NCBI GenBank assembly: GCA_947561715.1
Contig: OX387197.1
Coordinates: forward strand, 9,111,001-9,175,000
Source of the DNA: Ascidia mentula
Taxonomy: Eukaryota; Chordata; Ascidiacea; Phlebobranchia; Ascidiidae
Direction: 5' to 3'
DNA length: 64,000 nucleotides
Shown here: in pieces, positions 1 through 64,000 of the stretch
How the letters are laid out: the number at the start of each line of letters is the position of its first letter
Position numbering within the stretch: the stretch's first letter is position 1
The notes under the pieces: generated by a model
Seen by the model: only the letters and a program-made list of their open reading frames with translations
Told to the model about the DNA's origin: nothing
The model's database searches: none
Position numbers and translations under genes: made by a program

Positions 1-202
1 ACATGCACTGGTTCGATGCTGGTTGTAAGTAACGAATACATCGTGGTTGCGACAACACTTTTTGCGACTGGACAGGGTTTAGTATTGCAGTACAACGGCA
101 TGCGCATTGCGCGGTTCGGTATTTTGATACAAGATTGTTCGTTTATCGCTTCATTTATCAGAAAATACCACAGCCTGTTAATGAAAAGGTGTTTTTTTAT
201 AC

Positions 203-3200
203 CTGAGAGCGCACTTTCTTGATGCAAGCAAACGCGTTGTCGAGGTTTGTTAGGCGGGGATACAGACGAATTTCATCTTGGTTGTCGGACAAGTTGTAAC
301 AAGCCACCACCACGTAGTCTTCCCACCATGTTAAACCACCTGTCAATCAAATGAACTTGCATAATAGTCATTCAGGAAGTTATAGCAAAACCATTGCCAA
401 CAAATCCTACCTAGACATTCAATAATAAGTAATTGGGTTCAATTTGACCTGGTCAAGACAAAACTGAGTGTTGAATTTTTCATAAAATGAATGGATATGT
501 AATAGTATGCTAGAAAAATATTGGTTCAATCAAATGGGGTTGGGTATATTTCAAAACTGGGTAAAAGGAAAAAATACGCAAAAGTATTGTTTTTAGAGCA
601 TTTAAAACTACTCAAAACTTTTTTTGAAAACAATATTATCCCGGGGTTCAGTGGAAAAGTTCGAGGGAGTCCATGCAGGAGCACCGTTTACAAACATTCT
701 TTTACGTTTTTGTGATGTTACACACATATCATTTTTAGTTCATCAAAAGAACAGGTAAATTTTGCTTGGGGGTCGTGGGTTTAATTATTTATGGATTCCA
801 TGTCCACTAAAATGTTGAGAACCACTGATCTAATCAGTTTATTGCCACATCTTGTTTCTCAAACCAATCATAAAAAACTACAATACACACCTGTAACAAC
901 CATATCCTTTTCTTGCATTATATTCCCAAACACTTTCCACTTTCTTGAGGTAACTGTGTAATGCGCAAGACCAAAATTTCCCGCTATTGCAAGAAAACAA
1001 CCAGTTTCATCAACAGCAGCAAACTGAAACAAGTTACAAACACAATTAACAAAAAAATCTTTCTCAACGGAAAATGAAGGGACTAATTGGAAAAAAAAAT
1101 GCAAATGCTTTTGGTCAGGGGTTCCCAACTTTCATCATCTTTAACAAAATGTTGTGACAACACACCCCGAAAATGTAACGCAATATAAAGTTGCTGTTGC
1201 TGCCAAGCATATTATATTTCAATAGTCTGTTCTTCTGGCACACTAAAAAAATGTAATGCAATAGTTCATTTTTTTATCACTGCAACAGCTGAAAGGTTGT
1301 GCAGTTTGTTACAGAAATAAAAGTTCCAAGTAAGCTTGCAACGCACCAGTTGGGAACCAAAGTTATTTTGAGCACACACATTAAAAATGTTAGTTGCAAA
1401 AAACGGTTGTTATTGTGTGTTAAAATGTGTGACATATCATGCCTCATTGACAAAGAATAAATAATTGGCAATTAAGGCTCTGTGTTGTGGGGCAGTGAAA
1501 TATAGGCAAAGTTAAGCAGAAAGTTTAATGTTTCTGTTGCTGCCAGGCATATTGTATTTTAATAGTCTGTTTTTCTGGCATTTTTTTCGCCTGCTATCCA
1601 GCAAGGCTTCCTTAGGGTATACCACTTGCTGATGAATAAAAGTTACGTTTTAATGTTTTAAAACTATTAAAATAAAGCAAAAAGCACTGGTAGTTTTTAG
1701 CTGTTGGCAATAACAACTTATGACCTACTCTGATTGGCCAATTGCTGGGCAAGTAGTTAAGTGGGAGTTGTATGATGGTCCATTGTTTGTTGGCTACAGC
1801 TGATCGAAGTGGACTGTTGTTTTCAGATGAACCATCTGTGCTTTCTTCAGCTGTGTTGGCTATGTTGTCATGGTTTGGTACAATTGGATTGATGCTGTGG
1901 TTGTTAGTGGTGGGAACAGACCTGGAAAAAAGTGCACAATTACTTTTGTGTTTAAATGACACCAAGCACAGTTCATACTTTATGATGCAATGATTGTAAA
2001 CTTCAACTTGATAGTTCTTTATTACACAAAAAGGTAATTTTTGTGTGAAGTAGTAAACTTAAACTAACTGTAGTTGATTTACGACACATGCCCAGTTGGT
2101 GTTCACAAAAATACAAGGTAATTTGCCCACACACAAATTATACAAAGAGTTTTGGGAGAAAAAAAAACTACCTAAACAGTTCATTAAAAATCAAACACAG
2201 TCAGACTTAATCCACCCAGGCACAAAAGCACTTACTTTCTTCTTGGAGAGCCATGCTTGGGTGAAGCAGGCTTGTTGAGGTCAGACTTGCTTGAATAGGG
2301 AATGTCTGTGTAAGTTGGAAAGAGACTGGAGTCTCTTCTGGCAAAATACGATGACTTGTCTGACGTTTCAGGGTTGATAATGGAGTATGTCTGAGGTCTT
2401 TCACCTATACTGAGGTATATCTTATCTTCACTGTGCATGAGCACATGGCAATGATTGCTCTGCAATGTTAAATATACAACGTTGGTATATACAGTTGATT
2501 GCATAGTTTTTGAATGTCTACTTTAAATCTAGCTAACTATATTTACAACTTGCTGTTATAACACAAAAGCAAAAATATGCTGAACGGCAAAAACTCACAA
2601 CCAATTTAAACAATATTTACATCAAATGATATAACATGTCATGTGTTAAGAATGTGGTGTATTTTTACAAGTGTGTTAAACAAATCTGCATCATACATCT
2701 TATCTTACCATGCATGGATTCATGGCCAGGGCACTTTTGGCAAACTGTATTTGGAGAAGCTGTTCAGTTTCAATGTTTATTTTTGTAGGGGGACTTTCAC
2801 CACCATTTTCAGTCACAAGCTTTCTGCGTGCTTTTTTGTGATTGTGCTTTAGATTGTCTTTTGATACAGGTTTGCCGTCACCACCGGTTGACTGATCTTC
2901 GGGGTGTGACATTTCATGCTTTGTGCTCTTGGAGGCGTGTGTCCTTTTCTTGGTGGAGGTATTATGCGTTCCAATCAACCACAGGTTGTAGCCTTCAACT
3001 CCCCAGCACTGTGGCAAACGTAGGGTTCCAATGTTATGAAATTGGTTACACTGTGACTATAAATAGGTCCTTCTAAACAATAGGCAGAAGTTCATTTAAC
3101 TGGAATGGAACTGCATTGTTGTTAATTCTTTAACAGTTTTAAGGCAGGCTAAGACAGGGAGTATGGTGGGTCAACAAATAGAAACAAACTTTACTATAAA

Positions 3201-5894
3201 AACAGACCAAACAAAAAAAAAATTAACTGTAATCAATAAAACATTTTTAAATCATATTTTACAAAAAGATAAAGAACAAAAATATACTTTTCAGGTAGAT
3301 TAGTAGGTCAAAACACAGATCTTATCTGTGGGTTGGAGCCCTGCCAGTTTTTTTAGTAAAGCGAAACATACCATAGATCTAAAAACTCCCTGAATGTTGG
3401 GAGATCCATCTGAGGCGTGAGATCGGTCAGATGCGAGCGTGCAGAACAGACAAGACCCAAACACACTCCACACAGAAATGCCTCCATTCAGCCATGACAA
3501 AGCCAGTGCACAACCATCTGGTGACCATTCCATCTTCAAAACAGCACCTGAAACATTGCAAAATACATAACATTTAACAAAGAAATAATGCATGCCAAGA
3601 CTGAATTACCCAACTACACAGGAACAATGCCTTGGCTATGAGGCTATACAAGCATATGGGTTTATTATTTTATAAATACATGTGACTGATATGTTTTAAC
3701 ACTTTAGGCTGATTTTTAAAATCAATGTAAATTGCAAAAACTGTGTTTTGAGCTACAGTAATTGAGTTATAAGCCAAACCTCTAGTGTTGATATAGTATT
3801 AAGTGAGGCATGCCCCATACAAACCAGTTTTAAAAGAGAGCTTTGGGAATATTGGCCACTCTAGTAGGCTCTATTTACTTTTGTACCACTTGACTGGGTC
3901 AAGTCTTTTACACTTACTGTTACTACACAACAACCATATTTTGCTGTAACAACACTTACAAAGTGTAACACGCCACAAATTTTTACAGTGACAAATTAGA
4001 AACAAAAGTGTACAGCTGTTGTGAGCCATTTTTCAAAGCAAACCCATGTTGTTCAGTGAGTGATTTGTACTACTTATGTGTGCTTGTGACAGTTGTGACC
4101 ATAACACTTTTGTATCATGCACAGCCTTGTTGACCTTACCTACAGATTTGCATATGTTAGGATATTGCGTGGGCGACAAAGAGATGGTGTGAGACAAGGT
4201 CAAACTCCCAGTCACATCATCAATGGCAAACACAAGACAGTCACCTCTAGAAAAATTATTAAAACAAGAGAACTAAATAAATTTACAATACAGTTTGTAA
4301 AAAATAAGTGGCCACGTGTTTATTAAAAAAATAATATGTGGTTGTATTTGTAATCCATGGGCACAAAAAAACACATTTCTGGAATACATTTTGTTTTAAT
4401 TAAATAAATCAACCAGCTTTTATGTGGCCCTGTGGTTAACACATTGCCACATAAATTGTTACAAGGAACTTACATGCTCGTTCCATAGGCAATCAACCTG
4501 TACTTGTTGTTCACAGCAACACAGGTGGCATTAATTACACCAGGTGCCCAAATACCACGTGTTTTCCAACCCCCCTCTTTTATTTCTTCCTCTTCATCAC
4601 TTGTTGTGTCATCATTGGATTGTGTCATGGAAACCAGTCCTGCTCTGCCATCACTTAAAACGAGAGCAAATCCCTCCAGAAATGGACTGTATACAGCTTG
4701 TACAGGACATGTGTTCCGTTCTCGTATTAAGGTGCCTGTGTTAAAACAATATGTTTCATGCTAGGATTACAGTGAAAAGTGACCACATGATTTTTCTGTT
4801 TCAACAACTAAATCTTACCTGATAGATGCAAGTCCATGGAAAACGGAATGTCATTTAAGGCCACTGACTTTCTGTGGTCATTAGCATTATTCCATGACAA
4901 AATTTCTAATCGTCCATCCATAAGAGCCACCAACAGTTCATCACGTACACAAGACAAGCTGTAAAGAATTATTGCTACCTAATTAAAGTGTTTCTTTTTT
5001 GGAAATCATTCAACATTTTTTTATTAGCATATGTGCATTTTCTTTTAATATCTCCCAGGTTTAGCACGGTATTCAATTTTAAGCAATGTACCTCTGCTGG
5101 CACCTGCACCATAGGACAGTCACTCCTGCTCTAAAACTTTAACCATTCCCAAGACCCCCCAAAAGTCAAGTTTTAAAATGTTTGATTTTACCAACCTAAT
5201 CTCGTAAATAAAAAAGTTAATTCACAAAACCTTGTGACAGGAACTTTGTAGTTGACATTGGATTTCAGAGTCAGTCGAAGTGCTGGCACCACTTCATTCG
5301 AGTCACCCTGGTTGGTTTTTGTCTGGTGATATTCATAAAGGTTCAGTCCTTTGTCTCCTTTTACATCTTGCTCAAGCTGGTAGAGAAGGAGGTAACCTTC
5401 AGTTGTCTGCAGAATATATAAAATTAAGAACAAAAGGTGCAGGTGTTTTTAATTATGCAACAACAAGTTAAAATTAACAACAACAAATTATGCAACAAGC
5501 AAACTCAAACAGAAGGTCAACATTGCACGATCTTTGAAAGGTACTTAGATGGGAACATTGTGTGGTAGGCTTACCGTAACAGCTAGCATACTGCTATCCT
5601 GTCTCCATTCTGCCATTTCATTTGTCCCAATTGATGCCACAGATGCATGACACCTCTGGTAGCACACAATTTCCACACAAGGCTAAAATAAAAATGTGCA
5701 CATATATTATTTTTTTTGAGTCAAAACATAAAAAAATCATGCAAAACACATACCCGACAGTGCCATATGCTGACAGTTGTTTCCGTTAAAACAGCAAATA
5801 GCATCCGATATCGATTGCAAACAACACATCTTAAGCAAGACTTCTTTCCTTGCCCAACTGACAAGTACTTGGGCCAACCAAGTGGAAAATACAT
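203..5894 (-). CDS. RIC1: RIC1 homologue (RAB6A-GEF complex partner 1), N-terminal part, 3' end outside window
   Basis: In animals and yeast RIC1 binds RGP1 to form the guanine-nucleotide exchange factor for RAB6 at the Golgi. Twelve coding exons are visible in transcription order: 5894-5754, 5682-5575, 5406-5231, 4958-4819, 4735-4474, 4246-4140, 3547-3372, 3008-2709, 2459-2236, 1921-1729, 1023-891 and 339-203. All join in phase and give 699 codons. The start is fixed by the peptide MYFPLGWPKYL, which matches the human N-terminus (MYFLSGWPKRL). Other landmarks are AEWRQDSSMLAVT, CVRDELLVALMDG, CVAVNNKYRL, WSPDGCALALSW, CWGVEGYNLWLI, NYLPSNWPIR, KWKVFGNIMQEKDMVVTG and GGLTWWEDYVVVACYN, in the same order as the N-terminal WD40/beta-propeller region of vertebrate RIC1. 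The C-terminal RIC1 domain would lie left of base 1; no further exon could be placed confidently in 1-202. Intron 10 carries repeat copies. Confidence 0.93.
807..827 (-). repeat. hAT-type terminal sequence remnant
   Basis: Read on the minus strand this is CAGTGGTTCTCAACATTTTAG, which closely resembles the terminal inverted repeats of hAT/Charlie-like elements (CAGTGGTTCTCAACC-type). It lies in RIC1 intron 11. A matching opposite terminus was not clearly identified. Confidence 0.35.
1120..1358. mobile_element. hAT-like non-autonomous element remnant in RIC1 intron 10
   Basis: An 11-bp perfect inverted repeat, GGTTCCCAACT at 1120-1130 and its reverse complement at 1348-1358, bounds about 239 bp of AT-rich sequence without coding potential. 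The left end in context (CAGGGGTTCCCAACT, 1116-1130) resembles the termini of hAT-superfamily miniature elements. No clear 8-bp target duplication was seen, so this is a tentative call. Confidence 0.4.
1192..1240 (+). repeat. Dispersed direct repeat, copy 1
   Basis: This segment of about 50 bp (core GTTGCTGCCAAGCATATT ... AATAGTCTGTTCTTCTGGCA) recurs with few mismatches at 1531-1580 in the same orientation. Both copies lie in RIC1 intron 10. Copy 1 is inside the hAT-like remnant at 1120-1358. Confidence 0.7.
1531..1580 (+). repeat. Dispersed direct repeat, copy 2
   Basis: Second copy of the 1192-1240 segment, about 340 bp away, with the core GTTGCTGCCAGGCATATT ... AATAGTCTGTTTTTCTGGCA. The differences are mainly transitions, as expected for diverged copies of one repeat family. 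Confidence 0.7.
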
Positions 5895-7962
5895 TGTCCC
5901 AATTGATATATCCTTCAGCACATTATATTACCTATCTTGTCAATGCCCTTGGTGCATTTATATTCCACATTTCTCATTCATGTGCAGTTTCTCACATTTC
6001 ACTGTAGGAAACAGAACATTATGTGGTCACGTTAAATTTTTTAATCAGCTACATGTTTTTTTGTGTTAAACTACCACACACGACAATGCATCACAGTGGA
6101 AAATTAACGACACAAGGAGTCTAAATCAAAAAAAGTACAAAACAAAAGCATTATCTTGCTCATTCACTAATTTTGTTTTCCATTTGACACGGTATCACAT
6201 CCAATGACAGCAAGATAAAATTAAAATAAACAAGGCAAGTCAATGATTTTTAAAATCATCAAGTAAAGTACTCTTACTTAAAGCAGTTTTATGCCAAGAT
6301 GATGACAAAGTACATCATGAAATAATGCCGTGCAAGCTATATTTAAAAATCGAACCAAATACAAATATTATAGACCAAAACTCGTCAACATATTTTGACC
6401 GAATTTTGATAAATTTATTGAAGCCAAATCGGGGGTTTACCCTGACTTATACAGGTAAATAAATGAAGATGTGAGATTTCAATACATCGAGCGTGGCAAC
6501 ATGCATGTTTCCATGACCTAGTTCTACAAGATTTCTGTATACGTGAAAACTTTGACCTAAAATGCACATGCGTGTCTATGTGTGTTTGTGTGAACAAAGA
6601 AACCGAAACAAAGAGCTGAGCGATTTTGGCTAATTAAGTTTAATTTATATCTATACGCAATGTCCATATGAACCCGATTGTGTCGAATTTTTAAATTAAA
6701 TAATATGCGCAGGATAAGTTTAACGTCTGTAAGATACTTGTTACTTCTTCTCCGTTCTGTCGAAATACATATACCATACTGTGGCATGAATCCAATTAAA
6801 CACTATTCAGAAAAGAGGAAATTTCTCGGCAAAGTAAACAATACAAAACATATTGCGATCATTTTTATTGCAATAAAGCTGCATTGCTTTGTCACAATGC
6901 CGCGTTTAAAGGCCGGAGACTTAATCAATAGTTTACATTAATGATTCAAAAGGTGGACGTCGAGTTCGTGTGTTTCATATGCCGAGATCCACCGTCATGT
7001 GATAATGCCATTTAATTTTCGAGTCATGCTTGTGGCCTATATGATTTCGTGTTACAGCTAAAGCGGGGCTCTCTTTATATCCGCTTGCAAGAAAAGCGAA
7101 AGAGGTTTTATCCGAATATTCAAGTTTCAGATCAAATCAGAATATTAGCGTCTAGTCGACACAAATTTAAGTGCATGTTTCTAAAGGCGCCGATGCAATT
7201 ATCCAAATTTTTAGCTCATTGTGTTATGATGTGGCTTTGTTGTCCATAAAGTAGTTTGAAAAAAAGCGAGCGTGGATAAATTTGTTATACCCTTATGTAG
7301 GCAACACCTATTGGTATTTTCACACAGGATTTCGCAAGCGCTTGCACACGTCTGTAAATTGCGAACCCTGTGGCATGGGCTTCGCTCATACATACCTGAA
7401 CCAATCGGCTAGGTGCTCAGAAGCGATGAATTATTCAGTTTGTTTCAAAATATCGATTCTTCCCTCCACGGTGTCAGTACGATTTATACCTTGCGCAGCT
7501 CGGAGCTCCGGGTTTGGACTTCGTCCGCATGGGTGAGACAGGTATTTTCGCTTTGCGTTTCCGTGCCGCACGTAGAGTTCGCGCAGAAAACCTTTACCTG
7601 GTTCACATCTTCAGTTTTCAATCAAAATAATCAAGATCAGCCTTCAGAGAGCTGAAGACCTTCTTGGCATGTTTGGAAAACAATATTAGCCTAGACTTAT
7701 AGACATGAAGAGGCGAGATTGACAATTGGGTCTGAGGCATATGAAATGCTGTTGAATCGTAGGATTTATGTCTGTATTTTCCATATGTTGTTTTCTTGGA
7801 ATGTTTAGACATCGAATACTGCGATGATAATATAATACAACATAAAATTTCTTCCATGCAGGATCTTAGGGAAAATGGCATGGTTTGAAATCTTTCAAAG
7901 GCCATAAAATTTTTATGCGGAACAAATGCTGGTGCTGTCTCGTACTCGGACCTAAATAAATT
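5895..7962. other. Intergenic spacer between divergent RIC1 and serine-rich gene
   Basis: About 2.1 kb without a credible coding exon. It separates the RIC1 start codon (minus strand, 5894) from the ATG of the unknown plus-strand gene at 7963, so it must contain both promoters or a shared one, plus both 5' leaders. The left part is AT-rich, and CpG becomes more frequent from about 7300 rightward. No unambiguous TATA box or RNA gene was recognised. Confidence 0.6.
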
Positions 7963-9783
7963 ATGGCGGAAGAAGCACAAAAGACGCAGTACAAAGAGAA
8001 GTGTGCGACAAAAATCAATGAACCTCCCGTTGCGGCCCAGAACGAAACATGCCCCATCGCGTCAGACGGAATGTCGCGCTCATCGCTGACTGTTGACAGC
8101 TGCTGCCGTCATATCGATACTAAAACGGAATCAATGATGTGCAGTGGTTCATCCAGCGACAGGCCCTTGGTGCTTTCCTTAAGCGAGGACGAGCGTTCTT
8201 CAAGCAGAATGTCGTGTATTTCATCGCAAAATAGCCTCGGCAAGCGAGCCGGCATCCATGCGCTGTCCAGCGCTTTTGAACGAGCAAGCAAGATGTCGAT
8301 TTTCAGGTCGAGAATCGCAAGCGAGCACGCGACGAACGGGACATTTGCGGAGAAATTTGTAGCATGGAGAGACAGCGCCACTGGGGCTGTAGATAGCATA
8401 AGAAAGCGTTTGGGGGTCTTCAGGAGGACCCGAAGTCTGGATGGTGAAGGCGAAGAACGGTCGTACATTGCAGGGCGATATCATGAAAGAGCACAGGTTT
8501 TAAACAAAAACAAGAACCTCAAGCAGCCTGTAGCGCAAAATGAGTCATTTAACAACACATCGGATAAAGTTTTTCTTCCTAATAATAGAAATCCGCACGG
8601 AGAGGTCATTTTGGATGTTGAGCGACATTCTCAAAGCGACAAAGGGACGATTAAAAACGGCGACGAACAATCAAGTTTGATATCGAACACTTTCAATGAC
8701 AAACACGTGACTGAAAGTCCAGCGTGCGATCTGCTTGAGGGAAGAACGTATGTTTGTGCAACCTGCGTTCTCCCGCCGTCCGAAGAAAATGGTAGCGCTT
8801 GTGATACTTCGAACCGAAATAATCATGTTGCCGAGTTACAAGGGGTGACGTGCAACAAAACTGACAGTCCAACGGAAGTTCGAATAGTTGAGAAACAACC
8901 GCTGGCTGAAGCAACGCATCTCACGGCCCCGACTGTTGTCCCATTAGAACAAGCAATAAACCCTAACGATTTGACGGTAGAATCACAAAATAACACCGAC
9001 GTTAACAAGATGGCAAGGGATGAAGACAGCCCACCGTCCACCATAACCATGGCGCAAGGTGAGCAACAGGAGGAAGAGGAGGCGTTAATGGAAAACAAGG
9101 GGGTTCCGCGGAAGTGCTTGGGCGGAGTAAACCTGTGGGATTTACGTAATTCATTGGAGCACACCACAATCGAGCTGAAGTACATTAACTACGCGGAGGA
9201 CGACAAGGAAGAAGGAAGAGGGGATGATTTAAAGGCAAGCGTCCGGGATGTGACCGAAGCATCGCCCAGGAGCACCCCAAGTTCGGAGTTCATCATTTCC
9301 CGCGAGAAATCTGTGACGGACTCCGACGACAATGGTGAGTGATTGCGTGAAGGGCTTTTGCATAACTATACACCACTATCCTGATGTCCCACCCAATATA
9401 TTTCGCTGCAAGTAATCTTTTTAAGTGCCTACACATTAAGCTACATCAGGTATTCCCACTCCTGCTACGCACCAGCAGCAGTCGTAATCGGTAAACATGT
9501 TTGCCGTCTGATTTTATTGATCAGGCCCAAATCCGCAAAACCAATTGACCCGCATGCTCCAGTCTCGCAAAGGCCGAATTTAAGGTAAAACAACTGTGCT
9601 TATTTTGCAGGTAATAACCATGCGATCGATGCGGCGGTCGATTCCGCACCATCATATGAATCCTCTCGAAGCTCCGGTGGAGACATTAGACGAAATCGTT
9701 TTTCTGGTGACGACAAAATCGTTACAGCAAATGTGGAAAGCGCACTCGACTTAATCAAGCAGAAAGTATACGATATTCTCTAA
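7963..9783 (+). CDS. Uncharacterised serine-rich acidic protein (two exons visible)
   Basis: I do not recognise this gene. Exon 1 (7963-9334) begins MAEEAQKTQYKEKC and is open for 457 codons. It ends in phase 1 at AATG|GTGAGT. Exon 2 (9611-9783) follows a good acceptor (TTTTGCAG) and restores the frame, giving 514 residues ending QKVYDIL. The protein is rich in Ser, Glu, Asp and Asn, has basic patches (IRKRLGVFRRTRSLDG, about residues 143-158) and an acidic run (EQQEEEEALMENKG), and has no signal peptide or membrane segment. It looks intrinsically disordered, possibly cytoplasmic or nuclear. Alternatively exon 2 stops at 9765 (AAA|GTATAC) and continues in phase into 10175, making one larger gene with the next feature. 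Exon 1 is a confident coding call because of its length and balanced codon use; function is unknown. Confidence 0.75.
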
Positions 9784-10174
9784 TGGATCGGAAAATGCAA
9801 ATATAGAACGTTATCTCGGCGGTGTAATTAACCGGACGGAGAAAATATATTTCACAAAATTGTGAAATCTTGAATCCGTAAACCTTTTATTTAGATAAAT
9901 TTTACGTAACAACTAAAAAAATATAAAGTCAAATTTTTAGCTTTTGTTTACAGTGATTAACTCAAACCATGGAAACTTTTTACGTCTTACAAGAACGTTT
10001 AACTTCCAATTCAACATAGAGCAGCAAATGAAAACGGTCTTTCATACAATGCTCCGGCATGGATATTTGTTATCTTTAGTCGGATCTATTGCGCCTCGTT
10101 AACCGGTCACGTCGCGCATTGTGAAACGCCTATAATTCTTTATCTCAAACAGTCAGCTATCGATCGGTTTGCAG
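9784..10174. other. Gap between the two serine-rich coding blocks
   Basis: This 391-bp stretch shows no coding exon and no AATAAA poly(A) signal. A usable splice acceptor (GTTTGCAG) ends at 10174. The missing poly(A) signal favours an intron within a single gene, but does not prove it. Confidence 0.4.
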
Positions 10175-12707
10175 GGTAACGTGGTTATCACCAAGGCCAT
10201 AATTGAAAGATCACCCGAAGGGCGCGACGCCGAGAATCGATCGAATAACCTCATGGCAGCGAAAGAGCGTCGGCGTTATTTCGGAGGTCGCCGACAGAGT
10301 TCGTTGTTCGACAGTAATGACAGCGATGTATTTGCACCCGAAAGAACGCCTTTTGAAGTTCAGGACCGCGTGGACGCCGGTTCCCGTGGGTCTTCTTTGC
10401 GAGTCGGCCGCCAATCTCCGTCACCGAGTACGGATTCAAACAGAAGTGACCACCGCGATTCCAGAAAGTTGTACAATATTATACGGTTTGTGGACGACGG
10501 ACAATCGATTGAACTTCAACAGTGCGGCGACGGGAGCGGTTCCTCATACAGCCGAGCATCGAGCTCACGCGGAAGTCCGACGTTCACCAGTTCCTCCAAT
10601 TCCTCCTCGACTCATCTGAAGGGATGCAGCGAAAAGGAAACCCTGCTTCCCAACACTCGAAGGCGATCTTTAAATACTTCCACTATAAAAACGACGTCTA
10701 TGGATTCGATTGTTTCCAGCGCCTCTTCGTCACTTAGCTGTAAGTTTATTGTTTTACTGTGTAAGGACGAACATGCTAAACTTCATTATGTGATGCTGCG
10801 ACGCAGCCTGACGTCACGTTATGTTTGACCTTTTAATTTTAGGAATGACGTAGAACGAAACGTAACCAAGTACCAGCTGAACCTATTTCAAGCAAAGATT
10901 ATATAAGTTAAACACATTTCATTTTGCAAGACAGTAAAATATATAAACAACCAACGTATTTTCAAACTTGTTGGCGGATTCTGGAAATCATTCTCCAACC
11001 TATCGCGATGACCGCGACACTTGTTTGAACTCAAACCTTGGCTCTCACTTTACAGATACTGTCCCTCACACAGAGACAACAACTCTTCCTCCCACAGCAC
11101 ATCGTTCCGCTACCAGATACCGATACCAAACTAAACCAGGTTCTTCAAACTCTTCAGCTACCACGTCCCCATCCTCTCCTACAGGCATTTGGCCCTATCC
11201 TATCCAGTTTACTCGAACGCGTAGTGGCAGTGAAATGTCCGAATCAGATTCGATAGACAGCAACTCGCAACAGAGCAGCAGGTCGTCGTCTAGCCTCCGC
11301 GGCTTGTCGCGACTCTTTAGAAGGAGTTCGACCCAGAAGCAACAACACGATCACGTTCCAACCTTTTGTGGTTACACAATGAGCAGGGATTATTGGTGCG
11401 TTCATGGTTTGAGCAATATTGTCTTAAAGTCTCTTTAAATGATAATCACGAAAACGTTTAAAGTAAATACATATCCCCAAGACATTGGAGTAGGCATTAG
11501 GCCTTGTATCTCGTTAAAAAAGGGAAAGCTGACGTTAAAACGGAACATCAATTATTTAGAGCACAAAATTGTCTCACCTTCCATTTCAGCGTTGACGTGG
11601 AAACTGACAGAATATTCAAGGAATTCCTTTGCCAGGACAGCTCGTCCGTTCCAACCACTCCAACCAGCTCTGAACCGCTGCCTCCCCCCTCCCACATGCT
11701 GCCTCCAAGACCGCTGAACCGTAGCAACACGACCCAACTGCGGAGGCAGGTGATGCGGAAGCAGTACAGCGACTCAATCGCGATGTATTACGGCCAAAAG
11801 ATGCGAAGATGGAGATTTGCGAAACAGGTGATGCGATTTCCCAAGAAAACAAAAATCTTTGGTGTCGAACAAAACATGAAGGTAAAACAGAACTTTCAAC
11901 GGCAATGTAAATATATTTCCACAAAATTTCCCATTTACAATTTGAAATACTTACCAAGAAACCTGCTTGCCATTATGCACACCAGCCACTTTCATTAAGT
12001 CGTAGTTTAAAAAGCTTACGCATCACCAACTCATTGACTCATCCTGATATAGTTTTCTGCGGTAAAAAACTAGGGTTTGTTAATTTGTTCAGAAAAGTGA
12101 CAGCGTCAATTGTCCGATTGATCGCGCGGTGCTGCGTCGTCAAGACAACATCGAAGAAGACTTCGATCCCGAAGAGATAAACGTGCGCCTCTCCTCCACG
12201 TCATCGCGAAGGGAAAACGAGCATCCGGATTACATTCCTCCAACAGGTCAGCACCAGATTTTGTGTTTTTTTCGATTATTAAAAGAATAAATTATCCTTT
12301 TTGTTTGTATGTTGATGGAGTTTGATTACGCTCTATATCAGATTATATTGGTGGAAGGTTTCTAGAAAGTATCAAATTGTTTGACTCTGGTTGCGTATCA
12401 CATTTGTATGACTGTTGTGCGTAAACTTGATATAAAACTGAGCACTAGTATGAAATTTCCACGTCCACACTAAAAACATGAACAATCGCGTTGCCATTAA
12501 AGCATTGAACATTGTTTCTCAATATATACTTGCCTTGTAGTCAATGAACTTATGGAGTGGCGACGTTCGAGTACCGACCACACCTCGTCTGTCTCCTGCT
12601 CTTCTCGACAGAGCAGCACCCACTCCGATTCGATAGAAGAGAAGGCAAAAAGAAGGGAGATCCCCGAAAAGCACGTTACGTTTCGGAGTGCGAAAAGCGA
12701 CTGCTGA
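10175..12707 (+). CDS. Uncharacterised serine-rich basic protein (five exons), possibly the 3' half of the preceding gene
   Basis: I do not recognise this gene. Exons 10175-10739, 11056-11395, 11590-11881, 12093-12246 and 12541-12707 join in phase through GT-AG introns. If translation starts at the first ATG (10253, MAAKERRRYFGGRRQ) the product is 479 residues. If 10175 is an internal exon, the reading frame is open from its first base. The protein is dominated by Ser/Thr/Arg low-complexity segments. Better-ordered pieces include KLYNIIRFVDDGQSIEL, SSSLRGLSRLFRRSSTQ, VMRKQYSDSIAMYYGQKMRR and a C-terminus EKHVTFRSAKSDC. Many RRxS and RxxS motifs suggest kinase or 14-3-3 regulation (inference). 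The donor of exon 2 (TATTG|GTGCGT) is the least certain junction. No signal peptide or membrane segment is seen. Confidence 0.65.
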
Positions 12708-15700
12708 GCTGGTTATTAGGAAGTGTTGCACTTGGCAACGATCTTGTCCCGCGACAATCTCTGCGCAAAGCACTTTGTGCAAATAGCCGGCGTTGTTTGT
12801 GTTGTAAAACTTGCATGAAGCAGTCGGTGCTCCCTGCCCGTGCTGGTATGGGTCGACTGAGTCCCGAAAGGTTTTAATTTGCGTCATACATTGCCTTTAC
12901 ATGAATATTGCATGTACCATCATGTGCCTCACCGCGCACCATATCCCGCAGGCTTTTCATAACTGCCGTGAAAGGTAAAATTTTCATATCTTCGGGAAGA
13001 CTGCTGGAAAGTCCACTGATGAAAGAATTTGCCAAGATCTTCTGTTTGTCTCGTTTCGCCGCTTTTTCCGAAAAAAGTGTTAATTACGACCTTAAAGAAT
13101 GTGGAATTAGGAATAAAATTTGATGCCCATGTCAATCTGCTGGTCTCTGAACCAAAAACACAGAAATTAAAGAGGAATGATTTGTTTTCTGATCATCAAC
13201 GTGTCATGGTTTCAAAAGTCCATTCATACCGAAAAAAACAAATAATAAGATATTAAACTGCAACCAGAATCTTCTCCAAGACAAGGATATCGTATATGAG
13301 CACATAGTTTTCTCTTTTCATCGCTCGCGAACATGGAATTGAAATGGTTGTAAAATGATTTTCAAAACGTATTACTTGTAAATGATTTCCAAAACGACAA
13401 TCTTATAATTCCTCCAAAATATTGCTTGTACCTAAAATGGTCGCAACTTTTAAGGGTGTTTTGGAAATAAACTAAACATTGTTTTTCAAACCCTTCGGTC
13501 CTGAAGCTATTGAATACGCTAAACATAGCGAAATGTTTTACGCTTGCTATTTTCCAACTATAATGGTGTGCCTAAATTTGCAAGCGTGCCCTAAGTTGAG
13601 CGCCCCTTAAAAATGAGGCGACAAAAAGAGCAAGCAAACTGTTGACTGTGAGGGAATTTAATCAAAGGTCATGTACTTTGACATTGTCATGCAGCGGACT
13701 TCAGTCAATAATTTTGTTTAGGTTGCTATATAATAAGTTGACCGAAACAAAGAATGATCATAACGATTTATTGTTGTGCCAAGATGGAAAATTATCTTAT
13801 CCCCAATTCAATACTTTAAGATAATCCTAACTTAAAGAAAAGAAGTCAATTTATGTGGGGTGTCAGTAAGATAATTAGAAAATAAGAAAAAGTTGTACGC
13901 AAACATTTTATCCCATTATGGATTATGCATGGACTTCAGGTAGGAAAACTCCTATTCGTCCTGACCTTCGTTGTTCACGCCATACCGTAAAAGTAATGCA
14001 CCCATCAGGTTTACATTAAAGACATGTCTTACAAATCCTGTCCTGTTTCTGACCAGCTGTGAAACAGTCGGGAAAGAGCTGCCTGGATGTTGGGCTAATC
14101 GCCATTGGAAGGTGTAAGAGTGTCACATGCGTGTATATTTGCAATATCACGTGACCCACAGCAAGTCAGGAAACGTGAATATAGAAGTATTTGCTTTAGA
14201 TTAGGCAAAAAATCTTCTCCGTTTTTATTTTTCTTCGGTTTGTGTGGGATCAACATATTCAAAATCAACGGCGCCACCATGCGAATAAATACGATGGTCC
14301 TGAAAGAGACTTTTACCAAATATTGTACTTTTTGCACATCCCGACTGTTGCAACACGCATCTCCCCGAGTTTTCCAAATTCCTTAAATACCAGGCTGCAG
14401 TTTTGCTGTTTTGCCACCTCATAGGGTGGACCATTTTACGAAATTGCCAATAGCCATCAATTGTTACCATGTAATTGAATCACTTGGTACTACATATGAC
14501 TTTCGCATATTCAACAACATTAGGTACGCATTCCTCAAAACATAGTTGTTCTCGACAACTTGCTTGGTAAAATACAATACCTATTATTACTTCGATAAGC
14601 ATAATATTTTGTTGTAATTTTCCCAAAACATTTAGTCAGAGAGTTACTTTTTCATCATTTAATAATTTTTGAAAAAATTCTGGGCCACTTCTTTGTTTTA
14701 GCCAGAATGAATCGCTATTTTGAGTGAAATCTTGATATTTTTTGCGCATTGGATGAATACGTGTTTTTTAAAATCAATGTATTGTGTTCGGCTATTGGCT
14801 CGGTTTTTGTGGGCTTCAATAGATCTTGGCGTTCGTAGTGTTTGTGTTCTTGTGGTAGATTTGTAAAATGTTGTTGGTAAGAATCGCAGAAGTATATTAA
14901 TTCAATTTACAGTGAATGAAGTAAAAACAGAAGTTAATTATCATTTGTGAAGTCAGTGAAGCAAAGTCAAGATAACATCCAGGCAGAGCGATAAGTTTGA
15001 AATGCCACTTTTTCTGTCCAAGGATTTTCGAAGAATTATGTCAGCTGCAAGGTTTGCTGATACATTTTATGGAGAAAACGACGCCTTATTGCAAGTTATT
15101 TACAATATAGTTTTCCCAAAATGATTTAATAGTTATAAAAATAGTTCTAATTTCTTTTGTTGAAACTTCGAATCCAGATTTGAAAAAAATGCCATGTATT
15201 GAGGATCCCTTACATACTTTTGCAAAATTTTATCAGTGATCTGCACAATAAATTGACCATTACATTTATATATGTATATGTCGCCAGTTCACACAAAATC
15301 AATAGTTGTGAAAAATACCCTCAACTCGGAATACAAATTTTTCAGTCTAACTCAAACTACATTTGTTGTTTCGTCACAGAAAATTTTTTTTTATTTATTT
15401 ATATGCATTTTTTTTGCAAAAAAAGAATTATTTTGCATGACATAGCCTATGTGTAAGAAAAAAAGGGATGGCCATTGACATAACCGTCAAGATTGTAATG
15501 TCACTTCCTCAAACCAAAAACGTGAACACAATTTAGTAATTGCTGTGTTTCATTGTAAACTGTATTCTGACAAAACTGTTCCCCCGTAGTTATGTGAACT
15601 TGGTGGTACCATGAACTGTAGCCTATTTCGTCTTGCATTTTTTCCAAACAAATTTTTTGCTAATTGAGATGTCAGATCCAATATGTGCGTTTCAGAAAGT

Positions 15701-15949
15701 AATCTGTACTCGTAAATGTTTTCTTTGTATAAATAACAACCTTTGCCTTTGTTGTAATGCCAACAGAATATTTTTCAGCATCATTATTTGTTCCCCGAAT
15801 GATATAAGCATACACAGTAAAGCTCAAGTATAAATATAATTTGCGTCTAAAATTAAACAGTGTAGAATTGCATTTTTCAATGTTAGTAGTTTACACCTTT
15901 TAAAAAAGCTATATGAAACATATGTGACAGGATAGACTCATACTAGATC
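12708..15949. other. Intergenic region before MIER
   Basis: About 3.2 kb of AT-rich DNA with only short random open frames. It should hold the 3' UTR of the upstream gene (poly(A) signals at 13112 and 13466) and the promoter and leader of MIER. No RNA gene or transposase was recognised. Confidence 0.6.
13112..13117 (+). terminator. Candidate poly(A) signal for the serine-rich gene
   Basis: AATAAA lies about 405 bp after the stop codon at 12705-12707. A second AATAAA occurs at 13466-13471. Either could terminate the transcript. Confidence 0.4.
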
Positions 15950-21088
<5,139 letters not shown>

Positions 21089-23733
21089 TGACGCGCGTGT
21101 TGCTCTGCAGTATTTCCCGTCTTAAACCACGGTTTTAGCGTCGTGCTGCCGTCGCACGGAGGCGTCATCTGTGAGACCCCGAACCTGGTGTCATAAAACA
21201 ACTAACTCCACAGTTACCGTCGTGATGCGCCGTTTGCAGAAACCTGTGGCAAATACCGTATGGAGGCGATTCCTTTTGGATGTTTCGACGCCGTAATCGC
21301 GTTTGCGGTGTTCTTAAACCTCTGTTGGTGTCCCAGAGCCCTCGAATCTCGCAATATAATATTTGGTCAATTCTAAACCACTGCCCTGGAGATCTCCAGA
21401 CCTGGACACATTGTCAGCAATCCACGAACCCGACCACATCCTCAGGTTTGAATCGCTTCGTTTCAGTCCCGTCTGTTCACACCGGAGGCGCCCCCGAGTT
21501 GAAATTTAATGAAATTTATCACTAATTCCATTTTCTTTATTTTTGATCCCACCCTTTTTTGTACAGATAGTCGCGTTTTATTCTATTTTCGTGTCACTAA
21601 CCCGCGGGTAACGAGACGTGCGCAATAATATGTATATCGTGCACTATATGGTAGGTAGGAAATGTCGCTGCAAGCTCTTTCCACATCAAACCTAGCACAA
21701 TTTAACCCTCCCCTACCAGGCTTCGCTTTGATAGCTGGCCTGGTTTCTTCGCCGCTTATGCGTTTCCAATAACCGCGTATATAACAAATTTAACACATTT
21801 TCGCCTTGTTTTGCTGGCATGCTTTTTACGCCACATGCCACCGTCTTGTCCGGCACATGTCATTGCAATTACCGGCATTCAACGGCACGTGGCACGCCCG
21901 CGCAGGTGGCGAATCCCTTTGTTGCCATACTGTATGTAATAGTTACCTCCTGACCGCGAAAAGCGCGTATTCACATTTTCGCTTATTCACGCAACGAGAT
22001 TTGTCACCTTTGCTTGTGATCCTTGTACAAAAGCTTGTCTCCAGCGCCCACGAGTATTTTGTTCGGTTTTATTTGTTTATGTTTTCGGTTTTGCCGCCTT
22101 TTTAATAATGCGCCTTTGCGCGATTTTGGCGGTTATCGTAGATATCGCTCGGAGACACGGGCGCCGCCCACCTAGTAAACCCCATTTCCCGGTGGAAGGT
22201 TGATCCGCTTTAGAAAATCCACCCCCATTTTCTCGCGTACGTAATTGTGTAAAGTCTTAACACAATAAATTTATCCGCCGTTTTCATATCATGTGTGTTT
22301 GCTGTGTAAGTCCATCGTGTATGGTTGCTGTAATGAGCATCAATCTACTGGTGGTTAGGATGAAATTGATGGGTTTGTTGTCGTGGTTAAGATGGTGCAC
22401 CTCGAATGATCGGATTAACATTTTGTCCTCGTGTCAGCTCAGGTCAACACTGTAAGTCGTAAGTGCTGCATTACTCAAGAATCGGAAATACTTCGTATAA
22501 GCTGGCGTGCATTGGGCGAGATTCATTTTCTTCTGGCAATTAACTAAATGGGGCTATATTGAGAAAACAAGATTTGCGTTTGTAAATGACAGAACTTAGG
22601 TTCGAGAAACCATGAATCCGCTGCGTGTTCCTTTTTGTTTGCAAACAGTATCTTGCTAGTGGCGATCCTGGTCGCTTTGAAAACAGGCGTATGACGCGAA
22701 AAACGGAAAAAGGTCGAGTTACTACACTCGCAGCGAATTACGTAATAAGAGCATTTCTCAGAAAACAGAATTCTTCACAAATGCACAATTTTCTTGAGGT
22801 GCGACCAGACTCTTTGTCGGAAAAAATTGAATGTTGGTGAACTGCGGGGCAAGTAGGAACTCCGATTTGACGAAAATTGGTTAAAAAGGATCAGTCCTTT
22901 GGGTTAATGATGTAACCAAAATGATTAAAAACCAAAATATCAGATTTGAGAAACGTCAGAGCGCGACCGTCACGTACATGGGCGTTACTTGCCGGTGGCA
23001 AGATTTTACTTTCCATTATATCATTAATAAACCTCACAAAACACCCACGTGGAAGTCGGTGGCAGCGCGCTGATTGACACCGCCTCCCTTCCGTCGCCCG
23101 CTCATCCACGTACACAGCCGTCGCGTTAATGTAAAGCCGCCTAATTCATCGGCAATCAAGCATACTGCCACTCGGCAGCCTTCAAGCCGATTCAGAGGGC
23201 TGTCTTATACCGGCGATGACATTAGTGGCGTTTCATTTTGGCGATACACTGTCATAACAGTCGTGCAAAAACCGGCGTGGCGTGTGCTCTTGTTTCCTAT
23301 ATCACTGGCCCGATTCTCGGGTGACCTATAAGCAAACTGCCGTGCAGTGGAAGCAGGATTTCAAATCCAACCGCTGTAGACTGCGGGTTATCCTTCTGTG
23401 GTCGTTCGCCACAGTTGTGGGCGTATTTTAACTGGACCGTGTAAAATTCGCGACCCTCTCTAAACTGACAAGCGGTCACGCCCGTGGCAGATTTGTGTGC
23501 CGGCGCCATTTACCCCATTGCCCAATAACCGTACCCAGTGCAGGAATGCGCCTGTTATATATTTGCGAATGCGTCACAAGAAGCCATCGTCTCATCACAA
23601 AGCACAGCACAATACATCAGCAATATGAAAAGTAAGCGAAAGGAAGCGTTTAAAAATGTCAAAGGACTCTCTTCAAAGTTTGTAGCAGTTGCCTTCACGG
23701 TCAAATCAATCAGTGTTTGCCGGTCCTGTTTTT
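21089..23733. other. Convergent intergenic region MIER / TMEM26-like
   Basis: The two flanking genes converge here, so the region should hold two 3' UTRs. It has more CpG than the introns but no credible exon. The poly(A) signal at 22264 belongs to the plus-strand gene. I found no clear minus-strand AATAAA close to 23734. Confidence 0.55.
22264..22269 (+). terminator. Candidate MIER poly(A) signal
   Basis: AATAAA is the first canonical poly(A) hexamer I see downstream of the MIER stop at 21088. It implies a 3' UTR of about 1.2 kb. Confidence 0.4.
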
Positions 23734-26700
23734 CTATCGCGTGTAAGCCGGGTTTGTGTACATCTGATCGGTTTTGTAGTTCGCGCTCGACCGTAGATCG
23801 TGTTTTTGTTCGCGCGAAGCCCGAACCGCTTTCTCGGCTCCTTTTCTCCACTTATCCGTCGCCCTCCGACGATGATCGCGGGGATTAACCGACGTCGTGC
23901 TGCTGCGCGTTTTTACGTTGCTATAGTAACCCTCCTCCTCGCTGCTGCTCAATCCTCCCACAGAATGCGGGTGATCCCCATCATCTCCGGCCCCGAATCC
24001 ATCGTCGGGCCACAGGCGCCGTTCTCTGCTCCCCCTCACCTTCCCTCTGGTCTGGCCCGGGTGACCACTGAGGCTTGTGGCGCCACCAGTCATACCATTG
24101 TCCAGAGATGAGGACTTCATATTCACTTGTGATTCGCGGCGCTTCTTTTTTTGTCGTTCCTCCCAGGATCGTCGCGCTGGAGGGGTCACAGGAACCGGAG
24201 ACAAAGATCTTGCCACAGAGCGGCGTTTGAATTGCGAAGGAGAGGGTGTGACGCGGTTTCGGCCTCTGTTAGCGAGGTTCGCCCTTCTTTTGATGTGAAA
24301 GGTCTTATCCGACGCCATTTTGGGCCGACCGGTTCCATTGCTGTTAGGCCTCGACGCCGCTTCCTCTCCACTCTGCCCGGAACCGAACTCGTCCATTTCA
24401 ACGTCGTCATTGTTCTTTTTCCCGTAAGGTCGATCATCTAAATCGTCCTCTTGGTCGTCCTCGTCGTCGGGATCAAAATATATGATCGCCAAACGGTAAA
24501 TCTGAAGCAGAAGCACCAGCAGGTTCTTGCAGGTGAAGAAAACCATCATTTGGCTGACTATCTTTAGTCCTGCGGAACAACATAGATTTTAGTGTGAATG
24601 GAAATGTGCGTGACAAGTGTAAATTCGTGTAAGTAGAAGATTGGCTTTAAGTGCAACAAAGCGAAGTAATGTAAACCTGTTCATTGGGCGTTCATTGACA
24701 TTTGCCATGTTAGTTACTATTTTGATTCGAAATTCAACGCAAATGAAGCGTTAACCGTAAGAGAAATGCCAATCTCCTTCAAGTTAGAAAAAATGTCCAA
24801 AATGACTACAGGAATCAATGTCTTTTTGAATTATTATATTATATTCCAATGACGCCAAAAGGAGTAAGCGTATGATTTAAGACAGAAACTGAGGATGCCA
24901 ATATGCGAAATTAACGCTAAAAAAAAGATGATCGTCCTTTACTCCATTCAAAGTTTTAGAAATATAATATATTGATTCGTAACGACAAGTTAGGTTGTAT
25001 TTGTGCTGGTTTAACATTATTTTTAGTTGCAGCAATCTTACTTTCGTTTCTGTACTTTTTCAAGGACTTTTTCCATACTTAGGGAAAAAAATTACAGTTT
25101 TATTCGTACCGCACAATCCATGGCGAATAATATTGTCATGTTTAAGGATTATTCGCGCTTTGTTTTGTCACCAACACTTACCTACAACCAGATACAATCG
25201 AAAGCAGAGAAACGGTCCGTCTTGCATCACAATTGTCGTCATTATTCCTAAAACGTCAGCGTTCACCGAATTCAATCCGCAAATATTTTTGCAGCAGCCC
25301 CTGTGAAATAATGGTACGTTACACTAGAGGGAAAACTGGAGTGTGAAGGATTTCTTTATTACATTGGTGTTCGGTGATCCACTTTGATTTCCGAAACGTC
25401 GGTTTGACGTTTAATTGGCCATTTTATTCAAAGTTTTAATTTGGCAGACGGGTGTTGTTTTTTTGCAATGCTTATCGAAAGGTCTTTTTGGTGTCGTTCC
25501 AAGAAAGTTGACATAAATATTTTATTTCCAAACTTACAAAGCATTTAGCGAATTTATTGATGTGCTTGAAAACATTTTCGTGTTTTTGCCCTAAATTGTT
25601 TTGGTTTTCACATTCTCTTTCTGTTTTCTGCTGGTACAATTGCGGTGATGGGCAAAGGCCAAGGTCTCCTTATGCGCATCGCTCTGTCAAACCCATTTGC
25701 GGTCGTTCATGCAAAGTTAAACGTTTTAAAAATGTGACCTTTGTCAATTCAATTTTTGTGGCACCTGCGCAAATGACGCCGAGCGGTCGAGCTTCGTATT
25801 AAGTCACCCGTGGCAACGGCTTCGCGATTTTACGCTTCGAATTTTATCATGTCTCCGTTCAAAAGGCCGTGAATATGAAAACGGTCGCCCACCCGGTCTC
25901 GTAGATCGAACCGTCCGACGATTCATCATCTAAGTCCCCGAATCGTGGCTTCCTGGCCTTCGTCGAAGTTATCACAAAGGTGTATTGAAGGAGGCTCCAC
26001 GACCAGAGTATCAGGATCGGATAGATCAGGTGTTGCGAATTAATTACCTGCGGAAAAAATGGACGATATTTGTATTTGTAAACGTGTTTTTGCAAACTAA
26101 ATGATATTGTCGAGCACGGCAAATGGACAAAAGAAGGTTTCATGTGTGCTACATTACCATGCATATGGTGAAAAAAAAAACATTTGTCATTATGATCGTG
26201 TTTTATTCAAATACCAAGTCTTCGTTGACCATAAGACAGTTTGGTGATTCTGATACTTTATCAAATAATTTTATAATTTAACTAGGACAAGTATCTCTAA
26301 AAATATAAGGCCAAATAAATTTGTTGTTTACTAAACAGCCACGTTCAATCGCAAGAAATAAAGGAATTGCTTTGCAGCAATCGCGTGAGTAAACATTCAG
26401 GTGTTGGCGAGGTTGTTGGCGGCACACTAAACAAACTCAACAAGGTGTTGACAAATAGGAGGGGGGTTCACGTCAAACAGCTCTTTTGATCCTCGTCGAC
26501 CATCACCGACTTAACGACCCGTTTTCCCTCTGACATACAACTGTTTCTATAGTGGACCACCGCACAATACGACTGAAGAGAAACGGCACTTTAAGGCATG
26601 GTAGGGAGTGGCCGCTCGTTGCGTAACAATAAAGAGCCCGTTCATTGTCAAGCTCTTGCATGTTGCTGAGCCCCGAACGTGACGTGTTTCGTGGGAACTC

Positions 26701-28718
26701 CAAAAACGGCGACGCAGCTTTGATCAATTTGCGGGATCATTTATTTACACGACGGGGTTGGACGGAACTCCCGGCTGGCAACATACGACGCTTTACGGAC
26801 TATTTGCTGCCATGCCCCATGGAGCTGGCATTTTCAAACTCATGACTGGCGTCTGCCCGTTGGAAAATGGCCATGAACCTCATCCGTGTCCCAGTGTTTG
26901 TGACGCAGAATACAAATATAACTATATTGTATAGTTTTCTACATCCCGGTGGCGACTGTTTGGCGTTGCATGTTTATGACGGTTTTGGCGATCGTGACGA
27001 GACGGACAAAGAGGAAAATGTTGGTAATCCTTCCTTCCCACCCTCCAGCGGGCGTCGCCCGTCTTCCGCTTTCATAACACCCCCGTTTGGGCGCGCTATA
27101 ATAACTTTCCATGCTCACGACGTTGCTTATGTCAGAATTTCGTCTGAGAATTGCCGAAAAGAGATTTTGTGAAGCGTGGAGTTTTTTTTGTTACACCCGA
27201 TATGGCAAAAGCGGTGAGTAGCAAAGGAAATTGTGGTTGTGATCAAAAATAACCCTAAATTAATTTTCGCTTCACGAAAATTTCGGTCTCATGAATGCAA
27301 AACTATTCCCAATAAAAAATCTCAGTTTTTTTTGTGCTAAGGTCAACACCGTTACATTGTAATGCATATTGTTATGTGTTAAGATTAAGAAGTCTATCAC
27401 TAAAACATGTCCATCGAGTATTTACCATGTCTTCTTTGAAGACCTCGAACAGTTCCATGATGTCCGCCGCCATTCCCAGGTAAACAAGAAGTATCTGAGA
27501 CAGCTGGTTCCGCGAGATTTCGCCCTTCGGTAAAACCCAACGACCGATGATCAAAATAAAAAGTAGAGACTGTTCCATCGCCAGCGCCCACCCGGCGAGG
27601 TCAAGCGATATCGGAATGTTTACCTGTAAATGCGTCTGTTTTAGGAGCTTTTCCTTTTAGGTACGGGCCCGCGAAAGGCATTTGGGTTAAAAGTGGCCTT
27701 GGGTGGTGGGCACTTGTAATTTGGGTGCGGCACGCTTGACAAGTATTCTGATTTTAACAAAATATTCCTCGTCATATCTTTTATGAGACCCAGCAGTGAG
27801 AAGAAAATAAGGGCAACAAAACCCACAGTCATATTTCTACGCACACGGATGATCAAGATCACCAACAAATATGTAATCAAAACATGCTGGTGCAATAAGA
27901 TGCAACAGTTTGACAAAAGCTAATTTTTATTTTAAAAGCTCCCAAAAAAGTTTTTTAATAAAAGTTTCATAAATATTCAATTAAACATTCACAAATATTT
28001 GATAAACTGCGCGCCAAACTATATAAAAATTTGAACTATAACTTTAGCGATATAAAAAATATGTTTAAACCTTAACAAAAACATATCGACAAAGGTTACC
28101 CCAAGTATATCGCCAAAGTCGGAGACTTCAGATCCATTGACGATTCGCAATGCGGCTTGCAAACGAACATCATTTAATTTGATTTCCAGCAGCCAAAGCG
28201 GAGGCAGGGCGGTAACCAGGTAACAGAAGATTACTGGAGAAAACCTGCGGGAAATCGGTCAATGCTTTAAAACTAAAAATGTTCTGTTCGATGGTACAGT
28301 TTGTAAAAATTTCTGGGATGCACAATTTTGTCAAAACAACTTTTCTTCTCAGAGAGCCACTTTTACTTTGTTGCACATTATGTAAGTTTCATTATATCTG
28401 AATTCCAGTCACTCTTATACGAAACTCAATGACTCACCATCTCCATTCTCGACCTCCGCGTGTCCAAAAAGTAACAGCGGTCTCGATGACCAATCCCAGT
28501 AGCGCAACCAACAGCAGCCAATACTGAGGGTTTTGATAAGCTTCCACTACTCTGTATGTTATCACGATGCAATGGACAACAAACGTTATGCGGACAGCTA
28601 GCGCCTGAGCAGGTATGACGTATTTGCCAGAGAAGCAAGTTTGGTCTTTCCCCATGTTGTCTTCAGTAAGCAGTACTGCAAATTCACACTTGTCTGAATC
28701 AGCGCATTCTTCGTACAT
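23734..28718 (-). CDS. TMEM26: TMEM26-like multi-pass membrane protein with long C-terminal tail, complete
   Basis: TMEM26 is a poorly characterised vertebrate multi-pass membrane protein. Six exons in transcription order, 28718-28438, 28244-28100, 27623-27426, 26047-25893, 25300-25182 and 24569-23734, join in phase to 577 residues. The first ATG follows an in-frame TAA; a second ATG at 28655 is a possible alternative. Landmarks match human TMEM26: PQYWLLLVALLGLVIETAVT, WFSPVIFCYLVTALPPLWLL, LLFILIIGRWVLPKGEISRN, QLSQILLVYLGMAADIMEL, YPILILWSWSLLQYTFV, MQDGPFLCFRLYLVV and CKNLLVLLLQIYRLAI. About eight hydrophobic segments can be counted, as in the vertebrate protein, with an NGS glycosylation sequon between segments 3 and 4. 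After the last segment (IIYFDPDDEDDQEDDLDD) there is a hydrophilic, Arg/Ser/Asp-rich tail of about 240 residues ending MYTNPAYTR. Function is unknown; the family call is firm. Confidence 0.9.
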
Positions 28719-30226
28719 AAGTTAATGACAAAATTTTGACCATGACAGTGTGGTGTTGCGAGAACATGTTGATGCCTTTTTTGTACGTGAGTTTTGATAA
28801 GTTTTTGTCAATGACGCACTGCTGCCACCTGGAGTACAAAATCTTAAGATGTTGAGAATATAACAGACAAAATGAAAAAGTAGTTAGTTTTCGTAACCAA
28901 TATGTAAACGCTTTGTTCCGCTAAAAACTATCATGTAAAACGAATTTTAGATTCGCTCAGCCTGGCTTATGAAACTTTCCTGTGAAATACATTTGTTTAA
29001 TTTTGATGATTTTCATCATGCAAACATTATGCAAACAACCTCGTGAAAAAGAAAGACATTTGATCTTCATACAGACCCGATCAGATGTAGGCATTCGAAT
29101 GAAAGGTGTAGAAGTTTACCTCAAGCATTTCTACATTATTCGAGAACTACATATATTGCGTTGGGACGACCAACCAAACCAGAAAAAAAATCTCCTTTGT
29201 ATGACGTCAGTATGGAAATAGATCGCAACGAGCAACACTCGCTTGGATGAAAAAGATGTAAATTTTTTTGCTTCTCTTTAGCCCAAGTTTTTATTTCACC
29301 CAATTGCCTACTCTGGTGTAATTAACATTTATTTCACATGGTAAAAAGTTGAAATATTGCATCTCCGACATTTTGCAAATTGGATTTCAGAAAAAAACGA
29401 TTTTGTGAATGATACAAGTTCACACATGAAAATCATTGAAGCGTTTCAAATAGTGAAGTAGTTGTTGACAATTTTGTCCACATTTTGAGAAACGGAAAGG
29501 TGTGGGGAATGTGGTGTAGTGTTTCATCTATTTCTATTCTTTATCTGCTGATTTCAGTTTGTTTGTGATATGGATTAAGTAATGATGAGATTGTTCTTCG
29601 CTCTTACAATAAGATAGGTACTTCACTGGTAATAAAAGTTTAGAAAATCTGGTGAGGAGTTTTAAATGTAGAAAGTTTCTGAATGTTTTTACATGGTAAA
29701 TATTAGACTGGAGGTTCTGCAGCAATGCCTTTTTTAATGTTCAGTTAGCAGAATGCCGTGGTGTGGAAAAAAATCTTTATGGTCATGTTTGGGTGTCATT
29801 TGGTTTATATTGCTTTGACACAATACTTTTAACTTGTTTACACTACACGGCACTGTGCCACAGGTTATTGGACGTTAACTTCTCTAATTGAATTCAAAAC
29901 TTAAATTAAGAAATTACTTTAAAACATATCGCAAGATGTAAATTTGGATTTAAAATGTTTTGCATGTAATATTTGTACCAGTAAATTTAGTAGTTTGTTT
30001 ATTAGTGACTTTTTGATGAAATTAAACAACTTAGAATTGACGTCTGATTGGCAGTCCAATATTGTTTAAACTACCTACAATGACAAGATGTATTTGTTTT
30101 CCAGATCTGAGGTAGGGTATCAGGTGTTTGTATGTCTGTTTACAAGTTAGCAGACTTAGTAGGTCTCTGTATGCCCAACAGTAAATGATTAAAAAGTTGG
30201 ACAAAAAAACAGCAAACGGCGACGGG
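28719..30226. other. Divergent intergenic spacer TMEM26-like / RICTOR
   Basis: About 1.5 kb separates two head-to-head start codons (28718 minus, 30262 plus). It is AT-rich, has no supported exon and must contain both promoters. No RNA gene was recognised. Confidence 0.55.
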
Positions 30227-30256
30227 ATGTTGTTTGTTTGTCGCCACCGAAAGTAA
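30227..30256 (+). promoter_or_regulatory. Nine-codon upstream ORF in the RICTOR leader
   Basis: ATG at 30227 opens the frame MLFVCRHRK and stops with TAA at 30254-30256, five bases before the RICTOR ATG at 30262. The uORF ATG has G at -3. A six-base stem (GGCGAC 30218-30223 with GTCGCC 30240-30245) flanks it. If the transcript starts upstream, the uORF would act on RICTOR initiation; the transcription start is not known. Confidence 0.5.
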
Positions 30257-30261
30257 ACACC

Positions 30262-33200
30262 ATGAAGTCAGTTCTTGGGCCATCCTCATCACGAAGGATT
30301 AAAAGCTTGAAAATACGAAATGGAAGAGGGACAGTTGGTTGGTCCTTGTTTCTTGTGTTAGGTTTTTTTTTTTCTTGCGAACAAAAATACGTAAATCAGC
30401 TTTGGCAATTATTATAGTGATGTACTTTAGACAAGATTGTAAGTATTTTTAAGCAACTTTTGTTTCTAGGACTAGATATGCGCCTCAAATAATGTTTTCA
30501 ACAATCAATATGTTGTTTGCACATTTTTATTGTCATGTAAAGAGTATTAGGTGTCTTACTACACTACAGCTGCAAGTAACATAATTGATTTTGTTAATGG
30601 GACATTACAGGTTTAAACAGTGTGTACACCTGTCTGCAGCTCTCATTGATTTTTATGGCTATTTTGCGCATACATTGTGATTTTGTTTAGCTTAAGATAT
30701 TTTAATTGTAGTTTTTGAGGTGGGGCTGAGTATGTTTTTTAACCCTATATGATCTTTGTTGTAATCTAATTACCACAAAATATTTGCAGGGCGTGCAGAT
30801 CATTTGGATGACATACCCTTGGACTTGACAAGAGGTGAGGCAAATTGTGCAAACTGTGTAAAGGTTTAGTCTAATGTTACTGGTTGCTGTTGTTGTTTCA
30901 GATCCCAATGACATACTGAAGGAAGTGCTGGTGAATATTTGCAGTAAACAAGGAGTCACTACTGCTCGAAAACTTGGCCACCTAAACAACCTAATCAAGG
31001 TAGTGTTTATATAATAAAACAACTTCACAGCTGATCATAACACTTAAGTTTGAATAATATCATGCGAAAAGATTCAAATTTTTAATTACATTTAATAACT
31101 TGAAATCTGGACAAGATACATAATGTCTCCTTAAAACGAAATTACAGCATATTTTTGCATGCAAGGAAAGCATTCATAATACAATCAGAGAATATGTATT
31201 CACATAATAAAGTAGTTTTATTGGAATAGGTTTTTTTTTAACATTTTTGCAAAACGTTTTTTGAATGAAACGAATTAAGTTAAAAGTGATCTATGAAGTG
31301 ATTGATAGCAACCTTTCCACATTTAAAAGTAGTTTTCATACAATACTGGTTATAGTTGTTCTGCAACTTGAACGATGAGTCACAGATCAAAATTCCAATG
31401 GAAGTTGTCATGTGTTGGTAAGTACAGCACTTGGATGTCTATTTTTGTGATAATTCACTGCTGTGTGAAAATAAATTACTTCTACAACATGAAATTACAG
31501 CACATGTGTAATAGTTAATTTTCTCAACTTCTACAATTAGTTTAACATTTTTGTATGCTCTACAGCCTAAAGGCCACCCTTGTATCAGATGTTAAAGAGG
31601 TTCGGGCAGCAGGTGTTCGAGCCTTGCGTTATCTAATCAACAGCAATGAAACCAAACAAATTTTTATGGATCTTAATTTGGATTACCTCATTACAAAGTA
31701 TGGTTATAAATTAATTAAAGGCTGTTAAGGCTCTATGACAGTCTGAATTAATAAAAAAAATGTTCACTTCAAAGAAACAATTTCTTTGAAAGGCACAAGG
31801 GAAAAGAGCCATTCAATAAAATTCCCTATAACAGTCTATGAGTCATCTGTAATATTGTGCCAATATGGTGCTTGAACAAATTATTCTGTCATTGCTTTGT
31901 TTACAGTATCAATATGGGCCAATTTAAAAACCTCTTTTCCTGGAAAATATTTTTGTCATTTCTTTTAAGTTAACAAAAAATTCTTTGACGGTTAATGTTG
32001 TGTGATTGAAGAATAAAAATAAAAAATGGATCAATTTAAAAACCAAAGGCCCCTGGCATCGCACACCATATCAATATGATTATATGTTAAATTCCACAAA
32101 GCGATCTGTGGACAGCTCAGATGGTGGATGTTTATTAAGAAAAAATATAATTTGACTAAAAAAGGCATCATCAGTTTCTCCAACTTATACAAATAAAATT
32201 ACTTTTTAGGCGAAATATATTTTTCTCAAAAAACATCCACCATCTCAGCTGTCCACACTAACAATATAGTAATTTGTGCAGTGATACAAGCTACATATTC
32301 TCCGCTTTCCATTGCAGATGTTTAGACATCAGTCATTTCAATGAAATAGAGAGAATTCAAGCCATTCGCCTGGTGCGCAAACTGGCCCATCTTAAGCAAA
32401 AACATTCAAATTTTGAGCCCGTGGTTCCACTGTCGTTGTTTGCCTGTATTGTGTCAGTGTCATTAGGTGGTGCTGAAGAGCGGGACCGTGTTTATCGTAC
32501 TTGTCTTGCAGTTTTATGCGAGTTAGGTAGGTTATGCACAGAACTGTTTTTCAAAAGTGGTATCAACAAGCTTTCACGTTCAAAAGTAATTTATCTCTTC
32601 ATTATCAAAGTTTATAGAATATTTTCATTGTCTTTGAAAATATAAATATATAAAATAACAAATTTGTATGTAACATTTTTTGCTTTTTAATTATACAAAA
32701 AATTTCCAACTAATTCCTGTCACTTTCAGCTGTTATCCAACCTTGGCTGCTGTTAAGGTGCAACGGTGTTCTAGCGATGATCAATGCAATTCTTGAGTGT
32801 CATATGTACCACCGCATCAGCGAGTGCCTCTGCATGAGCCTTATGCACCTCATAAACCACCCAACAATAAGGTGAAGGCTGTGCCATTGGCTTTATGCCA
32901 GATTTCCTTTCCAATTCCATTGTTTTGTGTGCAATTTCTCCACTATAGGATTTCAAATAGGTGGTACTGTAGTAGATCGTCTGGTTGCGAATGAAATCAT
33001 GATTTGGTGCTTAAACAAAAAAGCTCCCACCCAATTGTCATATTTGAAACTTATATATATATGTGAAATATACATTTATCGTGCTATAGAAAAAGGTACA
33101 CACATCCATGTTGTATATTTTTGTGTTCACAGAAAAAGCAACACTCGTGGATTAAATATGGGAAGCACTTTTGCTCCTTTCACTGAGTTGAATTACCGAC

Positions 33201-36200
33201 TTCACCCCGATGTTGAAGATTCAAAATTAAAGTAAAAACTTTACTTTTCTTGAGAAACTTTACTTCAGAATTTTTTTTGTTCCAAATCATAAAATATATG
33301 TATAATATGTAAAAGGATTCATTTATGTTTAAAATACATGTATCCTTTTGTTGTCTTAATTAGTTGTGTTACATGTGAACAATATTAACTATCCGTAGCA
33401 AAGAGATGTAAGCATGCACATTTTTTAACACTCATATACTTTTTATAACAGAGAAGAACAAGAGATGAGGTTTAATGCAAGCAAAATGTCCATTGTTTCA
33501 CTTCTCCGTACTTGGTCGGGATTATTACATGTTTGTAACTCACCAAACATGATCCGCTCATTTGCGGAGGCGTTACTTATTCCAAGTCCCAGTGTTAGAG
33601 TGAGTTGACAGTTTGCATTTAACAAAATAATTTGGCAGTAGATTGCACTGATTGGTGCCACAATTTGCTGCCTAAAATACTTCTTACTTCAAGCGATCAT
33701 ATTATGAACTAAATTGTTTGTTTGTCTTGGCACCGATACACTCAGTTAGATTAAACCAAAAAAATCTGTATTTTCCCAAACATTTTTTATTCTTTAAATA
33801 ACTAACTCACCCTTTAATTATATATATGCAGGCATGGTTTATCTTTTTGTTCATTTATACTTTGTGTAACCTATACTATCTTTAAAAACTACAGAGAGGA
33901 ATTATGTTGGTGCTTTGTGATTTGTTTTATTTCAATGAACTGACTTGGACTGATGACTTCGACGTGGCTTTGAATCGTGCAGGTTTGATGCCCTTCTTTT
34001 TTTATAAAATCACTTTTTGTTGCATAAGTTCTTGGCGACACGTTTTTCGTGTGAAACATGACAATGTTAACAACAGAATGGACAAGGCTTTTTATTCTCA
34101 GGACTTTTCATCTGTGCAGTATATTTGTGAAACTGCGCTGCATCCATAAATAAGTGATAGAAATATAAAACTGTATATACATTTTTACTATGGGTAAAAA
34201 GCACAAGACTGTAGTCATGCACATTTATGCATTTATCTCTAGCTCCTGGAAACTTTAAAGACAATTGGAGATTATCAGATGGATTTGTTGTGGCTGAAGG
34301 AAAATGCTTGCTACCAGTGCGTGCTGTCGCCAGACCAGATCTGGTGGACAGTCATCTGGCAATTCTCCTGCTTGCATTTCTAAAACAAGGACTTTTAAAG
34401 GTAAGTTCTACTTAAATGAAAATACACAATGTGGTTTCCATGTATTTTGAAACTATTTTTTTATTGTAAAAGATTGTAAAAAAAGTAATTGTATGTTATG
34501 CATTTTTTTAACAGTTTTAAGAGCTTGACTTTGTTATCATAGTCATGTAATGTAACCAATGAAACCAAACTTCAATTCAAGTTATATTTGCTTATGTTAT
34601 TTTGGTAACAGTGCCTGACTGCTGTTGCTCTCTCGTCTGATTCTTATTCTGCGGTGGCTGCCACTGTTATCCTGGGCAAGATCCTGCACCTTTCCAGTCA
34701 GTTGTTGCCTAGTGACAGTAGTGACTCGTGGAGGTGGCACTTGCCCCATCTGCTCAGTGATGGCATGGAGGACCTGCCATTGGAAGACCAACTGTAAGTT
34801 TTTATTTTTCGTCACCTTCCCGTTTCGACGAACATGCCTTTTTTCTCACAGCAGCTGTGTTAGCTGTAACTTCTGGCAATGTTGCCAGAAGAACAGACTA
34901 TTAAATTACAATATGCCTGGCAGCAACAGAAACATTATATTTGTAACTTTTTTGTTTGCATTTTTTATATTATTCCTCTTTAATTAGACGATTTTCGTGT
35001 GGTAAATCGATTCTCGTACTTATACTTGGTTGGTCGTTTGCTTTTAAAGGAAATCAGTTTGGAACTTTTTCAAGTTTCGTGTGTTGGTCTGTATGCAAAA
35101 CAGTCACTGTTTACGCTTCCATTGCGCTATCTTAATGATCGTTTTGTTTTGTCGCGTGCAAAACAGCGACTCCTTGCATAATTTATGATTTGATTCATAG
35201 TTTCAAGTGAGGAACCATTTTGGGCGGCGTTAGGTTACGTCCAACAGATGCTTCATTGGTTCCGTCAACACTTTTAGGACGAAATGTATTTCTTTTCTAC
35301 ATCGTTTGTTGTCGCTGCCCTTTGTTTCCATACGTTTCCATATTGAATATTTACATATAATTGTGTCCTGAAAATGACGTCACGTTGTTGTGCGGATTGT
35401 TTTCAGTTCAACTACCATCGCTAATGTCATCATATGCATCCGCCACATGCTTGGTTAAAAACATTTTCCAATGTTTGGAAAACCGGTTTGAGTTGGTTTA
35501 ACCGAGTTCGATCGCGGACTAATCTATTTATGCGTTCCTGTAAATTCGGTGGAATCGGTTAAACTCCTCTGGAGCGCACTTTTTGTGGCGTCTGTAATCC
35601 CAAAACAACGTGCACGGCTTGTTGCGCATGCAAATGGCATTCCAAGCTTCCGCGATAATGTACCGGGCGCAGCAAGCCTCCGGTGGGTTTCCTCATCCAA
35701 TCGGTAAATGCATTTTACCGAATTCCAGAGGGGCTGTCATTTGCCCTGAAGCGCATCTGCTTTTAGGCTAAAGACGTATTTTTCATGGAATCTAAAGCTC
35801 ATGAGATGGTTTGTGACGTAAACTACTTATTGTCAGTCTGGATTTACGCAATGAATTTGGTTCGAGGGGAATTCTTAAAAGACATAAATATCAGTTTAAA
35901 TTTGCTGTTTTGTGCATGTTATATTCCTGGTACATCAGCCACAGAGTGTATACGTCATTGCTTACACGACTAAAATGCCACGGACCCGCACAAGATCCTA
36001 CGTATCCACACTGGAGTGGAATGGTTATAAATAAAAATACATTGTTTGTAGTTAATCTCCAAAAAAAAAACGTTTTGAAAACATCAGGATGGTCGCTAAG
36101 TCTATATTTTTCTTAGTTTCCCCTTTGCCTGTTTGCTGCATTCACCTTAACAGTAATTAGTGTATACACCGTCGCAGCTCCAATGTCGGTTATTTACTTG

Positions 36201-39200
36201 TGTACAATGGCGCCATTATCTTTCTGCTGCAGGCGAATCAACGTGACAGTCAAGCAGCTGCAGGAAATTCACATGATGGAAACGAACAAGACACCAAACT
36301 GCTACAGTCTCTACCTTACTCAACTCATTCAGGATCTTCCCAGAGATCATTGCTCGCCCAGGTTGGTACAGTATAGTTTTATGGGCATTCGTATTTAAAA
36401 AGCCTGTATTTCATGTTGGTTGCGGTTAAATTATGATTGTCAGTGGTTAAATCAACGCTGCAGAGAAACCAAAAGTATTTGGGCCTAATTGTATGTTGCA
36501 ATTCCTGTACAGTCGATATATTGCGCTTAATCGCAAACCGGCTTGGACAGAACTGCCGCAAGACCGCGTAAACCTCGTTGCACGTTTTGAACCAGCGCGA
36601 ACCTTGCGGCATCCACACTCTCGAAGCTATCCCGCGCCACCCACCGAATCCTGCAGCCAAACTAAATGCAAAACACTGCGCACTGTTTTGTACCGACATG
36701 ACCGGGTTACTGCGTTCTTGAGGCGATTTCCCAGTTCGGTGCGGTTGGAGAATATTGTTCTTTGTCCAATATAAAATGTAGATTGGAAAATCGAATACAA
36801 AAGCGAGACTGTGGTTTCCTGGTTTATCAATACCTTAACAGGAGAAACGACAAGAAACCCTTGCCCGTTTTGATAATGGTTTATCGTATTTTAAAGGGTT
36901 TTACAATATTGTTTTGTATACAACTGTTGGAATTTACCTCTGAATGTTTCATGCTTGTTGTATCCCCTTCCATTGCACAATTTTGTGTTTTGCTTTTTGA
37001 CCTAAACTGTTGATCGTACTTTCCTTGACTCAGCCCGGGAAACAAAAAGTGGGTGTGCTGTCTTTAATTGCATTTCTACTCATCCCCTGGTACCGAGGCT
37101 TCACACACGTAAACAGGCTCTTGTAAGCCGTCCCGTAGACAAGAGTTTCGACAAAAACTTTACGCTGCAGCGAATTTCGTTCCGTGATAAATTTTTAAAG
37201 TCTTCATCCATTTGTCGTAGGAGGATTTCGATGGCGGGACTTACCCCGTCCAGGGGTCGTTCTGGTAGTACGTCATCACTCGATCCACTCATGTCTCCCA
37301 CGACTTTCTCTATTATACGTCGTCATCGCACTCTCAATTTGATGCGAGATTTTACCGAGGACAACACCCTATCCGCTGTCAAGAATACCAGGGTAAGCGG
37401 TTTGTATTCACGCATCTCAAGGTCTGCGTGCGATTTAACTCGGTTTGAGAAGTTGTTTTGGTGGTTTCGATGTTCAGCTTCTTGCAGTTACCGAATTGTC
37501 GTTACATTATTTTTCCATTTCTTTATATTTTGGGGACTGTATGGTATGTTATGTACGCCAGGTAACCGTTTCACTATTTGCTTCGGTAGTAAGGCTACAG
37601 GAGCACAGCATATTCATTCCTAATAGCGCTTTAAGACGTCCGTCACATCTTCAGTTTCAGTTGAAATGAACTTGGCCCTGGCGTATCGTGGGCGTGGCGT
37701 TTTGTTTACAGCTGAAGTGTTCGAGGAAGGGTCGGACCGTCTCGAGTTGCTGGTGAGGGTCTCGCGTCGCGCGTGTAATATGTTTGAGCGAACAGACGCT
37801 TTCCCTTTATGCTGTGTTTCGTTTTTACCTTTGTCTCGGTTTTGAAACCAGGATTTTTGTTTTAAGTGACTCAGAAAACATGCAAAAAAATTCAACGCAT
37901 AGCTTTGGCCCAAAATATAGCAAAAATTGCAGCAAATATCCATACATCAGTGTAAGCAGGCTTTATAAATATTTCAAGGTTAGAACTGTCACTTGAAATG
38001 TAAACGGTACCGAAATGTTGGTCAGCTACAAGTGCGAAAAAAAGTAGATTTCTACTTAATGTAGATCCTTGAACAAAACAAACCAACCAAACAACATTTA
38101 ACACAACCACCAGCAAACCATCGTCATCCACGGCCATGCACAGCATTGATTTTGCCACCCAGTTAGAGGCAGACGCTTCAGACGTTCATGTCATGACACT
38201 GATGAACCTTTGGCAGTCAGTTACCAGTGCGAAAAACGGCGGCAACAATACCACGGGCAACTGCTGTTGCCGCTGTTCCTACCCACTTCCTTTTATTGGC
38301 TGCTGTCATCCTTGGTTTTCTCAATGAGCTGTCGGGCGAGCTCGCCGCCCTCGGGTAGCCGAGCATTTTGTTTATCACCGCGGAACGCGACTGCGGATCG
38401 ATGTCGTCACGTGACCGGCTAGACGCGCGCTTCTCGCTTTGGAATTTTGTTTTCGCCCGTTTCCGCTCCTCCCCAGTGCGACTGCGCCCACGTTCTAACG
38501 TTTGTAGAATTTGCCTGGCCAGGCTTCAGCCAGTCCGCCTGTTGAATAAAATTCGTGACCGAGCGGATATTTGCTTTCTGCTGGGTCGATTTGCTGGAAA
38601 TCGGTTGTTTTCGTCCCGCCCTGATGTAACCCCGAGGTACGGGTCTGTTTTTGCGACGCTGGGGTTACTCCGTGTCATGCGGTCGCCAAAACAGGCTGGT
38701 GTCAAGTTCGCGGTTCCTCTCATCGCGACGCCGTGTCCTTGTACAGAGTGAAGAGAGAGAAACACAGTCGACGTAAACACGGGTTATAAGGTCGCATTTG
38801 TTGGTTCTGTGTTGTAAACTGGTTTAATGTCAATATTCTAAACGTTGTGCCGAAAGTGGATGCGTTCCGAGTACCTCGTGATATCATGACATTGATAAAA
38901 ATGGCGCGCTGTCAAAGTGTGTGTTTTTTTCTTTTTAAATGTGATAAATTTTCGGTTAAATACGTATCATGCAGCACCGGTAAATAAAAATTCAATTAAT
39001 ACACGCGATGGTTTCAAAATGCTTGTCAACGTTGGCAACTTCCTCCATGCCAAAGTAAGCACGCCGTTTGTAACGACACAAAAGTGATTGAACGTTGAAA
39101 CAGTTTCAAAATAGCCAAGGTGCTGGCGTAGTGAGTGACCTAAAGTTGGACCGTGGACTTGACGTGACCCTTCTACTTCCACTCACAGGTTCTCGCCACT

Positions 39201-42200
39201 AAGGAGAACCGCGAGTGGGACTGGGAGGCGTTGGAATGCCTCTTCCTCTCTCCGCCTTCCGCTTCCTTCCTCCGTGGAGTTGGAACCGACGACACATTGC
39301 GTCGATTCTACCGCCGACTCATCTACTTCTACCTGCCGGCGAGCAAATTATTCAGCGCAACAGATCTGTCCAAAGACGGCGTGCCTGATCACAACCGGTA
39401 AGCGGTAACTGCACTTCCACGAAACGGAGTCGCGCCTGTTCGCCTGGGAATTAGTTTTATTAAACATGTGGCGTGTTGTGTGTTCCTCGCGGAGATGCAG
39501 CTGCAGGTGCTCTTTGTAGTTGTTAAAATCACTTGTGGGCTCGAGTTTAAATTTTAATTTTTTGCATTTTTGGTGTCATCTGACACTTATCACGGAAGAT
39601 TCCAACACATTATCCAACCTTACTGCTAAATATCCCGTTTTTACATTGGCCATTATTTTTCACATTATTCAAATCTACCTGTCAGCAGCGAAATATCTAA
39701 AACATATTTGCATACATGCAAAATAAGAATATGTTGAGATGAAACTATTTCAACTCTTGGCTCTGCACTACAGTCAAACAAATCTCAAATGATGACGTCG
39801 CTGCCTGGCACCTTTGTTAGGCGAACTGTTGTCACGTGATTGGGACTATAGTGCGTTTCACTTGCTTGTTCGACGACGGGTCTAGCCTGTTCGGTCAGCA
39901 ACCAATTACCATCATTTCATTATATAGACACGATCGATAATATGTCAGCCAGCAACTTCATAGCTGTGGTGTTCATTTTCAAGATCATGCGTTCTGAGTA
40001 TCTTGCATGAAAACCGTAAATATTCTTCAAATATTTGTCTCTTTTTAAAGAGTCATGTTTTTATCCGAAACATCGGTTGGTCAAGCGAGTATGAATTTAA
40101 CTGTGTTTTTTCGCGTAGCAAATTCGTCACCACGGCTTGCTATATGATGCAGTTCCTCGCCCACTCGGACGAAGAAGGACAGAGATTGCTGAAAAACTTG
40201 GTCACCGCCATCGTTGAATCGCTACCTGAGGTAAAACGGCATGTGTATTAATGATCGGAAATTTGCGCAGTACTCAATACAAGTGTGTGCTTGGTATGTT
40301 GCGGTTGCTAATTGCTCGGCGTGCGCTTGTACTGCGTGACCGACTTTGCCTGGAGTCGTGAGCCAAATGACGACAGCGGGCGGCTAGGAAATTTATGTGA
40401 ACGCATATCGCGGTTTGCGTTTGCTCACGTTTTAACCGGGTTTGTGACCTTCATGTGTTTATTCGCGTTCAAGGGAATTTCCCGCTCGTGACGCCGTAGT
40501 TTTAATGAATTTTTTTTGTTTGGAAATTTTTATTTGGAAACTTAACCGATATTATTTAAAAAAGTGAAACTGTAATAAAAACAACGCAGAGTCACTGATC
40601 AATTTCGAAATCTTGCATTAACTTCCTGGAAGTACAATTTTCCAAACTTTTCCATTCAAAGAATGTCATTTTTTACGTAAATACAAACATAACATGTTAA
40701 GCGTTAAGTGGGGTTGTTTTTAATGCAGATATCGAGCGAGGCGTCTGGATACAGCAAGTCCGTCGGTTCGCTGGCGGTAACTTGCAGCAGGGAATACTTT
40801 CTCATCCTCGGTGCTTTGTCATGTGATCCGAGGGGAGATCAGGTGCTGGGATATAGCAAGGCTTACCACTAGTAAGTTCTACTCATGCAGAATTTACAGA
40901 ATTTAAATTGAAGTGTTTCAATAACAACGTAAGTGAAATAAATGCACTTAGGCGAGGAACGAAAAATTTTATGTAAATAGGATAATCACCGATTTTTGTA
41001 CATAACTTTTGTACAACCATGCTCTATTTTCACTCAAAAAATATTGGCTCTACTGCTCTTTTTTGGCGTTCAATTTTTCAATTTCACTGAATAAAATACA
41101 GCTATCACACATTTCACGTTGTTGGGAATGTTGTATGTTAATTCGTATTCGAGGTCGTCATCAGCAACTTTAAATTAATTCCGTTGTCGATTGCCAGCGC
41201 GGCGACGCCACCGAAACTACACCAGTAACTTACTAATTTGGTATCCTACAGCTTTTTGGGTCTTGCTTCGGAAACCACCCACGAAAACCTCGTTAAGTTG
41301 ATGGTGTCGAGTTTGCATTATGCAGAGGACAGTCCTTCCCGAGCTGTGCTTAACAAAGTACTCACAACCTGTAACGAAGTAAGCCTATACATTTCATGTT
41401 ATCCTTATTTTTTTCTTTATTGGTTACTGCAAAAGAGAATCTTTACCTTTGAAACTGTGCTTCATGATTGCACTTGAAACGAATAATGATAATTTGTTTT
41501 TTTCTAAAATTCATGAAAAGAGTTGCAGACGATGAGCGTTAAAGCGATTTTTCATAATAGAAGCCAGACTGACGCTGATCTTTTTTTTTGAGTTTTTTTG
41601 ATATCTGACAAGTAAGGACAATCCCGTCGGTCACCGCCTAGCAGAACAAGCTGATTCCCGTTGCTTTATGACATTTCCTCTACTTGTAATACGTTTTATT
41701 TCTCAGTATTAAGCGATGGAGTTTGGAAACAGTAAAAATTGTCAAAACACATCTGTTGAAAACAAGCTTTTGTTCCCTGCGAGACGTACACTAATAAAAT
41801 ACATCATAAACGAATCAACTCTATAGAATTGTTTTGAGACCTTTTGCCCCCTTTCCAGGCCGGTCGTTTGTATGCCACCGGGTTTTTGCGCGTTCTCCTT
41901 CGTGCCAACTGTCCTGGGTTCCAGAGCTGGGGAACTGATCTTCTCACGAATCAACTCTTCGACAAAAGCAACGAAGTGGCCGCCGAAGCACTCGATATTC
42001 TCCACGAGGCTTGCGACGATCGGGTGAGCATGTTTACTGTGTTGTTATATGCCAACGCAGTGATGGTTTGTTTGTATTGATTTGTAATGTTTGATTTTGT
42101 CTCTTTCACGGTTTCGTGCTAGATCAGATCGACGTAAACGTTCCACAAGCAGGTTTCAAAAATATTTTATTCAAACAAAGATGATTTGCAAATGGAAATT

Positions 42201-45200
42201 AAACAAGCATACAAATCTGCGCTGCCGAAAAGTTGCGGACGGATTGCATTCTAATTTCTTCAAAAAACAAACATCAAAAATTTCGATCGAAACCACATTT
42301 AATTAGCGCCAATCTAAATGCGTCATAGTTCGTGAATGGTGTTAAAATGACATAAATCGTTTCCGACCCAAGGCTGTTTGTACAATTTCAAAACATTGCA
42401 TGAATGATAATATGTTGGATAAATTTAGACATTGTCAAGCAACTGTGTTCAAAGCGTTTTGGAGCCGTAACCACAAAGGCGCTTGATTTAATTCAAAAGC
42501 AGCTTTTAGTGAGTTGGTCACAGTGGGGGTCTGGCCGTGTTGTGACACCGCAGTCTATTGTGCATAATTCCCAAGCGACGTCCAAACTAGATTGCTTATT
42601 TGCATACATTACCGTTCCGTTTTGCGGGATGTCGACACGTTATTAATCAACCGCATGTTAGGCCATGTCACGAACTTTTGGCCATGTTACGAACTTGGGA
42701 GGCGTGAATATCGTCAGGGGCACTTATTCCTGCGCTGTGTTGGAAAAGTAAAAGCACTGTTTGAATGTGTGAGTGTCTGTAGACACCAAAGAACTGAAGC
42801 TGTTACGATTATAAGTGAATGTGGCGAAAAATAATTAAACTTTTAACCCCTGCCATTTTTCTGCTTCAATTCCACGATAGGCGTCGATACATTACCTTAA
42901 ACATAGCACGTAACTAGATGAACGTTAAAACTTTTATTGGTGCCTAATCTGTTTTAATTTCTGCATTACTTGTACGTTTGTTTCCTGTAGTTTATAACAG
43001 CAAATACAAGTATACTTTGTTCAAATTAGTAGCTTTGAAACTTCGGATGTTGCGGTGATTTAACGTGGGACAACCTACCTTACATCGTTTAAAATATCGA
43101 CACTTCTGCAGGAATATTTGCATGCTGTCGTCACCCTGCGCCCAACTCTTCTCCACCTGGGGGAGCGCGGAGTCATTCTTGTCTGTCGGTTCCTTTCGGA
43201 TCCGGACGGATTCGATTACTACCTTCACAATCGATACCTCGCAAGAGAACTGGACAGGTTTGACCTTTTAGGCTGAAGTCTGAAGTAAAAATAAAAGTAT
43301 TATTTAAATTTCCATTGGAATAATTATGGATGTTGGACTGGTGTTCGTTTCGAACCGGAATATTATATCTTTCTTTTTTTTGTCCCATTCGGCTGCTCGG
43401 TAATTACGGCACGTAGTATTTTTGTGTTGTACCTAATTCTTATTCCTTTGTTGGCTACGGCAGGTGGTGGGAATCTTACAATGAGAGGTATGTCATCCAT
43501 GTGGAGGAACTTCTTAAGTTGTCACTAACTACTTACGAACGACCAAACAAAGAAGAGGGATTTGTGCGCAGGAGTGGATACCGGTATGTTTGTAACCTCG
43601 TGTCTGAGAGTATTTCTTCATTTGGTAATAAGTATTACAGATCAAACACGTTTAACATAGTATTTTGGCGAAGGCACAATCGCTTGTGTTTTGTGGATTA
43701 ACTTTTTTTTCAGAATTATGTATTTTATGTCTGCCATTCACAAGGCAAACAATCTCCTTAACGTTATCTTTCCTTCCGCAAAGATAAAATTACCCCATAT
43801 TCTATCCAGTACAATATAATTCATTTCACAAAATCATTGGCACAAAGAAAATTATTACACCAGAATGCATAGAACTGGTTTGTGATGAAGCATTTACATG
43901 AATGTAAACTCACACCCTTGATCAAACAACATGGGATTCAAAACTTTACTAAAGATCCCCCATCATTAATTCTGGGAAATGGTTGATTCGGTACATCCAA
44001 GAAAAGTAATTTAAAAACATGGCTGTTTGTACACGCTTTCAACGACCAGCTTTCTTTTAAAGTTATCCTCAAACATAATCTTGTAACTGTTTGTGTATTT
44101 TACTAGTTGTAAACCCGAGCAAATTGATCCACAGAAAAGGTCGACAGTCTGTCTACCTTCCCGCCCATCTCTACGGTGAGTTGTGTCGTCTTGAGAAAGG
44201 TGTCAAAGTTGTTGTGGAAGAGGAAGTCGCTCCCCGCCTGACCAAAATCCTGCGCACCATGATCAAGGAAGATGCGGATCGTCATCTGCTCAAGGAAGGA
44301 GCTCGAAGCAAGGAGGAGGAGGCTCAGAGGCTCGTGAAGATGAAGAGTTGTCTGTGGGCCTTGGTAAGAATTAGGGCCTAGGAATGGAATGTGGATTTTT
44401 ACCAATGTAAAACGTCGAAGTGATCATGTATATATGGAAGACAACATGTGCGTGTGTGTGGTATTTTCACTGTCTTGATGATGCTCTCTGGTTTCGAAAT
44501 TAATTCGGCAACAGTTAACCGATAAAGCTGAAATCGTAATTAAATGCCGTAAAAAGTAACCGGTTCGACAACTTAAATTTAATGCCACACATTTTGGCTG
44601 CTCAATGGGCTTTCAGTATAACACGCAGAATATATTTCGGCGATGGTTTTCAGCAACTGGACATTATTTACACGAAATTTGCTAAACTTGCCAACTTTCT
44701 TCTTTTGTCATGCAAAGGCTCACATCGGATCCACTGCGCTGGGACTTCCCCTCCTGCAAGGGTGCGACTGCTTGCCTCTATTCACAAAACTTGCCACCGA
44801 ATCGCATCAAGCATCTGTGCGGGGGACGAGCATTTACTGCATCAACTGCATCGCCCAAACCATTCCCGGCGTCGAGGCGATTCGAGAGCTTGGATGGAAG
44901 GTGGGTTGGTTTGTTGGCATAGTGGTTGAAATTGTGATTGGGTTTGTCGGTTTGAAATGTTTGCTGGTTATTGGCGCCGTCTGGATTTTGTTCAAACATT
45001 GAAATAATTTATTTGGTGTTTGTGGTGGAAGCAGAGCATGCAAGTTAAAGCACAATAATGCGCAGAAAACGAGTCAAAGCCAGCACGTAAAACTTAGTAC
45101 GACAGTTTAAATATTATTATGTACTGAAACTATTTTCGTAACCCTCAAACCGTACGTGTAAATCCCACACCTGAAAGTTGTTCAACGAAGAGTTGCTCCC

Positions 45201-48200
45201 ACGAAAACCACCGTCAACCTTTGAGTGTTTGCCCGTTTTGTTTAATGTTCTCGCCTTATTTTGTCTGTTGTCGGGTGTTTCCGCCAACGCCACGTCTCAC
45301 CAGCGCACCTGTCCCATTCCCGACCTTTAAGAGCAAACAGTCACATGAAAAACAACCTCTTCCCTGCCTTTTTCTCCTACCCGCCTTCGCAATACACGTG
45401 TATTCCCACGGCGGAAACGCACATGCGAAACCCCTTTCACCGCTCATCTCCGCCTTTGGACTCTCACCTCCCAGCAACGCGTGTTTTGTTGACGGCGAGG
45501 GATTCCCTAATTCTCGTCACGCGAGCTCGCTATGAACTCGTGGTGTGGGGTCGATCTCGTTTTACCGTCAACAACTCGTCGTCACCGCGCGAGCTGTCTC
45601 CGTTGCACCTCTAGTGCTTTTTTTGGCCGCTGTTCAAGTTGGTGAAATAATGGCCCGGGTTGATTTTAACCATTTGAAAAGATTTTTTGATTTTTTGTCG
45701 ATATTTCCAGTACAGTGGTAATAACCGTAACAGAAATGGTTGCGATTATAGTTACTCGCGGCAAAGGCATGCATTTTTCACATTTTATTAAATTAATTTT
45801 TAAGAAGTATTTTTTCAGAGGCCTGAATAAATATTGTGTTTACCAGTTTGGTATTACTGCTCCTATAAATTTCCCAGATTTACAGGCAAAATTTTTTGGA
45901 AAATGTATATTCTACCTAAAGGGTTCGGCATTATTTAAATTTTTTTTTTAAACTGGGAAGTAGTAGTTGTTAGTGAAAATAGTAGTTGTTCATTTTTTGT
46001 AAATGTATGTGTTTTCACATTTGATATTTGCGCTTGCAAATTTCTCAAACCATTTTTAATCACAGGAATATCTCAATGCCTACCAGATCATTTTCCAAAC
46101 ATCAAAATTGAACAATAGATATTCTTCCATGAGGGTTTTGGTGTTGTATTTTCAAAACTACGTTTTCGCAGAGTGTCCAACGAACGATAAACAAGCCCGA
46201 ACCAGCGTCACAGCGAAAGCATTCACTCTTGTTCGAACCCGAAGTAACCCCGCAAATGACCCGGAGTGACCTCACTAAGTCGGTCTCGTCATCGTGGTCA
46301 ACCGCCTCAAGCTCCTCGCATTTAACCAGGTGACTGACTGGGAATGGGTGTTTGTGTAGATGGTGCAGTTTGACTAGTGGTTGGTTTGTTTCTGAAATGC
46401 CGTCGCTAACTCGATGTATTGGTGTGTGTTGATTTGACCAAGTAAACGTTCCTTTACTGAATTAATCAACTCGGACGACTGAAAAGACTCGTATGTGAGA
46501 TTGTGAAGAACATTAAAAAAAGTTTTGGAACATTTTGAGGTCGAACGGTGTTAAGTAAACCGCTGTAAACACGAAAGCTACGAATTGGGCGCCATGTAGA
46601 AAATTACAAAACATTATATCTATTTTTCATGCAATTTTTTCTTACGAACAGCGGCAGAAGCCCACGAAGGAGTGACAGCAATGTGAGTACCTCGTCACAT
46701 GGGAGGGAACGACTGGTGCGGTCACGTGCTTCCAGTCGGACCGGTTATTCTGAATCCGGTTCCAGTTTTCGAAAGAGTGAGTCGTCGTCTGGTTAAATAC
46801 TGCATGATCTACAATTTAGACAAGTCATGTTGTTGCGCCAGCAAATGTTTAAAATGTTTGTGTGACAATAATTCCGTTAAAAAAAAAAAAACACAAACCT
46901 GGGTAGGACGACTTGAAAATCACCCCACTTTTGAGCTTGTGTGATAAATAAAACCGCACACAACCTAATTATTGACTAAATGACATTAATAAAAGTTACG
47001 CGTTTTAAGGTCGGCGGAGCTCAAAGAAAAGTTTGATCTACGAGGATCTTCCGAGTCCAACCACCACCACCAGTGCATCAACATCCATCATCAGTTCCCG
47101 CTCCAGCATTTTTGATGCAGATCTCACAAGTATGTCACACTTGGGGTTGTCTGAAGCACAGAGCGATCATTATGCAATCCACAACAACGTTATCGAAAAT
47201 TATTTATCATTCCACAACGTTTTAGAACATGGATTCTAAAACGTTGTTTTCAACAATAATTTTCGAAGAAAATCCAATTTTGAAACTTTGTCCGTTACGC
47301 GGTATATGACAAATGACCGATGTTTCTTTGTAACATTTGCAAAAAAACAGGTCGAATTATTTTATACTTAAGAAATCACGTGAATACGCATTTAATTACG
47401 TCCTGAATGCTGAATGCCACCTAAAAGAAAACGCTGTCAGAAATCCGGTTACGCAGTAATGTTTTATGCAATGGCATGATTGGCAGGATCGCCCACTGCG
47501 CAGGCCCTTAATTGGCGATCGCAGCTATCGTATCGAGATCATTAGGTTCGCAGGCTTCGCAGCCCAGACATTGCAGCATAGCTGGAAATCCGGTTAACTG
47601 AGATTTTTTAAATCAACCATGTGAGTTATCAATGTTCACGTCATTTACCTCAGATTCTGTCAATTCGTCGCTGAACATTTCGAAGAGCCCCAGTCTCGGT
47701 GGAGTCCGCGTGGAGAAGATTATTTCCCCTGTGGAATCGACCACCAGCATCAACCGTCGCTCGAGTTCAATCGCCGAGCAAGTTGTGACGTCGCAATTAA
47801 ATACGTCATCCACCAGTTCAAAATCCAAATTAAAAGAGCGAGTTTGGGGTGGGAAAATTTTGGTGTTTTTTTTACAAGCTAAAAAGGGTGAAGTTTGATG
47901 TATTTTTGAGAATGCAGAATGTATGAGAATATTTTAAATTAATGAACCCAACTGCAAAAAGTTTTGTTTATCATTAGTTTAATCCTTCTACGGCGAAAAG
48001 AACTTATATTCAAGTGTCCACTACATTATTTTCTTGTTGTTGAAGTGAAATTAATGTTTTACAATAAGATAATTACAACGTGATTGAGCTAATTGCCTTA
48101 TGGCTCTCAAACAGTAACCATAAATTGGATGTTTTGTCCAGGTACCGTCAATCACATCTTCAAAAAAACGAAAATGAGGTCGACGTCGAAAGGAGGAATA

Positions 48201-51200
48201 ATCGTAAGTTTCCTGCAATAAAATCCCCCAAAAGTGCGTGCAATCTTTAATACAAAATATTTTGGCATTGAAACGTCAGAGTGACCGGAAGAAACAGACG
48301 GACGAAACGTCATCGGGTTACGTGTCCGACCATCACCCATTCGAACACCCGGACTTCCCCAACGTCGAACGCTCACTGATCGAAGAAAACGAGACCCCGC
48401 CTTCGCCACGCCCCTCTCCACCTAACCGCCGCTTGCTGAGCTCCGGGACTCTGACGTCATCGTCCAACGCATCAGTTGACACGCTGAAAATCGAAGTTAC
48501 AGAAGCCGCGTTCAAGCGTAAATCCTCCGAGTACTCGCTCAAAACTGAACTATCCGTTACCCCTGGAAACGTAACGAGCGAGTTAGGCAACGTCTCCTCG
48601 TGGAACCGGAATAATTCAGGTCAAGTCGAGTCGGTTATTGTTGAAAATGGCGTCGCGCGTGAGCGAACCACGTCCCGCTTTTACGTGGCGGAAAGCGATT
48701 ACGCAAAACCGGGAGATGGCGACAAAGAGCGCTATAAACGATCTAAGTCGCTTCCCGACGTTTTGGAGGCAGAACTCAGCACCACTGCACTGAGCTCTGG
48801 AGTTAACGAATCTCCATTACCAAAGAAGGACTCAATACAAGACTACATGAAAAACTGCTTAGATGTCAGTGACGACAAACCGACATTACCGCATTCTCAG
48901 TCGGACGGCAACATAAAGAGCAGACAGTACTTGGATTTGCCGTTTCAAAGTCGTAACGCGGACCAGCCAAACAGTGAGGGATACGTGGATTCGGAACTGG
49001 ATCCGGTACCCGACTGCGCTAAAACGAACCCCGACCTCTCGGCCGATATGCCGAAATCTCCGCGACGAGAAAACGAAAAAAGGACATTTGACTGGCGTCG
49101 GTCTAGGGGAAACACCGAAGTTTCGACGGACTCCGGCTTTCGGGCGGACCTCTCATCGGATGGATTGGCGATGTCAGTTACAAAGGATGAGGAGAAAGTT
49201 AAAGTCGGGAGTTCGCTGTGGCATCGCAGTAAACCGGAAGGTCTGGCTGCGGTTAGGATATTTACTCAGCAGTTGATTTCTCCCTCTGCTGAGACGAGGC
49301 GACCGTCGAGTGACCAGTGAGTGAATGCGGTTTGTGTGTTGCATGTTTGATAAAGATTTGCTGATTAGCCATGATCGCTGATTATAATTTTTTCACAAAT
49401 GCCGAATTCCTTTTCCATCATATATTTGTAAACATAACATTCGGGTGGAGAAAGGTTGTAAGAATTTTTTAGATAAACGGAGTCTCAGAAAAGAAATACT
49501 AGACACTTTCAATGTGAAATTTGACCGAAATATGACCACCCTGTAACACAATGTCCAAATATTCGAATCTCCTTCCTGAATTCACGCCTTAATCCGGTCC
49601 AATACAGTGCTGTTCGCAGTATCGTAGACATTAGTCTTTTTTGAACGCAGATCGGAAAGTTCATCGGACGAAATCACGGTGGAGGAACGTGATGACATCA
49701 TCTCCACAACACGGTTTGTTGGTATCGCCGTCCCGGACGATTTATCGTCTATCTTCCAAGTAAGCATGAGTTGATCGTTTTCGAGATATGAAGATAACGA
49801 GCATCTCGTGTTTCTCCATTCTCTTACACATGTTGAATGTACAGCACGGTAGATTGGTGACTATTTTAAGATTTACCAATCACCGCTAAATTTGTTACAT
49901 GGCGAGGTTACATGTGTTACGAGAATTATTTTTCAAAGGCGACACATTTAAGTGTAAACCACCTTGCCTTTGTAAGTTTGTTTTAGATGTAATGTGTGAT
50001 GTATATTGTTGTATCAACCTGATCGGATGTGCCACATTATGATGTAAACCGTTTCCATATTTACAAACTTTAAAAGAAAAGTTTTGTTACTTTAAAGCCA
50101 CTTTACAACGAGAGTGGAAAGGAGCGCGAGACACTGAGCAGTATTTTGTCGACTTGGAAAGATCCTGCAGACGAAGGTAAATTAAACTCTAATATAACAA
50201 TCATGCTCTATTTTACCAGAAACCATTTTAGGGGTTAGTGGGGTCAAATACGTAGTGTTGCACGTAATTCGTATATTTATGTGATGAAATCGGCTTACTC
50301 ACTCAATCATAGGTTTTGCACTTTTTTTTTGGTCTCACAAAAATTTCCCAAACTTTTGAACCAGGCGTCAATATTGCCACCACGTATGTGGCAACCCCGG
50401 ATCCGCCACGAAAAGATTCGACCTGTGTGTTTTCTGCGTACCGCGTTTGTGTTGGATCCGTGTGCTGTGTTCTTAAACCCCCCTCTTTCGCAGAAACGCC
50501 GGCTGAAAAGAATCCTGGCAAGCAGAAGGTGATCGATCTTCTTCAGGGTCGCAAGTTTCGTGGCTTGGACGAATACACGTTCGGTCCGGCGGTGGCTGCG
50601 GCGCTCAAGGCCAATAAACCCGGTCGCAGTCACTCGACCATGAACACTCCGTGTGCTCGGACACCTGACAGCATGCTTAGTGAAGCCAGCGACCTCTGCT
50701 ACCTCGGTAAGATGGCTTGTTTGACTGCCTTCGCTGGGATATGTGTTACGTGAAAATGTTTGCGTGTTATAAAGTGGACAATGCTTTTGAATGAAACACC
50801 TGGGCCATTTCTATGAATTAATATACCCGTCCTTCCTTATGTGGACGTGCGAAGACATCCACGTGACATTGTTAGCTACAATTATTTGTAAAGCTATACA
50901 TAAAGTACATGTGTGTACCTCGTAATACACCCTATTTCAAAGAAAAACTTAAAGGTCTACCATGCACCCCTAACGCACGATATTCTTCTGACCCCAACCT
51001 AAATGTATACTATTGTTTACGGCACATTGCGTTAAAGTGATGATTAGGGAGTGCATGCGACATTACAGTTACAGCCGAAAATTGCCACCCCCGCACAAGC
51101 ACGTGGGTCAGATGCGCCCTAACATACATTTTCAGGTATTGTTAACAAGCTTAGTCGCAATCTTACCTTCCGGCCGAATGTTTGCAATTTTGTGAGTCAC

Positions 51201-53024
51201 ATTTCTTGCGGTCCCCTTGTGGGAAAATAGGTCAACGTTGTGATGATAAGGGAATTTGCGACGAAACAGATCGTGAAAAGATAGCGGGATAATGCTTCTA
51301 AGATTCATCCCACAGTGTGCGATTATTCTTCTCTTGGTCGAAATTGCGGTTTTGGGTTGTTCGCAGTTGGCAGTGTTGGGCCGACTGAATAATCAATATT
51401 TTATGAATCATTTCACGTTTGTTCGTGCTATTTGGTCGTGATTTAGCAATGCACTGTATACAAGGTACAGCAGCTACGAAACATTAATCGCTCAAAAAAA
51501 CAGATAACATAAAATACAACAGTTAGTTTACGTCGCATAAAAATGAACCTCACAACAAGCCCTTATTAGCTGGTCATATTCGCTTTCCATTAAGTTTATA
51601 CATTTACCGGCGACCTCTTTGTTTTTTGAGGAAAGTATGGCATTATATTAGTCTTTATACCGGATACACCAATTTAATCCATTGTATTTTCTAATTTAAA
51701 CAAGAACAAGCTTTCATTGTCAATATCAGAATTTGCAATTATCGCGTTTTAAATTCTTGAAAAGCATGACGTGTTAAACATGCTTAGTTTGCATACAAGA
51801 CTACAGGTGTTTTGGCTTTAATAAACATCGTGTTAACAGGTGGTCAGTCGATGGAACCGGGAAGTGACGAATACGTCGCGATCCTCCACGAAGAAATTAT
51901 TCAGCTGGTCGTTAACCTCGGAAGTTCAGTGGGAATAAAAGCTCACGAAACTGCTCTCCTCATGTGAGTTAATGCTTTTCACTGGATTGCCAGATTGTCT
52001 GCGTGGAGTTGAAATTGGGAACAGTGCTTTAGTAGTTATGCTTTTTATGTAAAATAACTGACGAGTCTGATGTCACCACATACACATTTGTGTATGAAGA
52101 CAAATAACATTACAACGCCAATACTGTGGCATCATTTTGAATTTAGGGTCGATTTTTTTTCGTACTTAAGACCGACCGGAAAAACCCAGTGTGACAATTC
52201 TACGTTTGTGCCAACTTTTGTTGAAACAAATTTTCGAATCGAGTTCGCCGTTTAGGACTGCAGTGGATTAAATGGGGTCGCATGCTTTGTTTTAATTACG
52301 TTCTGTCATTCAGCAAAAAAATGTTCTTTATTTTAACGAGCAACGCGAGCACGTACATAACTTCTCACTTCTAAACGCGTACAGAGATTCACAGCTATTT
52401 ACATTGGTGAATTAACGCAATTCGTTGACATTGCTGACACACTCCAATAGCAGTTAAGCATGGCCAATAATATGAACTTTGTGATGCATATGCAAATGGC
52501 CATCTGTTTCTATCTATAATGCTTGACTACGTACGATCTTGCTGACCAAACGACCGCATGGTCTCCCCAGCTCAAAAAATACGCCTATAGTGTTTATAAT
52601 AACATTAGGGGTATTCGTCTGTCCATACCGCAGACATAACGATCCTGTGTCTTTGAACAGGATGAAGGAAAAGAAGCCAGAGGTCTTCGATTCAGTGTCT
52701 CTCTACAACAGCATTGTCCAAATCATGAGTGAATACAGCTTTCGATTGACGACAAGACGATTCGTGCAGGAGTTATTCCAGGACGTCCACTTCACAGAGG
52801 TAAAGGGGCGATTATTACAATTTTAGTACAATATTTGCTTACGTCTAAACGGATTATTCGGCAGCGTACACGTGTGAAACCGCACCACCGGGTATTAGTT
52901 TGTTATACAGACAGACAACGAAACCAGAATGCAAATAACATTTCTTTCCAATGCAACCCCATACAATTTTCGTTGTTATTAGGTTTACTTGGAAGCTCAG
53001 AAAGCGTTGCAGGGAATTAAGTGA
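30262..53024 (+). CDS. RICTOR: RICTOR homologue (mTORC2 subunit), complete, 35 coding exons
   Basis: RICTOR is the scaffold that defines mTOR complex 2, which phosphorylates AKT, SGK and PKC. Exons: 30262-30337, 30790-30834, 30902-30999, 31356-31417, 31566-31697, 32318-32526, 32730-32871, 33133-33231, 33452-33599, 33895-33982, 34243-34400, 34612-34793, 36233-36361, 37221-37392, 39189-39397, 40119-40230, 40729-40871, 41252-41378, 41859-42023, 43112-43257, 43464-43583, 44135-44363, 44718-44900, 46172-46329, 46652-46776, 47010-47129, 47654-47848, 48142-48203, 48280-49316, 49651-49759, 50098-50176, 50365-50706, 51840-51963, 52661-52799, 52983-53024. They are phase-consistent and give about 1901 residues (human 1708). 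Landmarks: IPLDLTRDP, RKLGHLNNLIK, EVRAAGVRALRYLI, NFKDNWRLSDGFVVAEGK, REWDWEALECLF, YATGFLRVLLRANC, EALDILHEACDD and WWESYNERYV. A Ser-rich disordered region fills exons 24-29; the conserved C-terminus follows (FVGIAVPDDLSSIFQ, LVVNLGSSVGIKAHETALL, TTRRFVQELFQDVHF). The exon 1 donor (TTG|GTTGGT) and the exon 27-28 junctions are the least certain. Confidence 0.95.
32107..32257. mobile_element. MITE-like element with 27-bp terminal inverted repeats in RICTOR intron 5
   Basis: The left arm 32107-32133 (TGTGGACAGCTCAGATGGTG...) and right arm 32231-32257 are reverse complements over 27 bp with a single mismatch. AT-rich arms extend the pairing further inward. The 151-bp unit has no coding capacity, as expected for a miniature inverted-repeat transposable element. 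No obvious target-site duplication flanks it, so the superfamily is undetermined. Confidence 0.75.
38320..38760. other. CpG-dense island inside RICTOR intron 14
   Basis: This part of the 1.8-kb intron 37393-39188 is visibly rich in G, C and CpG compared with the surrounding AT-rich introns. It includes a palindromic GTCACGTGAC (38406-38415) containing an E-box. Open frames here have no recognisable protein similarity. It may be an internal regulatory element or alternative promoter (inference). Confidence 0.4.
42661..42698 (+). repeat. 19-bp tandem duplication in RICTOR intron 19
   Basis: GGCCATGTCACGAACTTTT (42661-42679) is followed directly by GGCCATGTTACGAACTTGG (42680-42698). Sixteen of 19 positions are identical. 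Confidence 0.7.
47194..47265. repeat. Long hairpin-forming inverted repeat in RICTOR intron 26
   Basis: Inner arms 47214-47227 and 47234-47247 are a perfect 14-bp inverted repeat around a 6-base loop (CATGGA). Outer arms 47194-47204 and 47255-47265 add a perfect 11 bp after a short unpaired bulge. The 72-nt unit could fold into a microRNA-precursor-sized stem or be a fragment of a palindromic element. Small-RNA processing is unproven. Confidence 0.6.
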
Positions 53025-55841
53025 ACCACCATGAAAGTGTTTCCCCGCTAGAAGCGCAAATCCGACAGGTGGCGCCCGCGAGCCTTGATTTCTCCGGTGA
53101 CATTTTCCTTGATGAACATGAGATCTGCGTTGCCGAGTGTTTTGTTTCCTTTTCCTTTCTTTACCTGTGAGTTTTGTGAGCGCGCTGATCATTTTCGCCT
53201 CGTCGTTTGCTATTACTTCTGTTGTTACACGAACCTCACGCATTCAACCCACACCTCTTTCTACCGCCGATCAAGCCTGGAAAAATCCCAAATGGAAATT
53301 TTTGTCCGGCAAAAGTCATCATGACGCAAGAGAGCTGTTTCCTTGACGTTTCCAGCGTTAAAATAGAGTTTCGACAAGATTTTTTCGTTCTTCGCATCAG
53401 ACTGTGCAATCTTTCCTTCCTTTCTCACGTTCTCTTCGGTTTCCGCACTCCCGCTGCTGCTCCTGCCTCCCGCTCATCCGCTTTGGTCGCGACCACGGCC
53501 TCAACGTGTTGTTTTAATTTAAAACGGAAGCCTCACAGACAAAACCTTATTATTTTGAATACAAATTCCGAGCTTGAACTGCTTTCGTTAGAAGAAAAAT
53601 CAAACTTTTCACGGCGAACTGTTTTCCGTTTTTTTCCTAAGCACGGGAAACGTATGTAGGGAAAGTGTCTTCGCCCTGGTCTAGATTGCCACCTCAGTCC
53701 CAGATGATTGTATTTGTGTGTGGGCGCGTTTTTTATGTCTAATAAATCAACCTTGACAGAAGACTTGTACACATTTTAGCAATCCAAACACACATTTGTG
53801 CTTGGTTGTAAGGTAAGCGGTTCTAATTAAAATTCTCGTTGGCAGAAATACAAAATACTGCTTTGAGACTAAAATTCCGCCAAGCAGGTTGAAAAGGTTC
53901 TCGCAAAAAATGTACAATCCATTAACACAATTAATTTATGATAAGCAATGTGGTAACAATTAATTTATTTCGGCAAACATTTCAAAGGAAAAGGAAGCTT
54001 AATGCATTTTTACTAAGTTAAGTTTCCTTGCTTTATTTAGCCATCTAAACAGTCAAATTGATCTTGGGTGGGGATCCCAAACGATGATACCATTAAGTTT
54101 TCAACAATACGTAACCGTTCAGTGAAATGCTGTTGTTTGATAGTGACTCGAAATGCAAATTTCTTCCCAAATAATTGTTTGCGGTTTAAAATTAAACGAC
54201 TTATACTGGTACCAACGTCTTCGAGCCACTAGCATCTACGGCAAAAAAATTAACAACTACATGTTAATTAGAAAATCGTTGGCGTTGAATCTCAGAAAAA
54301 AGAAAACTAGTAAGATCGATGTGAATGTTGCAAGATTGGAGTGGCCGATTTGATAGGCTTAATTAAATTATTATAGTAGTTCATTTTATGGATTTGTAGA
54401 TAACAATAGCGTTTTTCTGTTCGTAGTGCTGCATACCGATAACTTAACATTTATTCACGCCGTCTGTGTCGAACAGTGGTGTCGCGTGTCGAACACTTAG
54501 AATGGCGAAAAAGGCATAAATCGACACCCTGCTCATGGGTAAAGAGCTCAGCATTTAAACAAACCGGCTCCAGTTTCTCATGCGAGGATCGAAACAACAT
54601 GTTTGCGCATTGTGCCTGCGTCAACTCCGGTCACGGCTGGTCATCGTTCACCGCCGTTCCCGGCGTCACAGATTGGCACCTGTCGGTCCAAACGCCACGT
54701 TAGGGGCCTTTGATTTCGTGCTCCCAAGAAGGAGAAATCGGGCCACAAGAGAAAGCAGCGACAAGCCGACAACGTTAGAGTAAAAACAACACGAATTTAC
54801 TGCTTGCCGCTGGGCAAACAGGCATAACGTAGCGGGCACGAGTAATGGGCTTTTAAACGGGATACCGCAGTTTGTCACCCGCGTCCACGGAGCCAGCGAA
54901 AAGACTCACCCGCTGTCTCATGCTCTGTTGAAAGCCGACCTTCAGAAACCTGTCATGGCCCCGCAGCTCCATTCTCATCTGTCGTCGGAGACCTGGATTC
55001 ACTGATATGGGGTAAGATGCCAAAATCCCGAAGGCAGGTGAATATTACCTAAGTTGGTTTTACTTGTTGCAAAAGCGCTTAAAACGGGGCGACGAGATAC
55101 AGGAAAAGAATACTGTGTTTGTTCAGAACGCCTTGAACTTAATTTGTTTTGTTGAATAAAACATTCGTAAAACTGACCAACTCGTCTGAACGTGTTGATA
55201 AACGTGGAATGTTTTTCCATATTTCTTTTAGGTCTCAGAAAATAATATAGGAAACAAGTTCATTCTGCTCCTCGAAATTTTGTAACGGGGTTAAGGAAAT
55301 GGTGCAGTCACTATATCCACAGATGCTACAAACGGATGGGCTAACAATTAATTTGTTTCACCAACTTCGTCCTCACGAAATCCGAACAAATTAATCGCGT
55401 TTCGCGTTTATTGTTTCTCTTAGTTTTCTATAAGCCTTCCGTGAAAACGTTCGAATCGGTTTCAAAACCGCAACAAAGCAAGCTTCCGCAGAAGCCAACG
55501 CGATACAAATATTAAACACCGCCTTCCTGTTTAGAAAATCTGTGCACATAAAGCGCGCAATTTACGCAATATTTGCTTACTGTCGAGTTCGAAGACGTTC
55601 TCGTTATCGAGATCCGCGCGCGCACTTTACGCTTTCCTCCTTTTTTTCTTTTCTTGACGTTCAGATATAAGCACGAATCAGCGTCTGGCCTCCAGTACCA
55701 GTAGCGATCAGCCAGAGAGGAGTGTGTAAAGGCGATCAAACCAGACTAATCAATTAAAGAGTCCTTACAGTTAAGCCGTAATTTGAAAAGTTCGATCTTT
55801 GTACAAGATTTGAAATCAAGTCAAAGGATATATTCGAAAAA
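53025..55841. other. RICTOR 3' UTR and spacer to the TIKI gene
   Basis: About 2.8 kb without a supported exon. The left third probably is RICTOR 3' UTR. The remainder must contain the promoter and leader of the TIKI gene. No RNA gene or mobile-element coding sequence was recognised. Confidence 0.5.
53741..53746 (+). terminator. Candidate RICTOR poly(A) signal
   Basis: AATAAA about 717 bp after the RICTOR stop codon (53022-53024) is the first canonical hexamer I noticed in the downstream sequence. Confidence 0.4.
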
Positions 55842-58425
55842 ATGTTACGTATTTTGTTTGGATTTTTGCTGGCGACATTTCTCGGGTCCACCGTCGCCAA
55901 ACATGGCCAGCCGTGCGCCAACGAGGTAAGGAGATAGTTAATTTGTTTGCTTTCAGTGGCTACGACGGACTTAAATGTTATTATCCCCGACAAAACCTGC
56001 CGAAATTCTCCTAAAGAAGACGGCAATCAACGGCTTTGGGCGATCTTAGTGGGTCTGCTCTGCCTGAACGAAATGTCACCGATCAAAGAATTTTAATATT
56101 TAAACGTGAGGTAGCACTGTTGTTTGTAAGGGTCAGGAACCCGAGGCCGGCATGGCGTTTGTGGGGGTCGCCAACTTGCATCTGGATAAAGGGATTAACT
56201 TTGCAGGTCACTGCGTCCATTACCCGCGCGCAAAGTTGTCGGCTTGGCCACGGGTGCTTTGGCGATTAACCCATTTCTTGACCAAAATCCACGTTCGATC
56301 TGTTTGTCGCCCTGGGAAACAGGAAACGAACCTTGTCGGTCAAATTATCCAGTTCGTTACTCGCAATGAGCGAAGACTTATGCCGCCTTTTCCCCCCAGG
56401 GCCGCCGTAATTCGTTCCTGTGGAAAATCAAGAGAAACCCGCCAGCCTACTTCTTCGGCACCATACACGTTCCCTACACACGAGTGTGGAGTCACATTCC
56501 AAGTTTTTCAAAGGTAATATGCAACAACGAATGAATGGAAGTGTGTTTTGGTTTTCATGGCGTTGGATCACTCCATCGAATTTTTGGCATACTGCCGCAT
56601 CACGGAAAAGCTCAAGTCCGAAACTACAGGACTACAGCGTTCCGACAATTTACGCCGCACCACAAATTAAATCCAATTAACGTGGCTGCTCAGCGCGTAA
56701 TTTCACCTCGGCGCTGACGAATCAAGAGCGCGACTCGCAATTTTGTCGCTTGTCCTGGAGTTAGGAAGCAAAATGTAAAACCCCGCTTCTCGTGTGTGCG
56801 CAGAGGGCCTTCCGCAGCAGCGACAACGTCTTCTTCGAATTGGATCTCACCAATGCGGATACGCGCGCATCTCTCACGCGATGCCAGATGCTGCCGGGCG
56901 GCACAGACCTGCGCGAAATTCTTCCGTCGGATCTGTACAGGCGCCTCAAAAGTCATCTGGACTATGTTCGACGCGCCATGCCCGGCTGGCTAACCTCGGA
57001 GCAAGAAGGAAAAGGTGAAGGAAGTTTTGAATTAGTCGCCCACCCAAATACTCTGGCACGCTGGCTGAAATTCTTTCAGCGCGTTCCGGCGTCTGTGTAT
57101 AATGTTACTACACGTATACTCATTCTCGCGCCCTGTCCCAACACAATCCCGCTTGTAGAGCAAATGATTATCAAGACTGGCATGCCGGTCTATGTGAACC
57201 GTGTCTCCGGAAATATCGAGTTTGTTCACGTGGATAACTCCCCTCCATTTTTAGGATGGTATGGCGACGCTCTGTTCGAGGCAATCGCCGGCAACTGGGA
57301 GCGCAAGAGGCCGGTGTGGGTCATGCTGATGGTGAACTCCCTCACGGAGGCTGACATTCGCACACAAGGAATTCCAGTCCTCGACCTGCATCTCGCGCAC
57401 AAGGCGGTGGAACTTGGCAAGCACGTGGGAGCCGTTGAGGAGGTCGACGAACAGTGCAAACCGCTTAACGGGCTCAACATGTCACAGGTTAGTCCCAAAA
57501 CATGACAAATCACATTCTTCGACATGTTCTTCTTTAAAAACGAGAAATTTCGTTGTTTGCGGTTTCCTATGATTTCCAGCCTTTGGTTCACTTTTAGTGT
57601 TGTTACTGTGAATTAAAATTCGCCGAAAAAAACAAATCTCCTGATTTAGGTGCTGTACGCTTTGAACTACACGCTATTGATGCAAGAGCGCATGCGGTTC
57701 GGGGCAGCGGCGGCTCCCTATACCACAGACGACCTCATCCAGCAATACAACTGCGGTGATCTCAATTCCTCCATCTTCGACAGCGATTCGTCGCAGGTAC
57801 ATGAGCGGCCGGCAGCGGACAAAACTGTTACTTGACCGTCGTTAATCACACCTTGTACGTGGGCAAATGTCCGCAGTTTAGGGTGGGCGCAGTTCAAGCG
57901 TTTGTCGTTCAAAATTCTTTCCTGCCGACGAGGTTGTGCACCTTTTCTCATTGTGCTGATTCTTACCAATTTTGATTTCTTGCAACGCACTAATTACATT
58001 ACTCAGCTGTTTTACCAATTTGAATAAAATGTCTGGCCGTATAAAATATGGTAATATACAATTGTTAACAGCGTGAGTTGCCATATATGTGACATAGTGC
58101 TTCAATTTTCATTCCTCTAACTGTGGTAATTTCATTATTTTTTTTATCATATTCAAGGTAATTTACATAAATATGAACATTTCTCCCGTGGATTCCTAAC
58201 GGCGCTATTCAAAGTAGTGTAATATTATTATAACCTTGTAGTTTCCTAAATTGACGAACGACACGGACCTCGGCGACAACGAGAAGGGCAGGGAAATGGC
58301 AAACAACGTGGATTATTACTTCAGAAAAGAGCTCATATATCGTAGAAACGAGCGCATGGCGCATCGAGTCAAGTCCCTTTTACAAAAACACTCAGACGAG
58401 AGCTTTTTCTTTGCGTTCGGGGCAG
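55842..58425 (+). CDS. TRABD2: TIKI/TRABD2 family Wnt-cleaving metalloprotease, 5' part (3' exon(s) not found)
   Basis: TIKI proteins are membrane-tethered metalloproteases that trim the Wnt N-terminus and inhibit Wnt signalling. Six exons were placed: 55842-55925, 56400-56513, 56804-57014, 57255-57487, 57650-57796 and 58242-58425. They are phase-consistent and give about 324 codons. Exon 1 encodes a start and hydrophobic signal peptide ([19 protein letters not shown]). Matches to human [24 protein letters not shown], containing the first GX2H metal-binding motif (GTIH, about residues 48-51); [70 protein letters not shown]; and [14 protein letters not shown]. Exon 6 ends in phase 1 within FFFAFGA|G, just before the expected second GX2H histidine. 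That exon and the C-terminal membrane anchor are either beyond the right edge or unrecognised. The 240-bp intron 57015-57254 is open in frame. Confidence 0.92.
57015..57254 (+). other. Stopless in-frame intron (or retained 80-codon insert) of the TIKI gene
   Basis: The segment begins GTGAAG and ends TTTTTAG, is exactly 240 bp, and reads through without a stop in the exon frame. Splicing it out restores the family sequence [17 protein letters not shown] (human GKGLYADYLFNAIAGNW), which strongly supports an intron. Its base composition looks closer to coding sequence than the T-rich introns nearby. Retention would insert 80 residues in the protease domain. Confidence 0.75.
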
Positions 58426-61400
58426 GTAAGCATCATAGCAACTCGTAATGCATGCACCAGCGTTTATTAGCCGATGCTAATTTTCGTTTAGTTTTCCAAT
58501 CAACTGTGTTGCCGGAGCAGGCGCTTACGCTTTTTGGCAGGCTCTGTACTCTGTAATCAAATTTTACGCCCGGTCAGACGGTCCCCTTGCTTCAAGCCGA
58601 CACAACATACCTCAGTGCTTCCGTATGTTGCGGCGGGCCGCGAGTGTGTGTTTGTTGCTGGCGAACACATATTATTGTCTGCCCGAGTGGGGTTTTCAGT
58701 TTCTCGCACAGACCACTTTCGCTTACCCAGCGCGTGCCGCTAATCAGCAATACGTCATTTCTGAGGAAATTTCACTGAAAGAAGAACGATTGTTGACGTT
58801 TTCTGGCGCCGCGCTAAACGCAAACGCATCAACGATATCGAAGCTCTGGTGAGCCTCTGGCGGGAACCTGGTGCCAAATTTCGCGTGTGAATGAACCGTA
58901 GGAAACCGATGCCTGAGACCCCGGGTCGCGACTGAAGAGTTTCATTGGCCGCCGGGTCCCGAGGTTGTTGTTCCCCATTTGGATCCCAGGACACGTATGT
59001 TGTGGGTGCAACTTTGTCTACGCGGCAATCGGCGATTTTGGCTATAAATAATTTGAAAGATTAGAGCACGGGCAAGGTCGCCGCGACTAGTTTTGCCTGC
59101 GCGCCTCCATCCATTGTCCCGTGTTGTCGTTTGGCGTCGAGGGCCAACCATTCAGGGTTCACCTTTCGCCGTGGGAGAACAACCTATAGGCATGCGCAAT
59201 GGGCCTACCGAAGCAACAAAGCTCGTGGCATTCGCAAACTTGTTTTCCGATCAAACCTTAATCTTGCTGAGTCTTTGTAGAGCCTCTTATCTGCTGGTTT
59301 GCGATGTTTGATTGGGGACATGAGGTTGATTCGATAAAGGTCGGGTGGCATTCGTAATTCGCGCAGTAGCTATTATGGGCCCTCAACCTCCGGGATCAGT
59401 TCCACAGTAAATATTTGCGAGCTCTTTCATTTGGACTGGGGCGCTCAATCTTACACAAGGGCGGCCGGGCGGTAAATCTTAGGCCGCGGTCAACGACGAG
59501 AAAAAGGATTACATGGGTGAACGCTTAGGTGTTGGAACGGGCGCGGTGGCAAGTACGGTTTATTAACCTCTCCCGATAGTTGTCGTTTTGTCCATCACTG
59601 GAATTTCGGGTCTTGGGCATTCACTGCTCATCGGTCGTGCTGTATTTTTTCCCCAAAATTTAGTTTATCTGGTTGGTGGCAGTTAGACAGGCCTAGTGCG
59701 ATAACGCACATGACAAAGAAACGTTTGCAGTATGGTCTTGCATGCCTGCGCGAAATCGTACGCGTCAAACACTTACTAATTACAGAAATGTTGATCGATC
59801 CACGCAGGTTGCGGGAGGAAAGACCTTCCGAGCCGATTTGTGGTTGAGAGATTGGTTTGATAATCGCTTTGATGAGGCCGATAAGCACGATATTATCGCC
59901 GAGGCTCAGAAAAATGTCAATAACGGTTGCTATTCCAAGCGGGCAGCGAGAGGCCACGTGGCGATGGGGGCGTGTGGGCCACAATGCCATCAATCTTCCG
60001 CCGATTCCATATCAGTCTTCGATGCTGCGTCAATTGCGCTTATTCCAGTCCATGATCGCATATAGCTGTCAGTGGGGCTTTGTGCCACCATGTTTTCCTT
60101 TGTTGAGAATGCTGGTTTTGCTTAAGTCGACCTGGGTGGCGAAATAAACATAAGCATCTCGCTTAAGCCGATTTCCTGGCGGTGATAAGACGACGTGGTC
60201 ATATGTATTGTTGCTGTGTTTTGAACGCTCGGTGCTGCTTGAGGGCGTCCATCATTGTTCGCTTTACTGTAAACGTATTTGTTCTGTTCCCTTATAAAGC
60301 CGTGGGCTCAGTTGAAATATTTCACCCGCTTCTGCAGTTTAGACATCAAAGCAGGCGAAGCGTCCCGCGCACGCAGTGGATTAACTTTCTGTTCAAACGT
60401 ACCCTTTTCAACCCCCTTTCGTTTAAGCCCCACTCCATCCCCATGGCGCTTGACACGCGCACGTCAATTTTCATGTTTTCGCCCAAACCGATTTCACCGC
60501 ACATTGCGGCTTCAGTTTCCGTCAGCTCTCTCAACGTAAAACGCTGGCATCGAGTTCTGTCTCCGCGTTCCACAGTTCTTCGATTACTGCTCGGCCGGTT
60601 TCGCTGGCACGTATAACTGGTATCTTTGCTGCGAGTAATTAGCGGTCCAACAAAGGGAGTGCTGTTCATCCGTTTTGTGAGAAACGACAACGAGAGTGTT
60701 TTGCGCGAATGAAAATTGCAGCTGACTTGTCCCATGCTTGTCATTTACCTCCGTGCGAATGTTCGCCAATTACTGACGATTCGGTTAATGAATTCCTCCC
60801 GTTCTTGCCCTGAGGATATCCGATGTTTATTTGAAAACTGTCACGCGATGGTTTAGCGGATTCCAACAGTGGCTCTTCATCTGTGACGCAACGTAAGCAA
60901 CTTAAACTTGGTTTGGCAATGTTGTCCGAAAACAGGGGAAAACGTAATTAAAAACTGCATATGTCTCAAATAGTTTAAAGGCAAAACATCTAATCATCTT
61001 TGTCCATTTCAAATTCCGTTGTTTATGTGTAGATAACACTGCAATGAGCGGCAGTGTATAGAGAATAAGTTTTTCATTTTTTATATTGCGAGGACAAATA
61101 TACCCCGCCATTTTTAACAGCCTAAAGGGTTGTTTTCAACAGTAAGTGCACGTTAATTCCAGTATAGCTCAAAGGTCGCTTGCGAATTGCGAAATCTCGC
61201 ATTGCCAACCGTGTGGTTCCGCGACAAAACAACAACACAACACGACGGCGCCGTAACTTAAATTTATGAGTCGCTCTCCTGATCGGCTGTGTTTGTCCAA
61301 GGTGTCGTGGAACAACGAATCTAGTTCTCAATGGCTTCTGTCGTCACCTCGCGGTTTACCAAGTCATCGGGATAGCGATCTTTATCGGCGGTACCGCGTT

Positions 61401-64000
61401 GCGTCTGATCTGGCGAACAAATAGCGGGTGGCGGACGTATCGGTTGCCACCATAATCCCGATAAAACTTGAGCAAGTTTGCAAACCGATTTACGGAACAT
61501 ATGAAGCTCCTGACCTTTGTGCCACCCGCACTTGACACAATAAGATACACTTGTTGCGACAACGAACAATGTTGGCATATGTGTAGAGTTGTTGGTTTAT
61601 ATTACAAAAAAATAAACGTTTTTTTTTCAGTGAAGGTGTTTTTACAAATGAGCAAACGAAAATTTAAGTGTTAACGACCAAATACTTTAAACCCTAACTG
61701 ATATGTCTTAACTATTTGTCAAGTCTTTGAGATGAGGTCAATTCAAAAATTCCACATCAAGCCTTTCTCCAGAGTACAAAGCGTTCTTTCAACAGTTTGA
61801 TGTTGACAATTAGCGTAACCCCGACCAAATACGCCTTGAGACGTCTGAATGAAAGCTCCGCGAATCACTGTTCTCGTACGTGCAATTAAGGCGCGCAATA
61901 TTTGTGTATGTTTTGCTAGATTAGAACGGTCTCACAGATTCCACGCAGTGCTTACGATACCAGTTACACGTAACGAACATTTTTTCATTTTGCGGCAACA
62001 GCGATTGATCTTTTATTGGACATAGTCAGACGTGAGAAAACAACCTCACGGCATTCTGGAAATTTTTCCCGCTTGATATCCACGATATCGCCAGTTCGAG
62101 GCGTTTTACTACAGTGCGATGTCTCGCGTCACGCCAATGACAGCAAGTGCGGCCTTGGCAACGGCTAATTTTATAATTATGAGGCGTGGTCTCGACGTGG
62201 CAATATCATAAAGTGGTAGCGCCAGTACCACGCGTCTGTGATACAAATATCGCGACAGCGGGGTGTGATAATTTCCCACGCCTAACGCTATACCGGCATT
62301 TTGGGTACTGACATAGCATCTCACACTTCACGCAGCCGTACCCTGTACAGGTGGCTTTGTCGAGATTCGCACGCGATTTCGGGCGCGTCGCAGATGTGAG
62401 TTATCCTGCAACTGGTTTCTTCCACAAACACGGTGCGTTGAGTTTTAAAGTGACCGACGGAAGGGTAAACGAAATGTTAGCACTGCTTTTCCACGAAGTT
62501 ATGTTGTTGTGATGTGACGAGAGCTGAAAGACATTTTATCCGCCTGCGCGTCGCCCGCACTTCGCCTCGCAACTCACCCGCGTCGCTTTTATCTGGATCG
62601 CATCTTGACGATTAGCCTGTGCCCATATTAGTCAACGACGTGTTGCCGTTTCGCGGAGCTGCTGTACACCGTGACGTCATCGGCTAGGGCCATGTGTTTG
62701 AAAACAAACGGTTCATGCGGTTTGTTATCGAGCGATATAGCTCAAACCCGCGGATTTGCGTCAGAAACGTCGTCGGTTGGGATTTTACACCTTGATTCGG
62801 ATGCGATTCCAACCTCACGCGTTGATCACGACTTAACGAGCGACTCGCGTGCTTTATTCTGCGGAATCGATGTGAAACTGAGGTTCAACCTGTCGATCGG
62901 TGTTGAACGTTTCCCGCTGTGCGTGCTTGTGGGCTTGCCTCAGACCCCAATGCTATTTTCGTCTGTTTGCGCGGGTGTCGTCCTAATACCCACACTACTT
63001 ACTTTTCCTCACAGGCGCAAAGTTCTCGGCACCGATGTGTTTTCCACGGTATGTAAGGACAAAAGGACAGACGTCGTGTGACGTATGTTCTCGTATTTGC
63101 GTTACGGCGAGCGGACCCGCCTCCAGAATACGTTATACATCATCAGGCTCCTATTGTGTCTTGACCCCGTAAAGAGAAATTGTCCTTGTACCAACAGCTG
63201 AACTTGTATGGGTGGCGGCTTATGTCAGGAATCGCGTTTATTCCGCCTGGCGCGAATCCGACTTTGTCCTTTGATTGGAGCGAAGCCTAATGAGACGGAA
63301 ACCGTGAAAAATTCGTTCGCCAAAGACGGTCAAAGGGGGGTCGCGAATCAGGAGCCGAAGCGACAATGATCAATTACTCGCAGCCGCAGTGACAGATGTT
63401 GGGCGTTTATTTACAAACATTTTGGCGAACTGCGTCCCCTGGAGAGTTCCTGGCGCCGTTTTCAAGGAAACTTGACGTTTTGGTAAACTTGAAATAACCT
63501 CTGGCGGCGGCAACGCGCGTAAACAATGACCACCCGTGTTTATTCGTTTGGTAAACGGCAACCCGGCAACGCGACAGAAAGCCGCTTGTGGTGGAGTTTT
63601 AAACGGAATTCCAACACGGGTTCTAACTGTGGGATTTTGACTGATGATGTACCAAGTATTTTTTCTCTTTAAATGTAGGCCGATCCTCGCACTGCCCCCT
63701 TAAACAACTGTGTCAGTTATAATACGAGAAGCATCTCGCCAATTAATCTTATTTCCAAATGCGAAAAAGGGTGTGTTTTGTATGTAGCACTAAAACGGTC
63801 TGTCCATGTATAAGTTGACAAATCGCCTGTCAGTGAATAGAAAACCAGGGCCCTGTTAATCAAACAGCCCGCAGCTTGTAACACAGGCGCCAATTGTGCT
63901 TTTGATTTTGCACAAGAAAGCCCTGTCCGACAGGGGACGGGTGGCGACTAACAGCGCAGTAGAGCACAAGCCACAATTTAATGCATTACGGCTAAACAAC
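58426..64000. other. GC-richer non-coding stretch after TIKI exon 6, probably a long intron
   Basis: About 5.6 kb, richer in G+C and CpG than the left half of the window, with only short frames that resemble nothing known. Because the TIKI reading frame is unfinished at 58425, this is best read as a large intron, possibly with enhancers. The missing exon should encode a GHF-type motif; I could not find a credible one. Confidence 0.45.

Follow-up and report, generated by a model that had tools for sequence, protein, structure and literature searches.

If an intron has a length divisible by three and no stop codon in the exon frame, is it an ordinary intron, or can it be kept in the message as an additional coding segment? 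This question is raised by a predicted protease gene of the TIKI type in the ascidian Ascidia mentula. The gene lies in a window of 64,000 nucleotides (GenBank assembly GCA_947561715.1, contig OX387197.1, positions 9,111,001 to 9,175,000 of the forward strand), which is the whole stretch of DNA that was analysed; positions in and around the gene are counted from its first letter. A first-pass annotation had placed a stop-free intron of 240 bp, a multiple of three, at 57015-57254, and both the coordinates and these properties held. Intron 3, as we refer to it here, begins with GT, ends with AG and interrupts the reading frame in phase 1. Its exon frame contains no stop in 80 codons, whereas the two remaining sense frames have six and four. 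A continuous open frame of 246 codons (56765-57505) runs through exon 3, intron 3 and exon 4.

We built the gene model by hand and checked it by translation. On the plus strand, exon 1 (55842-55925) contains the start codon, ends at the donor GAG/gtaagg and encodes a hydrophobic N terminus that, judged by eye, resembles a signal peptide. It is followed by exon 2 (56400-56513), exon 3 (56804-57014), exon 4 (57255-57487), exon 5 (57650-57796) and exon 6 (58242-58425). Exon 3 terminates in phase 1 with the residues EQEGKG and exon 6, also in phase 1, with the residues FAFGA. The next exon, encoding GHFLGNGSVLDFLRKDGFEIEH, is located past the end of the window, about 7.4 kb downstream. The other introns that the gene has in the window measure 162-474 bp, and intron 3, with its 240 bp, is within these limits. 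The encoded protein belongs to PF01963 (TraB/PrgY/gumN; TraB_PrgY_gumN), which we take to be the family that holds TIKI, and we use the name TIKI on this assumption. Vertebrate TIKI proteins are Wnt proteases, which cleave Wnt in a metal-dependent manner. Matches to PF01963 (E ≤ 0.001) occurred at three places in the genome (195.8 Mb, 79 contigs), all of which are exons of one gene. Thus, one gene of the TIKI/TraB family was detected by this search, which ran exon by exon and could miss a gene made up of short exons.

We then compared the protein with and without intron 3. The spliced product (352 residues as far as modelled) gave a single PF01963 match of 174.1 bits that spans profile positions 1-262 of 263 and hence the whole domain, well over the curated cut-off of 26.8 bits. 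In this arrangement, exon 3 contributes profile positions 33/34-92 and exon 4 those from position 97 on. When intron 3 was retained, the match was split into two stretches totalling 169 bits, as the translated intron would be inserted between positions 92 and 97. Since one uninterrupted stretch is obtained from the spliced product and two from the retained one, the spliced form is the one that corresponds to the family protein, and no difference between it and the TraB_PrgY_gumN family was noticed. The claim that excision restores a conserved block was thereby borne out: removal of intron 3 leaves the PF01963 match unbroken, and the GKGxYxDxLF block, which presumably resembles the vertebrate TIKI sequences, is present.

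To judge the splice signals and the frequency of open introns, we used introns that were predicted by spliced protein alignment in myosin loci of the same genome. Of 20 fetched loci 15 were kept; L036, L037 and L039 were dropped as near-duplicates of L038 by their intron lengths, as were L052 and L053 as near-duplicates of L055. One of the kept loci has no introns, and the other 14 provided 169 introns, 168 of them distinct, as a 542-bp intron was counted twice where L047 and L048 overlap, which also doubled some codons. Within this set of 169 predicted introns, the donor of intron 3 (AAG/gtgaag) ranked at the 59th percentile, and its acceptor, taactcccctccatttttag, on the weak side at the 11th percentile. 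A scan of 56810-57489 revealed that the donor of exon 4 itself is the only one to outscore the donor at 57015. Two AG sites scored higher than the acceptor at 57254 (4.57), namely 56940 (5.6), which is situated within exon 3, and 57079 (4.82). The latter was rejected as a partner for the donor at 57015: the resulting 65-bp intron would shift the frame, and the conserved protein would be lost. The earlier claim that the segment is normally spliced out is supported by the continuity of the domain and by splice signals that are not outside what the predicted introns of this genome show. From its sequence, intron 3 is very probably removed from the transcript, and we infer that splicing in the animal is near-complete.

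How unusual is it for such an intron to be open? In local non-coding DNA (54500-64000, exons excluded), 275 of 6416 overlapping frames (4.3%) in 240-bp windows with a GC content of 0.44-0.51 were free of stops. Combined with a chance of one third for a length divisible by three, this amounts to about 1-1.4% for each intron of the size and composition of intron 3. A first-order model of each intron correspondingly gave 1.0% for intron 3 and a total of 4.3% for the five introns contained completely in the window. Of the introns predicted in the myosin loci (169), 51 have a length divisible by three, four are stop-free and one is both. Introns that combine the two properties are therefore uncommon in this genome. 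None of the 107 myosin introns of at least 200 bp was stop-free, and the four stop-free cases are fewer than the 8.3 expected by simulation. Nevertheless, many such cases would be expected in a genome this large, given many thousands of introns. As its state lies within these chance rates, the open frame of intron 3 is hardly surprising. This calls for some caution in GC-rich stretches, where stop-free introns with a length divisible by three are to be expected by chance (at about 1% when matched for size and composition); the openness of an intron alone is no evidence of an isoform.

The base composition of the segment had previously been described as coding-like, a view that our data did not sustain. 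The GC content of intron 3 (0.475) equals that of introns 1 and 2 (0.483 and 0.476) and of the local non-coding DNA (0.478; introns 1 and 2 plus 58600-63900), and is higher than that of introns 4 and 5 (0.346 and 0.38). It also lies above that of each of the 169 myosin introns, none of which reaches 0.475; these are low in GC (mean 0.33) and hence not matched in composition to the TIKI gene. The non-coding DNA around the gene (54000-64000) is generally GC-rich, with introns 4 and 5 as exceptions. By codon position, the GC content of intron 3 is 0.55/0.39/0.49, with positions 1 and 2 ordered as in coding sequence. At the third position, however, G or C occurs in 39 of 80 codons of intron 3. The TIKI exons have it in 221 of 324 codons (Fisher's test, p = 0.0017), and exons 3 and 4, which flank the intron, in 105 of 148 (p = 0.0015). 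The segment thus differs from the exons at this position, and its codon score falls into the non-coding range, as detailed below.

For codon scoring, we trained a coding model on TIKI, putatively coding open reading frames of the window (8 of the 24 listed, picked by eye) and a myosin codon sample. The exon frame of intron 3 scored -0.086 bits per codon. All 40 held-out coding windows (overlapping, 80 codons each, taken from the eight open reading frames and TIKI) were above this value, ranging from -0.067 to 0.281. In comparison, 33 of 68 local non-coding stop-free frames (real, overlapping and of equal length) scored at least as high as intron 3, with the reservation that these frames were drawn largely from the stretch on which this first background was trained. 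When introns 4 and 5 and flanking sequence were added to the background, none of the 40 coding windows fell below intron 3, and 31 of the 68 non-coding frames equalled or exceeded its score. The corresponding numbers were 0/40 and 45/68 with only the gene's other introns as background, and 2/40 and 51/68 with the myosin introns, so that intron 3 ranked below every held-out coding window under three of the four backgrounds. Against simulated stop-free non-coding sequence, its score gave p values of 0.14 to 0.63 across four coding models and three backgrounds; an earlier simulation with two models had given 0.13 and 0.10. For short pieces the codon test is not sharp, since under some models intron 3 scored like real exons. 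With a myosin-only model, its score of -0.138 was close to that of exon 3 (-0.133) and higher than those of exons 1 and 2 (-0.202 and -0.161); with a mixed model, it reached -0.078, close to exon 2 (-0.079) and above exon 1 (-0.14). The antisense frames of intron 3 scored about like the sense frame. At a length of 80 codons, at which the power of the test is limited, the exon frame of intron 3 carries no detectable coding signal.

Database searches gave no convincing relative of the putative peptide. The translation of intron 3 had no match in Pfam or NCBIfam, and its one match among PDB sequences (E = 0.89) was judged to be due to chance. When the genome was searched with a 271-bp DNA query for intron 3 and with its peptide, both found their own locus only and no second copy. 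An origin of the segment from another gene or a repeat was rejected on the basis of this single genomic match together with the lack of a Pfam or NCBIfam relative and the chance-level PDB match. The spliced TIKI protein likewise had no convincing relative in the PDB (one match, E = 0.91). A search for prokaryotic TIKI relatives, which might have revealed whether insertions are tolerated at the position of intron 3, gave 37 pattern matches, none of which was confirmed. Among the literature matches listed, the titles and abstract openings contained no report of an ascidian TIKI intron, which does not prove that none exists.

We conclude, with a probability of roughly 0.92, that 57015-57254 is an ordinary spliceosomal intron of the TIKI/TraB gene, intron 3 in phase 1, that is open by chance. 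The spliceosome would remove it via its canonical GT and AG ends and so unite both halves of the protease domain. Its stop-free frame and its length divisible by three would be a coincidence. In a GC-rich neighbourhood such as this one (about 48% GC), stop codons are less frequent, and such a coincidence is accordingly less rare. The closest known counterparts are ordinary spliceosomal introns that are stop-free and divisible by three. Intron 3 is like them in its GT and AG ends, its polypyrimidine-containing acceptor, its non-coding composition and its length, and we found no difference from ordinary introns beyond the coincidence of frame and length.

The first-pass annotation had raised the possibility of a regulated exitron-type isoform. 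In such an isoform, intron 3 would stay in some of the transcripts and insert 80 residues into the protease domain, and the protein would be altered or inactive. As described by Marquez et al. (2015, PMC4484396), exitrons form protein-coding portions of annotated exons, and their unspliced form is the major one; human introns that are divisible by three and lack stops are cited there as counter-selected. Intron 3 shares with the exitrons described there a stop-free sequence, a length divisible by three, canonical splice signals and a rather weak acceptor, being weaker than most in our set, and its phase is compatible with retention. According to the same text, exitrons range above introns and below exons in GC content; the GC content of intron 3 lies between that of the exons of its gene and that of introns 4 and 5, which are AT-rich, and is no higher than that of introns 1 and 2 or of the local non-coding DNA, so that this comparison points in both directions. 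Intron 3 departs from the exitrons of that text in that its splicing yields the conserved protein and its sequence does not look coding, as far as 80 codons with their limited power can tell. Moreover, retention would split the conserved domain. Given the undetectable coding signal, the lack of a convincing peptide relative and an open frame within chance rates, we consider a regulated exitron very unlikely. The same holds for its possible function: it is hardly to be expected that conditional retention of intron 3 yields a TIKI isoform that is longer by 80 residues in the protease domain, is possibly inactive or dominant, and tunes Wnt inactivation. If retention were real, an enzyme that inactivates Wnt would be subject to a splice switch.

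We regard it as even less probable that intron 3 arose by recent intronization of a lineage-specific coding insert, or that it is an unspliced ordinary coding insertion. Both would account for the open frame that continues from exon 3 through to exon 4, but the codon usage of the segment is unlike that of the flanking exons, its score is non-coding-like, domain continuity returns upon its removal, and the genome holds no second copy that our search could find. A coding insertion was rejected based on the codon scores and the third-position GC content. Similarly slim is the chance that intron 3 harbours another intron-borne element, such as a small RNA or a nested antisense frame at 57032-57250. 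An antisense frame of 72 open codons is indeed present, and the similar scores of antisense and sense frames would agree with such an element. However, no antisense frame scored positive, and the best of them (-0.067) remained below the medians of both the TIKI and the myosin coding windows.

Beyond the TIKI gene and its intron 3, several further observations were made. Elsewhere in the window, two long open frames at 7960-9342 and 48208-49320 (460 and 370 codons) encode serine-rich proteins that, by eye, are probably disordered. Among the myosin loci, L006 and L054 (C2:6913118-6915283) represent a myosin head of full profile length (positions 2-678 of 679) in a single, intronless open frame. 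The other myosin genes sampled bear introns; this one is perhaps a retrocopy. The four genes L036-L039 (C67 near 2.35 and 2.36 Mb, C69 near 1.16 Mb) appear to be very similar, as judged from alignment scores and intron lengths alone, and the matches of the two genes on C69 are separated by about 3.6 kb and oppositely oriented. Finally, L052, L053 and L055 on C70 (at 20.64, 3.61 and 19.82 Mb) are similar myosin-head copies with introns of nearly equal length, which suggests a recent duplication.
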